Assembly: GCF_001571045.1 (NCBI RefSeq)
Contig: NZ_BCSV01000001.1
Coordinates: 1-64,000, forward strand
Direction: 5' to 3'
Length of the DNA stretch: 64,000 bases
Source: Curtobacterium ammoniigenes NBRC 101786
Lineage (GTDB): Bacteria > Actinomycetota > Actinomycetes > Actinomycetales > Microbacteriaceae
Below, in pieces: positions 1 through 64,000 of the stretch; within the stretch, counting starts at the first letter, position 1; every line of letters starts with the position of its first letter. Under the pieces are notes generated by a model, which made no database searches, was not told the DNA's origin, and was given only the letters and a program-made list of their open reading frames with translations. The position numbers were made by a program, and so were the translations under genes.

Positions 1-110
1 GGGGCCCGGGGCGGGGCCGGGGCGGGCCCGGGGCGGGGCCGGGGGTCGAGGCCGGGGCGGGGCTGGGACTGGACCGGGTCCAGGGCCGGGGCGGACGGGA
101 GGCGCGGCGC
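1..110. repeat. G-rich degenerate tandem array
   Basis: Almost pure G/C, built of degenerate repeats of GGGGC, GGGGCC and GGGCCC blocks. Runs of three to five G on the + strand recur every few bases, so the strand could in principle form G-quadruplexes. A short palindrome (CTGGACC, one G, GGTCCAG) lies at 69-83. No coding signal is visible. The array may continue to the left of the window. Confidence 0.7.
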
Positions 111-190
111 CAGTCCGGTGTCGTGCCTCCCGTTCGTGTGCTGGTCCGTGCTGTGCCTCCGGCTCGTGTGCTGGTTCGTACCAATGCGGG

Positions 191-592
191 GACGCGCCGC
201 TAAGGTTCGCCCGGGTAGCAACTTCTTGCACGCGACGCGGCCCGCTGCTCAAGAACCTGAGTGGCGGTGGAAACTGAGCCGCGTGCCGGTGGGCTGCTGG
301 TTCGGAGTGGAAGCGGCGACGCGCCGCTCAGGGCCGCCGGGCGCCGCTGGTTGTAGGGATGCGGCGACGCGCCGCTCAGGTTCGCCGGGGTGACAACTTC
401 TTGCGTGGAACACGGTCCAGTGCGGAAGAAGCTGTGGGCCGGCGAAAACTGAGCTGCGCGTCGAGGCGACGGTGGTTCGGTGGGAAAGAGGCGACGCGCC
501 GCTCCGGTTCGCCGGGGTGACAACTTCTTGCGTGCAACACGGTCCGCTGCGCAAGAAGCTGCTTTCCGGTGGAACGTGAGCCGCGTGTCGGC
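191..592. repeat. Intergenic hairpin repeat family, array 1
   Basis: Three copies of a roughly 95-100 bp unit begin near 191, 364 and 491, with a partial copy near 321. Each begins with GACGCGCCGCT, continues with a GGTTCGCC core and contains an inverted repeat. In the third copy CTTCTTGCG pairs perfectly with CGCAAGAAG across a 17-base loop. The other two copies are more degenerate. A related array sits at 38621-39111. It is followed by about five TGAGC pentamers at 625-650. Function unknown; possibilities are a non-autonomous repeat element or an RNA-level hairpin. Confidence 0.75.
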
Positions 593-624
593 GTTGCGCC
601 GCCCCCGCGCTGTGCTGCGCCGCG

Positions 625-650
625 CTGAGCTGAGCTGAGCTGAGCTGAGC
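625..650. repeat. TGAGC pentanucleotide repeat
   Basis: About five perfect TGAGC/GAGCT pentamers in a row, followed by degenerate TGCGC copies. A slippage-prone simple repeat lying between the hairpin array and the efflux gene. The stretch from 650 to 941 shows no recognisable gene, although the frame of the downstream transporter stays open through it. Confidence 0.7.
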
Positions 651-941
651 TGCGCTGCGTTGTGCCGCGCTGTGCCGGGCTGCGCCTCGGGGCGCCGATC
701 AGCGCTCGCCACAGCTGTAGAAGCGTGGGGCGATACCCGCGGAGCCGGCGAGAGGGCCGGAGTGGTGCGCGTGTCAACAGCACGCAGCCGGAGGGCGGCT
801 GCTTCAGAACCGGCAAGTTTGCACTGGCGGAATAAGTGCGAGCGATGTAAAGTTGCAGAGCCTGCAAGGTTGGATGCCCGGATCGGGCTCCCTTGCCAGC
901 CACAAGCCCCACTGAACGAACCACACGTCACGAGGAATCGC

Positions 942-3083
942 ATGTCAACAGCAACCGCACCCGTCGAGGTGCAGCGGCCTTCGGCGCCCGTCGCCGACGG
1001 CGGCCCGAGCAAGCCGGTGATGACGCACCGGCAGATCATGCTCGTCATCTACGGACTGATGGCGGGCATGTTCCTGTCATCACTCGACCAGACCATCGTC
1101 GGCACCGCCATCCGCACCATCGGCGACGATCTGCACGGTCTGAACCAGCAGGCCTGGGTCACCACGGCCTACCTGATCACCTCGACGATCGCGACGCCGA
1201 TCTACGGCAAGCTCTCCGACCTGTTCGGCCGTCGCCCGCTGTACATCTTCGGCATCTCGGTGTTCATCGTCGGCTCGCTGATGTCGAGCTTCTCCACCTC
1301 GATGATCATGCTCGCCGGCTTCCGCGCGTTCCAGGGCATCGGTGCTGGCGCCCTGATGTCGCTGCCGCTCGCGATCATGGGCGACATCCTCGCTCCGCGT
1401 GAGCGGGCGAAGTACCAGGGGTACTTCCTCGCAACCTTCGGGATCTCATCGGTCGTCGGTCCCCTCGTCGGTGGTCTGTTCGCCGGCGCGAACCAGATTC
1501 TCTTCATCACCGGCTGGCGCTGGGTCTTCCTCGTCAACGTGCCGATCGGCATCATCGCGCTGCTCATGGTCATCGCCTTCCTGCACCTGCCGAAGTTCGG
1601 TGCAGCCCACGCACGCCCGCGCATCGACTGGTGGGGTGCCACCGCCGTCATCGTGACACTGGTCCCGCTGCTGCTCGTCGCCGAGCAGGGTCGCACCTGG
1701 GGTTGGGGCTCAGCGGCGTCGATCGCGAGCTACGCCGTCGGCGCTGCCGGACTCGTCGGGTTCATCATCATCGAGACGGTGATGAAGGACGACGCGATCA
1801 TCCCGTTGAAGCTCTTCCGGTCCGGCACCTTCTCGATGGCGACCGTCCTCGGGTTCCTCGTCGGGTTCGCCATGTTCGGTGCGATGCTGACAATCCCGCT
1901 GTACCTGCAGATCGTCACCGGCCTGACCCCGACCGAGTCCGGGTTTGCGACACTGCCGATGATCGGCGGACTGATGATCGCCTCCATCGTGTCCGGCCAG
2001 ATCGTCTCCCGCACGGGCAAGTACCGGATCTTCCCGATCACTGGTACCGCCTTCACGGCAGCCGGCTACGTCGTGCTGACCTTCATGACGGTCGACAAGC
2101 CGCTCTGGTTCATGATGATCGGCATGTTCGGGATCGGCCTCGGTCTTGGACAGCTCATGCAGAGCCTCGTGCTCGCTACGCAGGCAGCGGTCGCACCGAA
2201 GGACATGGGTGTCGCGACGAGCTCGTCGACCTTCTTCCGTCAGATCGGCGGAACGATGGGAACCGCGGTCCTGCTGTCCGTGCTGTTCTCGCTCATGCCG
2301 ACGAACATCCTGCACGCCACCGCGAACCAGGCGAACCTCACGAACGCGCTCGACGCTGCGCTCAACCCGACCGTCGCCTCCGCTCCGCAGAATAGGGCGG
2401 TCATGAAGCAGCTGTGGTCGCCGGTGGTGGCGCCGCTCGAGCAGGGAATCCAGACCAAGCTCGACCAGGCGACTTCGCAGGTGACGTCCGGAGTGACCAG
2501 CGCCGTCACGAAGCAGGTCACCGCGGCAGTCGACGCGAAGGTGACGGCCGGACAGATCCCGGCTGCCGCAGCACCGTCGATCATCCAGCAGCAGGTCGCC
2601 GCCGCGACGCCGAACGCCACCGCGAGCGCGTTGCAGCAAGCAGCTGCTAAGGCGCACGCAACGGTTGCCAACGGCAAGCTGACGGTCGACTGGTCCAACA
2701 CCTCGGAGCGCACCTACTGGGTGAAGCAGCTCGTGCCGACGGTGTCGAAGAAGGTCGCCGACCAGAAGGCGTCCGGAACCTCCAACACCAGCGACACGTC
2801 GTTCCTGAACGGCGCAGACGCGCGGCTCACCCGCCCGTTCATGGTCGGCTTCAACACGTCGGCGGTGAGCATCTACTGGGTCGGGCTCGGCGTGATCCTG
2901 CTCGCGTTCGTCCTCACCTGGTTCTTCAAGACGCCGCCGCTCCGTCGCCAGTCGGCGCTGCAAGAGCAGGCCGACCGCGCCGGAACCGCCGACGATCTGG
3001 AGGCCGAGGCTGTGTCCGCCGCAACCACCATGGGTTCGCCCACGGCGCCGGCCACCGGGTCGGTGGAGGTTCGGGGGGCCTGA
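942..3083 (+). CDS. DHA2 family MFS multidrug efflux transporter
   Basis: Proton-driven drug exporter of the 14-helix EmrB/QacA class in the cytoplasmic membrane, 713 residues. Family motifs are visible near the N-terminus: LDQTIVGTAI in helix 1 (motif D1), GKLSDLFGRRP in the loop after helix 2 (motif A), and GISSVVGPLVGG in helix 5 (antiporter motif C). An unusually long Ala/Thr/Val-rich hydrophilic insert of about 180 residues precedes the last helix, a form seen in actinobacterial members. The frame stays open 94 codons upstream, but ATG 942 is preferred: GAGGAA lies just before it and the protein then begins like its family. A TetR gene follows after a strong hairpin, suggesting it controls this pump. 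Substrate unknown. Confidence 0.9.
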   Translation: MSTATAPVEVQRPSAPVADGGPSKPVMTHRQIMLVIYGLMAGMFLSSLDQTIVGTAIRTIGDDLHGLNQQAWVTTAYLITSTIATPIYGKLSDLFGRRPLYIFGISVFIVGSLMSSFSTSMIMLAGFRAFQGIGAGALMSLPLAIMGDILAPRERAKYQGYFLATFGISSVVGPLVGGLFAGANQILFITGWRWVFLVNVPIGIIALLMVIAFLHLPKFGAAHARPRIDWWGATAVIVTLVPLLLVAEQGRTWGWGSAASIASYAVGAAGLVGFIIIETVMKDDAIIPLKLFRSGTFSMATVLGFLVGFAMFGAMLTIPLYLQIVTGLTPTESGFATLPMIGGLMIASIVSGQIVSRTGKYRIFPITGTAFTAAGYVVLTFMTVDKPLWFMMIGMFGIGLGLGQLMQSLVLATQAAVAPKDMGVATSSSTFFRQIGGTMGTAVLLSVLFSLMPTNILHATANQANLTNALDAALNPTVASAPQNRAVMKQLWSPVVAPLEQGIQTKLDQATSQVTSGVTSAVTKQVTAAVDAKVTAGQIPAAAAPSIIQQQVAAATPNATASALQQAAAKAHATVANGKLTVDWSNTSERTYWVKQLVPTVSKKVADQKASGTSNTSDTSFLNGADARLTRPFMVGFNTSAVSIYWVGLGVILLAFVLTWFFKTPPLRRQSALQEQADRAGTADDLEAEAVSAATTMGSPTAPATGSVEVRGA

Positions 3084-3089
3084 TCAATC

Positions 3090-3130
3090 GAGGGCGCGTC
3101 CGCCGCACGACGTGTGCCGGACGCGCCCTC
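3090..3130. terminator. Perfect 13-bp hairpin between pump and tetR
   Basis: GAGGGCGCGTCCG (3090-3102) and CGGACGCGCCCTC (3118-3130) are exact reverse complements across a 15-base loop. It begins seven bases after the transporter stop. There is no T tract, so it may be an intrinsic terminator of the G/C-only actinobacterial kind. Its symmetry also fits a regulator binding site. Confidence 0.65.
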
Positions 3131-3152
3131 GGCACAGGATCGCAACACGAGC

Positions 3153-3746
3153 ATGACAACCACAACACCCGAAGACACCGCAAGCGCCGCCCACGATGGC
3201 GCGTCGCTCCGCGAACGCAAGAAGCAGCAGACGTGGCAGTCGATTCATCAGGCTGCCGTCGCGCTGGTCACTGAGCACGGCGTCGCCGGCGTCACGGTCG
3301 AAGCCATCTGCGCGGCCGCCGACGTCTCGCCGCGCACGTTCTTCAACTACTTCCCATCGAAGTCGGCAGCAGCGCTCGGACTCCCGGCGACGGTTCTGCC
3401 CGACACCTGCCTGGCGCAGTTCCGGTCCGCAGACGGCAACGTCGTCGACGACGTCTGCGATCTCCTCGCCTACAGCTTTCCGCTCCCGAACGACCGTGCG
3501 GCAGTCAAGGCGATGGTGCATGACCGCCCCGAGCTCGCCCCGGCGATGATGCAGTGGATGGGGGAGCTCCGGAGCGGACTCGTCGCCCTGGTCGCCGAGC
3601 GTGCTGGTGAAGAGCGGGCACGGCTCGCCGTTGCGCTGGTCTTTGCCGCGTTCGGCGAGATCATGCACAGCGGTGAGGACACGCGCAGTCGCGATGACAT
3701 TGCGGCGGCGCTTCGCTCGACGGTCGCCGCGATTCGCGCCGTCTGA
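3153..3746 (+). CDS. TetR/AcrR family transcriptional regulator
   Basis: One-domain DNA-binding repressor, 197 residues. The N-terminal helix-turn-helix runs from about residue 20 to 65: basic RERKKQQTWQSIHQAA, then VEAICAAADVSPRTFFNYFPSK. The C-terminal ligand-binding half is variable as usual. A GTG at 3114 would extend it by 13 residues, but that codon lies inside the loop of the 3090-3130 hairpin, so ATG 3153 is preferred. Its position directly behind the DHA2 pump implies it senses a pump substrate; this is inferred from context only. Confidence 0.85.
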   Translation: MTTTTPEDTASAAHDGASLRERKKQQTWQSIHQAAVALVTEHGVAGVTVEAICAAADVSPRTFFNYFPSKSAAALGLPATVLPDTCLAQFRSADGNVVDDVCDLLAYSFPLPNDRAAVKAMVHDRPELAPAMMQWMGELRSGLVALVAERAGEERARLAVALVFAAFGEIMHSGEDTRSRDDIAAALRSTVAAIRAV

Positions 3747-3763
3747 CGCCCGGGCCGTCGCAC

Positions 3764-3781
3764 CCGAGCGCTGGCGCTCGG
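3764..3781. terminator. Short hairpin between convergent genes
   Basis: CCGAGCGC and GCGCTCGG form a perfect 8-bp stem with a TG loop, 18 bases past the tetR stop and before the converging nucleoside hydrolase end. Suitable as a bidirectional terminator, though there is no T run. Confidence 0.45.
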
Positions 3782-3844
3782 TCCGCCGAGGGACACCCGA
3801 GCTGGCGCGCTGCCAGCCGGGGGCACTCCGGAGTTGCCGCGCGG

Positions 3845-4792
3845 TCAGTCGAGGGACAGCAGACGTTCCAAGAGGGTGGGGGCGAATGGCTCGTCAACCG
3901 CGAGCACCCATCGCGCTTCTCCCGAATACGCTTTCGGGTCCGGGTGGTAGCTGCCGCGGAGATCGGCGATCGTCTGACCCCGCCCCGGTCCGTCCGTCGT
4001 GTCGACCACAGTCCGCACCTGGAATGCCCGGGTGGCGATCGCCTCACCGGTGAGAATGCCGGCTGCCAGGGGATCGTGCAGCGCCGCCGATGGGCGCCCG
4101 AACGGGCCGGAGTAGAAGTCGAAATACTGCGCGAGGAGTTCCCCGAGGACCTGCGCGGGGCGACGGTCGGAGGCGAGCAGCGCCTCCAGATCGGCGGCTT
4201 CGAATCGCTGATGCATCGTCGCGTCGAGGGGGACCATCGTGAGATCCCATGCCGCGTCGAGGACACGCGCCGCCGCTTCGGGGTCTCCGAAGATGTTGGC
4301 TTCCGCCGCGGGCGTGATATTGCCGGGCGCGAGTGCAGCACCACCCATCACGACGACGTCGTGCACGAGGGAGGGCAGCGTCGGCTCCAGGTCGAGCGCG
4401 AGCGCGAGGTTCGTCAGCGGTCCGATCGCGAGAATGCGCACCTGACCCGGGTTCGACCGCGCAAGGGCGACGAGCTCTTCTGCCGCCGAGCCGCGAGCGG
4501 TCGTCGTGCCGGTGGTGTCGAGCGCGACGCCGCCGATGCCGTTGTCGCCATGGACGTGTGGGGCCCCGCCGTGAAACGGCCGGGACAGGAAGTCGTGCGC
4601 CCCGGTCGCGACCGGAATGTCCGGCCGGCCGAAGAGTCGCAGGAGGCCGCGCGCATTCACCGCTGCGGTTGCCGCATCGGTGTTCCCGCTGACGCTGCCG
4701 ACGAGTGCGAGGTCGACGTCCGGGTGAGCAATCAGGTAGCCGAGGGCGAGCGCATCGTCGATTCCGGGGTCGCAGTCGAGGTAGAGCAACAC
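3845..4792 (-). CDS. Inosine/uridine-preferring nucleoside hydrolase
   Basis: Cytoplasmic N-ribohydrolase that splits nucleosides into base and ribose for salvage, 315 residues. The N-terminal Ca-binding DCDPGIDD signature is at residues 6-13, just after the start, as in the family. The start is GTG 4792. It lies exactly 6 bases after TACGCT (4799-4804, minus strand), which sits inside the 3' end of the LOG gene, so the gene appears to have its own leaderless promoter. The LOG gene ends 20 bp upstream. A nucleotide-cleaving LOG protein next to a nucleoside hydrolase suggests a purine salvage pair. Confidence 0.9.
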   Translation of the reverse strand: MLLYLDCDPGIDDALALGYLIAHPDVDLALVGSVSGNTDAATAAVNARGLLRLFGRPDIPVATGAHDFLSRPFHGGAPHVHGDNGIGGVALDTTGTTTARGSAAEELVALARSNPGQVRILAIGPLTNLALALDLEPTLPSLVHDVVVMGGAALAPGNITPAAEANIFGDPEAAARVLDAAWDLTMVPLDATMHQRFEAADLEALLASDRRPAQVLGELLAQYFDFYSGPFGRPSAALHDPLAAGILTGEAIATRAFQVRTVVDTTDGPGRGQTIADLRGSYHPDPKAYSGEARWVLAVDEPFAPTLLERLLSLD

Positions 4793-4798
4793 CGGGAC

Positions 4799-4804
4799 AG
4801 CGTA
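4799..4804 (-). promoter_or_regulatory. -10 box for leaderless nucleoside hydrolase
   Basis: TACGCT on the minus strand, then 6 bases, then the GTG start. Same geometry as other leaderless starts in the window. Confidence 0.55.
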
Positions 4805-4811
4805 TCGACGC

Positions 4812-5357
4812 TCAGAAGGCAGCGAAGAACGCCAGTACCTCGTCGAGTGTCGACGCGAAGCGCACGCGGTCGGCGACGTCCGGACGGAGGAATCCCTGCG
4901 CGACCATCGTCGTGACCATGTCGCGGAGGGGCGTCCAATAGCCGAGTTCGTCGAGGAAGGCGCACGGCTTGTCGTGGATCCCGAGTTGCGACCACGTCCA
5001 CTGCTCCGCGATCTCCTCGAGCGTGCCGATGCCGCCGGGAAGGGCGATGAACGCATCCGCGAGGTCCGCCATCATCGCCTTCCGGCGATGCATGTCCGGA
5101 ACGACATGGAACTCGGTGAGCCCGCGATGCTCGACCTCACGATCCGCGAGGGTTCGGGGCATGACCCCGACGACGCTGCCACCTGCTGCGAGGGCCGCGT
5201 CCGCAACCGCTCCCATGAGGCCGACGGTCCCGCCGCCGTAGACGACGCGAATGCCGCGCGACCCGAGTGCGGCTCCGAGGCGCCGCGCCGCATCGGCGTA
5301 GCGTGCGTCCGAACCATCGGAGGACCCGCAGAAGACCGCAACGCTCGTGACTCGCAT
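4812..5357 (-). CDS. LOG family protein (cytokinin riboside 5'-monophosphate phosphoribohydrolase-like)
   Basis: Lysine-decarboxylase-like Rossmann protein of the TIGR00730 (Lonely Guy) family, 181 residues. The diagnostic PGGIGTLEE motif is at residues 107-115, with HRRKAMM just before it. Characterised members hydrolyse nucleoside 5'-monophosphates, releasing adenine or a cytokinin base and ribose-5-phosphate. Start ATG 5357 gives the usual MRVTSVAVFCGSS beginning; a second ATG three codons upstream is possible. Lies just upstream of the nucleoside hydrolase on the same strand. Plant-associated actinobacteria use LOGs for cytokinin release; whether that holds here cannot be told. Confidence 0.88.
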   Translation of the reverse strand: MRVTSVAVFCGSSDGSDARYADAARRLGAALGSRGIRVVYGGGTVGLMGAVADAALAAGGSVVGVMPRTLADREVEHRGLTEFHVVPDMHRRKAMMADLADAFIALPGGIGTLEEIAEQWTWSQLGIHDKPCAFLDELGYWTPLRDMVTTMVAQGFLRPDVADRVRFASTLDEVLAFFAAF

Positions 5358-5424
5358 GGAGTCCATCCTGGCGGAGGCGATCCGAGCCTCCGGTGAATGG
5401 TCGCGCCGAACCGGCGCGCGCCGA

Positions 5425-5691
5425 TCAGACGAGGCCGGCGGACTCCAGCTCGCTCTGCAGCTCCGCGTCCGACGGTTCGACGAAATGCTTGCCGTTCGGC
5501 AGGACCACGACCGGGATGTTCTTGCGGCCCGAGATCGCTTCGGCTCGGGAGGCTGCGGTCGGCTCCGCCTCAACGTCGACGTAGTCGTAGGCCACGCCCA
5601 AGCTGTCGAGCAGCGCTTTCGAACGGCGGCAGTCGCGGCACCAGTCCGCGCCGAACATCGTGATCTGGTCGAAGGTCTCGTTGTCGCTCAT
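5425..5691 (-). CDS. Mycoredoxin-type glutaredoxin
   Basis: Small thioredoxin-fold oxidoreductase of 88 residues with active site C18-R-D-C21 (DWCRDCRRSK), a conserved cis-proline region (NIPVVVLPNGK) and the usual C-terminal helix. Actinobacterial members (mycoredoxin) reduce mycothiol mixed disulfides using a CxxC site. Start ATG 5691 is supported by TACGAT on the minus strand (5698-5703) exactly 6 bases upstream, with no Shine-Dalgarno sequence. The promoter region is shared with the divergent carboxylesterase. Confidence 0.88.
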   Translation of the reverse strand: MSDNETFDQITMFGADWCRDCRRSKALLDSLGVAYDYVDVEAEPTAASRAEAISGRKNIPVVVLPNGKHFVEPSDAELQSELESAGLV

Positions 5692-5697
5692 GTCCGA

Positions 5698-5703
5698 ATC
5701 GTA
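5698..5703 (-). promoter_or_regulatory. -10 box for leaderless glutaredoxin gene
   Basis: TACGAT (minus strand), 6 bases, ATG. Faces away from the carboxylesterase promoter at 5766-5771, so a compact divergent promoter pair lies in 86 bp. Confidence 0.55.
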
Positions 5704-5765
5704 CGTTGGCGTGGCCGCCGCTATTCCCGGGCGCCTGGGGGCTGTGGATGCGCGCACGACGGGCG

Positions 5766-5771
5766 TAGCGT
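5766..5771 (+). promoter_or_regulatory. -10 box for leaderless carboxylesterase
   Basis: TAGCGT followed by 6 bases and GTG 5778. The GAAGG just before the GTG is too close to act as a Shine-Dalgarno sequence. Confidence 0.55.
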
Positions 5772-5777
5772 CGAAGG

Positions 5778-7334
5778 GTGACCAGCACGCTTTCCGTGAC
5801 CGATGCGCTCACCGTCACCACCGCCTCCGGATCGGTGCGCGGCGCGGTGCGAGCCGGGATCCGGCGCTGGATGGGGATCCCGTACGCCGCAGCGCCGGTG
5901 GGGCAGCTCCGGTGGCACGCGCCGCAGCCCGTCGAGCCATGGCGCGGCGTCCGCGCTGCGACTGAACCCGGCGCTGCATGCCCGCAGCAGCCGCATCCGT
6001 TCACCGGCGGAATCTCGACGCGCTTCGCCCAGTCGGAAGACTGCCTGACGCTGAACGTCTTCAGCCCGTTCGACGCAGACCGTCTGCCCGTGCTCGTATT
6101 CATTCACGGCGGCGCGTACCGCTCCGGCGCCTCCGGGATCCCGGAGTACGACGGCACCGCGCTCGCCCGGCGCGGTGTCGTGGTCGTCACGCTCTCGTAC
6201 CGGCTCGGTGTCTTCGGATCGATGGATCTTCGCGCGCTGAACGGCGACGGGATCGCGTTCGACGCGAACTGCACGCTTCGCGACCAGGTGGCAGCGCTGC
6301 AGTGGGTCCGGGATGCGATTGCGGGCTTCGGCGGCGACCCGGGCAGGGTCACGATCGTTGGTGAATCCTCCGGGGGCAACGCGATCACGACACTGCTGGC
6401 GACGCCATCCGCACGGGGGCTGTTTCAGGCAGCGATCGCGCAGAGCCCGCATCCGCAGACTGCGCACCGCGCCGAGAAGAAGGCTCCGCACGCCGAGATG
6501 CTCGCCGAACGGCTCGGTGTCGACCGACGCCACGCGGCGCGGGAGATGCTTCGCGTTCCGGCGTCGCGCCTCCTGACGGTGGCGGCGGCGCTGGACCGGG
6601 ACATCACGGCCGAGTCGCCCCTGGTCGCCGCGTTCTCGCCAACGATCGACGGCGACGTGCTGCCGGAGCACCCGCTCATCGCGCTCCGCAACGGACGGGC
6701 AGCGTCGGTTCCCCTCATCATCGGCACGAACCGCGACGAGTACTCACTGTTCGAACACGGTCGCGCGCCGGTCATCCCGAATACGGAGGCACGTGTCCGC
6801 CAGCTCGTCGAGGGCACCGACCCAGCAGCCTGGGCCCGCATCCGCGTGCTGTACGGCGAGCGCGCCGGCGGAGGAGCGGCCCGAGTGGCGGACGCTCGTC
6901 GCGCGTGGAGCATCGCGGGCGGCGACGGCGTGTTCCGTGTGCCGTCAATCGAGGTCGCGGACGCCCACGCCGAGGCCGGCAACCCGACGTGGATGTATCG
7001 GTACGACCATGCGTCGCCGACGCTGCGTCTCACCGGACTCGGAGCAGCGCACGGCACGGAGCTGCCGTACCTCTTCGGGACGTTCGGCACCCCGGTCGGC
7101 CGGCTCGTGGCCGGTGCTGACGCGGCGCGGGTTCGCCGTCGCATCGGCAACGTGCTGCAGGGCTCATGGACGGGATTCGTCCGCGACGGGGTTCCCGCGC
7201 ACCGCGGATGGGAATGGCCGCGCTACGAGACCGACCGTCGGCGAACGCTCGCCATCGAGACCGTGAGTCGCGTCCTCGACGATCCGGATCGGGAGGCGCG
7301 GCTCGCCTGGTCGGGCGTCCTCTACGATTACTGA
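5778..7334 (+). CDS. Type B carboxylesterase/lipase
   Basis: Alpha/beta-hydrolase of the carboxylesterase B family, 518 residues, full length. GIPYAAAPVGQLRW near the N-terminus, the SEDCLTLNVF block near residue 90, the oxyanion-hole HGGAY and the nucleophile elbow GESSGG (Ser197) are all visible. The acidic residue is probably in the TNRDEYSLF region and the histidine in GAAHGTELPYLF. Hydrolyses carboxylic esters; substrate unknown. No signal peptide, so cytoplasmic. GTG 5778 is chosen because of the TAGCGT box 6 bases upstream. Confidence 0.92.
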   Translation: MTSTLSVTDALTVTTASGSVRGAVRAGIRRWMGIPYAAAPVGQLRWHAPQPVEPWRGVRAATEPGAACPQQPHPFTGGISTRFAQSEDCLTLNVFSPFDADRLPVLVFIHGGAYRSGASGIPEYDGTALARRGVVVVTLSYRLGVFGSMDLRALNGDGIAFDANCTLRDQVAALQWVRDAIAGFGGDPGRVTIVGESSGGNAITTLLATPSARGLFQAAIAQSPHPQTAHRAEKKAPHAEMLAERLGVDRRHAAREMLRVPASRLLTVAAALDRDITAESPLVAAFSPTIDGDVLPEHPLIALRNGRAASVPLIIGTNRDEYSLFEHGRAPVIPNTEARVRQLVEGTDPAAWARIRVLYGERAGGGAARVADARRAWSIAGGDGVFRVPSIEVADAHAEAGNPTWMYRYDHASPTLRLTGLGAAHGTELPYLFGTFGTPVGRLVAGADAARVRRRIGNVLQGSWTGFVRDGVPAHRGWEWPRYETDRRRTLAIETVSRVLDDPDREARLAWSGVLYDY

Positions 7335-7424
7335 CGTCCCGTTGAGCGTTTCCTTATGGAATCCTTGGCGATGTTCGGGTGCTTGCCCAGAACCGTCCGA
7401 CGCTTCGGCGAGCACGATGGTTGC

Positions 7425-8633
7425 ATGACTGCTGCGACTGCTGACCTCGTCGACGAGGACCGGCCCCTCGAGCACGCGCACCATCGCCACGGCTGGTGGT
7501 GGAAGACGCTGCTCGTCGGCTTGGCGCTCTGGATCGTGACGATCGTCGTCACCGTTCTGACGCTGAACACGAACCTCGTGCCGACGATCATCCTGATCGG
7601 CTCGTTCCTCGTCCCATTCACGGTGGTGCTGTTCGTCATCGAGCGTGTCACGGGCACGGTCAGCACGATGCAGCTCGTCGTCGCGTTCTTCGTCGGCGGC
7701 ATCCTCGGCGTGCTCGGCGCGTCACTGCTCGAGTCGGACCTTCGTCCGAGCGCATTCGTCTACGTGCTCGTGGGATTCGTCGAGGAGTTCGTCAAGGGCG
7801 TCCTGCTGCTGATCGTCGGCTGGCGCGTCCGGCCGAAGAATGCGCGCCAAGGAGCCCTGCTGGGCGCGACGGTCGGCGCGGGCTTCGCTGCGTTCGAGTC
7901 AGCCGGCTACGCCTTCAACGCGGCGATCACGACCCGCGGGATCGATCTCTACTCGCTGCTGCAGACCGAGGTGATCCGGGCCGTCTTGGCGCCCGTGGGT
8001 CACGTGCTGTGGACGGCGATCCTCGGGGCGGTGCTCTTCGGGGTCGCATCGGGTAGCCGTCGCTTCCGGTTCTCCTGGATGCCCGTGATCGCCTATGTGG
8101 GCGTCGCACTGCTGCACGGGCTGTGGGATTCGACGAGCGGGATCGCGGCGGCGCTCGCGTTCATCTTCACCGGCACGACGCCCTTCGAGCTGGCGCATGG
8201 GCTCATCTCGCAGTCCGCGGCGGCAACCGTGAACTCCCTTGCGACCGCGCTCTATGTGATCGGCCTTGTGATCGTGTCGCTCATCGGCGTCGCGGTCCTG
8301 ATCTGGGTCCTCGTGCACTACGCACGGAAGCGTCGACGACTGCAGGCCGCACAAGGAGCGCCATGGGCGGGTGCACCGCAGTGGGCGGGGCAGCAGCAGT
8401 ATGGGCAGCAGCAGCAGTACGGGCAGCAGCCGCAGCAGTACGGGCAGCACCACGGCCAGCCGCAGCAGTACGGCCAGCACGAGTACGCCCAGCCGCAGCA
8501 GTACGACCAGCAGCAGCACGGCCACCACCAGCAGTATGGCCAGCACGGCTCAGCCCAGCAGCAGGCACAACCGGACCGCCCGCAGGAGCAGAACGGCTGG
8601 GACGGCACGCCGACGCCAGGCGCGGACCGATAA
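7425..8633 (+). CDS. PrsW-family intramembrane glutamic protease with Gln-rich tail
   Basis: Polytopic membrane protein of 402 residues. The PrsW signatures are present: EEFVKG (the EExxK pair), FAAFESAGYAF and a GHVLWTA histidine motif, all within predicted helices. PrsW proteins cleave membrane substrates; in Bacillus the target is an anti-sigma factor. The last 60-70 residues form a cytoplasmic low-complexity tail of QQYGQ/QPQQYGQ repeats, encoded by repetitive CAGCAG-type DNA likely to vary by slippage. ATG 7425 is favoured over ATG 7356 because a weak box (CACGAT) lies 6 bases upstream, but neither start has a clear ribosome site. No obvious substrate gene is adjacent. Confidence 0.85.
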   Translation: MTAATADLVDEDRPLEHAHHRHGWWWKTLLVGLALWIVTIVVTVLTLNTNLVPTIILIGSFLVPFTVVLFVIERVTGTVSTMQLVVAFFVGGILGVLGASLLESDLRPSAFVYVLVGFVEEFVKGVLLLIVGWRVRPKNARQGALLGATVGAGFAAFESAGYAFNAAITTRGIDLYSLLQTEVIRAVLAPVGHVLWTAILGAVLFGVASGSRRFRFSWMPVIAYVGVALLHGLWDSTSGIAAALAFIFTGTTPFELAHGLISQSAAATVNSLATALYVIGLVIVSLIGVAVLIWVLVHYARKRRRLQAAQGAPWAGAPQWAGQQQYGQQQQYGQQPQQYGQHHGQPQQYGQHEYAQPQQYDQQQHGHHQQYGQHGSAQQQAQPDRPQEQNGWDGTPTPGADR

Positions 8634-8667
8634 TCGGCCCCCGGGCGTCGGCCTCCCAGCCTGCCCG

Positions 8668-9654
8668 TCAGGGCTGCAGCAGCACCTTGCCGATCGCCCC
8701 TCCGGCGGCGATGCGCCGATGCGCATCAGCAGCATCGGCGAGGGGCAGGACGCTGTCGATGACCGGCGAGACCTGACCAGCGGCCACCATCGGCCACACG
8801 TTGTAGCGGACCGCCTCGACGATCGCGGCCTTCTCCGCCGCTGGACGCGCGCGGAGCGTCGTCGCCGTGATGCTCGCCCGCTTGCGCATGAGGAGACCGA
8901 GTTCGAGCGGCGCATCAGGCACATCGCCCACCGACCCGAGCACAATCAGGTGCCCGTTCGGGGCGAGCGCTTCGATGTTCCGGTGGAGGTATGCGGGCCC
9001 GACGATGTCCATGACGACATCGACGCCGCGGCCGTCGGTGAGCTCCCGGACGCGCTCCACGAAGTCGTCCTGGCGGTGATTGATGACCGTCTCGGCACCG
9101 AAGCGGGCGGCGGCCTCCGCCTTCGCATCGCTCCCGACGGTCGCGATGACGTGTGCGCCGAGCGCGGTCGCCCACTGGACGGCGTGCGAACCCATGCCGC
9201 TCGTCCCGCCGTGCACGAGCAGCGTCTCGCCGGGCCGGAGTCGGGCGATCATGCCGACGTTGGAGAACACGGTGCAGGCTGCTTCGGGAAGGCCGGCCGC
9301 CTCGACCAGATCGACGCTGCCCGGTACGGGCAGCACCTGTGCGGCGGGTACGGCGACGCGCTCGGCGTATCCGCCGCCGGTGAGCAGCGCGCAGACCCGA
9401 TCGCCGATCGCCCACCCGCTTCCGGCCAGTCCGGCGCCGATGCCGGCAACGGTCCCGGAGCATTCGAGGCCGAGAATCGGGCTCGCGCCCGGAGGCACGG
9501 GGTAGCGTCCGCGACGCTGCATCAGGTCTGCGTTGTTGACGCCGGCCGCCGCGACGTCGATCAGCAGCTCGCCGGGGCCCGGAACCGGGTCGGGGATATC
9601 GCTGATGACGAGGACGTCCTCGTCGCCGGGAGCGTCGAAGGTGATGGCACGCAT
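8668..9654 (-). CDS. NAD(P)H:quinone oxidoreductase, zinc-independent MDR family
   Basis: Medium-chain reductase of the quinone oxidoreductase/PIG3 class, 328 residues, complete. The catalytic domain holds VNNADLMQRRGRYPVPPG and GLECSGTV; the NADP-binding Rossmann fold has GGTSGMGSHAVQ. Zinc-ligand cysteines of true alcohol dehydrogenases are absent, as expected for the class. Probably reduces quinones or alpha,beta-unsaturated carbonyls. Start ATG 9654 is preceded by TAGCGT (9661-9666, minus strand) at 6 bases. Confidence 0.92.
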   Translation of the reverse strand: MRAITFDAPGDEDVLVISDIPDPVPGPGELLIDVAAAGVNNADLMQRRGRYPVPPGASPILGLECSGTVAGIGAGLAGSGWAIGDRVCALLTGGGYAERVAVPAAQVLPVPGSVDLVEAAGLPEAACTVFSNVGMIARLRPGETLLVHGGTSGMGSHAVQWATALGAHVIATVGSDAKAEAAARFGAETVINHRQDDFVERVRELTDGRGVDVVMDIVGPAYLHRNIEALAPNGHLIVLGSVGDVPDAPLELGLLMRKRASITATTLRARPAAEKAAIVEAVRYNVWPMVAAGQVSPVIDSVLPLADAADAHRRIAAGGAIGKVLLQP

Positions 9655-9660
9655 GCACCG

Positions 9661-9666
9661 ACGCTA
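9661..9666 (-). promoter_or_regulatory. -10 box for leaderless quinone oxidoreductase
   Basis: TAGCGT on the minus strand, 6 bases before ATG 9654; no Shine-Dalgarno sequence. Confidence 0.55.
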
Positions 9667-9688
9667 CGCCGCGACGGCCGACGGATGA

Positions 9689-10561
9689 TTACTCCGCGTG
9701 CACCGCGTCGAGGCGCTCGATCTCCTCGGGACGCAGCTTGACGGTTGCGGCCGTCACCGAGTCGAGGATCGACTGCGGACGCGATGCGCCCGGGATCGGG
9801 ATGACGACGTCGCTCTTCGCGAGCTCCCACGCGAGTGCGACGACCTGCGGCGAGACGCCGTGGTCGCGACCAACGCGCGCGAACTCCTCGAACGTGGAAC
9901 CGAGATCAGCCGCCGAGGAGATGCCGCCGAGCGGGCTCCACGGCAGGAACGCGATGTTCATCTCGTCGCAGAGTACGAGCTCCTCTTCGCTCGAGCGGAA
10001 CTTCGGCGAGAACTGGTTCTGCACGGACACCAGGCGCCCGCCGAGAATCTCGTTCGCCTCGCGGATCTGGTCCACGTTCGCGTTCGAGATGCCCGCCATC
10101 TTGATGACACCCTCGTCGAGCAGTTCGACGAGCGCGCCGATCGAGTCGGCGTAGGGGACCTTCGGGTCCGGGCGGTGGTACTGGTACAGGTCGATCGCGT
10201 CGACGCCGAGGCGCTTCGCGGACGCCTTCGCCGCCTCCTTCAGGTATGCCGGGTCGCCGTTCTGCGCCCACGGGCCGGGCTCCGGGCGCAGGTGACCGCC
10301 CTTGGTCGCGACGATCACGCCGGACGTGTCGCCCTTGTACTCGCGGATCGCCTTGGCGATGAGGAGTTCGTTGTGGCCGACCTCGTCGTGGGCGGCCAGA
10401 TGGTATGCGTCGGCGGTGTCGATAAGGGTGACCCCGGCCTCCAGTGCGGCGTGGATGGTGGCGATCGACTGTCGCTCGTCCTTGCGACCTTCGATCGACA
10501 TCGGCATGCCGCCGAGACCGATTGCACTGACCGACACGTCTCCGATGACTCGTTGCTTCAT
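9689..10561 (-). CDS. Aldo/keto reductase
   Basis: NADPH-dependent (beta/alpha)8-barrel reductase, 290 residues. IDTADAYH carries the catalytic Asp and Tyr, ATKGG the catalytic Lys, YQYHRPDP the catalytic His position, and VIPIPGASRPQS the NADP-binding end. Belongs to the yeast AAD/YajO-like branch that reduces aldehydes and ketones; substrate unknown. Start ATG 10561 gives a family-typical MKQRVIG beginning; a CATGCT box stands 6 bases upstream. Lies 34 bp upstream of the quinone oxidoreductase on the same strand. Confidence 0.9.
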   Translation of the reverse strand: MKQRVIGDVSVSAIGLGGMPMSIEGRKDERQSIATIHAALEAGVTLIDTADAYHLAAHDEVGHNELLIAKAIREYKGDTSGVIVATKGGHLRPEPGPWAQNGDPAYLKEAAKASAKRLGVDAIDLYQYHRPDPKVPYADSIGALVELLDEGVIKMAGISNANVDQIREANEILGGRLVSVQNQFSPKFRSSEEELVLCDEMNIAFLPWSPLGGISSAADLGSTFEEFARVGRDHGVSPQVVALAWELAKSDVVIPIPGASRPQSILDSVTAATVKLRPEEIERLDAVHAE

Positions 10562-10681
10562 GGCACCAGCATGCTCCACCGCGCGAGTGAGCGCTCTCTC
10601 ACGGCACCATGTTTCCATCGCGACGCGCGGCGCAGGCCGCAGCGCTGAGCGACACCCCGGCAGCAGGCGATTGGGAGCGGG

Positions 10682-12478
10682 TCAGCGCCCCGCGGCGTAC
10701 CCCTGCGCGCCCCGCGAGTTCGCGGCCGCTCCCACCACGCCCGTCGCCGGATCACGGGTGACCGCCGAGAGGCGACCGAGCGTCCAACCGCCGGCGCGCG
10801 TGATCACGTGACCACGTGCCTCCAGAGCGGCGATCACGGCATCACCGAGCCGATCCTCGACGACCAGACCACCCGGCTCCCAGGTCCGGGGCCAGAACGA
10901 CCCCGGGAACGAGGTCGTGTGCAGCGCCGGCGCGTCGATCGCCTCCTGCGGCGAGTAGCCGCCCACGATCGTGCGGAGCAGGTAGAGCAGCTGCCACTGA
11001 TCCTGCTGATCGCCGCCGGGCGAGCCGAGCGCCGACACGGGCACACCGTCGCGCAGCACCAGCGTCGGCGTCAGCGTGGTGCGCGGCCGCTTGCCCGGCG
11101 TCAGCGTCGACGCCGTACCCGGCTCGAGCCAGGTCATCTGGAGGCGCGTACCAAGACAGAAGCCGAGCTCGGGGATCGTCGGCGACGACTGCAGCCAGCC
11201 GCCGGACGGCGTCGCGGCGATCATGTTGCCCCAGCGGTCCACGACGTCGATGTGGCAGGTGTCCCCGCGCGTCACACCGTCGCGGTTCACGGTCGGCTCA
11301 CCGACGCCCACCGCCGGTTCCGCCGACGGCGGCGCGTACGAGGTACGGAGCGGCGGCAGCGCGGCCGGCCCGTCCCCGACGTGGCCCGGCCGGAACGCGT
11401 GCGAAGCCGCGTCGGCGATGAGCGCTCGCCGCGCGGCGATGTAGGCCGGATCGAGGAGCGCGTCGAGCGGCACCGCATGGTCGCCGAAATACGCCTCGCG
11501 GTCGGCGAGCGAGAGCTTCTGCGCCTCGGTGATGGTGTGCGCGCCGAGCTCCGTCGATGGATCGAGATGGTCGTCGTCGAAGCCGTCGAGGATCGCGAGC
11601 GACTCCAGAAGCGCCGGGCCCTGCCCCCACGCGCCGGTCTTCGCGATCACGTGTCCGCGGAACGTGATGGTGGCGGCCGCCTCGTACGTCGCGCGGAACG
11701 CCCGCATGTCCTCCGCGGTGATGACGCCCGCGTGGTCGGTGCCGGACGCGTGGCGATGCGGATCGCGGACGAACCGCTCGATGGCCTCGGCCACGAATCC
11801 GCCGGCCCATTCCTCGCGTGCCGCGTCGATCGCAGCGACCCGATCGTCGAGGCCGTCGCCGGCCGCGACAAGACGCTCCAGCACTGCGGCGTAGCGCTCG
11901 TTCTTGACGACCTCGCCGGCGACGGGAACCCGGCCCTCTGGGAGCCACCGCTCGCTCGATGACGGCCAGTGGTCGCGGAACAGCCGCTCGACCTGACCGA
12001 TCGTCGCCGCGACGCGCGGGGCGATCGGGTGACCATCGCGGGCGAGGTCGATCGCGTACCGGAGCACGTCGGCGAGACGCCAGGTGCCGTGATCGCGGAG
12101 CAGGAGGAGCCAGGCGTCCACCGCGCCGGGCACGGCCGCTGCCAGCGCACCAGCGCCCGGGACGAGCTCGAGCCCTTCCGCCCGGTAATGCTCGACGGTC
12201 GCACCGGCCGGCGCTGGGCCCTGGCCCACGAGCACGGTCGGGGTCGGGTCGTCCGCGGTCGCGAACACCGCGGTCATGTCGCCGCCCGGACCGTTGAGGT
12301 GCGGTTCGACGACGTGGAGGGCGAACGCGCCGGCAACCGCGGCATCGAAGGCGTTGCCGCCGCGCTCGAGGACGGACTGCGCGGCCGCTGTCGCAAGCCA
12401 GTGCGTGCTGGCACTCATGCCGAACGTGCCGGCGAGGTCGGGGCGGGTGAGATCTGCGGGGGGTGGGGTGAACGTCAT
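10682..12478 (-). CDS. Gamma-glutamyltransferase
   Basis: N-terminal-nucleophile hydrolase, 598 residues. It resembles the glutathione hydrolase family: GGNAFDAAVAGAFALHVVEPHLNGPGGD in the large-subunit part, and a GDTCHIDVVD cleavage site whose Thr407 would be the autoprocessing nucleophile, followed by PSGGWLQSS and SALGSPGGDQ. Family members cleave gamma-glutamyl amides; with mycothiol in place of glutathione, the physiological substrate here is open. No signal peptide is evident, so a cytoplasmic role or a distinct acylase specificity is possible. The ATG is 2 bp after the stop of the CitE-like gene, so the two are co-transcribed. Confidence 0.9.
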   Translation of the reverse strand: MTFTPPPADLTRPDLAGTFGMSASTHWLATAAAQSVLERGGNAFDAAVAGAFALHVVEPHLNGPGGDMTAVFATADDPTPTVLVGQGPAPAGATVEHYRAEGLELVPGAGALAAAVPGAVDAWLLLLRDHGTWRLADVLRYAIDLARDGHPIAPRVAATIGQVERLFRDHWPSSSERWLPEGRVPVAGEVVKNERYAAVLERLVAAGDGLDDRVAAIDAAREEWAGGFVAEAIERFVRDPHRHASGTDHAGVITAEDMRAFRATYEAAATITFRGHVIAKTGAWGQGPALLESLAILDGFDDDHLDPSTELGAHTITEAQKLSLADREAYFGDHAVPLDALLDPAYIAARRALIADAASHAFRPGHVGDGPAALPPLRTSYAPPSAEPAVGVGEPTVNRDGVTRGDTCHIDVVDRWGNMIAATPSGGWLQSSPTIPELGFCLGTRLQMTWLEPGTASTLTPGKRPRTTLTPTLVLRDGVPVSALGSPGGDQQDQWQLLYLLRTIVGGYSPQEAIDAPALHTTSFPGSFWPRTWEPGGLVVEDRLGDAVIAALEARGHVITRAGGWTLGRLSAVTRDPATGVVGAAANSRGAQGYAAGR

Positions 12479-12480
12479 GA

Positions 12481-13362
12481 TCAGCGCGGCGTCACACCGA
12501 AGGCCTCGGCGAGGCGCTGGATCTTCTGCGCCCGCCCGAGTCGCGGCAGGTCCGAGCCGTCGCGGATCACGCGGCCTCGGGCCTCGAAGTCGTCGAGGAA
12601 GTCCTGCGCCCAGGCGACATCCGTCGGGGTGGGGGAGATGACCTCGTTGATGACCGGCAGCTGCTCGACGTCCAGGCAGAGCTTGCCCGTCAGGCCGAGG
12701 GAGACGGCGACCTGCGACTGCTCGCGGAGGATCGGGTGCGACGTTCCCACGGTCGGGCCATCGATCGGACCCGGCAGCCGGCCGACGCGAGAAGCCACGA
12801 CGAGTCGCGAGCGCGGATACGCCATGGCGAGCGTGTCCGCGCTGGTGCCGGTGTCGCGTCGGTAGTCGCCCGAGCCGAAGGCGAGCCGGAATGCGCCCTG
12901 TGCTTTCGCGATCGACGTCGCCTCTTCGACGCCGACCGCCGACTCGACGAGCGCGATGACGGGGGTGTGCCCGCCCAGCCGGTGCCAGGTGTCGGTGACC
13001 TGTGCTGCGGCCTCCGTCTTGGCGAGCATCACGCCCCGGAGGCCGGGGAGGCCACGGAGCTCCTCGACGTCGTCCGCCCAGAAGTCGGTCGTGACGTCGT
13101 TGATCCGCACCCACGCCTCACCGCCGCCGGCGAGCCACGCGGCGACATCCGTTCGTGCGGCGGGCTTCAGCTTCGGGTCGACCGCGTCCTCGATGTCGAG
13201 GATGACCTGGTCGGCACGCGACCGTGCGGCTCGATCGAAGCCGTCCGACGCCGTGCCGGAGACGAGGAGCCACGAGCGTGAGATCTCCGCCGGCACCTCC
13301 GGGCGCGTCCGTTTGGCGGGAACGGTGGACTCCGTCTGAGCGGTGCGGTCGTCGATGGCCAT
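12481..13362 (-). CDS. HpcH/HpaI aldolase / CitE-like lyase
   Basis: 293-residue TIM-barrel C-C lyase of the CitE/malyl-CoA-lyase family. DQVILDIEDAVDP holds the metal-binding acidic pair, VRIND and IALVESAVGV further barrel strands, and the segment after GKLCLD the C-terminal helices. Stand-alone CitE homologues cleave or form beta-hydroxyacyl-CoA or citramalyl-CoA type bonds; no citrate lyase alpha or gamma subunit is nearby. It lies 2 bp upstream of the gamma-glutamyltransferase. The N-terminal 25 residues are probably disordered. Start ATG 13362 could be a few codons off. Confidence 0.85.
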   Translation of the reverse strand: MAIDDRTAQTESTVPAKRTRPEVPAEISRSWLLVSGTASDGFDRAARSRADQVILDIEDAVDPKLKPAARTDVAAWLAGGGEAWVRINDVTTDFWADDVEELRGLPGLRGVMLAKTEAAAQVTDTWHRLGGHTPVIALVESAVGVEEATSIAKAQGAFRLAFGSGDYRRDTGTSADTLAMAYPRSRLVVASRVGRLPGPIDGPTVGTSHPILREQSQVAVSLGLTGKLCLDVEQLPVINEVISPTPTDVAWAQDFLDDFEARGRVIRDGSDLPRLGRAQKIQRLAEAFGVTPR

Positions 13363-13437
13363 GCCTCGTTGGTATCACACCGACGGCCGATGTCCCGAAA
13401 CAACGGGTCATTGCCGGTTTGGCTTTGTGAAGCCGCC

Positions 13438-13443
13438 TACAGT
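13438..13443 (+). promoter_or_regulatory. -10 box for leaderless pseudo-helicase
   Basis: TACAGT, 6 bases, then GTG 13450. This defines the start of the downstream gene, whose frame is otherwise open from 13369. Confidence 0.5.
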
Positions 13444-13449
13444 ATCGGT

Positions 13450-16400
13450 GTGTGGCGCGCCGACAGGATCTCAGACCGCGGGGGCGACGGAAACGATGAC
13501 GTCCCCTCGGGTGCTGTCGCGCGCGAGTCGAACGATGCAGCGACGGGGCCGGGGAACAACCCGGACGACGGCGACCTGACGCAGGCGTTCGCGCCGCTGC
13601 CGGAGCCGCAGGTCACCGCACCGCACCAGCTGAGCCTCGGAGACCCGCGGCTCGTCGCCGGTAACGCGGCGGAGCCGGTCTGGGAGAACTGGCGCGCGCA
13701 GCTCGCCGGGGTCGGGGGCACGAGCCCGCTGATCCACTTCAGCGATCACCCCGCGGCACGCATCGAGCTCTCGACCACCCACCCGGGCGGTCTGGCGCAG
13801 TTCATCACCGGCAAGACCACACTGCTGTCGAGCCTCATCCGCGATGATGTCGCGCTGCGCGCCGCCCGCGTCGCCGCCGGCAACGTCGAAGAGAAGGGAA
13901 CGGAGCTCGCCACCGTCCGCGGCATCGACGCGGTCAAGCTCGGGATCGGCATCGCCGACTGGGCGCACGCCGACGTCACGTATCGCGGCCCGGTGCTGCT
14001 CCGACCACTCGCGATCCGGAGGCACGGCCGCGATTTCGAGGTCCGCCTCCTCGGGGAGCCGATCCTGAACCCGGGCCTGGCCGACGCACTGCGGCAGCAG
14101 TTCGGGATCACCCTCGACGCCCAGGCGTTCGTCGCACTCGCGCAGCAGGACGGCTCGTTCACGCCGAACCCGGTCATCGATCGTCTGCGCGGACTGACCG
14201 CACACCTGGAGCACTTCTCGGTTCACCCACGGCTCGTCGTCTCCACGTTCGCCGAGGTCGCCACCGCGATGGTGGACGACACGACGAGTCTCGCGCACCC
14301 GATCCTCGACGCGCTCGCCGGCAACCCGAGCGCCAAGTGGCAGGTCGAGCAGTCGTATCGGCCGGTCGAGCAGACGCCCTCCGACGAGCGCAGCCCCGAT
14401 ACGGACACGCTCCTCCTCGACGCGGACGATGAGCAGGAGAACGTGATCGCACAGATCACCGCCGGCAATTCGATCGTCGTGAAGACACTGCCGGGGACCG
14501 GCGGCACGCAGACCATCGTCAATGCGATCGGCGGACTCGTCGCCGCGAACAAGCGGGTGCTCGTCGTCAGTCCGCGTCGGGCAACGCTCCGCGGCATCGC
14601 CGCGCGGTTCGCCGACGTGCATCTTCCCGGCGTCGCCGTCACGCCGGCGTCCCTCCGACGGGACCTCATCCGCGCCATCACGCGGAACGAGAAAGCGACG
14701 AAACCGAGCCTCCGCGAAGTCGACGACGCACTCGTCCGGCTGCGCAAAGTCCTGCTCGACTACCGCGGCGCGCTCCGGCGCACGGACGGCGACTTCGGCG
14801 TCTCCGTCCTCGACTGCCTGATCGAACTGTCCCGGCTGTCGCTGCTCCCGACGCCGCCGTCGACGACGGCGCGCCTGTCGCGGCAGTCCGTGATGTCGAT
14901 GGTCGACGGCCGCGCTCGCGTCGCCGAGACGATGGTGAGCGCCGCCAACCTCGGCGAGTTCAAGTACGGACCGGACGACTCGCCCTGGTACGGCGCGAAG
15001 TTCGCGTCGAGCAGCGCCGCCCAGCGCACCCACCAGATCGCGAAGGACCTGCACGCCCAGGCGCTGCCGACGCTGCTCGACCGTGCGAACGACCTCATCG
15101 GCTCGACCCGCATGCGCGCGTTCCAGACCATCAACGAGCTCGGTGTGTTCCTCCGCCTCCTCACCGAGATCCGGGACACGCTCGACCGGTTCCTGCCCGT
15201 CGTGTTTGACCGTTCCGTGTCGGAGCTCGTCGCAGCGACGGCCCCGCGCGGGGAGGGCGCGCCGATGTCGGCGACGAACCGCCGCCGACTCCGCAAGCTC
15301 GCGCGCGAGTACGTCCGGCCGGGCGTGCACGTGTCGGATCTGCACGAGGCGCTGACGCGGGTGCAGCAGCAGCGAACCGCGTGGCAGCAATACGTGTCGG
15401 CCGGCGTGCAGCCCGAGGTGCCGAGCGGCATCGGCGACGTGCAGGTGCTCTTCTCGAACGTGGTCGAGGACCTCCGCCGTCTCGACGAGCCGCTCGGACG
15501 CCACGGCAGCGCCGAACTCGCCAACCTGCCCGTCGCGGACCTCACAGCGTTCATCGCGTCCCTCGCCGCGGAGTCGGATGTCCTGCACAACCTGCAGGAG
15601 CGGACGGAACTGATGACGACCCTCCGGGATCTGCAGCTCGAGCCGCTCATCACGGATCTCGCGAACCGTCACGTCCCGGACACGCAGGTCGCCGCCGAGC
15701 TCGAGCTGGCGTGGTGGCAATCCGCGCTCGAGATCATGCTCGAGTCGGATCGTGCACTGCTCGGCGCGAACACCGACATGCTCGACCGCGTGGAGGCCGA
15801 TTTCCGGCTCGTCGACGATGCCCATGCGGCCGGAGTGTCGCAGGGTCTCGCGTGGCAGCTTGCGGAGAACTGGAACGTCGGCCTCGTCGACTGGCCGGAA
15901 GAAGCCACTGGCCTGAAGACGCAGCTGAAAGACGGGGCGATCTCGTCCCGCCTGCTGCAGGATTCCGCGCCGCACCTCTCGCGATCGATCGCGCCGGTGT
16001 GGCTCGCCTCGCCGTATGAGATCGCCGATGTGACCGACACGATGCCGTTCGACACGGTGTTCCTCGTCGACGCCGGTGCGGTCACGATCGCGGAATCCGT
16101 CGGCGCGATCCGTCGGGCGCGGCAGACCGTCGTCTTCGGCGATCCGGTCACCCAGACGCCGTCGCCGTTCCGGATCGCCGTCGATCCGGCACACCGCTCG
16201 CTCGACGTCGATGAGCAGACCCTCGACGCGCTGCATGCCGATTCGGCGCTCGCCCGGCTCTCGACCCTGCTGCCGACGCTGTCGCTGACCCGCTCGTACC
16301 GCGCTGGCGGCGAGGACCTTGCCGAACTCGTCAATCGGCGCTTCTACGGCGGTCGGATCGAGTCGCTGCCGTGGGCCGGTTCGTTCCTCGGGCACGGATC

Positions 16401-17289
16401 GATCGCACTCGACTACGTCGCCGACGGCAAGGCAGTGCCCGACCCTGACTCCGGTGCGGTGGAGAGCGTCGACGCCGAGGTCGATCGCGTCGTGCGGCTC
16501 GTCCTGGAGCATGCGCGCACCCGGCCGACCGAATCGCTCATGGTGATCACGGCCTCCGCGAAGCACGCGGTCCGCGTGGAACAGGCCGTGCTGACCGCTG
16601 TGCAGGGGCGGAAGGACTTGACCGAGTTCGTCATCGGCGATCGAAACGAGCCGTTCATCGTCGCGACGCTCGAACAGTCGGTTGCGCAGTCCCGTGACCG
16701 GGTGATCTTCTCGATCGGCTACGGCCGCACCCCGCACGGTCGAGTCCTCCGCGACTTCGGTCCGCTCGGCAAGCCGGGCGGGGAGCGCCTGCTCGCGATC
16801 GCGATGACCCGCGCTCGTCGTTCGATGGTGATCGTCACGTGCTTCCAGCCCGCCGACATCGAAGCGGAACGGATGGGTCACGGCACGGTTGCGCTGGCGG
16901 AGATCCTCGCCGAGGTGCGCGCACGCACGGCGATGGAGTATCTGCCGGACGACAGCGACCCGCTGCTCGTCGACCTCGCTCGACGGCTCGAGATGCGCGG
17001 CATCCCGGTTGCGCTCGGGCACCGTGGCAAGCTCGGCCTCGTCGCGGCACACGGTGGCGTGTGCGTCACCATCGAGACGGACGCTTCCTTGACCAAGGGA
17101 TCGCTCCGGGAATCGTTGCGCCTTCGGCCCGAAGTGCTTCGCCGACTCGGCTGGCATTACGTACGGGTGCACGCGTTCCAGCTGTTCGCCGACCCGGACC
17201 GGGTCGCGAACACGGTGGCGCAGGTGCTCGGCGTGGAGCGCGGGGCGACGCAGGAGATCTCGATCCCGCCGGTGCCCGCACGCCGCTGA
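13450..17289 (+). CDS. SF1 (UPF1-like) helicase-nuclease homologue with ruined ATPase motifs
   Basis: 1279 residues. It aligns by eye with the large actinobacterial DUF4011-type SF1 helicases that end in a DUF559/Vsr-like nuclease. In place of GPPGTGKTQT it has LPGTGGTQT, with Gly352 at the Walker A lysine. In place of the Walker B DEA it has FLVDAGA, with Ala875 at the glutamate. The GDP-x-Q-L-P-P motif III has become GDPVTQTP, and the motif V QGxE is lost. In contrast SIGYGR, FGPLGKPGGER and AMTRARRS (Arg1121, Arg1123; motif VI) are intact. The nuclease-like end keeps an acidic IETD (Glu1209) and VLRRLGW but lacks the expected upstream Asp. The frame is uninterrupted and codon use is normal, so it looks like a retained pseudo-enzyme. 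GTG 13450 is chosen from the TACAGT box. Confidence 0.8.
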   Translation: MWRADRISDRGGDGNDDVPSGAVARESNDAATGPGNNPDDGDLTQAFAPLPEPQVTAPHQLSLGDPRLVAGNAAEPVWENWRAQLAGVGGTSPLIHFSDHPAARIELSTTHPGGLAQFITGKTTLLSSLIRDDVALRAARVAAGNVEEKGTELATVRGIDAVKLGIGIADWAHADVTYRGPVLLRPLAIRRHGRDFEVRLLGEPILNPGLADALRQQFGITLDAQAFVALAQQDGSFTPNPVIDRLRGLTAHLEHFSVHPRLVVSTFAEVATAMVDDTTSLAHPILDALAGNPSAKWQVEQSYRPVEQTPSDERSPDTDTLLLDADDEQENVIAQITAGNSIVVKTLPGTGGTQTIVNAIGGLVAANKRVLVVSPRRATLRGIAARFADVHLPGVAVTPASLRRDLIRAITRNEKATKPSLREVDDALVRLRKVLLDYRGALRRTDGDFGVSVLDCLIELSRLSLLPTPPSTTARLSRQSVMSMVDGRARVAETMVSAANLGEFKYGPDDSPWYGAKFASSSAAQRTHQIAKDLHAQALPTLLDRANDLIGSTRMRAFQTINELGVFLRLLTEIRDTLDRFLPVVFDRSVSELVAATAPRGEGAPMSATNRRRLRKLAREYVRPGVHVSDLHEALTRVQQQRTAWQQYVSAGVQPEVPSGIGDVQVLFSNVVEDLRRLDEPLGRHGSAELANLPVADLTAFIASLAAESDVLHNLQERTELMTTLRDLQLEPLITDLANRHVPDTQVAAELELAWWQSALEIMLESDRALLGANTDMLDRVEADFRLVDDAHAAGVSQGLAWQLAENWNVGLVDWPEEATGLKTQLKDGAISSRLLQDSAPHLSRSIAPVWLASPYEIADVTDTMPFDTVFLVDAGAVTIAESVGAIRRARQTVVFGDPVTQTPSPFRIAVDPAHRSLDVDEQTLDALHADSALARLSTLLPTLSLTRSYRAGGEDLAELVNRRFYGGRIESLPWAGSFLGHGSIALDYVADGKAVPDPDSGAVESVDAEVDRVVRLVLEHARTRPTESLMVITASAKHAVRVEQAVLTAVQGRKDLTEFVIGDRNEPFIVATLEQSVAQSRDRVIFSIGYGRTPHGRVLRDFGPLGKPGGERLLAIAMTRARRSMVIVTCFQPADIEAERMGHGTVALAEILAEVRARTAMEYLPDDSDPLLVDLARRLEMRGIPVALGHRGKLGLVAAHGGVCVTIETDASLTKGSLRESLRLRPEVLRRLGWHYVRVHAFQLFADPDRVANTVAQVLGVERGATQEISIPPVPARR

Positions 17290-17305
17290 TGGTCGGGTTT
17301 GACTC

Positions 17306-17623
17306 ATGACCGGTCGCCGCGCGCACCGGGATGCCGGACCGGTCACGCCGACCAGCGATCACCTGGTCGGGTCGTGGACACCCGAAGCGGACCCGCCCGA
17401 GCGGACGGCCGATGGCGACGGCGTGGATCCGGATGGCGCTGCTGGTTCGGAATCCGCGCCTCCGGGCCGATCCCGAACGGGAGGCGCGAATCGCCCCCGC
17501 CGGCGCGTCACCACCCAGCCCGCCCCCGGCACCGACCCACACCCCGAGCCCGAGGTCCGGCGGCACAGCGCGGGCGAGAACGACGAACGTCTGCGGCGTG
17601 ATCGACCACCCCACTGGGGGTGA
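17306..17623 (+). CDS. Small disordered hypothetical protein after pseudo-helicase
   Basis: 105 residues, Pro/Asp/Arg/Gly-rich, with no predicted fold, helix or membrane segment. The first 80 residues look like a variable linker. The C-terminus SAGENDERLRRDRPPHWG is compact and charged, and I recall similar C-termini on short actinobacterial hypothetical proteins; this is recollection, not a search. It starts 16 bp after the pseudo-helicase stop with no clear ribosome site, so it may be translated from the same mRNA. A peptide that docks onto a partner is one possible role. Other frames here are also open, so the call is tentative. Confidence 0.55.
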   Translation: MTGRRAHRDAGPVTPTSDHLVGSWTPEADPPERTADGDGVDPDGAAGSESAPPGRSRTGGANRPRRRVTTQPAPGTDPHPEPEVRRHSAGENDERLRRDRPPHWG

Positions 17624-17649
17624 TCGGAGGCGACACGGGGCGGCATCGC

Positions 17650-17655
17650 TAGGGT
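17650..17655 (+). promoter_or_regulatory. -10 box for leaderless CDP-alcohol phosphotransferase
   Basis: TAGGGT followed by 7 bases and ATG 17663, with no Shine-Dalgarno sequence. Confidence 0.5.
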
Positions 17656-17662
17656 TGGCGGC

Positions 17663-18232
17663 ATGAGCGAGCCCTGGCGGTGGCGGACCTGGCCGAACCT
17701 GATCACCCTGATCCGGTTCCTGCTGATCCCGACGTTCGTCGTGCTCGCGGTCACCGGCCATCACGGCTGGGCACTCATCACGCTGATCGTGCTCGGCGTC
17801 TCGGACTGGGCAGACGGCTTCCTCGCCCGCCGGTTCCATCAGGAGTCGCGGGTCGGCAAAGCGCTCGACCCGGTCGCCGACCGGCTGTCGATCATCGCGA
17901 TCGTGCTCTCGCTCGTGTTGATCGGGCTGCTGCCGTGGATCGTGGTCGCGATCGTCGTCGTGGTGGATCTCGTCCTCGTGATCATGGCCGCCGCACTCTT
18001 CCACGGTGGCCCGGACCTCGACGTGTCCTGGGTGGGGAAGCTCCGCTCCGCGTTGCTCTTCGTCGGACTCCCGGTGCTGCTGTTCTCGGCGACCGCGATC
18101 GCGGAGCCACTGCCGTGGATTCGGTCGGTCGCGATCGTGCTCGTCTGGCTCGGAACGGTCGGGCACGTCATCGCCGGGGCGCAATACGCCGTCGGCATGG
18201 TGGAGAAGCGCCGGAGGGTGCGCGCCGCGTAG
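17663..18232 (+). CDS. CDP-alcohol phosphatidyltransferase family protein
   Basis: Integral membrane phospholipid synthase of 189 residues. The catalytic signature is complete at residues 48-73: D48-x2-D51-G52-x2-A55-R56, then G65, D69 and D73 (SDWADGFLARR, VGKALDPVADR). Five to six hydrophobic helices surround it. Enzymes of this fold move a phosphatidyl group from CDP-diacylglycerol to an alcohol (glycerol-3-phosphate, inositol phosphate or a phospholipid). Its short length and the PNLITLIRFLLIP start resemble PgsA or cardiolipin-synthase-like members; the acceptor is not determinable. Confidence 0.9.
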   Translation: MSEPWRWRTWPNLITLIRFLLIPTFVVLAVTGHHGWALITLIVLGVSDWADGFLARRFHQESRVGKALDPVADRLSIIAIVLSLVLIGLLPWIVVAIVVVVDLVLVIMAAALFHGGPDLDVSWVGKLRSALLFVGLPVLLFSATAIAEPLPWIRSVAIVLVWLGTVGHVIAGAQYAVGMVEKRRRVRAA

Positions 18233-18319
18233 CAGTGACGACGGCGGTGACCGTGTGCGTGTCAGAGCGTCGTGGTCAGGGAAGCCGTGGTCTGGGGTGT
18301 CCCGTTCAGGGCATCCTGG

Positions 18320-18835
18320 TCACAGCTTCGTGGTGCCGGGGATACCCGGCCCTTCCGGTGCATCGGTCGGCGGCGCGGCGTGCGCGCCGGCCCCACTTGC
18401 GCGGGCTCCGACGGGTGCACCGTCTGCTTGCGCGCGGAGCAGGTCGCGGATCTCGATGAGCAACTCGACGTCGGTCGGAGGCACGTCCTTCGGCGGCTGC
18501 TCGTCGTCCTTCTTGATACGGGCGAAGCTCGCCTTGATCAGGTGGTTCACCGGAAGCACCAGTGCGAAGTACACGACCGCCGCGATGATGATGAAGTTGA
18601 TCAGGGCGCCAAGAACGGCGCCGAACAGGAGCTTCGCCTGGCCGCCCGACGCGGTGGGGATCGCGACGATGAGCGACTTATTCAGCGCCGAGGCGTTGAA
18701 GATCGCGCCGATGAGCGGGTTGATGATGTTCGTCACGATCGCGGTCACGATGGCGGTGAACGCAGCTCCGATCACGACCGCGACCGCAAGGTCGATGACG
18801 TTCCCCCGGAGCAGGAATTCGCGGAACCCCTTCAT
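18320..18835 (-). CDS. mscL: Large-conductance mechanosensitive channel MscL
   Basis: 171-residue pentameric tension-gated channel that releases solutes on hypo-osmotic shock. MKGFREFLLRGNVIDLAVAVVIGAAF is the conserved amphipathic N-helix plus the pore-lining first transmembrane helix. The second helix (INFIIIAAVVYFALVLPVNHL) ends before the KKDDEQPPKDVPPTDVELLIEIRDLLRA cytoplasmic helix. A 30-residue Ala/Gly/Pro tail is extra. AAGGA 7 bases before ATG 18835 is a good ribosome site. Downstream of fmdB and the folate cyclo-ligase on the same strand, a common actinobacterial arrangement. Confidence 0.95.
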   Translation of the reverse strand: MKGFREFLLRGNVIDLAVAVVIGAAFTAIVTAIVTNIINPLIGAIFNASALNKSLIVAIPTASGGQAKLLFGAVLGALINFIIIAAVVYFALVLPVNHLIKASFARIKKDDEQPPKDVPPTDVELLIEIRDLLRAQADGAPVGARASGAGAHAAPPTDAPEGPGIPGTTKL

Positions 18836-18990
18836 GTGGATCCTTTCGAGCGAGCAGGACGAGCGGACCACCCAGGCTGCACTGCCCTGGACGCGATCAC
18901 CATAGCCGGATTCCGCGCAGATGCGCGAGGTGCGCGCCGGTCGTGCGGAGGGAGCCGTCCGAATGACGGCGTTGGAGGCGGCTGGAACCG

Positions 18991-19365
18991 TTACGAGCCG
19001 GAGGAGCTTGACGAACCGGCCCCGCTGGTGGCCGGAGCGCTCGACGGCGCCGAACTCGCGCCTCCGGAGCTGGACGATCCAGACCCGCTCGTGCTGCTCG
19101 TGCTCGAGCCGTCCGACCCGGTGCCGCCGTTCGACGAGCCCGCGCCCCCGCTCGACGATCCGGACGCGCTGCCCGAGCTGCCGTTCGACGAGCGCGAGTC
19201 AGTGCGGTAAAAGCCGGATCCGTTGAAGGTGACGCCGACCGGGCTGAAGACCTTGCGGAGGGTGCCTCCACAGGTGGGGCATTCGGTCAGGGCTGCGTCG
19301 GTGAAGGACTGCTTGATGTCGAACGCGGTGCCGCACTCGGTGCAGCGATAGGAGTAGGTGGGCAC
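18991..19365 (-). CDS. FmdB family zinc-ribbon protein with Ser/Gly tail
   Basis: 124 residues. The first 60 are an FmdB regulatory domain: MPTYSYRCTECG, then ECPTCGG, giving two CxxC knuckles for one zinc, and the GSGFYRTDS end. Residues 62-124 are almost entirely Ser, Gly, Ala and Thr, with no fold expected. Function of FmdB proteins is poorly known. The GTG start is preceded by GGAG within the 3' end of the folate cyclo-ligase gene, whose stop is 1 bp upstream, so translation is coupled. Confidence 0.85.
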   Translation of the reverse strand: MPTYSYRCTECGTAFDIKQSFTDAALTECPTCGGTLRKVFSPVGVTFNGSGFYRTDSRSSNGSSGSASGSSSGGAGSSNGGTGSDGSSTSSTSGSGSSSSGGASSAPSSAPATSGAGSSSSSGS

Positions 19366-19366
19366 G

Positions 19367-19951
19367 TCAGCTCCGGAACGTGAGAATGCGCGTGGGCGTG
19401 ATGATGCCGTCGACGGGTTGGTCGTGGCGTTCGCGCGGAACCTCGTCGAGGTATTCCGCGTCGAAGATCACAGCATAAACGGGCGGACGCTTGGCCATTG
19501 ATCCGAGCGTCTTGTCGTAGTAGCCGCGCCCCCAACCCATCCGGATGCCGTGCTGGTCGACCGCGGCGGCCGGGGTGAGGATGACGTCGACGTCGCCGAG
19601 GGCGAGTGGGGACAGGACCTCGCCGACGACCTCCGGCATGCCGGCGAGTCCTTGCCGTTCGGTCGCGCCGTCGCCCACGGCCCAGTCGAGCAGGCCGTCC
19701 TCACGTGTGATCGGCAGGAGTGTGCGGATCTTGTGCGCGAACGCCCAGTTGAGGAACGGCCGGACGTTCGGCTCGTCGTTCGACGACAGGTACGCGGACA
19801 TCGAGCGGATGGCGCGCTCTTCGACGAATCGCTCGAGCGTGGCGGTGAGCTGCGCCGTCAGGGTCTCGCGCTCGGTCGACGTGTGATTCCGCCGCCGTTG
19901 TCGGAGTTCGGCGCGCAGGGCCCGCTTCGCGTTCCCGGGGTCGGGGATCAT
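19367..19951 (-). CDS. 5-formyltetrahydrofolate cyclo-ligase
   Basis: 194-residue cytoplasmic enzyme that converts 5-formyl-THF plus ATP to 5,10-methenyl-THF, recycling a dead-end folate. The N-terminal KRALRAELRQRRR helix and the C-terminal MGWGRGYYDKTL ATP-binding signature are diagnostic, with the ILTPAAAVD strand before it. First gene of a cyclo-ligase, fmdB, mscL run. TACGAT (19958-19963, minus strand) stands 6 bases before the ATG, and its promoter is back to back with that of galU. Confidence 0.93.
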   Translation of the reverse strand: MIPDPGNAKRALRAELRQRRRNHTSTERETLTAQLTATLERFVEERAIRSMSAYLSSNDEPNVRPFLNWAFAHKIRTLLPITREDGLLDWAVGDGATERQGLAGMPEVVGEVLSPLALGDVDVILTPAAAVDQHGIRMGWGRGYYDKTLGSMAKRPPVYAVIFDAEYLDEVPRERHDQPVDGIITPTRILTFRS

Positions 19952-19957
19952 GCGTCG

Positions 19958-19963
19958 ATCGTA
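19958..19963 (-). promoter_or_regulatory. -10 box for leaderless folate cyclo-ligase
   Basis: TACGAT on the minus strand, 6 bases, ATG 19951. Divergent from the galU box at 20034. Confidence 0.55.
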
Positions 19964-20033
19964 GTGTGATGCGCGCCGCGGGTCGCTGCGCGCGGATCGG
20001 AGCGGCAGGGACTCGCGGAACAGCCGTTTCCGG

Positions 20034-20039
20034 TAGCGT
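20034..20039 (+). promoter_or_regulatory. -10 box for leaderless galU
   Basis: TAGCGT, 6 bases, ATG 20046. No Shine-Dalgarno sequence in the intervening bases. Confidence 0.55.
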
Positions 20040-20045
20040 CGCCGT

Positions 20046-20936
20046 ATGGGTTTTCAGATTTCCAAAGCCGTGATCCCTGCGGCCGGCCTCGGCACTCGAT
20101 TCCTGCCTGCGACGAAGGCGATGCCGAAGGAGATGCTCCCGGTCGTGGACAAGCCCGCCATCCAATACGTCGTGGAAGAAGCGGTCGACGCGGGCCTGCA
20201 CGACGTGCTGATGATTACCGGGCGCAATAAGAATGCGCTTGAAAACCATTTCGACCACGTGTCCGAGCTCGAGGAGACCCTGCGCAAGAAGGGTGACCAC
20301 GACAAGCTCAAGAAGGTCAACCAGTCGACGGACCTCGCCGACATGCACTACGTCCGTCAGGGCGATCCGCTGGGCCTCGGGCATGCGGTGCTCCGCGCGC
20401 GGATGCATGTTGGGCGTGAGCCGTTCGCGGTGCTCCTCGGTGACGACATCATCGATGCTCGCGACCCGCTGCTCAAGCGGATGATCGAGGTCCAGGGGGA
20501 GCGGAACGCCACGGTCGTCGCACTCCTCGAGGTTCCCGAGTCGCAGACCCACATGTATGGGATCGCGACCGTCGAGCCGACGGATGTCGAGGATGTCGTG
20601 AAGATCACGGGTCTCGTCGAGAAGCCCCCGGCGGGGGAAGCCCCGTCGAACCTCGCGATCATCGGCCGGTACGTGATCCGCCCCGAGGTGTTCGACGTGC
20701 TCGAGAAGCAGGAGCCCGGGAAGGGCGGCGAGATCCAGCTCACCGACGCGCTCATGAAGATGGCAGGCGCGGAAGAGTGGACCGGCGGGGTGTACGGCGT
20801 CGTGTTCCGTGGACGCCGCTACGACACCGGTGACAAACTCGACTACATCAAGGCGATCGTTCAGCTCGCCTCCGACCGCGACGATCTCGGGCCGGACCTC
20901 CGGGCCTGGCTGACCGAGTTCGTCGCGGACGAGTAA
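20046..20936 (+). CDS. galU: UTP-glucose-1-phosphate uridylyltransferase
   Basis: 296-residue nucleotidyltransferase making UDP-glucose from UTP and glucose-1-phosphate. Hallmarks: AVIPAAGLGTRFLPATKAMPKEMLPVVDKP at the N-terminus (nucleotide loop and catalytic Lys), FAVLLGDDIID with the metal Asp, and ITGLVEKPP and GEIQLTDAL further on. Its product feeds the UDP-glucose dehydrogenase at 33587 and glycan or trehalose synthesis. Not in an operon with those genes. Confidence 0.95.
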   Translation: MGFQISKAVIPAAGLGTRFLPATKAMPKEMLPVVDKPAIQYVVEEAVDAGLHDVLMITGRNKNALENHFDHVSELEETLRKKGDHDKLKKVNQSTDLADMHYVRQGDPLGLGHAVLRARMHVGREPFAVLLGDDIIDARDPLLKRMIEVQGERNATVVALLEVPESQTHMYGIATVEPTDVEDVVKITGLVEKPPAGEAPSNLAIIGRYVIRPEVFDVLEKQEPGKGGEIQLTDALMKMAGAEEWTGGVYGVVFRGRRYDTGDKLDYIKAIVQLASDRDDLGPDLRAWLTEFVADE

Positions 20937-21019
20937 CGCAGCACAAGATCTTCGGGGCGCACGGTCGGATCGCACCCCGATCGTCCGCCCTCCTCGTCAG
21001 GGCGCCTCCGGAGGTTCCC

Positions 21020-21679
21020 ATGACAGTCGTCCCGACGCTGACGTATGGGCGGATCACGATCCGCCCATTGCGTCTGCGGGATGCGCGCGATCTCGACTTC
21101 GCGCTCACCTCGAACCGGGGATGGCTGCGCACATGGGAGGCAACGAGTCCGTCTGGTCATGCCTCCACCGACGTCCGGGGAAGCATTCGCGCGCTGCAGG
21201 CCAACGCGAGGTCCGGGCTCGGGCTGCCATTCGCCATGGAACTCGACGGCCGGTTCGTGGGCCAATTGAACGTCTCGGGCATCACCTATGGGTCGCTCGC
21301 GAGCGCATCGATCGGGTATTGGGTGGTGCAGAGCGCGGCCGGTAACAACGTCACTCCGACCGCCGTCGCGCTCGCGGTGGATTACTGCTTTCGAACCGTC
21401 GGTATCCACCGGATCGAGATTTGTATTCGCCCCGAGAACGCGCCGTCATTGCGAGTGGTCGAGAAACTCGGGTTCCGATACGAAGGATTGCGGCGCCGCT
21501 ACATCCACATCAACGGGGACTGGCGCGACCACTTCTGTTTCGCGCTCGTCGCGGAAGAGGTCCGGGAGGGGGTTCTCGACCGCTGGGTGAAGGGCGCAGT
21601 GCCGCCCGGTGCCGGTTCCGTCCCGGAGTGGGCGCGGGCCGAGGCTGCGCAACGGATACTCCCGGGCCGCCCGGGCTGA
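21020..21679 (+). CDS. RimJ/RimL-type GNAT N-acetyltransferase
   Basis: 219 residues with a GCN5-related acetyltransferase fold of the ribosomal-protein acetyltransferase branch. YGRITIRPLRLRDARDL starts it. ASIGYWVV carries beta-4. The acetyl-CoA region (SAAGNNVTPTAVALAV) lacks the classical QxxGxG/A glycines and reads AAGNNV, a mild divergence. ENAPSLRVVEKLGF and YEGLRRRYIHINGDWRDHFCFAL are typical RimJ ends. GGAGG lies 5 bases before ATG 21020, so this gene is leadered and probably follows galU in an operon. Acetyl acceptor unknown. Confidence 0.87.
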   Translation: MTVVPTLTYGRITIRPLRLRDARDLDFALTSNRGWLRTWEATSPSGHASTDVRGSIRALQANARSGLGLPFAMELDGRFVGQLNVSGITYGSLASASIGYWVVQSAAGNNVTPTAVALAVDYCFRTVGIHRIEICIRPENAPSLRVVEKLGFRYEGLRRRYIHINGDWRDHFCFALVAEEVREGVLDRWVKGAVPPGAGSVPEWARAEAAQRILPGRPG

Positions 21680-21752
21680 TCCTGGCCGGGAATCTTCCCG
21701 ATCCGGGGGCAACACGCTCCCCGCAATCACCGTCTGTCACTCGCGTCGCCCA

Positions 21753-21758
21753 TACCGT
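21753..21758 (+). promoter_or_regulatory. -10 box for leaderless membrane protein gene
   Basis: TACCGT, 6 bases, ATG 21765. Confidence 0.5.
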
Positions 21759-21764
21759 GTTCGC

Positions 21765-22928
21765 ATGGGAATCGGGTCCTGGAGCGGCGGCATCGTTCTG
21801 CTGATCGCAGCCGTGCTCTGGGTGGTCTATCTGATGCCCGCGTGGCATGCGCGGCGGCAGTATCTCGCCACCGAACGCAATGCCATTCGCCTCCAGCAGA
21901 CCCTTCGAATCCTCGCCGAGACCGCAGAGCTGCCGGACGAGGTCCGCGTCGAGCTGAACGCGAAATCGCTCGCCGAGGCTCGACGCGTCGCGGCCAGCGA
22001 AGAAGCCCGCCGCCGTGCGATCGTCCGCGCGCAAGAGGCCGCTCGTCAGCGCGAGATCACCCGCCGGTTGGCCGAGCAGGCGCCCGAGCTGGCTCGCGTC
22101 TCGGCGGCGCCCGCGCTGAGCACCATTCGGATGCGACGCTCGCGGCTCGGCGCGACCGGACTCGGTGTCATCGGTCTCACGCTCGCCATCGTCACCCTTG
22201 TCGCCGCTCCCGGGCTCTGGCTCCTCTGGGTAGCCGGACTGATCGCGCTCGCCGGCTCCACGGTGGTGCTCGCGCAGCTGAGCGCGGTCGCCCGGGCGCG
22301 CCGCGCTCGCCAGGTGACGGCGCTGACGGAGGCTCGACGTGCCTCCAGGCCGACGCCGCGCACTCGCGCAACCACCGCGACGGCCGACGACGCAACACGG
22401 ACTGCGCCCGAGCGCACCGACGCGTCGGCGAGCCGCGCGTGGACCCCGACGCAGCTGCCGAAGCCGATCTACATGACCACACCCGATGTCGTCGCCGAGA
22501 CCGAGTCGTCGGCGGTCCTTGCCGCACGTCTCCGTGAACGGGTCGCTGCAGCGGCCACGGAGGCTGCCGCTGCCGCGGACGCCGCTGCCGCCGCCGAGCG
22601 TGCCGAACGGGCCGCCATGGAGGCTGCAGCCGCGGACCCGACGCTGGCTCGCGTCGTCCGCATGCCAGCCCGCGAGAGCGAAGAGCCCGTCGTGAGTGCG
22701 GCGACCGCCGAGCGTGGCGACGTGCCCGGCGCTGGTGCACCGTCGGCGGGTGCTGCGCGGCTCGAGGAGCGGCTCGGCCTTCGCGCTGCCGCGGCGCCGG
22801 CGCGTCCCGACAGCACCCCTCTCGGCACCCCGAGCCCCTTCGCAGGCATGGGTGTGATCGACGAAGATGCCTACGAGCGCCCCGACCTGGATGCGGTTCT
22901 GCGGCGTCGCCGGCAGCGCGCCGTCTGA
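21765..22928 (+). CDS. Hypothetical membrane protein with Ala-rich coiled region
   Basis: 387 residues, not assigned to a named family. A first hydrophobic helix at residues 9-27 (SGGIVLLIAAVLWVVYLMP) is followed by about 90 charged, helix-forming residues rich in Arg, Glu and Ala. A helical pair near 130-170 follows (GVIGLTLAIVTLVAAPGLWLLWVAGLIALAGSTVV). The C-terminal 200 residues are Ala/Thr/Arg-rich, with an alanine-glutamate coiled stretch and a conserved-looking acidic end (GVIDEDAYERPDLDAVLRRRRQRAV). I have the impression that such proteins lie near galU in related genomes. Start fixed by the TACCGT box. Confidence 0.75.
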   Translation: MGIGSWSGGIVLLIAAVLWVVYLMPAWHARRQYLATERNAIRLQQTLRILAETAELPDEVRVELNAKSLAEARRVAASEEARRRAIVRAQEAARQREITRRLAEQAPELARVSAAPALSTIRMRRSRLGATGLGVIGLTLAIVTLVAAPGLWLLWVAGLIALAGSTVVLAQLSAVARARRARQVTALTEARRASRPTPRTRATTATADDATRTAPERTDASASRAWTPTQLPKPIYMTTPDVVAETESSAVLAARLRERVAAAATEAAAAADAAAAAERAERAAMEAAAADPTLARVVRMPARESEEPVVSAATAERGDVPGAGAPSAGAARLEERLGLRAAAAPARPDSTPLGTPSPFAGMGVIDEDAYERPDLDAVLRRRRQRAV

Positions 22929-22963
22929 CCTCCGCCGATTTCGTTCGCCCGGCACCGCGGTGC

Positions 22964-22969
22964 TAGGGT
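22964..22969 (+). promoter_or_regulatory. -10 box of tRNA-Ala
   Basis: TAGGGT ends 12 bases before the tRNA 5' end, with TTCGTT 18 bases upstream as a possible -35. Confidence 0.45.
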
Positions 22970-22981
22970 TGTCAGGCACTT

Positions 22982-23057
22982 GGGGCTATGGCGCAGTTGG
23001 TAGCGCGTCTCGTTCGCAATGAGAAGGTCAGGGGTTCGAATCCCCTTAGCTCCACCA
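22982..23057 (+). tRNA. tRNA-Ala(CGC)
   Basis: 76-nt cloverleaf read by eye. The acceptor stem GGGGCTA pairs with TAGCTCC and contains the G3:U70 wobble that identifies alanine tRNAs. The D arm is GCGC/GCGC, the anticodon loop TTCGCAA gives CGC (decodes GCG), and the T arm is AGGGG/CCCCT around TTCGAAT. CCA is encoded. A tRNA 3' end is a classic integration site; the next gene is an atypical secreted protein, but I found no repeat of the tRNA end. Confidence 0.96.
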
Positions 23058-23185
23058 CACTCCCGGGTACAGACGCGATCTCGTCGTCAAACATGGGGAT
23101 CGTTGACCCCGCTCGGTCCGTGTGCGTGTGCTGAGGTAGCCGTAGGCGGCCACGGATTCGCGACGCAATCAATGTCGCGTCGCGT

Positions 23186-23213
23186 GCAACGCCGAAAATT
23201 TGCGCAGCGTTGC
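23186..23213. other. Hairpin downstream of tRNA-Ala
   Basis: GCAACGC and GCGTTGC form a perfect 7-bp stem around a 14-base A/T-containing loop. It may end tRNA transcription; no T tract follows. Confidence 0.35.
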
Positions 23214-23246
23214 AGGGTGACAGCGCCGGCCGCTTGTGCGAAAGAG

Positions 23247-23288
23247 ACGGCCGAGGGCCAGTGCTGGCGTGCACCGATCCTCGGCCGT
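23247..23288. terminator. 10-bp hairpin before secreted-protein gene end
   Basis: ACGGCCGAGG (23247-23256) and CCTCGGCCGT (23279-23288) are perfect reverse complements across 22 bases. TTTC follows on the + strand, and a CTCTTTC stretch follows on the - strand. A plausible bidirectional terminator between tRNA-Ala and the convergent secreted-protein gene. Confidence 0.55.
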
Positions 23289-23319
23289 TTCGCGTCGTTG
23301 GGCTCAGACCTGCGAGGCG

Positions 23320-23796
23320 CTACCGGTTGTCCCAGCTGCTCTGGAACGAAGTTGAGCAGCGCGGGTCCGAGCCGGACTTGTCGAAGATGAACTGGATCTC
23401 GCCTCGCGAGGAGTTGCCCGCAGTCCAGAGGTCCAGGGTGTGCCAATTGCCGTCTTGAATCATCCGATCCGGTGACTTGGCGGAGTTTCCGCCGACGAAG
23501 AGGTTGATGTTGGCCTTATTGCCGCCCTGCTGCCCGTTGTGCTTTTGGATCCGGTATCGAAGAACGCTTCCGGTGGTCGTCGAACCGTCGGAGGCAGGTG
23601 ATGACACGCGCAGTTCAGCGGTGCCCGTGAAGTTGCCCGCTGAGCAGGAGACGGTCCGGTCCACGTACCTGGGCGTGGCGCCCGCGGATGTCGTTGACGC
23701 GGCGGCGACCGTTCCTGCCCCGAGTACTCCCGCCACCAGTGGAACGAGGGCCGCCGTTGCGAGGGCTGCGCGTACGGCCTTCGGCTTCTGAACCAT
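23320..23796 (-). CDS. Small secreted protein of unknown function
   Basis: 158 residues with a clear Sec signal peptide: KPKAVRAAL, a hydrophobic core, then an Ala-rich cleavage region ending near GTVAAA. The mature part is Ser/Thr/Gly/Asn-rich, predicted beta, with two cysteines (SCSAG, DPRCSTS). Recognisable blocks are LRYRIQKHNG, NINLFVGG, WHTLDLWTAG and GEIQFIFDKSG, suggesting a beta-sandwich. I do not recognise the family. AGGAG lies 6 bases before ATG 23796. Base composition is less GC-extreme than neighbours and repeated octamers lie upstream, hinting at acquired, specifically regulated DNA. Confidence 0.78.
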   Translation of the reverse strand: MVQKPKAVRAALATAALVPLVAGVLGAGTVAAASTTSAGATPRYVDRTVSCSAGNFTGTAELRVSSPASDGSTTTGSVLRYRIQKHNGQQGGNKANINLFVGGNSAKSPDRMIQDGNWHTLDLWTAGNSSRGEIQFIFDKSGSDPRCSTSFQSSWDNR

Positions 23797-23806
23797 CAGA
23801 ACTCCT

Positions 23807-23840
23807 ATCGTATGTGAAATATCGCATACATGATCGCATA
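23807..23840. promoter_or_regulatory. Repeated octamer upstream of secreted protein
   Basis: ATCGCATA occurs twice (23821-23828, 23833-23840) with a 12-base period, and a degenerate third copy ATCGTATG begins at 23807. AT-rich relative to the surroundings. It lies 11-44 bp upstream of the secreted-protein start, where an operator or the core promoter would be. Confidence 0.45.
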
Positions 23841-23988
23841 GGCGTGGTTGGGAGCAAAATCGGGTCGTCGGTGCACGACGTCTCGCGCTGTGGCGCGGCG
23901 GTTTTCGGCGTCCGTGGCGCCATTGCCGGGCCAACCCAACGGCCGCCGGTCTGGAGCGCGGCCGGCTGCTGATTGCGGACGGCCTCGC

Positions 23989-25959
23989 CTACTGGCAGTC
24001 GTACAGCCGGTCCGGCACGAGGTATGCCCCGCTGGCCGCGCCCGTCGATGCCGCGCCGCCGTACGTGCTCGCTGGCACGATCGTGCACGTGGCTCGCACC
24101 CACGACTGAATTGCCTTGAGGTTCGCGCTCGCGGTGCTGTTCTTCGATCCGGCACCGGTGAGGAGGACGAACCGGAGTTGATGATGCTGGACGAGGCTGA
24201 CGATCTGCGCCTTCGTCGGCGACGGCACGCGAGAGGTGTAGCCGCCGATCGGCAGGACGCGCCGTCCGCCATGCATGATGAGCGGCGCCGCGCTGCGCCA
24301 CGTGTCGGTGGCGAGCGCGCTCGCCATACCCACACTGTGCGCGGATGCGTACGCGAACATCGCCGCCTCCACCGCTGCGGTCCGCGGCCGTGCTCGGTTC
24401 GATGCGAGCCCCACGCCGTAGTACGTGTTGGCGGCCTGAATCTCTTCGGCAGCCTGCTTCGGCGCCGGACCCGCGTAGGCGTCGTTCGCCGACCCCGCGT
24501 ACGCCGGGTCGATCGTGGAGGCCGACCACACCATGGGCGCTAGGAGCGCTCCCACAATCGCCGCGGTGGCAGCGGCTGCCGGCCACTGCCTCCAGTCGCG
24601 CAACGGGCGACGACTCGCGCGAGTCAGGAGCAGGATTCCCGCGCCGAACCCGAGCACCGCGACCGGCAGTACCAGCCAGCCGGCGAACGTTCCGTAGTGC
24701 GCGATGAGGAAGAGCATCCAGGCGGTCTGCACGATCACCGTGATCGGGAGCGCGAACCGCATCTTCGATGCCGGGTGCTGCGTGTACTGGTACAGGAGCA
24801 CGACACCGATCGCGGTGAGCGACGCGAGCGGGAACGCCATGCTCGCCAGGTAGGCGGTGTGCGGCAGGCTCATCACACTGAGCACGGCGCCGAACACCAC
24901 GAACATGGAGCAGCTGAGCAGGACGCCGATCCGCAGCCCCGCGTCATGGCCGAAGGTCGACCAGTGCCGCGCGAGCGCGATGATGCCGAGCACGAGTCCG
25001 GCTGCGGCGAGCGGGTAGAACCAGCCGATCTGTGTCGCGTACTGGGGCAGGAACAGCTTCAACGGTGTGTGGCCGATGATCCCGCCGACGAGACCGACGG
25101 TGGACGCTGGTCCGGTGGGGTCGCTGCGGAGCGCACCGGGCCACCAGTTCTGCAGGAACCGGTTCACGCCGTTGTATCCGAGGACCATCGTGAACATGCT
25201 GTCGTTCGTCGTCCCATCGACGAACGGCCGACGCCCGATCGGGAACCATTGGATGAGCGTCATCCACGAGAACGACGTCGCGATCACCACGATGGCGGCT
25301 CCGGCCAGCGCTACCAGCCGGCGACGCATTGACACGGAGGCGACCCACACGTACACGACGGCGAGTGGCGGCAGCAGCAGCCACGCTTGCAGCATCTTCG
25401 CCTGAAACCCGAGGCCCACGAACGCGGCCGACAGCAGCAGCGGCCAGATTCGTCCCGAGTCAATCGATCGCTGCCATGCCAGCACCGCAAGGACCGTGAA
25501 CATGGTCAGCATGCCGTCTTCCATCGGGTGCGAGAACGTGGAGACGAGCAGCGGCGTCAGCGCCATCGAGAGCGCGGCGATCAGGCCGCCGACGTCGCCC
25601 ATCCAACGGCGGACGATCACGAAGACGGCGACGATTGTCACGAGGCCTTCGAGCATCTGGGGGATCGCGAGCGCCCACGGCGAGAACCCGAACAGTCGTG
25701 CTGACACGGCCTGCGGGACGAGGAAGCCGGACAGCTTGTCGAGCGTGATCGTCGCCTGGGGGTCGAACGAGCCGAAGAACAGCGCGCGCCAACTCGTCGA
25801 CATGCTTTTCACCGCGGTCGCGTAGAAGTCGGAGTAGCCGCTGCTCATGCTGACGAATGTGCAGAGGACCGCCCACGCGGCCAGAACGAGGACCAACGAC
25901 CACAGCACCCACTGCGGGATATCCCGCAATCGGTCACGAATTGGTAAACGTTGGCGCAT
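23989..25959 (-). CDS. ArnT/PMT-like polytopic glycosyltransferase (GT39/GT83 type)
   Basis: 656-residue membrane protein with about 12 hydrophobic helices. An acidic first periplasmic loop (SSGYSDFYATAVKSMSTSW), then DPQATITLDKLSGFLVPQAVSARLFG and the SHPMEDGMLTMFTVLA region, follow the layout of dolichyl/undecaprenyl-phosphate-sugar dependent transferases. The last 150 residues form an extracellular soluble domain (PAYAGSANDAYAGPAPKQ onward). It probably moves a sugar from a lipid carrier to a surface glycan or protein. No partner gene is in the same operon. Start ATG 25959 has no clear ribosome site; ends 30 bp from the upstream region of the secreted gene. Confidence 0.85.
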   Translation of the reverse strand: MRQRLPIRDRLRDIPQWVLWSLVLVLAAWAVLCTFVSMSSGYSDFYATAVKSMSTSWRALFFGSFDPQATITLDKLSGFLVPQAVSARLFGFSPWALAIPQMLEGLVTIVAVFVIVRRWMGDVGGLIAALSMALTPLLVSTFSHPMEDGMLTMFTVLAVLAWQRSIDSGRIWPLLLSAAFVGLGFQAKMLQAWLLLPPLAVVYVWVASVSMRRRLVALAGAAIVVIATSFSWMTLIQWFPIGRRPFVDGTTNDSMFTMVLGYNGVNRFLQNWWPGALRSDPTGPASTVGLVGGIIGHTPLKLFLPQYATQIGWFYPLAAAGLVLGIIALARHWSTFGHDAGLRIGVLLSCSMFVVFGAVLSVMSLPHTAYLASMAFPLASLTAIGVVLLYQYTQHPASKMRFALPITVIVQTAWMLFLIAHYGTFAGWLVLPVAVLGFGAGILLLTRASRRPLRDWRQWPAAAATAAIVGALLAPMVWSASTIDPAYAGSANDAYAGPAPKQAAEEIQAANTYYGVGLASNRARPRTAAVEAAMFAYASAHSVGMASALATDTWRSAAPLIMHGGRRVLPIGGYTSRVPSPTKAQIVSLVQHHQLRFVLLTGAGSKNSTASANLKAIQSWVRATCTIVPASTYGGAASTGAASGAYLVPDRLYDCQ

Positions 25960-26232
25960 CGACGCTCATCTTGGCATCATCCGACCTCCCTGTGCTCAGC
26001 GGACGACGCGAACGGGGATGGGCGACTGCGACGACGCTCAGGCGCCGAGAGTCGGTGGCTCTCCGGGTGGAATGGTCGACGAGGGGGCGCGAACGTGCAA
26101 TGCACCGTCCGGTGCTGGCCCGCCGACGCTGCGAGAACTGCGGAATCCGTGCGGAGCGCGTCCCCTCGTACCGCGCGACAATGGGCGGCGACGGCGTCGA
26201 TCAGTCGCCCGAGCAGACGCATCGCACACGGC

Positions 26233-26240
26233 GGAAGGAG
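26233..26240 (+). promoter_or_regulatory. Ribosome binding site of VOC gene
   Basis: GGAAGGAG, 6 bases before ATG 26247. This decides the start, since the frame is open for 130 codons upstream. The 25960-26246 gap otherwise shows nothing recognisable. Confidence 0.7.
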
Positions 26241-26246
26241 TCGACG

Positions 26247-26675
26247 ATGTCGATCGCATTGACCCCCTATTTGGGGTTTCGAGACAACGCCCGTGAGGCG
26301 CTCGAGTTCTATCATTCGGTGCTCGGCGGCGAGCTCACCCTCACGACATTCGCCGACGGCGGCATGGAGGTCGGCGAGGGCGAGGGTGCGAAGATCATGC
26401 ACGGGCAACTCACCGCGACGAACGGACTCATGCTGATGGGAGCCGACACCCCGAGCAGCATGCGGCTCGCCGACGAGAGCAACATCACCGTGTCGCTGAG
26501 CGGCGACGACGAAGCGACGCTCACCGGTTACTGGGAACGCCTCAGCGAGGGGGCGACCGTGCTCGACCCGCTGCGCCAGGCGCCCTGGGGCGATCAGTTC
26601 GGCATGCTCCGCGACCGGTTCGGCACCGCCTGGCTCGTCAACATCAGCGCCAACCGCGCCGACGATCAGGGATAG
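26247..26675 (+). CDS. VOC family (PhnB-like) protein
   Basis: 142 residues, one glyoxalase/bleomycin-resistance fold of the PhnB (3-demethylubiquinone-9 methyltransferase-like) branch. LTPYLGFRDNAREALEFYHSVLGGELTLTTF is the first beta-alpha module, and the second ends PWGDQFGMLRDRFGTAWLVNI. Metal ligand positions are not all obvious. Function of this branch is unknown. Its last 10 bases overlap the 3' end of the convergent mannosyltransferase gene. Confidence 0.9.
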   Translation: MSIALTPYLGFRDNAREALEFYHSVLGGELTLTTFADGGMEVGEGEGAKIMHGQLTATNGLMLMGADTPSSMRLADESNITVSLSGDDEATLTGYWERLSEGATVLDPLRQAPWGDQFGMLRDRFGTAWLVNISANRADDQG

Positions 26676-27889
26676 CCGAGGAACCAGAGCAGCACGATCG
26701 CAACCGGCTGCAGGACGAGCCCAACGGCGAGCCACAGCACGGCACGTCGTCGCGAGCCGACGAAGACGTCGGATCCGAGCGCCGGCGCCATGGGCATTAG
26801 CAGTCGCGGCAGACTCTGCTGCGGCAGGAACACGGCGACGAGGTACAGGCCGTAGGCGCACACGAATGCCCACGGGCCGAGGCCGATCCGCCGAACTTCG
26901 CGGCGGGCGAAGAACCAGCCCCCCGCCGCAAGGATCGCGAGCACGAGCGCGATCCCGCCCACTCCGAGCCACCGGCCGGCGAACAGGAACCATGGCGCGA
27001 ACGGATGGAATGACACCCGTCCAACAAACCCCGTCCACCACGACAGTTCCGTGTCGAGGTACGCCGACGGCACTCCCGTGACGGCGCCTGCGATCAGTGG
27101 CCACGCCAGGCCGGCGGCCGCCACAACCAGCCCAGCGATGACGACCGCGACGCGGCGGTCCCAGCCGAACCTCGGGCCGCCGCGGGACGCGCGCACCCAC
27201 CGCACCACCAGCTCGACCGCGAGGGCGACGGCGAGCGCAAGCACACCCGGTCGCGTGAACGCGGCGACCACCCCGAGGGCGGCGACAAGCCAGTACCGCT
27301 GTCGCGTCAGCGCCAGGAGCGCCGCGAACACGAGCAGCAGAAACATGCTCTCCGCATAGGACACCTGCAACAGGAACCCCATCGGACCGAACACGAACAG
27401 TGCGGTCGCTCGCCGCGCACGGGTGGAGCAACCCGTCGTCGCGACGAGGCGATACAGCATGATCGCGGCTCCGGCCCCGCAGAGCGTCGCGACGATGACA
27501 CCGGCAAGCCAGAACGACGCGCCGGTCAGCATCACCGCTCGCACGACCGCCGGGAACACGGGGAGGAACGCCCACGGATTGGGGAGCACGGTTCCGGCTG
27601 CATCCCGTGGCAGTCGGGTCGGATACCCGTGTTCCGCGATCGTGCGATAGAACGACGCATCCCACGACCCGGAGAACGTCAGGAACGACGGATCACTTCG
27701 ATGGCTTGCAAACGACCAGCCGGCGGCGGTGGCGATGCCGAACATCAGTGCGAGCAAGGTCGTGCTCACGATGCGGGACGCGACCCAGAGCGTCAGGGGA
27801 GCGGCCCAGCGGCTGTGACGGGCCTCCAGTGCGATCCGAACGAACCGGAGGCGCGCGGAGCGTCGACGAGATGGGGTTGCGGTGCTCAC
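26666..27889 (-). CDS. PIG-V-like membrane mannosyltransferase
   Basis: 407 residues with about 9-10 hydrophobic segments. The early extracellular block SGSWDASFYRTIAEHGYP carries the WD pair of GT-C enzymes related to GPI mannosyltransferase II (PIG-V). The NPWAFLPVFPAVVRAV, GCSTRARRATALFVFGP and SYAESMFLLLVFAALLALTRQRYW segments also fit. In actinobacteria such proteins use polyprenyl-phosphomannose. GTG 27889 overlaps the MaoC stop in a GTGA arrangement, so translation is coupled. Acceptor unknown. Confidence 0.85.
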   Translation of the reverse strand: MSTATPSRRRSARLRFVRIALEARHSRWAAPLTLWVASRIVSTTLLALMFGIATAAGWSFASHRSDPSFLTFSGSWDASFYRTIAEHGYPTRLPRDAAGTVLPNPWAFLPVFPAVVRAVMLTGASFWLAGVIVATLCGAGAAIMLYRLVATTGCSTRARRATALFVFGPMGFLLQVSYAESMFLLLVFAALLALTRQRYWLVAALGVVAAFTRPGVLALAVALAVELVVRWVRASRGGPRFGWDRRVAVVIAGLVVAAAGLAWPLIAGAVTGVPSAYLDTELSWWTGFVGRVSFHPFAPWFLFAGRWLGVGGIALVLAILAAGGWFFARREVRRIGLGPWAFVCAYGLYLVAVFLPQQSLPRLLMPMAPALGSDVFVGSRRRAVLWLAVGLVLQPVAIVLLWFLGYP

Positions 27890-28347
27890 GGCTCCAGGAT
27901 CGCGGCGTCGCGGGTCAGCACCATGAGGTCCATGCGGCCCTGCTGGACGACCTCGCCGCGCTGGTTGCGCAGGGTCACGAGGCGTTCGACGATGCCCGTG
28001 CGGCCGGAGCTGGTGCGCCGAGTGGACAGGATCTCGACGGTGCAGGTCACGGTGTCGCCGATGAACACGGGTGCGGTAAACCGCCACGCGTCGATGCCGA
28101 GAAGCGCGACCGCCGACCCCTCGAACACGCCGGTGCGTGCGATGAGTCCGAGGCAGAGCGACGCACCGAGCATGCCGTGCACGATGCGCTGACCAAAGCG
28201 AGTACCCCTCGCGAATTCCGCGTCGGTATGCACCTGGTTGTTGTCGTTGGTCCACGCCGCGAACGACATGACGTCCGCTTCGGTGATGGTGCGGCCAGGG
28301 GTGGTGAACACCTGCCCGGCGTCGAGATCCTCGAGGTAGTGCGGCAC
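27886..28347 (-). CDS. MaoC family hydratase/dehydratase
   Basis: 153-residue hot-dog fold protein. The hydratase-2 motif is present: WTNDNNQVHTDAEFA with catalytic Asp and His, then RIVHGMLGASLCLGLIAR. Such enzymes hydrate enoyl-CoA or act on acyl carriers; in actinobacteria they also include substrate-specific lipid dehydratases. GTG 28347 gives the usual PHYLEDLDAGQVF start. An ATG 18 codons upstream is possible but adds a Cys/Arg-rich stretch unlike the family. A GAGACT box lies 6 bases before the GTG. Confidence 0.82.
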   Translation of the reverse strand: MPHYLEDLDAGQVFTTPGRTITEADVMSFAAWTNDNNQVHTDAEFARGTRFGQRIVHGMLGASLCLGLIARTGVFEGSAVALLGIDAWRFTAPVFIGDTVTCTVEILSTRRTSSGRTGIVERLVTLRNQRGEVVQQGRMDLMVLTRDAAILEP

Positions 28348-28766
28348 TCCGCAAGTCTCGCATGCGGTGCGGCCACGCTTGCGTGATCCCGCACGATGCA
28401 CCGTGTCCCCCTTGTGGGTGACTTCTCAGGGTGATTACCGTCGCCCCATCGACATCGGTTGTTCCCTCGGGACGATTCGAAGTCGACGCACCGCAGCTCC
28501 TCCAGTACCCACTGCAGGTCGTTTCACCCCCGCGCCGCCTCGACGGCGCTGTACCCAACTCGGGCAGCATCCGCCTGCGCTCGCTGCCCGCGCACGTCCC
28601 GATGAACCCGCGTTCGGACGTGCTCCCTCGCAGTGCATCGCCCTGCCGTCGTGGCCGCACGCCTCCTCGGCTCCGCTCTGCCTGCACGCGTTCCCGCTCG
28701 TCAAGAACAGTCCCTGCTCGACAAGAACAGCCCCTGCTCGTCCAGCCCAACTGAGGACCCGAACTC
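28348..28766. other. 419-bp leader region of polysaccharide operon
   Basis: No gene supported. The DNA is pyrimidine-rich on the + strand, and open frames here are low-complexity Arg/Ser/Pro. Near the end (28702-28741) is a 20-bp tandem duplication (CAAGAACAGTCCCTGCTCGA and a near-copy). A Shine-Dalgarno GAGGA follows at about 28753. The length suggests a long 5' untranslated region or remote promoter for the operon at 28767. Confidence 0.5.
28702..28741. repeat. 20-bp tandem duplication upstream of the GT2 gene
   Basis: Two copies of CAAGAACAGYCCCTGCTCG with two mismatches, ending 26 bp before the glycosyltransferase ATG. Would lie in the mRNA leader. Confidence 0.7.
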
Positions 28767-30164
28767 ATGTACCCACTGGAAATGCTTCCCGCGACCCTGG
28801 CGCACGCCGTACCCGCGGCGGTCGGCGCGCTGCAGCTCGCCGCCGCCCACGCGGCTCCGACCCACAACGCGCTCCAGACGATCTTCAACGAGGTCACCTC
28901 GCTCGGTCATCAGGCGCTCCGCTACCTGACGATCGGCCTCGCCGGCATCATCGTTTGGTCGCTGTGGCTCTACCGCGTGATCCTCTCGGCGATCGCCAAG
29001 CCCGTCGTCAACGACTTCCGCACGACCACATCGGTCGTCGTGCCCTCCTACCACGAGGATCCCGACATCCTGCTCCGCTGCCTCGAGAGCTGGCGGTCGC
29101 AGCATCCGGACGAGATCATCATCGTGCTCGACGTCGCGGACGTCGACGCCTACCAGCGCATCGTCGCGATCGGCGATCCGACCGTCAAGCCGGTGCTGTT
29201 CCACCACGTCGGCAAGCGGAGCGCCCTCGGACAGGGCATCCGCATGGCGCGCTACGACACCGTCGTGCTCGTCGACTCGGACACGTCGTGGGAGCCCGGC
29301 CTCCTCGAGGCGGTGCAGATGCCCTTCATCGACCCGGCGGTCGGCGGCGTCGGGACGCAGCAGAACGTCTATCAGCGCAACTCGAGCCTCTGGCGGATGA
29401 TCGCCGACTGGCTGGTGAACCTCCGCTACTACAACTACGTCCCGGCCATGGGGCGTGCCGGTGCGGTGCCCTGCCTCTCCGGTCGGACCGCCGCGTACCG
29501 GCGTACCGCGATCCTGCCGGTGCTCGACAACCTCGAGAACGAGTTCTTCATGGGGCGCCGGTGCATCGCCGGCGATGACGGGAGGCTCACCTGGCTGGTC
29601 CTTGCCTCCGGCTTCAAGACCGTGCACCAGTCGAACGCGAAAGCGCTCTCGATGTTCCCCGCGAGCATGCGAGCGTTCTTCAAGCAGCGCCTCCGCTGGA
29701 GCCGCAACTCCTATCGGACCTATCTGACGGCGATCGCGAAGGGCTGGGTGTGGCGGGTGCCGTTCGTCACCAAGATCACCGTGCTCCAGATCATCCTCAC
29801 GCCGCTCACCATGGGCATCACGATCTGGTACCTCGTGTTCAGCCGGCTCGAGATCAGCGTCGTCGGCGCCTGGTTCGTCCTCGCCTGGCTGCTCGTCGGT
29901 CGTATGATCCGCGGGCTCAGCGACCTGAAGCGCCACCCGCTCGACTTCTTCATCCTGCCGATCCTGGCCCTCGTCGTGATCGTGATCGCGCTGCCGATCA
30001 AGGTGTACGCGTTCCTCACGATGAACAAGCAGGGTTGGCTCACCCGGCACGCCGACCGCATCGGCGGTGACGGCCAGACCGCCAGCACCCTCCTTCCACC
30101 CGCGCCGCCGGCTCCCGTCCGCGAAGCGCCCATCCTCACCAACGACGAGGCGGTGACAGCATGA
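28767..30164 (+). CDS. Processive family-2 glycosyltransferase (hyaluronan/chitin/alginate-synthase-like)
   Basis: 465-residue membrane-embedded polysaccharide synthase. An N-terminal helix (about residues 52-75) leads into the cytosolic GT-A domain. UDP-sugar motifs: VVVPSYHEDPD (92-100), the DxD-like VDSD (169-172), the acceptor-site GDD (269-271) and the QRLRW motif (307-311) that marks processive inverting enzymes. Three or four C-terminal helices form the export channel (330-430). It should polymerise a nucleotide sugar and export the chain. First of three overlapping genes with secreted beta-helix proteins, then UDP-glucose dehydrogenase. GAGGA about 9 bases before ATG 28767. Confidence 0.9.
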   Translation: MYPLEMLPATLAHAVPAAVGALQLAAAHAAPTHNALQTIFNEVTSLGHQALRYLTIGLAGIIVWSLWLYRVILSAIAKPVVNDFRTTTSVVVPSYHEDPDILLRCLESWRSQHPDEIIIVLDVADVDAYQRIVAIGDPTVKPVLFHHVGKRSALGQGIRMARYDTVVLVDSDTSWEPGLLEAVQMPFIDPAVGGVGTQQNVYQRNSSLWRMIADWLVNLRYYNYVPAMGRAGAVPCLSGRTAAYRRTAILPVLDNLENEFFMGRRCIAGDDGRLTWLVLASGFKTVHQSNAKALSMFPASMRAFFKQRLRWSRNSYRTYLTAIAKGWVWRVPFVTKITVLQIILTPLTMGITIWYLVFSRLEISVVGAWFVLAWLLVGRMIRGLSDLKRHPLDFFILPILALVVIVIALPIKVYAFLTMNKQGWLTRHADRIGGDGQTASTLLPPAPPAPVREAPILTNDEAVTA

Positions 30165-32266
30165 CCACCACGACCCGAGCCTCCGGAGGAGGCGCCCGCC
30201 GCGCGACCCGTGTCCTCGCTGCGACGATCGCGATCGCCACGGCTGCAGCGCTCGCCGTGCTCATCCCGGCCAGCGCCCAGGCAGCGACCGCACCCACACC
30301 CGTCACCGGCACGAACGCGGCCGGCCAGCAGGTGATCACCGGGCGCCCCTACCCCGGCAGCCCGAACAAGGAGGCCAAGCTCGTCGACGCCGAGATGCAG
30401 CGCATGTACTCGATCCGCGCGATCAGCTCTGCGGCCAGGTGGAGCGGCGCGAACACGGCGGTGCCGTTCCGGTTGAAGATCGGCAACTCGTTCACGCTTG
30501 TGCTCGTCGCCCGCCAGGCGCCGTACACCGTGCAGGATCTGCTCTCGCTCGCGCCGTCGTCGTTCGTGCAGATGCCGGACCACTCCTATCTGCTGAGCGA
30601 GGACGTCTTCGTCGCGGCGGGCGCGACGCTGCAGCTGTCCAATCCGGACGGCATGCACATCCATCTGCAGAGCAACCCGTCGGGGTTCACGAGCATCGTG
30701 ACTGAGCAGGGGAACCTGCAGGTCGTCGGGTCGGCGAAAGCGCCCGTCGTCCTCGACGCGTGGGATCCGCAGACCGGCAAGGTCGACACGGACACGAGTG
30801 ACGGTCGCTCCTACGTCAGCGTCAACGGCGGCCTTGCCACGTTCAAGTACGCATCCTTCCGGAACCTCGGGTTCTGGAGCGGCGTGACCGGCGGCGTGAC
30901 CCTGTCGCGCACGAAGATGTCCGCCGCGGACATGCTCGTCGCCCGCGGCAACAGTGCCGGCGCCGGCAAGACGCCGCTGCAGAACTTCGGCGCGACCCTC
31001 CTGCCGGCCGGGGTGCCGAACACTCCAGCGAACTCGTCGGTCGATCCGTCGAGCACCGGCGGCTACAGCTACGTGTCCGCACTCATCCAGCACTCGTCGT
31101 TCGTCGGGAACGCCTACGGGCTCTTCCTCACCGGAGCCGACGGCGTCACGATCTCGAACAGCTCGATCCGCGACTCGCTGATCGACGGGCTGGTCCTGCA
31201 CCGCTACGTGACGAACAGCACGATCAGCAGCGTCACGTCCACCGGCAACGCCATCGACGGGGTCGACATGACCCGCGCCTCCACCGGCATCGTGTTCAAC
31301 GAGGTCACCGCGAACGAGAACGGCCGGAACGGGATCACGATCAATGGCACGCCCCTCGCCAGCGGCCCGAACGCCACCGGAACCCCGGTCAACACCTACG
31401 GCAACAACACCGTCACCGACAGCACGGCCAACGACAACGCGCGCTACGGCATCGAGGTGATGGGTGGCCAGAACGTGCGCATCACCGGCAACGAGGTGCG
31501 CGGCGACCTGTCCGGCATCGTCGTGACCAACGCGGCGACGAACGTGACGATCCGCAACAACACCATCGACACGATGCAGAAGAACGGCATCTCGATGATC
31601 ACGAACTCCACCGGGATCACCGTGGCGGACAACGTGATCACGAAGGCCCGGATCGGCGTGTACGGCCGCAATGCCTCCGCGACGATCGCGCGCAACAAGC
31701 TGAGCGGGATCTCGCTGCACGGCGTCGTCCTGCTCGGGACCGCGCAGGGCGCGCTCGTCGAGAACAACACGATCGCCGGACGAGGCCCGAGCGCGGTCGA
31801 CATCGGCCGCGCACAGGGCGCCAAGCAGACCTTCAACACGGTCGACCAGTGGGTCTCCACGAAGCCGCTGCTCGTCACGATCCGGTCGATTTTCCAGCCG
31901 CTGACCGTGATGTGGCTGATCCTGCTGCTCGTTGTCCTCATCGCAGCCATCGGTGGGATCCGTCGCCGTCGCCGCGGTGCCGTCCGTGCCCACCCGTACG
32001 CGGCGCTCGCCCCGCTCTCCTCCTACACGAAGGGTGTGGTCGACCCCGAGACGCTCGGACTCCCCCCGGCGCCCTACCGGCTCGCGGAACGAGCGGCCGC
32101 GCAGGAGCCCGCGCCGACCGAGTCCGCGGTGGTACCAGCCGCCATGTCCGACGCTGCGGCGAACGGCTCGGAGCGCGACACCGAACGGGAGGCTGCCCAA
32201 CCGTCGCCGGTAGGCCTCCGATTCGATGACGGGCCGGCCGGCGCGATCCCCGCGATGGGAGTGTGA
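30161..32266 (+). CDS. Secreted, membrane-anchored right-handed beta-helix protein
   Basis: 701 residues. A signal peptide lies at about residues 17-42 (ending ASAQAA). Residues about 280-560 are successive beta-helix coils with Asn-ladder repeats (FLTGADGVTISNSSI, NNTVTDSTANDNARYGIEV, VTIRNNTIDTMQKNGI). One C-terminal transmembrane helix (PLTVMWLILLLVVLIAAIGG) precedes RRRRR and a 100-residue cytoplasmic tail. The fold is that of polysaccharide C5-epimerases, lyases and hydrolases. ATG overlaps the glycosyltransferase stop (ATGA), so they are made together. Probable job: modifying the exported chain at the outer membrane face. Catalytic residues cannot be assigned by eye. Confidence 0.85.
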   Translation: MTTTTRASGGGARRATRVLAATIAIATAAALAVLIPASAQAATAPTPVTGTNAAGQQVITGRPYPGSPNKEAKLVDAEMQRMYSIRAISSAARWSGANTAVPFRLKIGNSFTLVLVARQAPYTVQDLLSLAPSSFVQMPDHSYLLSEDVFVAAGATLQLSNPDGMHIHLQSNPSGFTSIVTEQGNLQVVGSAKAPVVLDAWDPQTGKVDTDTSDGRSYVSVNGGLATFKYASFRNLGFWSGVTGGVTLSRTKMSAADMLVARGNSAGAGKTPLQNFGATLLPAGVPNTPANSSVDPSSTGGYSYVSALIQHSSFVGNAYGLFLTGADGVTISNSSIRDSLIDGLVLHRYVTNSTISSVTSTGNAIDGVDMTRASTGIVFNEVTANENGRNGITINGTPLASGPNATGTPVNTYGNNTVTDSTANDNARYGIEVMGGQNVRITGNEVRGDLSGIVVTNAATNVTIRNNTIDTMQKNGISMITNSTGITVADNVITKARIGVYGRNASATIARNKLSGISLHGVVLLGTAQGALVENNTIAGRGPSAVDIGRAQGAKQTFNTVDQWVSTKPLLVTIRSIFQPLTVMWLILLLVVLIAAIGGIRRRRRGAVRAHPYAALAPLSSYTKGVVDPETLGLPPAPYRLAERAAAQEPAPTESAVVPAAMSDAAANGSERDTEREAAQPSPVGLRFDDGPAGAIPAMGV

Positions 32267-33387
32267 TCCGCATGGCTCACGCGATCAGCACCGTCCGCAC
32301 GCCCCTCATCGCCGCGATCGCCGGGCTCGTGATCGGTGGACTCGTCGTCAGCTCCGTCTGGCTCGCCGTCGCCCTGCGCGGCCCGGGCGGCGGACACCAC
32401 CCGGTCGCTGCACCGGTCGACCGACCGACAGCGACCGCGACGCCGAGTCCGAGCACGGCGGGCGGGGCGGCGCTCGCCGGCCCCACTCCGGCCGCATGCG
32501 CACACCCCACCGCCACGGTGACCACCGCGAAGGCGCTTGAGAAAGCCCTGGCTGCTGTGCACGCGGGCAGCGTGATCGCGATCGCTTCCGGAACATACAG
32601 CGGCAAGTTCGTCGGCTCGGGCAGTGGCACCGCTCAGAACCCCATTGCACTCTGCGGGGCGAGCGGCGTCGTCCTCGACGGCGGCGGCGTGCACTCCGGC
32701 TACGCCCTCCACATTCAGGACGGCTCGAACTGGGTCGTCTACGGCGTCCACGTGCAGAACGCGCAGAAGGGCATCGTCTTCGACACGGTCAGCCACTCCC
32801 TGATCGACAGCGTGACGGTCACCGACATCGGCGACGAGGGGATCCACCTCCGCAAAGGATCGACCTACGACACGATCAGCCACAGCTCGGTGAGCGGAAC
32901 CGGCACCTACAAGCCGCAGTTCGGTGAGGGCATCTACGTCGGATCGTCGAAGAACAACTGGTGCTCCTTGACCAACTGTCAACCAGACCGGAGCGATCAC
33001 AACCTGATCACCGGGAACACGATCTTCGACACCGGCGCCGAGAACATCGACATCAAGGAGGGCACCACCGCCGGAACGATCTCCGACAACTCCTTGAACG
33101 GCACCGGGATGCAGGGCAAGAACAGCGCGACCTCGTGGGTGAACGTCAAGGGGAACAACTGGACGATCACCGGAAACCACGGCGTGCACTCCATCAAGGA
33201 CGGGTTCTCCACACACCAACTCCTGAACGGATGGGGCACCGACAACACGTTCTCGGACAACACCGTGCAACTCGACAACAGCACGGGCGTCGCGTTCGCG
33301 CTCAGGCCGGTCCTCGGCAACGTCGTCGACTGCAACAACACCGTGATCGGCTCGAACGAGCTGAGTACGACCAAGTGCACCGGCTGA
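32263..33387 (+). CDS. Second beta-helix polysaccharide-active protein
   Basis: 374 residues. One N-terminal anchor helix (TPLIAAIAGLVIGGLVVSSVWLAVAL), a Pro/Thr/Ala linker to about residue 80, then a pectate-lyase-like parallel beta-helix: ALEKALAAVHAGSVIAIASGTYSGKF, SGVVLDGGG, VYGVHVQNAQKGIVFD, DIGDEGIHLRKGS and HNLITGNTIFDTGAENIDIKEG. The DEG and ENIDIK edges are similar to substrate-facing positions of lyases and epimerases. GTG 32263 overlaps the previous stop (GTGA); ATG 32272 is an alternative. Predicted extracellular and tethered. Confidence 0.83.
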   Translation: MIRMAHAISTVRTPLIAAIAGLVIGGLVVSSVWLAVALRGPGGGHHPVAAPVDRPTATATPSPSTAGGAALAGPTPAACAHPTATVTTAKALEKALAAVHAGSVIAIASGTYSGKFVGSGSGTAQNPIALCGASGVVLDGGGVHSGYALHIQDGSNWVVYGVHVQNAQKGIVFDTVSHSLIDSVTVTDIGDEGIHLRKGSTYDTISHSSVSGTGTYKPQFGEGIYVGSSKNNWCSLTNCQPDRSDHNLITGNTIFDTGAENIDIKEGTTAGTISDNSLNGTGMQGKNSATSWVNVKGNNWTITGNHGVHSIKDGFSTHQLLNGWGTDNTFSDNTVQLDNSTGVAFALRPVLGNVVDCNNTVIGSNELSTTKCTG

Positions 33388-33586
33388 GGCGTAGCGCTCC
33401 AGCCCGCACCCGCACCCCTTCACCCGTGCTGCTCCACTCCGAACCGCACCACTCGCACCGCTTCACCCCGCACCGCTTCACGCACTCCGCACCCGCACCG
33501 CTTCCAGACCGGTGACCGCCGCGAGCGAACCCGAACCGAACGCGACCGTCACCATTCCATACCGCTGACCCGAAAGCGAGACCACC

Positions 33587-35014
33587 ATGTCCGACCAGAT
33601 CCGCCCCGCGGCGGCGACCCTGCCGCCCATCGCCGAACACCCCCGCCTCACCGTCATCGGAACCGGCTATCTCGGCGCCACCCACGCCGTGTCGATGGCC
33701 GTCCTCGGGTACGAGGTCCTCGGCGTCGACGTCGATCCCGCCAAAATCGACGCGCTGCTCGCCGGCCGTGTTCCGTTTCATGAGCCGGGCCTCCCGGAAA
33801 AACTCGCGGAGGCGCTCGCGAGCGGCCGGCTCCACTTCACGACGAGCTTCGACGAGGCCGCGCGCTTCGGCGACGTCCATTTCATCTGCGTCGGAACACC
33901 CCAACAGCGGAACTCGAACGCGGCCGATCTGCGATTCGTCGACTCGGCCGTCACCGAACTCGCCCGTCGGATCGACCGCAAGGCACTGATCGTCGGCAAG
34001 TCGACGGTGCCGATCGGAACCGCGCAGCGGCTCACGACCCTCGTGCACGAGGTGTCCCCGGCAGGCGCGGACATCGAGCTGGCGTGGAACCCGGAGTTCC
34101 TGCGCGAAGGGTGGGCGGTTGAGGACACCCTGCACCCCGACCGGCTCGTCTTCGGCGTCGCCTCGGCATGGGCGGAGGCGCAGCTGCGCGCGGCGTTCCG
34201 GCCCATCCTCGACGACGGCACACCGCTTGTCGTCGTCGACCTGGCGACGGCGGAACTCGTCAAGGTCGCGGCGAACTCGTTCCTCGCGACGAAGATCTCG
34301 TTCATCAACGCGATGGCCGAGGTGTGCGAGGCGACCGGCGCGGACGTCAACCTGCTCGCGTCCGCGCTCGCATACGACTCGCGAATCGGGGGTCGGTTCC
34401 TGAAGCCCGGGCTCGGGTTCGGCGGCGGCTGCTTGCCGAAGGACATCCGCGCGTTCACCGCACGAGCGGAGGAGCTCGGTGTGGGGAACGCCGTGCAGTT
34501 CCTCCGCGAGGTCGACGGGATCAACCTGCGCCGACGCACCCGCACCGTGGATCTGGTGCGGGAGCTCGCCGGCGGAACGCTCGAGGGGAAGCGGATCGCC
34601 GCGCTCGGGGCGACGTTCAAGCCGAATTCAGACGACATCCGTGATGCACCTGCGCTCGACGTGGCGCACATGCTGCACGGAGAGGGGGCGATCGTGTCCG
34701 TCTACGATCCCGCGGGAATGGAGAATGCGCGGCGGGTGCGGCCTGACCTGCACTACGCGCCCTCCATCGCTGCGGCCGTGATGGACGCCGATGTCGTGGT
34801 GCTGCTCACCGAATGGCAGCAGTTCCGCGACGCAAACCCGCGCGATCTGGGAACGCTCGTCCGCGAGCGCAAGGTCGTCGACGGGCGTCACGCTCTCGAC
34901 GCGGATCGCTACCGCGCCGCAGGCTGGGAGTACCGCGCACTGGGTCGCCCGACGCATTCGCGAACGGTCGAACTGTCCGTGGACGCGCGGGACGCTGCGC
35001 TGCAATCAGCCTGA
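33587..35014 (+). CDS. UDP-glucose 6-dehydrogenase
   Basis: 475-residue cytosolic enzyme oxidising UDP-glucose to UDP-glucuronate with two NAD. Rossmann GTGYLG at 25-30, NPEFLREGWAVEDTLHPDR at 168-186, catalytic Cys282 in GFGGGCLPKD, and FKPNSDDIRDAPAL in the UDP-binding C-domain. The GGGCLPKD form is typical of actinobacterial UDP-glucose dehydrogenases. It starts 199 bp after the second beta-helix gene and would give the synthase its uronic-acid donor, so the polymer is probably a polyuronide or contains glucuronate. Confidence 0.9.
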   Translation: MSDQIRPAAATLPPIAEHPRLTVIGTGYLGATHAVSMAVLGYEVLGVDVDPAKIDALLAGRVPFHEPGLPEKLAEALASGRLHFTTSFDEAARFGDVHFICVGTPQQRNSNAADLRFVDSAVTELARRIDRKALIVGKSTVPIGTAQRLTTLVHEVSPAGADIELAWNPEFLREGWAVEDTLHPDRLVFGVASAWAEAQLRAAFRPILDDGTPLVVVDLATAELVKVAANSFLATKISFINAMAEVCEATGADVNLLASALAYDSRIGGRFLKPGLGFGGGCLPKDIRAFTARAEELGVGNAVQFLREVDGINLRRRTRTVDLVRELAGGTLEGKRIAALGATFKPNSDDIRDAPALDVAHMLHGEGAIVSVYDPAGMENARRVRPDLHYAPSIAAAVMDADVVVLLTEWQQFRDANPRDLGTLVRERKVVDGRHALDADRYRAAGWEYRALGRPTHSRTVELSVDARDAALQSA

Positions 35015-35132
35015 ACGACGTGACGTGCGGGGCTCCGATGATGGGTACGTCGGAGTCCCGCTCTCGTCGGTCGAGTGGTGGACTCGATCGCGTCCCCATT
35101 GTGCTCCTCAGGCCCTGACGGGACTCGCCGTG

Positions 35133-35138
35133 TACCGT
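35133..35138 (+). promoter_or_regulatory. -10 box for leaderless maltokinase
   Basis: TACCGT, 7 bases, ATG 35146. Confidence 0.5.
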
Positions 35139-35145
35139 CCGCAGC

Positions 35146-36537
35146 ATGAGCGAGGCCGCCGTTCCCCACGACACCACTCCTGGCCGCGTCGGGCCGATCA
35201 CCGATGCCACGGTCGCCGGATGGATGGCGCGGCAGCGCTGGTACGCCGCCAAGGGACTCGATCCGCAGCTGCGTCTCATCGCCCGCGTTGACGTGCCGCT
35301 CGGTGACGTGCTCATCAGCACCCGCTTCGTCATCGACGACGCGCCGTCCGAGCCCGTCCTCTACCAGGTGCCGCTCACGCAGCGGACCGCACCGATCCCC
35401 GGGCTCGAACATGCGCTCGTCGCCTCGGATGGGCGCCGCTGGCTGTATGACGGCCCGCACGACACCGCGTACGCGCGGTGGCTTCTCGACGCCATGAGCG
35501 AGGCAGCCGTCATCGATGGCTCCGACGCGGTGATCGCGGGTCGGAACCTCGTCGCCCCAGGCGAGTTGACCGATGCTCGCGTCCTGCGCGGCGAGCAGTC
35601 GAACACGTCCATCATCTGCGATGTGCAAGACGGCCCGGTTGACCAGGTCATCGTGAAGGTGTTCCGCGTGCTGCACCATGGCGACAACCCCGACGTCACC
35701 ACCCAGGCGGCGCTCTCCACCGGAGGCTCGCGTCGCGTCCCTGCGTCGTTCGGCTCCCTGCGTGGCACGTGGCCGGACGTCGGGAGGCTCGAGGGCACCG
35801 CCCACGGACACCTCGCGTTCGCGCAGGAGTTCCTCCCCGGACTCGAGGACGCGTGGCGCGTCGCCCTCAGGGCGGCGAGCGAGGGGGTGTCGTTCGCGGA
35901 CCGGGCGCGCGAGCTCGGACTCGCCGTCGCGGAGGTGCACCGCGTTCTGGCGGAGCAGCTGCCGACACGGCAGGCGAACGACGCGGTCATCGACGAGGTG
36001 GTCGCCTCGATGCGCACCCGTCTCGAGACGGCTGCGCGCGACGTTCCCGCAATCGCGCGGCATGCGGAAGCGATCCGTTCGATCCAGGAGCGGACACGTT
36101 CGCTCGTGTGGCCCGTGTTCCAGCGGATCCACGGTGACCTGCACCTGGGGCAGGCGCTCGACGCGCCCGGCCGCGGCTGGGTGCTGCTCGACTTCGAAGG
36201 AGAACCGCTTCGGCCGATGCCGGAACGCTCGCGGCCGGACGTCACGCTCCGCGATGTCGCGGGCATGCTCCGCTCGTTCGACTACGTCGCTGGTGCGCTG
36301 GCGCACGCCGACCCGCCGGTGCAGACGGGAAGCTGGGCGCACGATGCGCGTCACGCGTTCGTCGACGGCTACATCGAGGGCATCGGTGTCGATGTGCGCG
36401 CGCAGCGGGCGCTGCTCGACGCGTTCGAACTCGACAAGGCCGTCTACGAGGCGGTGTACGAATCGCGGAACCGGCCGGACTGGCTCGAGATCCCGGTCCG
36501 CGCGGTCGAGCGACTCGTCGCCCGCTCGGCGATGTAG
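35146..36537 (+). CDS. Maltokinase
   Basis: 463 residues, resembling actinobacterial Mak/Pep2, which phosphorylates maltose to maltose-1-phosphate with ATP for the GlgE alpha-glucan pathway. The N-terminal cap has the RWYAAKG motif. The kinase lobe has RIHGDLHLGQ (catalytic Asp331) and LLDFEGEP (metal Asp349), then RDVAGMLRSFDY. Partners usually next to it (treS, glgE, glgB) are absent from the window, so here it is an orphan. Its final codons and stop are part of a tandem repeat running downstream. Confidence 0.88.
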   Translation: MSEAAVPHDTTPGRVGPITDATVAGWMARQRWYAAKGLDPQLRLIARVDVPLGDVLISTRFVIDDAPSEPVLYQVPLTQRTAPIPGLEHALVASDGRRWLYDGPHDTAYARWLLDAMSEAAVIDGSDAVIAGRNLVAPGELTDARVLRGEQSNTSIICDVQDGPVDQVIVKVFRVLHHGDNPDVTTQAALSTGGSRRVPASFGSLRGTWPDVGRLEGTAHGHLAFAQEFLPGLEDAWRVALRAASEGVSFADRARELGLAVAEVHRVLAEQLPTRQANDAVIDEVVASMRTRLETAARDVPAIARHAEAIRSIQERTRSLVWPVFQRIHGDLHLGQALDAPGRGWVLLDFEGEPLRPMPERSRPDVTLRDVAGMLRSFDYVAGALAHADPPVQTGSWAHDARHAFVDGYIEGIGVDVRAQRALLDAFELDKAVYEAVYESRNRPDWLEIPVRAVERLVARSAM

Positions 36538-36685
36538 GAACGCGCTCGGGGCAGCCTCCGCGATGAGGCGCGCCATCGGGCAGCCTCCGCGATGAGGCGC
36601 GCCGTCGGGCTAGCCCCGCGATGTGGGTACGCCCTCGGGTTAGCCCCGCGATGAGGTGCGCCGTCGGGCTCGCCCCGCGAGCGCA
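36524..36685. repeat. 29-31 bp tandem repeat including maltokinase stop
   Basis: About five and a half copies; the GCGATG landmark recurs at 36529, 36560, 36589, 36618 and 36648, with a partial at 36677. Each copy also carries a TCGGG block. The first copy is the end of the maltokinase coding region with its TAG; later copies are intergenic and diverged. Confidence 0.8.
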
Positions 36686-36746
36686 GAGCGCAGCAGCGCT
36701 CCCCGAACCGTCAGCGACGGCGCGTGAGGAGGGTGATCGACGCCCT

Positions 36747-37295
36747 CTACAGGGCGAGAAGCGGCGTGGTTCCGTGTACCGCGACGAGTGCCTCGGAGGC
36801 CGCGAGCACGAACGCCGACAGCGCCAGACTGCGAGAGACCATGCGCCAGCGACCGGTCGCGTGCGGGTAGATCAGGCCGATCACGGCGAGCACGGCCGCG
36901 CCACCGGCGACCGCTCCATACGGGTCGAATACGACCGCCGCGACCGCGAGCATCACCGCGCACCAGGAGAACACCGACAGTCGACGGGGAGGCGCGTCCC
37001 ACGTCCGCCAATCACCGTTATTGCCGTTCGCCGACCAGTCATCGGCGGCTGCGATGGTGCCTGCGGCGCTCGCCCTTGCGCCGGTGGCCGAGACTCCGCG
37101 CCGGCCGGTGTCCGAAGCGGCGGATCCCGCGAACGTGACGGAGAAGGCGGGGGTGTGGTGGGCCTCCGTGACGGAGACGACGGTGTCGCGTGCCGGCGCC
37201 GCCTGCGTTGCCTCGCTCCAGGTGCGGCCGTCCCACCAGCGCAGACGGTCGGCGTTCTGCGGGTCGGGGAACCATCCCGCTTCCGGCAACGTCAC
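36747..37295 (-). CDS. DUF2510 domain membrane protein
   Basis: 182 residues. The N-terminal DUF2510 motif (GWFPDPQNADRLRWWDGRTWSE) is followed by a Ala/Thr/Ser linker to about residue 100. Two or three hydrophobic helices follow (LSVFSWCAVMLAVAAVVFDPYG, AVAGGAAVLAVIGLIYP, SLALSAFVLAASEALVAVH). DUF2510 is an actinobacterial tryptophan-rich module of unknown role. GTG 37295 is chosen because AGGGAGAA lies 6 bases upstream; a GTG 10 codons earlier adds a His-rich start. CGCCCT/AGGGCG hairpin bases surround the stop codon. Confidence 0.82.
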   Translation of the reverse strand: MTLPEAGWFPDPQNADRLRWWDGRTWSEATQAAPARDTVVSVTEAHHTPAFSVTFAGSAASDTGRRGVSATGARASAAGTIAAADDWSANGNNGDWRTWDAPPRRLSVFSWCAVMLAVAAVVFDPYGAVAGGAAVLAVIGLIYPHATGRWRMVSRSLALSAFVLAASEALVAVHGTTPLLAL

Positions 37296-37451
37296 GACGA
37301 CTTCTCCCTGTGGGTGATGGTGCACATGGTGCTGAAGTGCACGATCGACCCTACGGGCGCTCGAGATGCTCTTCCAGCCCCAGGTCGAGTGTCAGCACTA
37401 TGGGGGACCGGCGTGTCGGACGGTGGGGCGCGCGTGGGTGTGGTAATCGCG

Positions 37452-38504
37452 CTACTGAACCACGGCCTCCGGGTCGACGGAGCGAGCGGCGTCGATCTCG
37501 GCGAACACATCGCGAACGCCGGCCAGCAGGCGTGCGTTGAAGTCGACGCCGAGCTGGTTCGGCACCGTGACGAGGACGGTGTCCGCGGCGGCAGCCGCAG
37601 CATCCGCGCGGAGCTCCTCCACGAGGCGTTCGGGCTCGCCGATGTAGCTGCGCCCGAATCGTGCGAGCCCGCCGTCGAGGTAGCCGACCTGATCCTGCCC
37701 CTCCACCTGCGCGCGAACGCCGAAGTAGTGCCGCGACTCGTCATCGACGATCGGGATAATGCTGCGCGACACGGACACGCGGGGCGTCCGCTCCCAGCCC
37801 ATCTCAGACCAGCGCTCGCGGAAGCGGCGGATCTGCTCCGCCTGCAGCTCGTCGAACGGAACGCCGGTGTCTTCGGTGAGCAGTGTCGACGACATCAGGT
37901 TCATGCCCTGCTCCGCCGTCCATTCGGCGGTCGCCCGTGTTCCGGCGCCCCACCAGATCCGGTCGGGCAGCGTCTCGCTCAGCGGGAAGATCGGGAGGCC
38001 GCCCTCCTGCCCGGTCATCTGCGGGTTCGCGTTCGCCATCGGTTCGCCGGCGATCGCCCGTCGGAAGATTGCGGTGTGCAGGCGCGCCATGTCGGCGTCG
38101 GTCTGATCGTCGGCCGGCACGTGCCCGAACGACTCGTAGCCGGCAAGTGCGGTCTCGGGCGACCCCCGGCTCACACCGAGCTGGAGGCGCCCACCGGCAA
38201 TGAGGTCGGTCGCTGCCGCTTCCTCCGCCATATAGAGCGGATTCTCGTAGCGCATGTCGATGACGCCCGTGCCGATCTCGATCCGGCTCGTGCGAGCGGC
38301 GATGGCGGAGAGCAGTGGGAACGGCGCAGCCTGCTGCGGCGCGAAGTGGTGCACCCGGAAATAGGCGCCGCCGACGCCGATCTCTTCGGCGGCGACCGCG
38401 AGATCCACCGCCTGGAGGAGCGCGTCGCTCGCGGATCGGACGCGTGAACCCGGCACGTTCCGCCAGTGCCCGAAGGAGAGGAAGCCGATCGTCGTCATGA
38501 TCAT
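37452..38504 (-). CDS. LLM class flavin-dependent oxidoreductase
   Basis: 350-residue luciferase-like TIM-barrel monooxygenase or F420-dependent enzyme. MTTIGFLSFGHW start, AYFRVHHFAPQQAAPFPLLSAIAARTSRIEIGTGVIDMRYENPLYMAEEAAATDLIAGGRLQLGVSRGSPE is the canonical core, and IWWGAGTRATAEWTAEQGMNLMSS sits near the middle. Flavin (FMN or F420) use cannot be distinguished by eye. A paralogous relative lies at 44713. ATG 38504 and ATG 38498 are both possible starts. Upstream is the second hairpin-repeat array. Confidence 0.88.
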   Translation of the reverse strand: MIMTTIGFLSFGHWRNVPGSRVRSASDALLQAVDLAVAAEEIGVGGAYFRVHHFAPQQAAPFPLLSAIAARTSRIEIGTGVIDMRYENPLYMAEEAAATDLIAGGRLQLGVSRGSPETALAGYESFGHVPADDQTDADMARLHTAIFRRAIAGEPMANANPQMTGQEGGLPIFPLSETLPDRIWWGAGTRATAEWTAEQGMNLMSSTLLTEDTGVPFDELQAEQIRRFRERWSEMGWERTPRVSVSRSIIPIVDDESRHYFGVRAQVEGQDQVGYLDGGLARFGRSYIGEPERLVEELRADAAAAAADTVLVTVPNQLGVDFNARLLAGVRDVFAEIDAARSVDPEAVVQ

Positions 38505-38620
38505 GCGAACGTATCGAAGCGGGCGGGCATTCCGTGCGGGCGGCGCGCAGATGGGACTTCGGGGCGCGGGGCGCGGTTTCTGCTGCGGCGCCGCTTCCGC
38601 TGCGGGCGCCGCTTCTGCTC

Positions 38621-39111
38621 CGGCGCGCGGCTCAGGTTCCGCCGGAGGTCAGGTTCTTGCTGTGCGGCGCGTGTTGTCGGCAGGAAGTTGTGGTGCCGGC
38701 GACTGTGCGCGGCGCGTCGCGCGGCCCAAGCTGCGCTGCCACGCGCCCCGCGCGCCGCGCACGGCGCACGGCGCGTCGCGGTGCGTACGCCCGGTCGCGG
38801 TCGCGGTCGCGGTCGCGCTGCGCGCGCGGCCCGCAGCCCCGCGTCGGCGCGCGGCTCAGGTTCCGCCGGGAGTCAGGTTCTTGCTGTGCGGCGCGTGTTG
38901 TCGGCAGGAAGTTGTGGTGCGGGCGACGGTGCGCGGCGCGTCGCGGGGTGTACGGCCCGTCGCGGCTGCGCTGCGCGCGCGGTTGCGCCCCGCCACGGCC
39001 CGGAGCCCCGGTGCGGCGCGCGGCTCAGGTCCCGCCGGGAGTCAGGTTCTTGCTGTGCGGGCGTGTTGTCGGCAGGAAGTTGTGGTGCGGGCGGCCGCGC
39101 ACGGCGCGTCA
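38621..39111. repeat. Intergenic hairpin repeat family, array 2
   Basis: Three copies of a roughly 100-bp unit start at 38621, 38845 and 39014. Each reads CGGCGCGCGGCTCAGGT onward, then TCAGGTTCTTGC, a GCG-rich loop and GGCAGGAAGTTGTGGTGC. TTCTTGC and GCAGGAA make a G-T containing stem. The GCTCAGGTTC, GCCGGG and TTCTTGC blocks occur in the same order as in array 1 (191-592), so both belong to one family. Spacers are simple CGCG-rich DNA. The whole 38505-39163 gap has no convincing gene. Confidence 0.78.
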
Positions 39112-39151
39112 CTCGGCCCCACGCTGCCGCCGGAAACGCAGCGACGCGGCA

Positions 39152-39157
39152 TACGGT
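39152..39157 (+). promoter_or_regulatory. -10 box for leaderless DksA-like gene
   Basis: TACGGT, 6 bases, ATG 39164. Confidence 0.5.
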
Positions 39158-39163
39158 TGCCCG

Positions 39164-39529
39164 ATGACCAGCCAGGAGGCTCGCTCAGCGGACCCGTTCG
39201 ACCCCCGTTCCGCTCTCGACGCGGAGCTCGCACGAACACGAACGCTGCTCGCGGAGGTCGAGCGCTCCATGCAGGACGTCAGCGATGCTCGCGATGGTGC
39301 GAACAGCGACGACGAGCACGATCCCGAGGGTGCGACGCTGGCGTGGGAGCGGGGAACGCTCGGTGCCATTCGCCGGGACGCGCTCGATCGGCTCGCACTC
39401 ATCGCCGCGGCGCTGGAACGCCTCGACAAAGGAACCTATGGGCGGTGTGCGGTCGGCGGCGAGCCGATTCCCGAGGCGCGGCTCGAGGCCATCCCGTGGG
39501 CATCCTCCTGCGTCGCCCACGCGCGGTGA
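39164..39529 (+). CDS. TraR/DksA-like protein with degenerate zinc finger
   Basis: 121 residues. An N-terminal coiled-coil hairpin (ALDAELARTRTLLAEVERSMQDV, then TLGAIRRDALDRLALIAAALERLDKGTYGRCAVGGEPIPEARLEAIPWASSCVAHAR) has the DksA/TraR layout. Where the family has two CxxC knuckles this one has CAVG and CVAH, so only Cys, Cys and perhaps His remain. Family members bind the RNA polymerase secondary channel. Start set by the TACGGT box. Confidence 0.83.
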   Translation: MTSQEARSADPFDPRSALDAELARTRTLLAEVERSMQDVSDARDGANSDDEHDPEGATLAWERGTLGAIRRDALDRLALIAAALERLDKGTYGRCAVGGEPIPEARLEAIPWASSCVAHAR

Positions 39530-39615
39530 CCACGCGTGCCCGACGCGGACCCGCCTCCAGTCCTGTCCAGCAACTCGGCTGGGCGGTGGAAGGTGCGGTG
39601 ATTGGGCGTCGCGGC

Positions 39616-40959
39616 TCAGTCGACGACGTGGACGCTGCCGGTCGCGGTGCAGAGCACCGACGGTGCCGCGGCGGAACGCTCACGCTCCGCACGCTGGCGC
39701 TCGGCACGCTGCGAGCCCACGGACGGCTCCGCAGTCCCGCGCTCGCCACTCTCGCGGCGGGCGGCCGATTCCTCGACCGCCGCGGTGCGCGGGACCGACT
39801 GCAGGACGAGCGCGATCACCGCGGCGAGCACGACGAACGCGCCGTACCCGACGATGACGGGAACGAGACCGACGGACGGCTCCAGCATGCCGGCGACGAC
39901 CGCGGGCAGACCGAAGGCGACGTAGCTCAGCGTGTACATGCTCGAGAGCAGGCCGGCTCGGTCGGTTGGTGACGCGGTCGCAACGAGGAGCCGCAGTGCC
40001 GCCTGGAACCCAGCTCCGAAGCCGACTCCGGCAACGGCGGTCCCGACGATGAATCCGGGGAGGATCGCGGTGACGGTGAATGCGACGGTGAGCACCGGGC
40101 CGGCGATGAGGGCGACGAGACCGATGAGGACGCCGACCCGCGCGTCGGAGCGCGCGATGACGAGACCGGTGGCGGCGCCGACCCCGGTGAAGAGCGCGAT
40201 CAGTGCGCCAGCGGCGAAGTGGTCGGTGACGTGGAACACCGCGCCGAGCACGCTCGGGATGAGTGACAGGTAGAGGCCGCCGAGCGCCCAGCTTGCGACC
40301 AAGGCACCTGCGACATCGCGGAACAGCGTGCGGGATGCGCGTGGCACCGAGATCGTCGGCACGAGCGACCGGAGGGCGCCGGGACGGCGCTCGACCCGCT
40401 CCGGAATGGCGACGAGCGCGACGATCCCGAGCAGGAGGAGCGCCCCGTAGGCGATGTAGACGAGTTGCTCCGGCGCAGGCCCCCATTGCACGAGCGCGCC
40501 GCTCGACAGTGCACCCACCGCCAGGGCGATCGGAGGCACGGCGCCGTTCAGGACGCCGGCAAGCGCTGGTGCGCGCTCCAGCGAGTGGTCGAGCAGCGCC
40601 GCGCCGAGCGTGCCGATCACGACGCCGACGGCGAGACCCTGCACGATGCGCGCGATGATCAATGACGCGACACCGGTGGCGCCCGCGAACAGCACCATCG
40701 ACACGAGGATCCCGGCGAGCCCGACAGCGAGCACCGGCTTCCGGCCGATGTAGTCGGACACCGATCCGGCGGTGAGCAGGCTGGCGAGGAGACCGCCGAC
40801 GTAGATCGCGAACACGCCCGTCAAGAGGAGCGGCGTCAGGTGCCACTGCGCGGCGTATACGGGGTAGAGCGGCGAGGGGACGGCTGACGACGCCATCGAG
40901 ATGAGGATCATGGCGGCGATGATCCAGAACGCTGCGACCGACCTGGCTGACTGTTGCAT
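39616..40959 (-). CDS. MFS transporter (12-helix)
   Basis: 447 residues, with 12 predicted helices. The motif A region reads SDYIGRKPVLAVGLAGILVSM, and helix 1 starts after SARSVAAFW. The C-terminal 45 residues are a charged, Arg/Glu-rich cytoplasmic tail (RRESGERGTAEPSVGSQRAERQ). Drug/proton antiporter-like; substrate unknown. GGAGGG ends 6 bases before ATG 40959; the ATG at 40965 would abut it, so the second is chosen. Divergent from the ArsR-like gene at 41072, with inverted repeats between them, so probably repressed by it. Confidence 0.88.
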   Translation of the reverse strand: MQQSARSVAAFWIIAAMILISMASSAVPSPLYPVYAAQWHLTPLLLTGVFAIYVGGLLASLLTAGSVSDYIGRKPVLAVGLAGILVSMVLFAGATGVASLIIARIVQGLAVGVVIGTLGAALLDHSLERAPALAGVLNGAVPPIALAVGALSSGALVQWGPAPEQLVYIAYGALLLLGIVALVAIPERVERRPGALRSLVPTISVPRASRTLFRDVAGALVASWALGGLYLSLIPSVLGAVFHVTDHFAAGALIALFTGVGAATGLVIARSDARVGVLIGLVALIAGPVLTVAFTVTAILPGFIVGTAVAGVGFGAGFQAALRLLVATASPTDRAGLLSSMYTLSYVAFGLPAVVAGMLEPSVGLVPVIVGYGAFVVLAAVIALVLQSVPRTAAVEESAARRESGERGTAEPSVGSQRAERQRAERERSAAAPSVLCTATGSVHVVD

Positions 40960-40978
40960 GATCATCCCTCCGCCTCCT

Positions 40979-41042
40979 GTACGACAATGTTCGTACTGGA
41001 CTCCTTTGTACCGGACCTCGCTAGTTCGACGCAAGTCGTACT
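40979..41042. promoter_or_regulatory. Putative operator between MFS and ArsR-like gene
   Basis: GTACGACAATGTTCGTAC (40979-40996) is an inverted repeat (GTACGA/TCGTAC, 6-base centre). A further TCGTACT half-site lies at 41036-41042, next to the ArsR-like promoter. The spacing covers both divergent promoters. Confidence 0.5.
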
Positions 41043-41058
41043 GATGAGCGAACAGTGA

Positions 41059-41064
41059 TACCGT
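41059..41064 (+). promoter_or_regulatory. -10 box for leaderless ArsR-like regulator
   Basis: TACCGT, 7 bases, ATG 41072. Confidence 0.5.
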
Positions 41065-41071
41065 CCCGTGC

Positions 41072-41449
41072 ATGCCCACAACGCCGCACGGGCTCGAACT
41101 GCTGCCGCAACCATCCGTCGACGAGCTCGAACTCCCCGTGATCTTCGATGCGCTCGCCGACCCGCTCAGACTTGCGATCCTCCATCGACTCCTCGTCGAT
41201 GCTGCGGGAGCCGAGCAGTCCTGCACCTGGGTGGGGCTGAACCGACCGAAGTCCACCCAGACGCACCACTTCCGCGTCCTCCGCGAGGCCGGTCTCCTCG
41301 AGCAGCGCCTCGACGGGCTCGAGCGGCGCACCCGCGTGCGCGTCGAGGACATCGAGGCGAGGTTCCCCGGTCTCCTCGGGCTCGTCCTCGACTGGTCCGT
41401 CCCGACCGGCGTCCTGGTCGCCGAGCCGCCAGCGCCGGTGCAGGCGTGA
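41072..41449 (+). CDS. ArsR-family winged-helix regulator
   Basis: 125 residues. The winged helix is recognisable: IFDALADPLRLAILHRLL (helix 1-2), WVGLNRPKSTQTHHFRVLREAGLLEQRLDGLERRTRVRVEDIEARFPGLL (recognition helix and wing). No metal-binding cysteine cluster is seen, so it is probably a non-metal member. Divergent from the MFS gene; its stop overlaps the methyltransferase GTG (GTGA). Confidence 0.85.
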   Translation: MPTTPHGLELLPQPSVDELELPVIFDALADPLRLAILHRLLVDAAGAEQSCTWVGLNRPKSTQTHHFRVLREAGLLEQRLDGLERRTRVRVEDIEARFPGLLGLVLDWSVPTGVLVAEPPAPVQA

Positions 41450-43116
41450 CCGCACCGCTTCCGCCGATCCGAAGCGGAGGCGCGTTCCTGGCTGCCCTTG
41501 CCGCCGACTTCGCTGCCGCGGAATTCACAGTGTCCGGGCTCGACGCCCTGTGGGGTGCTGTTGCCGCGGCCGCCCTTTTCCGCGGAGACCGGGTTCCTGC
41601 ACGGCGCGCCCTCGATCAGGTGACGGGAAGCGGGACTCGCGCCGGGCGAGCGGCTGACGGGGCAGTGGACGAGCCTCCTGCCTGGCGAGCGGCCGATGGG
41701 GCGGAGGACGAGTCTCGCGCACGGCGTGCGACGCTGGCCCGGTGTTTCGTGCTCGGGCTGCCGGTCGAACGCGCAGCGCTCGCGCGTGCGATTCCGACCG
41801 CCGGTGTGGATGCCGCGATCGAGGCAGGTCTGCTTCGCACGCCCGACACGCAACTCGCCAATGACGATGACCGACTCGTGCCGCTCGTCGACCTGCGCCC
41901 CTACGACTTCGTCGACGACCTCGGTCCTGGCAGCTTCTGGATCCTCTCCGACCTCGGCGAACTCGCTGTCGGCGGGGCGCTCGGCGAGCAGCACGTGCTC
42001 GGCATCGGTGGCGCGTCCACCACGCTCGCGGGACTCATGCTGCCGACGCGGGTCCGCTCCGTGCTCGATCTCGGCACCGGTTGCGGAATCCAGGCGCTGC
42101 ACGCTCGCCGCTTTGCGGAACGGGTGGTCGCAACGGACATCTCGGCGCGAGCGCTCGACATCGCGCGGTTCAACGCCGCCCTGAACGGTGTCGACGGGAT
42201 CGAGTTCCGCTCCGGGTCGCTGTTCGAGCCGGTGGTTGGCGAGCGATTCGACCGTATCGTGTCGAATCCGCCGTTCGTGATCACGCCGCGACGCGCCGAT
42301 GTGCCGGCGTACGAGTACCGCGACGGCGGCATGGTCGGCGACGCGCTCGTCGAGCGGGTGATCCGCGGCATTCCCGAGCACCTCGAGCCCGGTGGTACCG
42401 CCCAGCTCCTCGGCAATTGGGAGTACCGCGTCGGCGTCGACGGTCTCGCACGCGTCGAAGGCTGGGTCGTGGACTCGGATCTCGACGTCTGGGTGATCGA
42501 GCGTGAGCGCCAGGACCCGCCGACCTACGCCGAGACCTGGGTGCGCGACGGCGGCACGAGGCCGGGCACGCCCGAGTACGAACCCCTCGTCGACGCGTGG
42601 CTCGATGACTTCGCGACGCGATCCGTGACGGAGGTGGGGTTCGGGTACGTCGTGCTGCGGGCCTCCCACCCGGACGCGATCCCCGATCGCTCAGGAGGCG
42701 CGAGTCGCCTCCGCCGGTTCGAGCAGCGCCCCGACGCGCTCGGCTCCGTTCCCGTCGGCCTCGGCCCCGTGGTCGCACGTGTCCTCGACGCCGTCACTTG
42801 GCTGCGGAGCGTCGATGATGCGGCGCTCCTTCGCGCGCACCTCCGCGTCGCGGGGGATGTGACGGAGGAGCGGCATTACTGGCCCGGAAACGACGACCCG
42901 ACCGTCATCACGCTCGTCCAGGGCGGCGGCTTCGGACGGCGCGTCGACGCCGGAACCGCGCTCGCCGCGTGCGTGGGCGCGTGCGACGGTGAGCTCTCCC
43001 TCGCCGCGATCATCGGGGCGATCGCGCAGCTCACCGCGGTCGACGAGGCCGCACTCGTGGCGGAACTCCTGCCACAAGTGCGGTCGCTCGTGACCGACGG
43101 GCTGTTGCTGTCCTGA
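41446..43116 (+). CDS. Class I SAM methyltransferase with DUF7059-like flanks
   Basis: 556 residues. The central methyltransferase domain has VLDLGTGCGIQALHA (motif I, Asp208) and NPPF (274-277), the signature of N-methylation of adenine, glutamine or related amides. The N-terminal 190 residues (wing-like, LPPIRSGGAFLAALAADF) and C-terminal 200 residues match my memory of actinobacterial proteins annotated DUF7059-methyltransferase-DUF7782. Target unknown; RNA or protein modification is likely. Its 3' end, including the TGA, is tandemly repeated downstream. Confidence 0.82.
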   Translation: MTAPLPPIRSGGAFLAALAADFAAAEFTVSGLDALWGAVAAAALFRGDRVPARRALDQVTGSGTRAGRAADGAVDEPPAWRAADGAEDESRARRATLARCFVLGLPVERAALARAIPTAGVDAAIEAGLLRTPDTQLANDDDRLVPLVDLRPYDFVDDLGPGSFWILSDLGELAVGGALGEQHVLGIGGASTTLAGLMLPTRVRSVLDLGTGCGIQALHARRFAERVVATDISARALDIARFNAALNGVDGIEFRSGSLFEPVVGERFDRIVSNPPFVITPRRADVPAYEYRDGGMVGDALVERVIRGIPEHLEPGGTAQLLGNWEYRVGVDGLARVEGWVVDSDLDVWVIERERQDPPTYAETWVRDGGTRPGTPEYEPLVDAWLDDFATRSVTEVGFGYVVLRASHPDAIPDRSGGASRLRRFEQRPDALGSVPVGLGPVVARVLDAVTWLRSVDDAALLRAHLRVAGDVTEERHYWPGNDDPTVITLVQGGGFGRRVDAGTALAACVGACDGELSLAAIIGAIAQLTAVDEAALVAELLPQVRSLVTDGLLLS

Positions 43117-43167
43117 ATCGGGAGCGCTGCTCTCCTGAATCGGGACTGTTGCTCTCCTGAGGGCGGA
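43102..43167. repeat. 22-bp tandem repeat spanning methyltransferase stop
   Basis: Three 22-bp units: 43102-43123, 43124-43145 and 43146-43167. The first contains the last coding bases and TGA (43114-43116). Each carries a TCCTGA block. Confidence 0.85.
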
Positions 43168-43175
43168 TCGCGATG

Positions 43176-43250
43176 AGCGGCCGTAGCGCCAGGAGTGATC
43201 AGCGACCGTAGCGCCAGGAGCGATCAGCGGCCGTCGCGCCAGGAGTACTG
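43176..43250. repeat. 25-bp tandem repeat spanning epimerase stop
   Basis: Three 25-bp units starting AGCGGCCGTAGCGCCAGGAG or close: 43176-43200, 43201-43225 and 43226-43250. The third holds the last codons of the minus-strand epimerase (SWRDGR). The stop TGA (43224-43226) falls at the junction of units two and three. Confidence 0.85.
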
Positions 43251-44084
43251 CGGGGCGTAGCCGAGGAGTTCCCGAGCCTTCTCGCTCGACAGCAGCGAGC
43301 TCACTCCATCGATCTCCGAGCGGCGCTCGATGTCGGGGATGTACCGTTCGACGAACTCGATGGTCGGCGCCTCCATCACCGTGTCGGGGCTCGCGATGAT
43401 GAACGCCTCGAAGCCCGTGAGGTCGCTCTCGACGGCCTTCCGCACGGCCTGCGCGCCGTCCCGGGAGTCGATGTAGGACCACAGGTTGAACGACTTCTTC
43501 TCGGGGTCGCGGTCCCATGGGAACCCGTCGTAGTCGGCCACGTCCATGACGTTGGAGAACCGGAGGCCGATCATCTTCAGCGACGGATCCCACCGGGTGA
43601 AGTGGCGAGCCATCTCCTCTTCGACGGCTTTGCCGAGCGAGTACGACGACTGCGGGCGCACGGCGAACTCCTCGTCCACCGGGATGTATGGCGGATGGAA
43701 CTCGCCCATGGGGATCCCGAGCAGGGTCTCGCTGGAGGCCCACACCACGTTCTTGATACCCGCCGCCCGCGCCGCATGGAACACGTTGATCGACGACGTC
43801 ACGTTGTTCGTGATGAGCGCGACATCCGGCACCTGTCCGGGAGCGGGGACCGCCGCGAGATGCACCACGGCATCGACGTGGTCGTACCGGTCGTCGACGC
43901 CGATCAGGCAGTTGAGCACCTGGCCGTAGTCGGTCAGATCGGTGCGAATGAACACGGCTTCTGCGGGTGCGTCGGGCGAGGGCACACGGTCCAGGTTGAC
44001 GACGTCGTACCCGTGTTCGACGAACTCCCGAACCACTGCGCGGCCCAACTTGCCGCTGCCCCCGGTCACTACGACTCGCGTCAT
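43224..44084 (-). CDS. NAD(P)-dependent epimerase/dehydratase
   Basis: 286-residue extended short-chain dehydrogenase. TRVVVTGGSGKLGRAVV is the nucleotide-binding loop, AVVHLAAVPAPG the NAD core, and SSYSLGKAVEE the YxxxK catalytic pair. Resembles nucleotide-sugar epimerases and related uronate dehydrogenases, but the substrate is not clear. GGAGG with proper spacing favours ATG 44084 over ATG 44090, which touches the ribosome site. Confidence 0.88.
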   Translation of the reverse strand: MTRVVVTGGSGKLGRAVVREFVEHGYDVVNLDRVPSPDAPAEAVFIRTDLTDYGQVLNCLIGVDDRYDHVDAVVHLAAVPAPGQVPDVALITNNVTSSINVFHAARAAGIKNVVWASSETLLGIPMGEFHPPYIPVDEEFAVRPQSSYSLGKAVEEEMARHFTRWDPSLKMIGLRFSNVMDVADYDGFPWDRDPEKKSFNLWSYIDSRDGAQAVRKAVESDLTGFEAFIIASPDTVMEAPTIEFVERYIPDIERRSEIDGVSSLLSSEKARELLGYAPQYSWRDGR

Positions 44085-44712
44085 TTGCATCCTCCTCGAC
44101 GAACTGACGTGCGCGCTCACTCGAGGCGCACGGTTCCTATCCTGCCGCCGTCCGCGGCTCGATGCTCGGTTCTCGGACACTCGGCGAACAGCGCCCGTCA
44201 TCGGATAGCGGCACGGGCGGTGCGTGGCTAGGCTCGGATCGCGCTGATCCGGCTGGTTACCGTGCGGCGCACGCATCGAACAAACGATTCCCGAAGCGCG
44301 CCACGGTCTCCTGATCCGGCCGGAGGTGCCTCGTAATCGGGTGCGTCCGGTGCGCCCCGTCGGCCTGTCCCGCTGGGGCGCACCCCCTTTCAACGGCCCG
44401 GGTGTGGCTGCGGCCGGCAACAGCTTCACTGGCCCGAGTCTGACCGCGGCCTGCACACCGAGCGATCTGTTCGTTGCCGGGGCGTTCCGAGGCATTCCGC
44501 CCGACGCGGGCAGCCGCCTGCGCACAGCGGACCGCCCTACGTCCGCATCTGCGCGCGGGGTGAGAGCATGATCTCGTCATCGGGTCGGAATCAGGGATCC
44601 GATGGCGTCGCTGGCGGGGGTCGGAGCGTGTCGGGCGCTTCGGCTCCCGCTCTGCGACTTCGCCTTCAACGCGATCGTTGGTGACCGTTGAGCGCCCCCG
44701 CGAGCACCCCCG
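44085..44712. other. 628-bp stretch with no supported gene
   Basis: Short open frames on both strands are Arg/Pro/Ser-rich, lack ribosome sites and resemble no family. A TAGGCT at about 44229 could be a -10 box, but no start follows at the expected distance. I see nothing else. Confidence 0.5.
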
Positions 44713-45756
44713 TCAGTGCGCGGGCACCCACCCGAGTTGCGGCGCGATCTGCTCGGCGACGACGGTGAGGATTCTGCGGTGCGACGCCGCGTCGCCGTTC
44801 GCCGGCAGGGTGATGACGAGCGCGTCCGCGGCGGACACCGCCGGATCGGCGGCGAGTGCTTCGGCGATGGCGTCCGGTGCGCCGGAGAGGACCTTCTGGA
44901 AGCGGAACGGCGGCGTTCCGGACAGTGGACGACCCTCGTCGTCCATCCCGGCCGCGTAGGACGTCAGGAACTCCTCATGCGTCGCCCGATCGCGATCGTT
45001 GAGCAGGGGAACGACGATGCGACCGACCGCGACAACCGGACCCTGATGCTCGCCGGGCGCGGCGGTGGCGGTGCCGGGCCTCCAATGCTCGCGGTACGCC
45101 GCGATCTGCGCCGCCTGCGCGTCCGCGAACGGGGCGCCCGTGTCCTCCGTGTTCAGTGTCGACAGATGCAGCCGGAGTCCGCGCTCAGCGGTTCGCACGG
45201 CCGTCCCCATGCTGCCGCCGCCCCACCAGACCCGACCGAGAAGGCCCGGGCTCGCAGGTTGCAGTGTCAGGGCCGCGTCAGCCGGAATGCTCTCGTACCC
45301 GGAGCCGCTCGACCCGAGCTGTTCGCCGCGGAGCGCCCGCAGGAGCGATTCCGTGCGCACATCTGCTTCGTCGCGGAACGATCGCTCCACCGCGCCGAAG
45401 ATCGGGTCGAGGATCGGGCCGTATCCCGGGATCCCCGAGGAGATGCCGAGCTCGACACGGCCGCCGCTCAGCAGGTCCACGGTGCTCGCATCCTCCGCGA
45501 GCCGGACCGGGTCCTCGTATCGCATACCGAGCACGGCGGTGCCGAAGTGAATTCGCTCGGTGCGCTGCGCGGCCGCCGCGAAGAACGTCATGGGGCTGGT
45601 CAGGAACGGCTCGAAATGGCGGCCCCGCACCCATCCCGTCCCGTATCCGAGATCCTCCGCGTGAGCGAACAGTCGCAACCCGTCCTCGAGGGCATCGGCA
45701 GCACCGGCCGGCCCGCCATGGTTGGGAACGAACGACAGGAACCCGAGCTCGCGCAC
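44713..45756 (-). CDS. LLM class flavin-dependent oxidoreductase
   Basis: 347 residues, luciferase-like. Start MRELGFLSFVPNHGG, core RIHFGTAVLGMRYEDPVRLAEDASTVDLLSGGRVELGISSGIPG and RVWWGGGSMGTAVRTAERGLRLHLS. Same branch as the gene at 37452. Probably an FMN- or F420-dependent oxidoreductase with unknown substrate. GTG 45756 follows TAGGCT (45763-45768, minus strand) by 6 bases, and the promoter is divergent from the Ski2-like helicase. Confidence 0.88.
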   Translation of the reverse strand: MRELGFLSFVPNHGGPAGAADALEDGLRLFAHAEDLGYGTGWVRGRHFEPFLTSPMTFFAAAAQRTERIHFGTAVLGMRYEDPVRLAEDASTVDLLSGGRVELGISSGIPGYGPILDPIFGAVERSFRDEADVRTESLLRALRGEQLGSSGSGYESIPADAALTLQPASPGLLGRVWWGGGSMGTAVRTAERGLRLHLSTLNTEDTGAPFADAQAAQIAAYREHWRPGTATAAPGEHQGPVVAVGRIVVPLLNDRDRATHEEFLTSYAAGMDDEGRPLSGTPPFRFQKVLSGAPDAIAEALAADPAVSAADALVITLPANGDAASHRRILTVVAEQIAPQLGWVPAH

Positions 45757-45762
45757 GACGCA

Positions 45763-45768
45763 AGCCTA
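45763..45768 (-). promoter_or_regulatory. -10 box for leaderless LLM oxidoreductase
   Basis: TAGGCT on the minus strand, 6 bases, GTG 45756. Confidence 0.5.
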
Positions 45769-45869
45769 CGCGCGGAGGTGAGTCGGGCCTCCCGATCGAT
45801 GCGCCTGCCGCTCGCACCGGGCGGCACCTGTGCGGGAGGCTCGACACGGTCCGGGAGAATGGGGTCACC

Positions 45870-48458
45870 ATGTCGGATTCCAGCGCGACCGCGTCCCTCC
45901 TGCCCGCGCTTCCGGAGGGCGACGGCGCCGCCGACCCTGATGCCGTGTATGGGGCGTTCGCCGACTGGGCCGCCTCGACGGGTCGCCCGCTGTATCCGGC
46001 GCAGGACGAAGCCGTCATCGAGTTCGTCTCCGGTGCGAATGTGATCCTCTCGACGCCGACGGGCACCGGCAAGTCGCTGGTCGCTGCGGCGGCGCACTTC
46101 GCGGGACTCGCCGAGGGGCGGCGCAGTTACTACACCGCACCGATCAAGGCCCTGGTGTCGGAGAAGTTCTTTCAGCTGGTGGACCTCTTCGGACCGGAGA
46201 ACGTCGGCATGGTCACCGGTGACTCCAGCGTCAACGGGGACGCCCCGATCGTGTGCTGCACGGCGGAGATCCTCGCGAACCTCGCGCTCCGGGAGGGTGC
46301 GGACGCGGACGTCGACATCGTCATCATGGATGAGTTCCACTTCTACGGCGAGCCGGACCGCGGCTGGGCGTGGCAGGTGCCGCTCATCGTGCTCGAGCGG
46401 GCGCAGTTCCTGCTCATGTCCGCGACGCTCGGCGACGTCACGACGATCGCCGACGACCTGTCGCGTCGAACGGGCCGGGCGACCGCGCTCGTGACCGGTG
46501 TGTCCCGTCCGGTCCCGCTGTCCTACGAATACGTCGAGACGCCGGTGCAGGAGACCGTCGAACGGCTGCTGGAAGAGGGCAAGGCGCCCGTGTACATCGT
46601 GCATTTCGCACAGGCCGCAGCGCTCGAACGCGCGCAGTCGCTGACATCGGTGCGGGTCGCTTCCCGCGAGCGCCGGGACGAGATCGCGGGAGCCATCGGC
46701 GGCTTCCGCTTCAGCGCGGGGTTCGGACAGACCCTGTCGCGGCTGCTTCGCGCCGGTATCGGGGTGCACCACGCGGGCATGCTGCCGAAGTACCGTCGGC
46801 TCGTCGAACAGCTGGCGCAGCGCGGCCTGCTCCCCGTCATCTGCGGCACCGACACGCTCGGCGTCGGCATCAACGTTCCGATTCGGAGCGTGCTCCTCAC
46901 GGGGCTCACGAAGTTCGACGGCACCCGCATGCGCCAGCTGAGCGCCCGCGAGTTTCACCAGATTGCGGGCCGCGCCGGCCGGGCCGGGTTCGACACCGAG
47001 GGCGACGTGCTCGCCGAAGCGCCCGAGCATGAGATCGAGAATGCGCGCGCGCTCGCGAAGGCCGGCGACGACGCGAAGAAGCGATCGAAGGTGAAGCGCA
47101 AGAAGGCGCCCGACGGCTTCGTGTCCTGGGGGCTTGGCTCGTTCGAGCGGCTGCAGGGCGCGGAGCCGGAGCCGCTGACGTCCCGCATGCGGATCACGCA
47201 CGCGATGGTCCTCTCGGTGGTCGCCCGCGGCGGCGATGCGTTCAGCGCGGTGCGGTCGCTCGTGTTCGACAACCACGAACCGTGGTCGCGGCAGCTCACA
47301 TTGGCGAAGCGCGCACTCGAGATCACTCGCACGCTCCTCACCGCAGGTGTGATCGAACGCATCCCCGGAGCGAACGGCGAGCCAGCCCGCTTGCGTGTCA
47401 CCGTCGACCTGCAGCCGAACTTTGCGCTGAATCAACCGCTGTCGCCGTTCGCGCTCGCCGCGTTCGAGTTGCTCGATCCGGAGTCGCCGACGTTCGCGCT
47501 CGACATGGTGTCGATCGTCGAGTCGACGTTGGACGATCCGCGCGCGATCCTCGGCGCACAGCAGTTCAAGGAGCGCGGCGAAGCGGTCGCGCGCATGAAG
47601 CAGGAGGGGATCGAGTACGACGAGCGCATGGAGCTGCTCGAGGAGGTGACGCATCCGCGGCCCCTCGCCGAGCTGCTCGAGGCGGCGTACGAGGCGTACG
47701 CGGCGGAGCAGCCGTGGGTGCTCGATTTCGCACTGTCGCCGAAGGCGGTGGTGCGTGACATGTTCGAGCGGGCGCAGACCTTCGGCGACTTCGTCCGGTT
47801 CTATGGGCTGACTCGCTCGGAGGGGCTGGTCCTCCGATACCTGTCGGATGCGTATCGGGCGATGCGGCAGACGATTCCGTCGGAGATGCGCACGCCCGAA
47901 CTCGACGACATCATCGAGTGGCTCGGCGAGCTGGTTCGGCAGGTCGACTCGTCCTTGGTTGACGAATGGGAGGCCCTGGTCAGCCCGCATCTCGTGCTCG
48001 ATGCCCACGCGTCGGACGACGCCGAGGTCGCGGCACCTGCTCCGGCTCGCCTGACCGGGAACGTGCGTGCGTTCCGCGTGCTGGTTCGCAATGCGCTGTT
48101 TCGTCGGGTGCAGCTCGCGGCCCTGGACGATGTGGGGGCGCTCGGCGAGTTGGACGCGCAGCACGGCTTTGATCACCGGGCGTGGGACGCGATGCTCGAG
48201 GAGTACTACGCGGAGCATGATGCGATCGCGACCGATGCCGATGCACGGTCGATGCGGTTCGTGGTGCTCGACGAGCGGCCTGCGGCGGCGGATCGCGTGT
48301 GGCGGGTGCGGCAGATCTTCTCGGACCCGGAGGGGGATCACGACTTCGGGTTCAGCGCGGTGGTCGATCTCGATGCGTCCGACGAACTCGGGGAGGCTGT
48401 GGTCCGGGTGACCGAGATCGGCCGGTTCGACGGATGGACGGACGTCGAGGTCGACTAG
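45870..48458 (+). CDS. Ski2-like DEAD/DEAH-box helicase with DUF3516
   Basis: 862-residue superfamily 2 helicase. PTGTGKS (Lys68), MDEFHFYG (Asp154, a DEFH box), SATLGD and HQIAGRAGRAG give a complete, active-looking ATPase core. An insertion of basic KKRSKVKRKK near residue 410 precedes the C-terminal DUF3516 region, typical of actinobacterial members. Likely an RNA or DNA unwinding enzyme; it differs from the pseudo-helicase at 13450 in keeping all motifs. The stop is shared with the converging RNase H gene in a CTAG. GGGAGA lies 11 bases before ATG 45870. Confidence 0.92.
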   Translation: MSDSSATASLLPALPEGDGAADPDAVYGAFADWAASTGRPLYPAQDEAVIEFVSGANVILSTPTGTGKSLVAAAAHFAGLAEGRRSYYTAPIKALVSEKFFQLVDLFGPENVGMVTGDSSVNGDAPIVCCTAEILANLALREGADADVDIVIMDEFHFYGEPDRGWAWQVPLIVLERAQFLLMSATLGDVTTIADDLSRRTGRATALVTGVSRPVPLSYEYVETPVQETVERLLEEGKAPVYIVHFAQAAALERAQSLTSVRVASRERRDEIAGAIGGFRFSAGFGQTLSRLLRAGIGVHHAGMLPKYRRLVEQLAQRGLLPVICGTDTLGVGINVPIRSVLLTGLTKFDGTRMRQLSAREFHQIAGRAGRAGFDTEGDVLAEAPEHEIENARALAKAGDDAKKRSKVKRKKAPDGFVSWGLGSFERLQGAEPEPLTSRMRITHAMVLSVVARGGDAFSAVRSLVFDNHEPWSRQLTLAKRALEITRTLLTAGVIERIPGANGEPARLRVTVDLQPNFALNQPLSPFALAAFELLDPESPTFALDMVSIVESTLDDPRAILGAQQFKERGEAVARMKQEGIEYDERMELLEEVTHPRPLAELLEAAYEAYAAEQPWVLDFALSPKAVVRDMFERAQTFGDFVRFYGLTRSEGLVLRYLSDAYRAMRQTIPSEMRTPELDDIIEWLGELVRQVDSSLVDEWEALVSPHLVLDAHASDDAEVAAPAPARLTGNVRAFRVLVRNALFRRVQLAALDDVGALGELDAQHGFDHRAWDAMLEEYYAEHDAIATDADARSMRFVVLDERPAAADRVWRVRQIFSDPEGDHDFGFSAVVDLDASDELGEAVVRVTEIGRFDGWTDVEVD

Positions 48459-48976
48459 AACAGGGTGGCCGGCGACACTGGCTCCGGGAGCGGCGACGGC
48501 TCGGTCACCGTGACACCGGGCCAGCCCGGGCCGTGCGGCACCGGCGTGCGTTGCTGGTAGGCGGTTGCCGCCGCGCGGGCGCGTGCGTCGGCGGCCTCGT
48601 TCATCTCGTGGCCGACGTGCCCACGGACCCATTCGAACGTCACGGTTCGCCCCTGCAGTTCGGCGTCGAGCTCCTTGATGATCTCGACGTTGAGGACGGG
48701 CTTCCCGTCCGCTTTCCGCCAGCCTTTCCGTTTCCAACCGGCGAGCCACGTGGTGCACGCATTGATCGCGTACTGGCTGTCGCACAGGATGTGGAGCGGC
48801 TCGCCGGTGTCTTTCGTCGCTCGGAGCAGCTGAAGAACTGCGGTCAGCTCGCCCTGGTTGTTCGTGGCACTCGGCCAGCCTCCAGCCGCCCAACGATCAT
48901 CGTCGACGTACCAGGCCCAGCCGGCCGGCCCTGGGTTTCCAAGCGCGGATCCGTCAGCGGCGGCGGTGATCGTCAC
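48455..48976 (-). CDS. Ribonuclease HI
   Basis: 173-residue type 1 RNase H degrading RNA in RNA-DNA hybrids. Catalytic acids Asp8, Glu43, Asp66 and Asp130 are present (AADGSALGNPGPAGW, NNQGELTAV, LCDSQYAI, EAADARAR), with the RGHVGHEMNE loop. About 35 residues extend past the usual end. GTG 48976 has GAGGAG 7 bases upstream. The stop codon overlaps that of the Ski2-like helicase within CTAG, so the two genes touch tail to tail. Confidence 0.92.
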   Translation of the reverse strand: MTITAAADGSALGNPGPAGWAWYVDDDRWAAGGWPSATNNQGELTAVLQLLRATKDTGEPLHILCDSQYAINACTTWLAGWKRKGWRKADGKPVLNVEIIKELDAELQGRTVTFEWVRGHVGHEMNEAADARARAAATAYQQRTPVPHGPGWPGVTVTEPSPLPEPVSPATLF

Positions 48977-49112
48977 GGGGAACTCCTCGATGCGGTGGGC
49001 GGTGCGGGGTCAACGGTAGCTGACGGGGGAGGCCGAGCCGGGCCCCCCAAGCGTGTTCGGGGACGCAGCCGATCACCGCGCGGATGTGGGGGAGCACACA
49101 TCGGGGGCGGTC

Positions 49113-49118
49113 TAGCGT
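49113..49118 (+). promoter_or_regulatory. -10 box upstream of acidic hypothetical gene
   Basis: TAGCGT. Transcription would start about 7 bases on, at the beginning of the tandem duplication, giving a roughly 65-base leader. Confidence 0.45.
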
Positions 49119-49122
49119 CGGC

Positions 49123-49174
49123 GGCGCCTGATCGATCCGACTGATCCGGGCGCCTGATCGATCCGACTGATCCG
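49123..49174. repeat. Perfect 26-bp tandem duplication in a 5' leader
   Basis: Two identical copies (49123-49148 and 49149-49174), each GGCGCCTGATCGATCCGACT plus TGATCCG without break. GAGGAG (49178-49183) and ATG 49191 follow. No mismatch, so it is recent. Confidence 0.9.
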
Positions 49175-49190
49175 ACCGAGGAGAACCCCG

Positions 49191-49511
49191 ATGGCAGACG
49201 ACGACGCGCAGACCCACTACCGGGGGGTCGCGAAGATGGTGCACCACGTCGAGAACGATGAGCAGGTGCCCGACGGAGAGCGCCGCGCCGCGGACACCGC
49301 CTACACGCCGAGCAGCGAGCGCGAGACCGAGGTGCTGCAGGACCCGGAACGCGATTCCGAGGCGCTGCGCGCTGACGATGTCGACCCCGACCAAGTCAAG
49401 GTCGTGCCCGGCACCGGCGGCGTGGATGACGTCGGGGACGTGGATGTCGACCCGAAGGACCTTCACCTGCCATGGCAGGACGGCGCGGACGACGAGCCCG
49501 GCGCGGAGTGA
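49191..49511 (+). CDS. Acidic hypothetical protein
   Basis: 106 residues, strongly acidic (Asp/Glu-rich second half, e.g. GVDDVGDVDVDPKD), no cysteine, no membrane segment. The first 45 residues (THYRGVAKMVHHVENDEQVP) may form a helix. I do not recognise a family. GAGGAG 7 bases before ATG supports translation. A stress- or DNA-mimic-type acidic protein cannot be excluded. Confidence 0.7.
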   Translation: MADDDAQTHYRGVAKMVHHVENDEQVPDGERRAADTAYTPSSERETEVLQDPERDSEALRADDVDPDQVKVVPGTGGVDDVGDVDVDPKDLHLPWQDGADDEPGAE

Positions 49512-49566
49512 GCCCCGGGCGGCCGGCTTCTGAGGGTCGCCGTGCGCGGCGCCTCGTCGGCCGAAT

Positions 49567-49972
49567 TCAGGCGGCCGGAAGGTGCAGGTGCCGGAGCTCC
49601 GGGGTCACCTGCGCGATCGAGACGAAGTCGCGGTCCGCGCTCACCACGACGGAGCGGTTCGCGATCGCGTAGGCCGCGATCAAGATGTCGACGGGTCCCG
49701 CGTCTCTCAAATGGCCGCTGTTCCATAGCTGACTCTGTATCGCGAGCACCTCGTCGTTTCGTGGCATGCTCCGCAAGCTCGACGTGCGCGCGAATCTCGT
49801 GCTCGAGTCGATCATGGGCTTGAGCGTTCCGTGCAGAGTGGCAATATTCGAGGACCTGCGGAGGGCAGGTCACGATCACGTGGTGCGTTGTGATCTCTTC
49901 GAGTTGGCGGCGCACAGCATGCGATTGAAGCGCCCGCGCCCAGACGGAGTGGTCGACGAGAAATGCGGTCAT
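49567..49972 (-). pseudogene. VapC-like PIN toxin, frameshifted
   Basis: The N-terminal half reads in one frame (MTAFLVDHSVWARALQSHAV through LEYCHSARN to about RAHVELA). The C-terminal half continues one frame over (LRSMPRNDEVLAIQSQ, GPVDILIAAYAIANRSVVVSADRDFVSIAQV). Together they give an ordinary VapC of about 133 residues with the four PIN acids (Asp7, Glu in LEY, Asp in PVDIL, Asp in SADRD). The shift lies near 49780-49790. The ATG overlaps the vapB stop. Either a recent inactivation or a sequencing error; without a fix the RNase is dead. Confidence 0.8.
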
Positions 49973-50175
49973 GGCTGCGCGTACTCTGGCTCGTCCTGAA
50001 TGTGTTGCAGGACGTCCAGCACGCGGCGGGCGGTCTCCGGTTGCTTCCGAATGGCAATCAGCGTGCGCAGCGCATATCGGAAGAGGTCGCCGTCGTCGGC
50101 AATGCGCGTGAGGTGCCGCGCCTCAGCCAACCGGTCGGATTCGACGTCAACCGTGACGGGGGTTATCGAAGTCAT
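49969..50175 (-). CDS. VapB-like antitoxin
   Basis: 68 residues, typical small antitoxin: MTSITPVTVDVESDRLAEARHLTRIADDGDLFRYALRTLIAIRKQPETARR. The N-terminal part should bind DNA as a dimer and the C-terminal helix the toxin. AAGGA lies 5 bases before ATG 50175, and the stop overlaps the toxin ATG. Partner of the broken VapC at 49567. Confidence 0.82.
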   Translation of the reverse strand: MTSITPVTVDVESDRLAEARHLTRIADDGDLFRYALRTLIAIRKQPETARRVLDVLQHIQDEPEYAQP

Positions 50176-50195
50176 AGGGTTCCTTTCGCGCTGCC

Positions 50196-50208
50196 AGTAT
50201 TTTATACT
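50196..50208. promoter_or_regulatory. VapB operator over the vapBC promoter
   Basis: AGTAT-TTT-ATACT, a perfect palindrome with 3-base centre. On the minus strand it overlaps TATAAAAT, the most A/T-rich promoter-like spot nearby. It lies 21-33 bases upstream of the vapB start, where an autoregulatory operator belongs. Confidence 0.55.
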
Positions 50209-50338
50209 TCAGCAAGGTGAACCTAGGTCTCGTGACTCACGGTGGAGAACCAGACTCCGGCCAGCCTTGTGGTGAGCGCGACCCGGGCGCGTGTGACACG
50301 AACACCCCTACGGCCCCTGGCTCACCGCCCGCTCACGG

Positions 50339-51166
50339 CTAGTGCACCTGATCGGGGTGGGACCCCGTCCGCGTCCCGTTCTCGAGCGTGGCGATGGCCG
50401 CTCGGTCGTCCTCGTCGAGCTCGAAGCCTGCGATCGCGATGTTCGACGCAATCCGCTCCGGGGTCACTGACTTCGGGAGTGCCACGACACCTGCGTCGAT
50501 GTTCCAGCGCACCAGTACCTGCGCGACGGACACACCATGCTTGCGGGCGATCACGCCGAGCGCGGGCTCGTCGATCAGGCGGCCGCGTCCGAGCGGCGAC
50601 CAGGCTTCTGTGACGATGCCGTGCGCCGCGTGAAACTCCAGGAGATCGGCCTGCGGCAGCCACGGATGCCGCTCGACCTGATTGACGACGGGCACCGCAC
50701 CGGTCTCGCCGATGATCCGTTCAAGGTGGGGGATCTGGAAGTTCGAAACGCCGACGCTGGTAGCGCGGCCGTCCGCCTGGAGCTCGACGAGTGCCCGCCA
50801 CGTCTCGACATAGCGGTCGTTGGCCGCAGCGGGCCAGTGGATCAGGTACAGGTCGACCCGGTCGAGCCCAAGTCGTCCGAGCGATGCGTCGAACGCTCGC
50901 ATGGTCTGCTCGCGCCCGTGGTTGGTGTTCCACACCTTCGTCGTGATGAACAGATCATCGCGAGCAATACCGGCGGCGCGGATCGCCCGACCCACACCGG
51001 CCTCGTTTCTGTACATCTCGGCCGTGTCGAGATGCCGGTATCCGGAGCGAAGGGCGGTCGCGACGGAGCGTTCGGCGTCCGCGTCGTCGACCTTGTACAC
51101 GCCGAACCCGACTGCCGGGATACGAGCGCCGTCACGCAGGACGAACTCGGTCTGATCGGGACGCAT
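50339..51166 (-). CDS. Aldo/keto reductase (2,5-diketogluconate reductase-like)
   Basis: 275 residues. Full catalytic set: GYRHLDTAEMYRNEAGVG (Asp, Tyr), FITTKVWN (Lys), DLYLIHWPAA (His), VALPKSVTPERIASN (NADP binding). AKR5 class reducing ketones or aldehydes. The MFS gene ends 3 bp upstream, so the pair is one operon, suggesting uptake followed by reduction of the same compound. Confidence 0.92.
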   Translation of the reverse strand: MRPDQTEFVLRDGARIPAVGFGVYKVDDADAERSVATALRSGYRHLDTAEMYRNEAGVGRAIRAAGIARDDLFITTKVWNTNHGREQTMRAFDASLGRLGLDRVDLYLIHWPAAANDRYVETWRALVELQADGRATSVGVSNFQIPHLERIIGETGAVPVVNQVERHPWLPQADLLEFHAAHGIVTEAWSPLGRGRLIDEPALGVIARKHGVSVAQVLVRWNIDAGVVALPKSVTPERIASNIAIAGFELDEDDRAAIATLENGTRTGSHPDQVH

Positions 51167-51169
51167 CGC

Positions 51170-52375
51170 TCAGCTCGCGATCGTGACGGGCTCGGTGTCG
51201 GGTATCGGACTGGCGTCGCGGCCGCGCAGGTCGGGCAGCCATCGGCGCGCGAAGAGCGGCAGCACCGTGCCGAGCAGCACGGCGAAGGCGCCGACTCCGA
51301 GGCCGCCGACCCCGCCGTGTGCGTCGATGAGGAATCCGGCGGCAGCGGAGCCGAGTGCCGCTCCGATGAGCTGTCCGGTTCCCATCCAGCCGTACGCCTC
51401 CGCGGTGTCCGAGAACTTCACGGTCGCTGACACCGATCCGAACATGACTGCCAGCGCGGGCGCGATCCCAGCTCCAGCGATGAGCAGCGTGAGGCAGAGC
51501 CACCAGAACGACGTGCTGATCACCGATAGGCCCAGGCCGATGAACACGATGAGCATTCGTGTCCACAGGGTGCCCGGCGAGATCGGGCGGTGCCCGAAGG
51601 CGAGACCGCCCGCCAATGATCCGAGCGCGAAGACCGCGAGGACGATCCCGGCATTCGGACTGCCGTTGCCGAAGACGCTGGTGACACCGGCCTCCACTGC
51701 GGCGCAGCCGCTGATGAGCAGGAAGCCGGTCAGGGTGGCGACGATGACGGAAGGGCGTCGGAGCACCGTGCCGAACGCGCGCTTGGACCGCGGGATGCGC
51801 ACCCGGCCGAGCTCGGGCGAGGCGATGAACCAGGTTCCGCCGATGAGCAGGAACGCGAGTGCGACGCAGATCGCTTGGACCGTCCCGATCTGCGTGGCGA
51901 CGAAGGTGGTGATCACTGGCCCGACCACCCAGATGAGCTCCTGCGCAGACGCGTCGAGCGAGAACAGCGGTGTCAACTGGGTGGACGTGACCATCTTCGG
52001 ATAGATGGTTCGCACGGCAGGCTGGACGGGAGGCACGGCGAGCCCGCCGACGAAGCCCACCGCCATGTAGAGCCAAACCGGCATGATGACGAACGCGATC
52101 ACTGACATGCTCGCGAACGCCACGATGCTCGTGAGGATCAGGACCGGGCGCATGCCCCAGCTGCCCATCCATCGGCTCGTCAGCGGGCCGGCGATCGCCT
52201 GGCCGATGCTGGACGCGGCGAGAACGAGGCCGGCTGCACCATATGAGTGGGCGACGTGCTCGACGCGCAGCAGGTAGGCGAGCGAGAGCATGCCGAACGG
52301 GAACCGCGCGGTCAGCTGCGCCGCAATGACGCGGGCGACCCCGTGGGTCCGCAGCAGGCTTCCGTACGCGCTCAC
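51170..52375 (-). CDS. MFS transporter (12-helix)
   Basis: 401 residues, about 12 helices. Starts MSAYGSLLRTHGVARVIAAQLTARFPFGMLSLAYLL; motif-A-like region is GPLTSRWMGSWGMRPVLIL. Belongs to a drug/sugar-efflux type MFS branch. GTG 52375 lies 7 bases after TACACT (52383-52388, minus strand). The frame is open for about 97 further codons upstream, but those residues are not membrane-like. Confidence 0.87.
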   Translation of the reverse strand: MSAYGSLLRTHGVARVIAAQLTARFPFGMLSLAYLLRVEHVAHSYGAAGLVLAASSIGQAIAGPLTSRWMGSWGMRPVLILTSIVAFASMSVIAFVIMPVWLYMAVGFVGGLAVPPVQPAVRTIYPKMVTSTQLTPLFSLDASAQELIWVVGPVITTFVATQIGTVQAICVALAFLLIGGTWFIASPELGRVRIPRSKRAFGTVLRRPSVIVATLTGFLLISGCAAVEAGVTSVFGNGSPNAGIVLAVFALGSLAGGLAFGHRPISPGTLWTRMLIVFIGLGLSVISTSFWWLCLTLLIAGAGIAPALAVMFGSVSATVKFSDTAEAYGWMGTGQLIGAALGSAAAGFLIDAHGGVGGLGVGAFAVLLGTVLPLFARRWLPDLRGRDASPIPDTEPVTIAS

Positions 52376-52382
52376 GCCTCCG

Positions 52383-52388
52383 AGTGTA
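52383..52388 (-). promoter_or_regulatory. -10 box for leaderless MFS gene
   Basis: TACACT on the minus strand, 7 bases, GTG 52375. The GGAGG between them is too close to the start to be required. Confidence 0.5.
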
Positions 52389-52662
52389 CGGACCGGACGG
52401 TGGTCGCCCCGGCCCAGGCGGCGCGCTGTGGACGGGACGTTGAGAAGCGGCGCGCGTGGTGCCTCCCGAACGGGGGAGGGGCACGATCTGCCCGTCGAAG
52501 CGACACGCCGAGCATGCGAATCCCACACCCTGTGGACGGGGATCTCCACCGGTGTGCAGAGATGTCGGTGGCGGCCTCGAGAATGGCGGAAAACCGGGCT
52601 TCGAGCACCGCATCGGGAATGCACAGGCTGTGCATTGCGTTGTGGAGAACTACAAGCGTGTA

Positions 52663-52678
52663 ACACTTTCTCTTGTGG
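52663..52678 (+). promoter_or_regulatory. NrdR box 1
   Basis: ACACTTTCTCTTGTGG, close to the NrdR consensus ACACWATATATWGTGT. The upstream member of a pair spaced 32 bases. Confidence 0.6.
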
Positions 52679-52694
52679 TCCGTCGCGGCGTCGG

Positions 52695-52710
52695 GCACAA
52701 GATGTAGTAT
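52695..52710 (+). promoter_or_regulatory. NrdR box 2
   Basis: GCACAAGATGTAGTAT, matching the CMCWANATNTWGKG form except at the last position. It overlaps a TAGTAT that could be the nrdH -10 box. Two boxes about three helical turns apart is the usual NrdR arrangement. ATP/dATP-loaded NrdR would repress here. Apart from these boxes the 52376-52772 gap shows nothing recognisable. Confidence 0.65.
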
Positions 52711-52772
52711 CGACTCCACCGCAGCGGGGTCTGTGTCAGACCGGCTCCGGACCGTCTCGAATAGGGGAGAAC

Positions 52773-53006
52773 ATGGCCGTCACCGTTTACACCAAGCCGT
52801 CTTGCGTGCAGTGCACCGCGACGTATCGAGCGCTCGACAACAAGGGCATCGAATACGAAGTGCACGACGTCTCCACGGACGAGGCCGCGCTTGAGCACGT
52901 CAAGAGCCTCGGCTACCTGCAGGCCCCCGTCGTCGTGACCGACGACGACCACTGGTCGGGCTTCCGTCCGGACAAGATCGCCGCGCTCAGCGCCGAGCTC
53001 GCGTGA
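52773..53006 (+). CDS. nrdH: Glutaredoxin-like NrdH redoxin
   Basis: 77-residue thioredoxin-fold electron donor for class Ib ribonucleotide reductase. Active site Cys11-V-Q-Cys14, [40 protein letters not shown] with the cis-Pro and the WSGFRP motif that fits NrdH rather than glutaredoxin. AGGGGAG 3 bases before ATG. First gene of the nrd region, under two NrdR boxes. Confidence 0.95.
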
Positions 53007-53010
53007 TCTG

Positions 53011-53045
53011 GTCGGCCGCCTCGACGGGGAACCGAGGCGGCCGAC
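53011..53045. terminator. 13-bp hairpin between nrdH and nrdI
   Basis: GTCGGCCGCCTCG (53011-53023) pairs perfectly with CGAGGCGGCCGAC (53033-53045) around 9 bases, 4 bases after the nrdH stop. No T tract; an attenuator or mRNA-stabilising stem that would raise NrdH relative to NrdI/NrdE. Confidence 0.6.
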
Positions 53046-53085
53046 ACTCCCCACCGCTGTCGACGGTCTGACGGAGGAGAGCGCC

Positions 53086-53502
53086 ATGAGCGAACTCATC
53101 TACTTCTCGAGCGTGTCGGAGAACACTGCTCGGTTCGTCGAGAAGCTCGGTCGACCGGCACAGCGAATCCCGCTCTATCCGAGCGAGGAGCAGCTGCATG
53201 CCGAACGGCCGTATGTCCTGGTCCTGCCGACCTACGGCGGCGGCAACGGCCATGGAGCCGTTCCCAAGCAGGTCATCAAATTCCTCAACGACGAACACAA
53301 CCGCGCGCTCATCCGCGGCGTGATCGTCGGTGGCAACACCAACTTCGGCGAGGCCTACGGGCTCGCCGGCGACATCGTGGCCCAGAAGTGCCACGTGCCG
53401 GTTCTCTACCGTTTCGAACTCTTCGGAACGCCTGACGACGTGCAGGCGGTCAACTCAGGATTGGATGCATTTTGGACGCAGCAGTTGCAGACGTCGATCT
53501 GA
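53086..53502 (+). CDS. nrdI: Flavodoxin-like NrdI
   Basis: 138 residues. FMN protein that delivers superoxide to activate the dimanganese cofactor of Nrd[19 protein letters not shown] is the phosphate loop, VLPTYGGGN and [18 protein letters not shown] the flavin-binding loops. GGAGGAG 6 bases before ATG. Its last 31 bases overlap the nrdE TTG start. Confidence 0.95.
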
Positions 53503-55625
53503 CGTCGCCGACGACGGGCATGGACTACCACGCCCTGAACGCGATGCTCAATCTGTACGACGCCGACGGCAAGATCCAGTTCGACAAAGACCGTGAGGCC
53601 GCGAAGCAGTACTTCCTGCAGCACGTCAACCAGAACACGGTCTTCTTCCACAACCTGCAGGAGCGGCTCGACTACCTGGTCGAGAACCACTACTACGAGC
53701 AAGCGGTCATCGACCAGTACTCGATCGAGTTCATCCAGAAGCTCAACGACCTCGCCTACTCCAAGAAGTTCCGGTTCCAGACCTTCCTCGGCGCGTTCAA
53801 GTACTACACGAGCTACACGCTGAAGACGTTCGACGGCAAGCGCTACCTCGAGCGCTTCGAGGACCGGGTCGTCATGACCGCGCTCGGGCTTGCGCAGGGC
53901 GACGAAGACCTCGCGATCAACCTGGTCGAGGAGATCATCGGCGGCCGCTTCCAGCCGGCCACGCCGACGTTCCTCAACACGGGCAAGGCGCAGCGCGGCG
54001 AGCTCGTCTCCTGCTTTCTGCTCCGCATCGAAGACAACATGGAGTCGATCTCGCGCGGCATCAACTCCTCGCTGCAGTTGTCGAAGCGCGGCGGCGGCGT
54101 CGCGCTCCTCCTGTCGAACATCCGCGAGTCCGGCGCGCCGATCAAGCAGATCGAGAACCAGTCGAGCGGCATCATCCCGGTGATGAAGCTCCTGGAAGAC
54201 AGCTTCTCGTACGCGAACCAGCTCGGTGCGCGCCAGGGAGCCGGCGCGGTGTATCTGTCAGCGCACCACCCGGACATCATGCGGTTCCTCGACACGAAGC
54301 GTGAGAACGCCGACGAGAAGATCCGCATCAAGACGCTGTCGCTCGGTGTCGTCGTGCCGGACATCACGTTCGAACTCGCCAAGAACAACGAGGACATGTA
54401 CCTGTTCTCGCCGTACGACGTGGAGCGCGTCTACGGTGTGCCGTTCGGCGACATCTCCATCTCCGAGAAGTACCGCGAGATGGTCGACGACTCGCGCATC
54501 AAGAAGACGAAGATCAAGGCGCGCGACTTCTTCCAGACGATCGCGGAGATCCAGTTCGAGTCCGGCTACCCGTACATCGTGTTCGAGGACACGGTGAACA
54601 AGGCGAACCCGATCAAGGGCCGCATCAACATGTCGAACCTGTGCTCGGAGATCCTGCAGGTCAACACCCCGACGACCTACAACGAGGACCTGTCGTACAA
54701 CACGATCGGTAAGGACATCTCCTGCAACCTCGGGTCCCTGAACATCGCCCTCACGATGGACTCGCCCGACTTCGGCAAGACGATCGAGACCGCGATCCGT
54801 GGACTCACCGCGGTGTCGCAGATGTCGCACATCTCGTCGGTCCGCTCGATCGAGGACGGCAACGACAAGTCGCACGCGATCGGTCTCGGTCAGATGAACC
54901 TGCACGGGTATCTCGCCCGGGAGCGCGTGCACTACGGGTCGGACGAAGGCATCGACTTCACGAACATCTACTTCTACACGGTGCTGTACCACGCGCTCCG
55001 GGCCTCGAACCTCATTGCCATCGAGCAGGGTGAGACGTTCGACGGCTTCCGTGACTCGAAGTACGCCACGGGCGAGTTCTTCGACAAGTACACGGACCAG
55101 GAGTGGGCGCCGGCCACTGAGCGTGTCCGCGAGCTCTTCGCGACCGCGAACGTGGCGATCCCGACGCAGGAGGACTGGAAGGCACTCAAGGCCTCCGTCC
55201 AGGAGCACGGCATCTACAACCAGAACCTGCAGGCCGTCCCGCCGACCGGCTCGATCTCGTACATCAACCACTCGACCTCATCGATCCACCCGATCGCGTC
55301 GAAGATCGAGATCCGCAAGGAAGGCAAGCTCGGCCGCGTCTACTACCCGGCGCCGTTCATGACGAACGACAACCTCGAGTACTACGCGGACGCGTACGAG
55401 ATCGGCCCGGAGAAGATCATCGACACCTACGCTGCCGCGACGCAGCACGTCGACCAGGGGCTGTCGCTGACACTGTTCTTCAAGGACACCGCGACCACGC
55501 GCGACATCAACAAGGCGCAGATCTACGCGTGGCGCAAGGGCATCAAGACGATCTACTACATCCGTCTCCGTCAGCTCGCGCTGGAGGGCACGGAGGTCGA
55601 AGGCTGCGTCTCCTGCATGCTCTGA
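53472..55625 (+). CDS. nrdE: Class Ib ribonucleoside-diphosphate reductase alpha subunit
   Basis: 717 residues from TTG 53472. Reduces NDPs to dNDPs with a thiyl radical. [21 protein letters not shown], the [14 protein letters not shown] motif, the [16 protein letters not shown] active region, NLCSEI (active-site Cys, Glu) and the C-terminal EGCVSCML (Cys712, Cys715) that exchanges electrons with NrdH are all there. The TTG lies inside nrdI with AGGA 9 bases upstream; ATG 53520 is the alternative and would cut 16 residues. Confidence 0.95.
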
Positions 55626-55710
55626 CGCCTTCGGTCGCTCATGCGAATGCCTTGACTGGAGAGCCGTGACAAGCCCGTCGCGAGCCTCCGGCCACACAAG
55701 TCCATACAGA

Positions 55711-55746
55711 GTTCAAGACCAGGTCTGTGAAGACCTGGTCTTGAAC
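55711..55746. terminator. Perfect 16-bp hairpin with GTGA loop after nrdE
   Basis: GTTCAAGACCAGGTCT (55711-55726) and AGACCTGGTCTTGAAC (55731-55746) are exact reverse complements around GTGA, a GNRA-type tetraloop in RNA. No T tract follows. It is the strongest stem in the window. A transcript passing it would be very stable or strongly attenuated. Confidence 0.75.
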
Positions 55747-55847
55747 AAGCCCCTAGCAGGGACTCCAACTTGTCGGCTGGAGCGTCCACTGTACACGAGT
55801 CGAACCGTCCCACCCGGGGCGGGCTCTCGGGGCTGTGAGGCCTCGAG

Positions 55848-55856
55848 AGGAGGTGA
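55848..55856 (+). promoter_or_regulatory. Strong Shine-Dalgarno of the small nrd-region gene
   Basis: AGGAGGTGA is an almost full complement of the 16S rRNA 3' end. ATG 55857 would abut it, so GTG 55863 is the better start. Confidence 0.65.
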
Positions 55857-55862
55857 ATGACC

Positions 55863-56072
55863 GTGGCACGCACCGTGAACAGGAGCGCCTCAAGTGGGCG
55901 CTTCGTCTCTAACGCTGCTGCTGCGCGCTGGCCGTCAAAGACGACCACGGAGCGCGTCGGTAGCGGGACCGGAAACTCTCGCTCGGTGAACCGCTCCGCT
56001 TCGACGGGTCGCTTTGTGACCCAGCGAGCCGCTGACGGCAACCCCGGCGGCACCATCCAGCAGCGCGTCTGA
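55863..56072 (+). CDS. Small protein made of a duplicated VNRSAS-GRFV motif
   Basis: 69 residues from GTG 55863. Two copies of one motif: TVNRSASSGRFVSNAAAARW (residues about 4-23) and SVNRSASTGRFVTQRAADGN (about 42-61), each followed by a Thr-rich tail. Basic, no hydrophobic core, no cysteines; likely disordered or a nucleic-acid binder. I have seen similar RSA-GRFV proteins in actinobacteria and their phages but cannot name a family. It sits alone between nrdE and nrdF, with its own very strong ribosome site and hairpins on both sides. A role in ribonucleotide reductase is only suggested by position. Confidence 0.75.
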   Translation: MARTVNRSASSGRFVSNAAAARWPSKTTTERVGSGTGNSRSVNRSASTGRFVTQRAADGNPGGTIQQRV

Positions 56073-56080
56073 CGCTGCAG

Positions 56081-56110
56081 CTGGGCGAGCGGAACCCTCC
56101 GCTCGCCCAG
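56081..56110. terminator. Perfect 13-bp hairpin before nrdF
   Basis: CTGGGCGAGCGGA (56081-56093) pairs with TCCGCTCGCCCAG (56098-56110) around ACCC, 9 bases after the small gene stop. No T tract. Could attenuate read-through or protect the upstream mRNA end. Confidence 0.65.
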
Positions 56111-56131
56111 CACCGCCACCATCACACGTAA

Positions 56132-57127
<996 letters not shown>

Positions 57128-57142
57128 ACCAGGTCTGAATTG

Positions 57143-57180
57143 AAGAACGCCCCGCTGGCTTCGGCTGGCGGGGCGTTCTT
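57143..57180. terminator. Terminator of the nrd region
   Basis: AAGAACGCCCCGC (57143-57155) and GCGGGGCGTTCTT (57168-57180) form a perfect 13-bp stem around TGGCTTCGGCTG, 15 bases after the nrdF stop. Confidence 0.8.
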
Positions 57181-57237
57181 CGCGGGTGCAGCAGCGCTTC
57201 GCCGTCGGGACGCGTTTTGCGCAGGTTGCCGCTTGTG

Positions 57238-57438
57238 TCATCGCCGCCGCTGTCGCAGCGTGATCGCGATGCCGAGGTAGGCGCACGCGAGCAAAAGGCC
57301 AGACGACGACGCGATGATCGCCAGGACGTGGTGCGGGCCGTTGACGAGCAAAGCCCACAGGGCCGTCCCGCCGGTGATGAACAGAGCAGCGCCAACCACC
57401 GCTGCCGGAACGCTGAGCACGAGCCGCTGCGCCCGCAA
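57238..57438 (-). CDS. Possible small two-helix membrane protein, N-terminus uncertain
   Basis: 66 residues from TTG 57438: LVLSVPAAVVGAALFITGGTALWALL and VLAIIASSSGLLLACAYLGIAITLRQRRR are two good transmembrane helices with a basic end. Hydrophobic residues continue upstream in frame (VLLFTNAVSAALRAQ) to a stop, with no ATG or GTG there. The present start may be wrong, or the gene may be truncated. No family recognised. Confidence 0.35.
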   Translation of the reverse strand: MRAQRLVLSVPAAVVGAALFITGGTALWALLVNGPHHVLAIIASSSGLLLACAYLGIAITLRQRRR

Positions 57439-57535
57439 GGCTGCGCTGACGGCGTTGGTGAACAGGAGAACGGTCCCTTCCTCGACTCATCCAAATGGGG
57501 AATGTAGAATACCACGACCATTGAGTCGCGCACGG

Positions 57536-58369
57536 TCACGCGAGTGCGGTCGAACCGACCGTCCTGAGCAGGTCCATCTTCGACGCGTCTTCGGTCCCGG
57601 GTTCGGCGGTCTGCGTCACGATGTGCACGCCTGACCCCTCGACGGTGAGGACGTCGCAGTCGACGGTGATCAGGCCGACGACGGGATGATCGATGATCTT
57701 GCGCTCCGTTCGGTGATGCGCGGCCTCCACCGCGGACCACCGTTTCGCGAACGCGGGACTCCGCTTGGTGAGATCGTGCACCAGCGCGGCGAGCTGCTCG
57801 TCCTTGGGGTACTGGATGGTCGCGGTCCGGACATCGGACACGATCGCCCGCTCGAACCGCTCGGTCTCTGCGGCGTCCGGTACGAGCCGCGAAATGCCGA
57901 GGACGAAATGGCGCCACAGGAGATTGCCGTCTCGCCCTGGCGGGAACGCATCGTGCAGGGACACGAACGCGTCATTCGCACTGAGCATCGACCAGTCGGC
58001 GGCGAACACGCCGATCGCGACATCAGGGAGTCGCGCGATGAGCCGCTGCACGCTCGCAGGCACCTGCGTGGGGACTTGCGTGGGCGATGGCACCGGCACC
58101 CCGGCCGCGATATGGAGCTGATCGCGTTCGTCGTCCGAGAGCTGCAGGGTCCGAGCGAGCGCTGTCACGACCTGCTGTGACGGACGTTCGGCGCGGCCTT
58201 GCTCGAGCCGGACGAGGTAGTCCACCGAGATGCCGGCGAGCATCGCCAGCTCTTCTCGTCGAATCCCAGCGGCCCGACGGCCCGGTCCGGCGGGGAGGCC
58301 CACCGCCGCCGGGTGGAGACGGTCGCGCCACGCACGGAGGAGCGTCGCGAGATCGCCGTGATGAACCAT
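57536..58369 (-). CDS. Xre-type regulator with MmyB-like ligand domain
   Basis: 277 residues. The N-terminal helix-turn-helix (RREELAMLAGISVDYLVRLEQGRAERPSQQVVTALARTL) and the C-terminal ligand-binding domain (MLTR/MmyB type, ending GSGVHIVTQTAEPGTEDASKMDLLRTVG) are the standard actinobacterial arrangement. Members often regulate a divergent short-chain dehydrogenase and bind fatty-acid-like ligands. Here an SDR gene starts 103 bp away in the opposite direction. Confidence 0.9.
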   Translation of the reverse strand: MVHHGDLATLLRAWRDRLHPAAVGLPAGPGRRAAGIRREELAMLAGISVDYLVRLEQGRAERPSQQVVTALARTLQLSDDERDQLHIAAGVPVPSPTQVPTQVPASVQRLIARLPDVAIGVFAADWSMLSANDAFVSLHDAFPPGRDGNLLWRHFVLGISRLVPDAAETERFERAIVSDVRTATIQYPKDEQLAALVHDLTKRSPAFAKRWSAVEAAHHRTERKIIDHPVVGLITVDCDVLTVEGSGVHIVTQTAEPGTEDASKMDLLRTVGSTALA

Positions 58370-58472
58370 ATGAGCATTCTCGCGCGCTCGGGGTCAGCCT
58401 TCCTGGTACTCGGAGTCCCATGGACAGTGGGAGCTGACCGTGGCGGCCCCGGTGGGGACGAGGGTGGTGGGC

Positions 58473-59168
58473 ATGACAACAACTCTGATCACCGGCGGAA
58501 ACAAGGGACTCGGCTACGAGGCGGCGCGGCGGCTGCGCGACCTCGGACATTCGATCGTGATCGGATCGCGCGATGCGTCGCGGGGTGCCGACGCAGCGAA
58601 GTCGCTCGAGGTCGACTGGGTGCAGTTGGACGTGACCTCCGATGCATCCGTCGCCGCCGCAGCCGACGCATTCCGCGATCGCTGGGGTGCGCTCGACGTG
58701 CTCGTGAACAACGCGGGCATCGCAGGACCGCGGGTGGACGTCGCGGATGTGGACGGGCCGATGTTCGCAGCGATCCTCGACACGAACAGCGTCAGTGTGG
58801 TGCGCATGACGCACGCGTTCCTGCCCTTGCTCCGCGAATCGGCGTCGCCCGTCATCGTGAACGTGGCGAGCGGCCTCGGCTCTTTCGCGATGCGTCACGA
58901 CCCGAACGTGCTGGAGTCCAAGATTCCGACGCTCGCCTACAGTGCGAGCAAGGCCGCCATGACGATGCTCACCACGATCTACGCGCAGTTCCTGCCAGAC
59001 CTTCGCATCAATGTGGTCGACCCGGGCTACACGGCCACTGATCTCAACGGGAACAGCGGACATCAGACGGTCGAGGAAGGGACCGACGCGATCGTCGCCA
59101 TGGCCACGATCGGGAAGGACGGGCCGACGGGCGAGTTCCACAACCGCTTCGGGATCGTCGGCTGGTGA
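58473..59168 (+). CDS. Short-chain dehydrogenase/reductase
   Basis: 231 residues, classical SDR. TTLITGGNKGLGYEAARRL binds NADP, NNAG is the core motif, and AYSASKAAM carries the Tyr and Lys. The C-terminus lacks the usual substrate loop detail, so no substrate is proposed. ATG 58473 gives the standard MTTTLITGG start. Divergent Xre/MLTR gene is its likely repressor. Confidence 0.9.
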   Translation: MTTTLITGGNKGLGYEAARRLRDLGHSIVIGSRDASRGADAAKSLEVDWVQLDVTSDASVAAAADAFRDRWGALDVLVNNAGIAGPRVDVADVDGPMFAAILDTNSVSVVRMTHAFLPLLRESASPVIVNVASGLGSFAMRHDPNVLESKIPTLAYSASKAAMTMLTTIYAQFLPDLRINVVDPGYTATDLNGNSGHQTVEEGTDAIVAMATIGKDGPTGEFHNRFGIVGW

Positions 59169-59215
59169 GCTGAGCGGGCGTGGGAGCGGGGGAGCCGCGC
59201 CGCCCGGCGTCCCTC

Positions 59216-59221
59216 TAGGCT
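59216..59221 (+). promoter_or_regulatory. -10 box for leaderless tetR
   Basis: TAGGCT, 7 bases, ATG 59229. Confidence 0.5.
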
Positions 59222-59228
59222 CATCGAC

Positions 59229-59870
59229 ATGACAGCGGACGGCGAAGAGTGGAGCGCCGACCGGGAGCGGCGGCCCCGCGGCCCCTACGCCAAGAGCGCG
59301 GAGCGACGGCAGCAGATCATCGACAAGGCGATCGAGATCTTCGCCCGGGACGGGGTCGACGCCGGCTCGCTCCGTTCGGTTGCGGCCGCGATCGGTGTGT
59401 CGCACGCGGCACTGCGGCATTACTTCCCAACCCGGGAGGCGCTCCTCATCGCCGTCTACGAAGCCCACGAAGTACGCACCGATGAGACCATCGACGCGTG
59501 GTTGGGGGAGGATGACTCGCCGCTTCCTGCGATGCGAGCCAGCGCCTCCAGGAATAGGTCGGTGCCTGGCCTCGTGCAGCTTTATGCCTCGCTCACGGCG
59601 GCTGCCGTCCAAACCGGGAATCCCGGGACGCGAGCCTTCATCCGCGAGCGGTTCACGAGCCTCCGGAAGCAGATCGCCCAGCGCGTCGAGCGCGCCCAGG
59701 AGCACGATCACATGATCGGCGACGCCGATCCGGCCGAGGTCGCGTCGCTCATCATCGCGGCCGCGGACGGCCTGCAGATTCAGTGGCTCATCGACCCTGA
59801 CTCGGTCGCAGTGGAACGCGGCCTGGCGCTGCTCGAGCGGCTCCTGGAATCGCCTCCCGACCGAGCGTGA
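59229..59870 (+). CDS. TetR/AcrR family regulator
   Basis: 213 residues. Helix-turn-helix at about 20-66 (AERRQQIIDKAIEIFARDG, LRSVAAAIGVSHAALRHYFPTREALL). The C-terminal domain (VASLIIAAADGLQIQWLIDPDSV) is of the TetR_C_6 kind. Its neighbour is the converging sugar isomerase; the upstream SDR may be its target. Ligand unknown. Confidence 0.88.
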   Translation: MTADGEEWSADRERRPRGPYAKSAERRQQIIDKAIEIFARDGVDAGSLRSVAAAIGVSHAALRHYFPTREALLIAVYEAHEVRTDETIDAWLGEDDSPLPAMRASASRNRSVPGLVQLYASLTAAAVQTGNPGTRAFIRERFTSLRKQIAQRVERAQEHDHMIGDADPAEVASLIIAAADGLQIQWLIDPDSVAVERGLALLERLLESPPDRA

Positions 59871-59879
59871 GATGCGTGA

Positions 59880-59909
59880 GCGGGGTCGGACCGACCGGCC
59901 CGACCCCGC
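59880..59909. terminator. Bidirectional terminator hairpin
   Basis: GCGGGGTCGG (59880-59889) and CCGACCCCGC (59900-59909) form a perfect 10-bp stem, 9 bases after the tetR stop and before the isomerase end. Confidence 0.65.
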
Positions 59910-59923
59910 GCACCCAGCACGAA

Positions 59924-60724
59924 CTACTTGTCGTTCTCGCGCAGCCAGGCGAGCGATTCCGCGATGCCTTCGAACACGTCGCCCTTGTACGCGTCGAACT
60001 CCACGACGCGGAGCGCCTGGGGTGCGGCTGCGAGGATCGCGGCCACGTCGACGTCGCCCTGGCCAGCGGGCGTCTGATTCTCGAACGCCGCCTTGAGTGC
60101 GTCGGGGACGACCAGAGCGCTCTCGCTCGACGGGAGGGCCGTGGCGATGTCACCGGTCACCCTTCCGTCCTTCACGTGGATCGCAACGACGCGGTCGCCG
60201 AGCGCGCGGAGCACGGCCGGCGCGTCTGCGCCCCCGACCGTCGCCCAGAAGGTGTCGACCTCGAGCACGACCTCAGGCGCGAGTCGCTCGACGAACAGGT
60301 CGTAGACCGGGCGCCCGTCGACCTTGTTCACGAACTCCCACTGGTGGTTGTGGTATCCGAACCGAAGGCCGTGGCCGGCTGCCTTCACGGTCAGCTCGTT
60401 GACTCGGTCAGCCAGCCATGCCGCGTCCGCAGCGGTCTGCCACCGGTCGGTCGGAATGAACGGGTCGATGACGGTCTGCATCCCGAGTTCCGTCGCCGCC
60501 GCGAAGATCGCGTCCGGATCGGTCGCGTCGATGACCGCCGCATGCCCGGATGGCGCAGCGACGCCGTTCTCCCGCAGCGCCTGTGCGAGTTCGGCGGTGT
60601 TCGTCTGGAACGCGTAGGGCTCCACGTTCTCGTAGCCGATCTCGCGCACCCGCGCGATCGTGCCGGCGACGTCGTCCGACATCGCATCGCGCACGGTATA
60701 CAGCTGGACGGAGGGAGTGGTCAT
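59924..60724 (-). CDS. Sugar phosphate isomerase/epimerase family (xylose isomerase-like TIM barrel)
   Basis: 266 residues. SVQLYTVRDAMSDDVAGTIARVREIGYENVEPY is strand and helix 1; FGYHNHQWEF and VLEVDTFWATVGGADAPAVL hold the metal ligands (Glu, Asp); AIHVKDGR, VVEFDAYKGDVFEGIAESLAWL finish the barrel. Family members isomerise sugars or inositols; substrate not clear. AAGGAG 7 bases before ATG 60724. Confidence 0.9.
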   Translation of the reverse strand: MTTPSVQLYTVRDAMSDDVAGTIARVREIGYENVEPYAFQTNTAELAQALRENGVAAPSGHAAVIDATDPDAIFAAATELGMQTVIDPFIPTDRWQTAADAAWLADRVNELTVKAAGHGLRFGYHNHQWEFVNKVDGRPVYDLFVERLAPEVVLEVDTFWATVGGADAPAVLRALGDRVVAIHVKDGRVTGDIATALPSSESALVVPDALKAAFENQTPAGQGDVDVAAILAAAPQALRVVEFDAYKGDVFEGIAESLAWLRENDK

Positions 60725-60854
60725 CGAAGCTCCTTTGGTTCTGGTGGCGTCACGCGGTCCTTGGCGCGCGGACGACCCAATCGGCACGACGCTACTCGAT
60801 AAATCACCCACCGTGTGGTTTTCGTGACGGCGTGCGCTCGCGCGTCGGCGGAGT

Positions 60855-60860
60855 CATAAT
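60855..60860 (+). promoter_or_regulatory. -10 box for leaderless ArsR (metal) gene
   Basis: CATAAT, 6 bases, GTG 60867. The best A/T-rich box in this gap. Confidence 0.45.
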
Positions 60861-60866
60861 CTTCGT

Positions 60867-61220
60867 GTGGGCGAAGATACGCAGGTTTGTTCCCTCGGTC
60901 CGGATTCGGAGTACGTCGAGCTGGCGGTCGAGGTGTTCGCGATGCTTGCCGACCCGACCCGGGTTCGGATCATCCTCGCGCTGCGAAGCTCGGGGGAGAT
61001 GTCCGTGAACCACCTCGCCGATGTCGTCGACAAGAGCCCGACGGCGGTCTCGCAGCACCTCGCGAAGCTGCGGCTCTCGCGCATGGTCCAGCCCCGCCGT
61101 GTCGGCACCACCGTCTTCTATCGCCTCACTGACGAGCACGCGTCGGAACTCGTCGCCCAGGCCGTCCTTCAGGCTGAGCACGTCATCGGGGCGACGCACC
61201 ACCACCAGGAGTCCCATTGA
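60867..61220 (+). CDS. ArsR/SmtB metal-sensing repressor
   Basis: 117 residues. Winged helix (MLADPTRVRIILALRSSGEMSVNHLADVVDKSPTAVSQHLAKLRLSRMVQPRRVGTTVFYRLTDEH). The helix-5 ligand set (DEHASELVAQAVLQAEH) and a terminal ATHHHQESH point to Zn or Ni sensing (NmtR/KmtR/CzrA-like). The TTG of the CDF gene overlaps its stop (TTGA), so it controls its own operon. Confidence 0.9.
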   Translation: MGEDTQVCSLGPDSEYVELAVEVFAMLADPTRVRIILALRSSGEMSVNHLADVVDKSPTAVSQHLAKLRLSRMVQPRRVGTTVFYRLTDEHASELVAQAVLQAEHVIGATHHHQESH

Positions 61221-62338
61221 CCGAGCACGACGCAGCAGGGCACGCGGAGCACGGGCACGACCACCCGTACGACCACGACCACGACCACCCGCACGCGCAC
61301 GACCACGGGCAGGGGTACGACCACGAGCACCCGCACCCGCACCCGCACCCGCACGACCACGGGCACAGCCACCCGCACGGGAGCGTCAAGGGGTTCCTGT
61401 ACGACCTGTTCGTCCCGCACACGCACGACGCTGCAGATTCGATCGACGACGCGATGGAGGCGTCCGCCGCGGGAATTCGGGCCGTCAAGATCAGCATGAT
61501 CGTGCTGCTTGCCACGACCATCCTGCAGTTCGCGCTCGTCCTCGTCACCGGCTCGGTCGCACTGCTCGCGGACACCATCCACAACTTCGCCGACGCGCTC
61601 ACCGCGGTGCCGCTATGGATCGCGTTCGCGCTCGGGCGCCGAGCCGCCACGCGGCGCTACACCTACGGGTATGGCCGCGCGGAAGACCTCGCCGGCATGT
61701 TCATCGTCATCGTCGTCGCGCTGTCCGCCGTGGTTGCCGGCTGGGAGGCGGTCAGTCGCTTCGTCCATCCGCGCGCGATCGAGAATCCTTGGCTCTTGGT
61801 CCTCGCCGGTCTCATCGGCTTCGCGGGGAACGAGTTGGTCGCGATCTACCGGATCCGAGTGGGCCGCAAGGTCGGGTCGGCTGCGCTCGTGGCAGACGGG
61901 GTGCACGCGCGGCTCGACGGCTTCACGTCGCTGTCGGTCGTGCTCGGAGCTGTCGGGGTTCTCCTCGGATTCCCGCTCGCCGACCCCATCATCGGTCTCC
62001 TCATCGCCGTGTCGATCATGCTGTTGCTCTGGGGCACGGTGAAGTCGATCGGGGCGCGGCTGATGGACGCGGTCGAGCCGGACCTGGTCGATCGCGCGAC
62101 CCACGTGCTTGAGCACGTGCCCGGCGTCGAGCGTGTCCAGGCAATCCGCCTGCGCTGGTCTGGTCATCGTCTGACGGGCTCGGCCGAGCTTGCGGTCTCC
62201 GCGCACCACCTGGACGAGGCGACCCGCATTGCCGCGACGGCGTCCGCTCGAGCTCGGGCCGCCCTCCGGACCGTGGACGAGTTCACGGTGACACCCGTGC
62301 CCGCAGCGATACCGGAGCATCATCATCATGACCACTGA
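61217..62338 (+). CDS. CDF cation efflux pump with His-rich N-terminus
   Basis: 373 residues. The first 55 are His/Asp/Pro-rich, a probable Zn store. Then six helices; metal site LLADTIHNFADAL (Asp, His, Asp in helix 2) and ALVADGVHARLDGF (helix 5). The cytoplasmic ferredoxin-like domain is at the end, with a His-rich tail (EHHHHDH). Exports Zn, Co or Cd against protons. AGGAGT 6 bases before TTG. Confidence 0.93.
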   Translation: MTEHDAAGHAEHGHDHPYDHDHDHPHAHDHGQGYDHEHPHPHPHPHDHGHSHPHGSVKGFLYDLFVPHTHDAADSIDDAMEASAAGIRAVKISMIVLLATTILQFALVLVTGSVALLADTIHNFADALTAVPLWIAFALGRRAATRRYTYGYGRAEDLAGMFIVIVVALSAVVAGWEAVSRFVHPRAIENPWLLVLAGLIGFAGNELVAIYRIRVGRKVGSAALVADGVHARLDGFTSLSVVLGAVGVLLGFPLADPIIGLLIAVSIMLLLWGTVKSIGARLMDAVEPDLVDRATHVLEHVPGVERVQAIRLRWSGHRLTGSAELAVSAHHLDEATRIAATASARARAALRTVDEFTVTPVPAAIPEHHHHDH

Positions 62339-62909
62339 GAGCGCTCACCGCGCACTTCGATTCGGGTTCCTCCTCGAATGGATCACGCTCGGCTGGAACG
62401 TCATCGGCGTCGTGATTCTCGCCGTCCTCGCGATCGCCTCCGCATCGACTGCGCTCGCCGGGTTCGGCCTTGATTCGCTCATCGAGATCGGTGCGAGCAC
62501 GGTGGTGCTCTGGGAGCTCTCCGGAAGCGGTGAGGCGCGTCAGCGTCGCGCGCTGCGACTCATCGGCATCGCGTTCCTTGCCCTCGCGGCCTACCTGCTC
62601 GTGCAGTCAGCGGTCGCGCTGCTTACGGTCCACCGACCGGGCGGCAGCATCGGTGGGATCGCCTGGACGGCGGTCACCGCGATTGTGATGTTCACGCTTG
62701 CCGCCCTCAAGGGCCGTACCGGGCGCGCGCTCGGAAACCCGGTGCTGCAGACGGAAGGGCACGTGACCTTCATCGATGGGCTGCTCGCCGTCGCTGTCCT
62801 CGTCGGGGTCGTCCTCGACACGGCGTTCGGCTGGTGGTGGGCGGATCCGCTCGCAGGCCTCGTGATCGTGTACTACGCGATTCGGGAAGCGGCGGAGATC
62901 TTCCGGTAG
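62328..62909 (+). CDS. Short CDF-like cation transporter
   Basis: 193 residues, helices only: FGFLLEWITLGWNVIGVVILAVLAI, GFGLDSLIEIGASTVVLW, ALRLIGIAFLALAAYLL and WADPLAGLVIVYYAIREA. The CDF metal pair is replaced: FGLDSLIE instead of DxxHxxxD, and QTEGHVTFIDGLLA later. It lacks the cytoplasmic domain. ATG overlaps the previous gene by 11 bp. Could form a heterodimer with the full CDF pump. Confidence 0.85.
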   Translation: MTTESAHRALRFGFLLEWITLGWNVIGVVILAVLAIASASTALAGFGLDSLIEIGASTVVLWELSGSGEARQRRALRLIGIAFLALAAYLLVQSAVALLTVHRPGGSIGGIAWTAVTAIVMFTLAALKGRTGRALGNPVLQTEGHVTFIDGLLAVAVLVGVVLDTAFGWWWADPLAGLVIVYYAIREAAEIFR

Positions 62910-62950
62910 GAACCGGGCGCGGCCGAGAAGCCGTGCGTCGGCGCGCCGCC

Positions 62951-62990
62951 TCGGCTCACGGCGCGGCGCCTGGGCTCACGGCGCGGCGCC
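62951..62990. repeat. 20-bp tandem repeat between CDF and AraC genes
   Basis: Two near-copies of CGGCTCACGGCGCGGCGCC in the 89-bp gap between convergent genes. Confidence 0.7.
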
Positions 62991-62998
62991 GCCTCCGA

Positions 62999-63976
62999 TC
63001 ACCGACGCCGTCGGAGCGTCTCGCTCGGATACTCCCCGAATTGCCGCGCGTACGTGCCCGAGAAGCGGCCCATGTGGGTGAAGCCCCATGCCCGCGCGAT
63101 CTCGCCGACGGACGTCAGCGCGGGTTCGCTCGCGAAGAGCGCTTCGCGTACCCGCTCGAGGCGGATCTGCTGCAGGTAGGTCATCGGGCTCATGTCGAGC
63201 GTGCGCTGGAACGCCTGCTGAACCGCACGAACGCTGAGCCCGACGGTTTCCGCGAGGATGCCGACCGTGATCGGCTCGTGGGCATGCTGGTGCAGGAACT
63301 CGACCATCGCGCGGACTTTGGCGTTCTTCGCCGAGAGCAGCACCGGCGGCAGGGAGTCGACGCGCGGCGGGTACATCGCGAGGAAGGCCTGTGCGACCTC
63401 GCGCTTGGCTTCGTGCCACAGGAGGGATTCACTGCCTGCGCTCTGCAACACTTTGGAGGCGCGTCCAACGGCCGACCGCCATGTCGCGATCGCCTCGGGG
63501 CCGGGCGTCGCAGTGTGGTCGAACGGCAGTGCTCGCTGCATGTCCCAGCGCTCGCCGGCGACCTCCATCACGAGGTCGCGATTCATGTGCACGATTCGCT
63601 GGTCCCAGTCGTGATACTCCATGTCGAACCGCCGTTCGACGGGAAACAGCCGCGGAATTCCGGGTGCCATTCGAAATTCGTCCCGACCGACATCGACGCG
63701 CGCGCCGCCCTTATCGATCCACTGCACCACGAATTCGCCTTCGACGGCCACATCGCCGCGCAGATATCCGCTCATTTGTGAGCGGCGAAAACTCACGTCC
63801 TCGTCGCCGAAACCGGCATATCGGAACCAGTAGTCGCCCTCGCTCGACGACGAGTACCACTCTTTGCCCGCGTAGAGTCCCGCGAGCGAACTGATCGCTG
63901 CGTCCGGATCGGTCCCGGAGACAGCGACACGAAGCAGGCGCGACGGAGTGGTCGACAGAGCCTCTCGATCGTTCAT
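62999..63976 (-). CDS. AraC family transcriptional regulator
   Basis: 325 residues. The C-terminal double helix-turn-helix is complete: HEPITVGILAETVGLSVRAVQQAFQRTLDMSPMTYLQQIRLERVREALF and SVGEIARAWGFTHMGRFSGTYARQFGEYPSETLRRRR. The N-terminal domain (MVRRSQMSGYLRGDVAV-like beta fold) resembles AraC-binding-like cupins. ATG 63976 has AGAGGA upstream; a GTG two codons earlier is possible. Target unknown. Confidence 0.9.
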   Translation of the reverse strand: MNDREALSTTPSRLLRVAVSGTDPDAAISSLAGLYAGKEWYSSSSEGDYWFRYAGFGDEDVSFRRSQMSGYLRGDVAVEGEFVVQWIDKGGARVDVGRDEFRMAPGIPRLFPVERRFDMEYHDWDQRIVHMNRDLVMEVAGERWDMQRALPFDHTATPGPEAIATWRSAVGRASKVLQSAGSESLLWHEAKREVAQAFLAMYPPRVDSLPPVLLSAKNAKVRAMVEFLHQHAHEPITVGILAETVGLSVRAVQQAFQRTLDMSPMTYLQQIRLERVREALFASEPALTSVGEIARAWGFTHMGRFSGTYARQFGEYPSETLRRRR

Positions 63977-64000
63977 CACCACGTCCTCTCGGTCGTCCGC

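Follow-up and report, generated by a model that had tools for sequence, protein, structure and literature searches.

A four-gene locus of Curtobacterium ammoniigenes as a candidate minimal polyuronate operon of a monoderm bacterium

What polymer might be produced by an actinobacterial locus in which a processive glycosyltransferase precedes two beta-helix proteins and a sugar-nucleotide dehydrogenase? The question arises from a 64,000-nucleotide stretch of Curtobacterium ammoniigenes DNA (the window), in which a first-pass annotation had proposed a locus for the export and editing of a uronate polymer, analogous to alginate systems, with UDP-glucuronate as the likely donor. The locus consists of four open reading frames, all on the + strand, with a source of UDP-glucose elsewhere in the window:

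28767..30164, + strand: GT, processive family-2 synthase of the HAS/NodC clan (465 aa; Pfam PF13641)
30161..32266, + strand: BH1, AlgG-clan beta-helix protein bearing a signal sequence and anchored in the membrane at its C-terminus (701 aa)
32263..33387, + strand: BH2, membrane-tethered PL31-like lyase homologue (374 aa; alternative ATG start at 32272)
33587..35014, + strand: UGD, UDP-glucose-type 6-dehydrogenase (475 aa; above the TIGR03026 cut-off)
~20046..20933, + strand: galU, UDP-glucose source outside the operon (curated family match at 20058-20855, above cut-off)

The common direction of the four genes, the dehydrogenase included, and the position of galU agree with what had been annotated. 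So does the description of both beta-helix proteins as secreted and tethered, since hydropathy analysis places a single N-terminal span at residues 18-36 and a single C-terminal span at residues 582-600 of BH1, and a single N-terminal span at residues 15-33 of the 374-residue BH2. Of the two start/stop overlaps, the ATGA between GT and BH1 (30161-30164) stands, whereas the GTGA between BH1 and BH2 (32263-32266) exists only if BH2 is initiated at GTG; its database entry, P0121, is 371 aa long and would begin at ATG 32272, with no overlap. BH1 and BH2 have no detectable sequence likeness to each other (BLASTP E 0.17).

A BH1 profile search of genome contigs returned 79 distinct loci (type I) from the best 80 of 203 matches, in genera that include Curtobacterium, Microbacterium, Cellulomonas, Kribbella, Nocardioides, Kineococcus, Streptomyces, Arthrobacter, Actinoplanes and Catellatospora. 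In these 79 loci, BH1 is accompanied by GT in 78, by BH2 in 76 and by UGD in 58. Among the 70 with more than 3 kb downstream, GT and BH2 are present in all (70/70 each) and UGD in 56, leaving 14 without a neighbouring UGD. The four-gene set thus recurs in other actinobacteria, where the first-pass annotation had suggested looking for it, and its recurrence is more than chance, because it is found in 79 loci of many genera while clustering of 930 called genes revealed no fifth family in more than 12 loci. Its distribution within the family identifies the locus as accessory: BH1 was found in 7 of 120 family genomes, and these 7 also have a GT at E<1e-230; the two same-genus genomes in the sample have no BH1 and only a distant GT (E about 1e-61). 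Across 296 genomes of the phylum, BH1 matched in 38 at E 1e-3, with E<1e-90 only in the source genome and G230; in G013 the match (7.6e-31) is in pieces, and the full set was found there (L115).

The dehydrogenase bears on the nature of the donor. UGD displays the three Pfam domains and the architecture of NDP-sugar dehydrogenases; it lies above the TIGR03026 cut-off and does not reach those of the TuaD and AglM equivalogs. It scores 321 bits against UDP-glucose dehydrogenase and 193 bits against GDP-mannose dehydrogenase, the AlgD type, so that the window enzyme is closer to the former, and we propose it as the putative source of UDP-glucuronate. The genome encodes a second UDP-glucose dehydrogenase, 58% identical to UGD (G000:C1:549529-550842, the match interrupted by one TGA), and a third such dehydrogenase that looks like a ManNAc-type enzyme.

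The polymerase motifs named in the annotation were all located, the DxD as DSD at residues 170-172 and the other two as follows:

29571..29579, + strand: GDD motif of GT, residues 269-271 (kept in 78/78 type I GTs)
29685..29699, + strand: QRLRW motif of GT, residues 307-311 (Q, R and W kept in 78/78 type I GTs)

Compared with PDB sequences, GT matched hyaluronan synthases in five of five distinct cases, and its profile did so in five of seven, with a single other family-2 enzyme accounting for the remaining two. At E 1e-3 these PDB matches included neither cellulose nor chitin synthases, a grouping that would have spoken against the annotated reading. The residues around the uracil, the cation and the priming site of the Chlorella-virus hyaluronan synthase (CvHAS; PMC12987647) are kept in 78/78 type I GTs, residue 95 being either Tyr or Phe. 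The type I GTs thereby combine the DxD, GDD and QxxRW motifs of class I hyaluronan synthases with their uracil-pocket residues. The uracil-pocket position is a His in L085, L115, L093 and the type II GTs described below, and a Val or Pro in the four GTs (4/4) of a group associated with YGxDPH epimerases. We had considered this His as proof of UDP use and abandoned the idea, since GH26-type GTs, also beside a UGD, have Ile and HAS1 has Trp in the profile alignment; the residue is only suggestive of a UDP-linked donor.

These similarities, together with the UGD in the operon and the annotation of some database copies of GT as hyaluronan synthase, are what one would expect of a hyaluronan-like heteropolymer, for which GT would use UDP-GlcA and UDP-GlcNAc in turn and the uronate would be the site of lyase cleavage. 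The hyaluronan synthase matches are distant, however (about 70-85 bits; 81-85 bits for the profile), the AlgG clan works on contiguous polyuronate, and PsAly, to which BH2 is closer than to any other solved structure, acted on alginate but not on pectin, heparin, xanthan or gellan, a list that does not include hyaluronan. We consider this heteropolymer unlikely. A neutral or amino-sugar polymer of the chitin or cellulose kind, with UGD and the beta-helix proteins serving something else, seems to us very improbable. It would accommodate the best curated model of GT, which is NodC (147 bits, far under the model cut-off of 550), the 14 of 70 loci without adjacent UGD and the GH26-type kin, in which a related GT is paired with a glycosidase. 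Yet the synthase co-occurs strictly with the PL31-like lyase (70/70 loci) and with an AlgG-clan protein, it is joined in single proteins to both kinds of BH1-clan beta-helix, and the GH26-type loci also have UGD.

The relationship of BH2 to polysaccharide lyases concerns its fold, its sequence and its active site. When compared with PsAly, a PL31 alginate lyase from Paenibacillus (PDB 6kfn), BH2 is 37% identical, with an rmsd of 1.5 over 288 residues. Two residues would carry out the catalysis:

32935..32937, + strand: BH2 Tyr225, equivalent to catalytic Tyr184 of PsAly (75/75 loci)
33055..33057, + strand: BH2 Lys265, equivalent to catalytic Lys221 of PsAly (75/75 loci)

Both, together with the first cation site (Glu181/Glu216/Asp219 in PsAly), are kept in 46/46 aligned rows, two of which are the window protein, and in 75/75 loci; Lys128, His154, Arg156, Lys252 and His278 of PsAly are also kept in BH2. 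The second cation site (Tyr244/Asp246/Gln276) is replaced by Ser288, Thr290 and Ser316 in the window protein, but it is not conserved in the active lyase SjAly either and is thus not essential (PMC6796002). Asp188, Lys191 and Asp250 of PsAly are replaced as well, the last by Asn294; the D250N mutant of PsAly retained 0.25% activity (PMC6796002). By homology, BH2 is most simply read as a PL31-like lyase homologue, which overturns the first-pass claim that no lyase is present. Unlike PsAly, it is membrane-tethered and encoded in a biosynthetic operon.

BH1 resembles the alginate epimerase AlgG. Structural alignment with AlgG (PDB 4nk6, 4ozz) gave 15% identity, and BH1 has the AlgG-type beta-helix fold with its N-terminal domain. 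With one beta-helix protein PL31-like and the other AlgG-like, the pair is not confined to phage-tail or adhesin families, an outcome that the first pass had named as damaging to its proposal. The residues and the anchor that matter for its function are:

31199..31204, + strand: BH1 His347-Arg348, with His347 aligned to the histidine of the DPH motif (each kept in 78/79 loci, from the best 80 of 203 matches)
31274..31276, + strand: BH1 Arg372, sharing its coil column with the AlgG arginine (78/79 loci; column assigned from coil position)
31904..31960, + strand: C-terminal membrane span of BH1, residues 582-600 (hydropathy; helix 580-605 in the predicted model)

Arg503 and His520 are kept in 79/79 loci (best 80 of 203 matches), and L028 has a Gln at position 347. 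A local alignment had equated Arg348 with the AlgG arginine, Arg345; this lies one coil off the register obtained both with MAFFT over 18 proteins and with hhalign. Since these two methods place His347 on the DPH histidine, their register was adopted; the AlgG/BH1 structural alignment yields end points only and so does not choose between registers. Of the comparisons with epimerase structures suggested at first pass, the one with AlgG gave a divided answer. Fold, N-terminal domain, coil register, the DPH-motif histidine and an arginine in the equivalent column are shared with AlgG, whereas the YG(F/I)DPH(D/E) motif is missing from BH1 in 53/53 rows, one of which has the letters DPH elsewhere. 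The replacements, AlgG residue first and BH1 residue second, are Tyr314 to Asp342, Asp317 to Val345 and Pro318 to Leu346, and the C-terminal membrane anchor of BH1 is a further difference.

The curated AlgG model NF038177 matches 38/53 BH1 rows at E<=1 (best 1.6e-9); BH1 does not reach its 700-bit cut-off and the window protein is not among its matches. The model had no match in the source genome, and 12 in the 296 phylum genomes, none above cut-off. The NosD model matches more rows (52/53, best 3.5e-14), and neither model comes near its cut-off with the window protein.

We propose BH1 as a surface C5-epimerase or a chain guide. The odds of its being an active epimerase are about even; it may not epimerise, because Tyr314 and Asp317 of AlgG are replaced. 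A uronate polymer whose sole editor is the lyase, with BH1 as a non-catalytic guide shielding the nascent chain from it, is a possibility that we hold tentatively and that overlaps with, rather than excludes, an epimerase-containing operon. It fits the loss of YGxDPH and the type II relatives in L090 and L092, in which a BH1-like protein lacks both the His and the Arg, and also the lyase-cut oligomers made by alginate producers without AlgG, as reviewed in PMC4444821. The retention of His347, Arg348 and Arg372 in 78/79 and of Arg503 and His520 in 79/79 loci, from the best 80 of 203 matches, is seemingly more than a scaffold would need. Residues ~610-630, the presumed cytoplasmic tail, are conserved in the family consensus (HPYA..APL.S.TRGVV). 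This tail after the membrane span may contact the synthase.

Taken as a whole, the locus is rather probably a polyuronate operon of the synthase-dependent kind, reduced to a minimal form in a monoderm bacterium. UDP-glucose from galU would be oxidised to UDP-glucuronate by the dehydrogenase, a step with sequence support. By homology, the single-subunit GT would polymerise UDP-glucuronate and, in the manner of hyaluronan synthases, extrude the product via a membrane channel of its own, with no need for an outer-membrane pore. Anchored on the outer face, BH1 would bind the emerging chain and probably epimerise C5 of some residues, with His347 as the base and Arg372/Arg348 neutralising the carboxylate, roles suggested by fold and residue position. 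The tethered PL31-like lyase would then trim or release chains by beta-elimination through Tyr225/Lys265, presumably acting on the same polymer. In our judgement a uronate-containing product is likely, and the annotated parallel with alginate is supported; the most likely single candidate is beta-1,4-glucuronan, perhaps with L-iduronate, although a glucuronan-like polymer in particular has a little less than an even chance.

The core of the Pseudomonas/Azotobacter alginate operon (alg8-algG-algL-algD) likewise unites a processive GT2, an AlgG-clan beta-helix protein, a lyase and a sugar-nucleotide dehydrogenase. In the present locus, by contrast, the dehydrogenase is of the UDP-glucose and not the GDP-mannose type, the lyase is PL31-like and not PL5, YGxDPH is replaced, and the module comes without further conserved genes (no fifth family in more than 12 loci) in a monoderm host. 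No family above that threshold thus stands beside the four as a candidate for Alg44, AlgK, AlgE or AlgX/I/J/F of the canonical operon. It appears to work like the alginate core, yet we do not file it with the canonical alginate operons because YGxDPH was looked for in BH1 and is absent and the dehydrogenase is closer to the UDP-glucose than to the GDP-mannose type. With class I hyaluronan synthase it shares a single-subunit GT2, DxD, GDD, QxxRW and the uracil-pocket His and Lys, and differs in its distant profile match and in operon partners that are polyuronate enzymes. The proposed product is the beta-1,4-linked polyglucuronate of Sinorhizobium and Peteryoungia, whose producers are Gram-negative. 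A 2023 report gives the genes of glucuronan synthesis as unknown (PMC10180729), and in a survey of synthase-dependent operons from 2020 the alginate operons that were predicted fall largely within Pseudomonas (PMC7112194). A literature search by title and abstract start, with most subscription journals outside its scope, found no account of the four-gene set. If our reading is right, the polymerase-epimerase-lyase-dehydrogenase logic of alginate exists in monoderms with just four genes, in a wide but patchy distribution over Actinomycetota, and a glucuronan C5-epimerase would be a new route to iduronate-containing polymers.

Three further locus types are related to the module. In the type II loci L090, L091 and L092 the PL31-like gene is on the other strand; L090 and L092 have a GT about 57% identical and a BH1-like neighbour. 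The GH26-type loci L094 (G348:C1:360000-375000) and L095 (G326:C13:35000-50000), from the same family and, for L095, the same genus as the window, encode in one direction a GT of ~33% identity, UGD and a GH26-like protein tethered to the membrane, and so again pair a synthase with an enzyme that cuts glycans. The YGxDPH motif itself was found in six beta-helix proteins from five genomes belonging to other classes of the phylum (L114, L116, L117, L130, L131, L132). GT2 and YGxDPH beta-helix occupy a single ORF in L116 (814 aa; 6323-8764) and L132 (1034 aa; 7474-10575), in opposite domain orders and both beside short dehydrogenases; L114 resembles these fusions, but its GT half loses frame. The two are adjacent genes in L130, while the neighbouring GT of L117 is not of this clan and L131 has no such GT within the 12 kb fetched. 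These loci are rare, given 5 matches in 396 phylum genomes, 3 in 198 genomes of one order (one already found) and 1 in 27 of another (already found); G174 was left out of the follow-up. The motif is missing from L118 in G189, a locus with the same GT clan and a short dehydrogenase.

The dehydrogenase near L114, L116, L117, L118, L130 and L132 is of the short type, and none of these loci has the long type nearby; in the 79 type I loci (best 80 of 203 matches) it is long in 60, short in none, and absent from the fetched DNA in 19. Assigning the short form to GDP-mannose dehydrogenase, for which the L117 enzyme spoke (134 vs 103 bits), was given up, as a four-sequence profile tied (203.1 vs 200.6), and its substrate class is equivocal by these comparisons. 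Where PL31-like proteins occur near such loci (L114, L118 and L130), the Tyr, the Lys and the first cation site are retained and the other active-site positions are changed. In a GT tree with an arbitrary root, long branches and unsure deep order, type I groups together (99/99, L085 inside) and the YGxDPH-type GTs fall outside. The window module has its kin in actinobacterial loci that combine the same GT2 clan with a canonical YGxDPH epimerase and with another, short type of sugar-nucleotide dehydrogenase.

Such kin, and the AlgG-clan and PL31-like partners, could point to true alginate, made as mannuronan by a dehydrogenase oxidising GDP-mannose. For the window this is highly unlikely in view of the 321 versus 193 bits of its dehydrogenase, the loss of YGxDPH from BH1 and of PsAly Asp188 and Lys191 from BH2, and the second-UGD and ManNAc-type appearance of the genome's other two such enzymes. 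More speculatively, and with some doubt, the branch with short dehydrogenases and synthase::YGxDPH-epimerase fusions might be a true Gram-positive alginate-like system, and the window branch would have switched its donor to UDP-glucuronate and rebuilt its epimerase (DPH to xLHR). Under the same doubtful scenario, an old HAS/NodC-clan polyuronate synthase family would exist in Actinomycetota, with four genes making, epimerising and trimming a glucuronan/iduronate polymer, and the YGxDPH branch would suggest which type of GT2 to consider for the mannuronan synthase that brown algae still lack an assignment for. These loci supply concrete genes for both questions, glucuronan synthesis and the brown-algal mannuronan synthase.

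Several individual loci depart from the common arrangement. In L093 (5662-8217), a related GT is preceded by three TIG domains, and neither BH1 nor BH2 has a match within the fetched DNA. The module is tandem-duplicated in L096 (G335:C12:98000-117900), of which L010, equal in length, seems to be a second copy of the contig. In the Arthrobacter loci L037, L038, L043, L048, L052 and L070 the module is followed by one more PL31-like gene, more distant in sequence and oppositely oriented, which in L043 is split in two pieces. All four actinobacterial module genes are also present in L025, a record titled Vibrio cholerae strain 35D that is probably mislabelled or contaminated.
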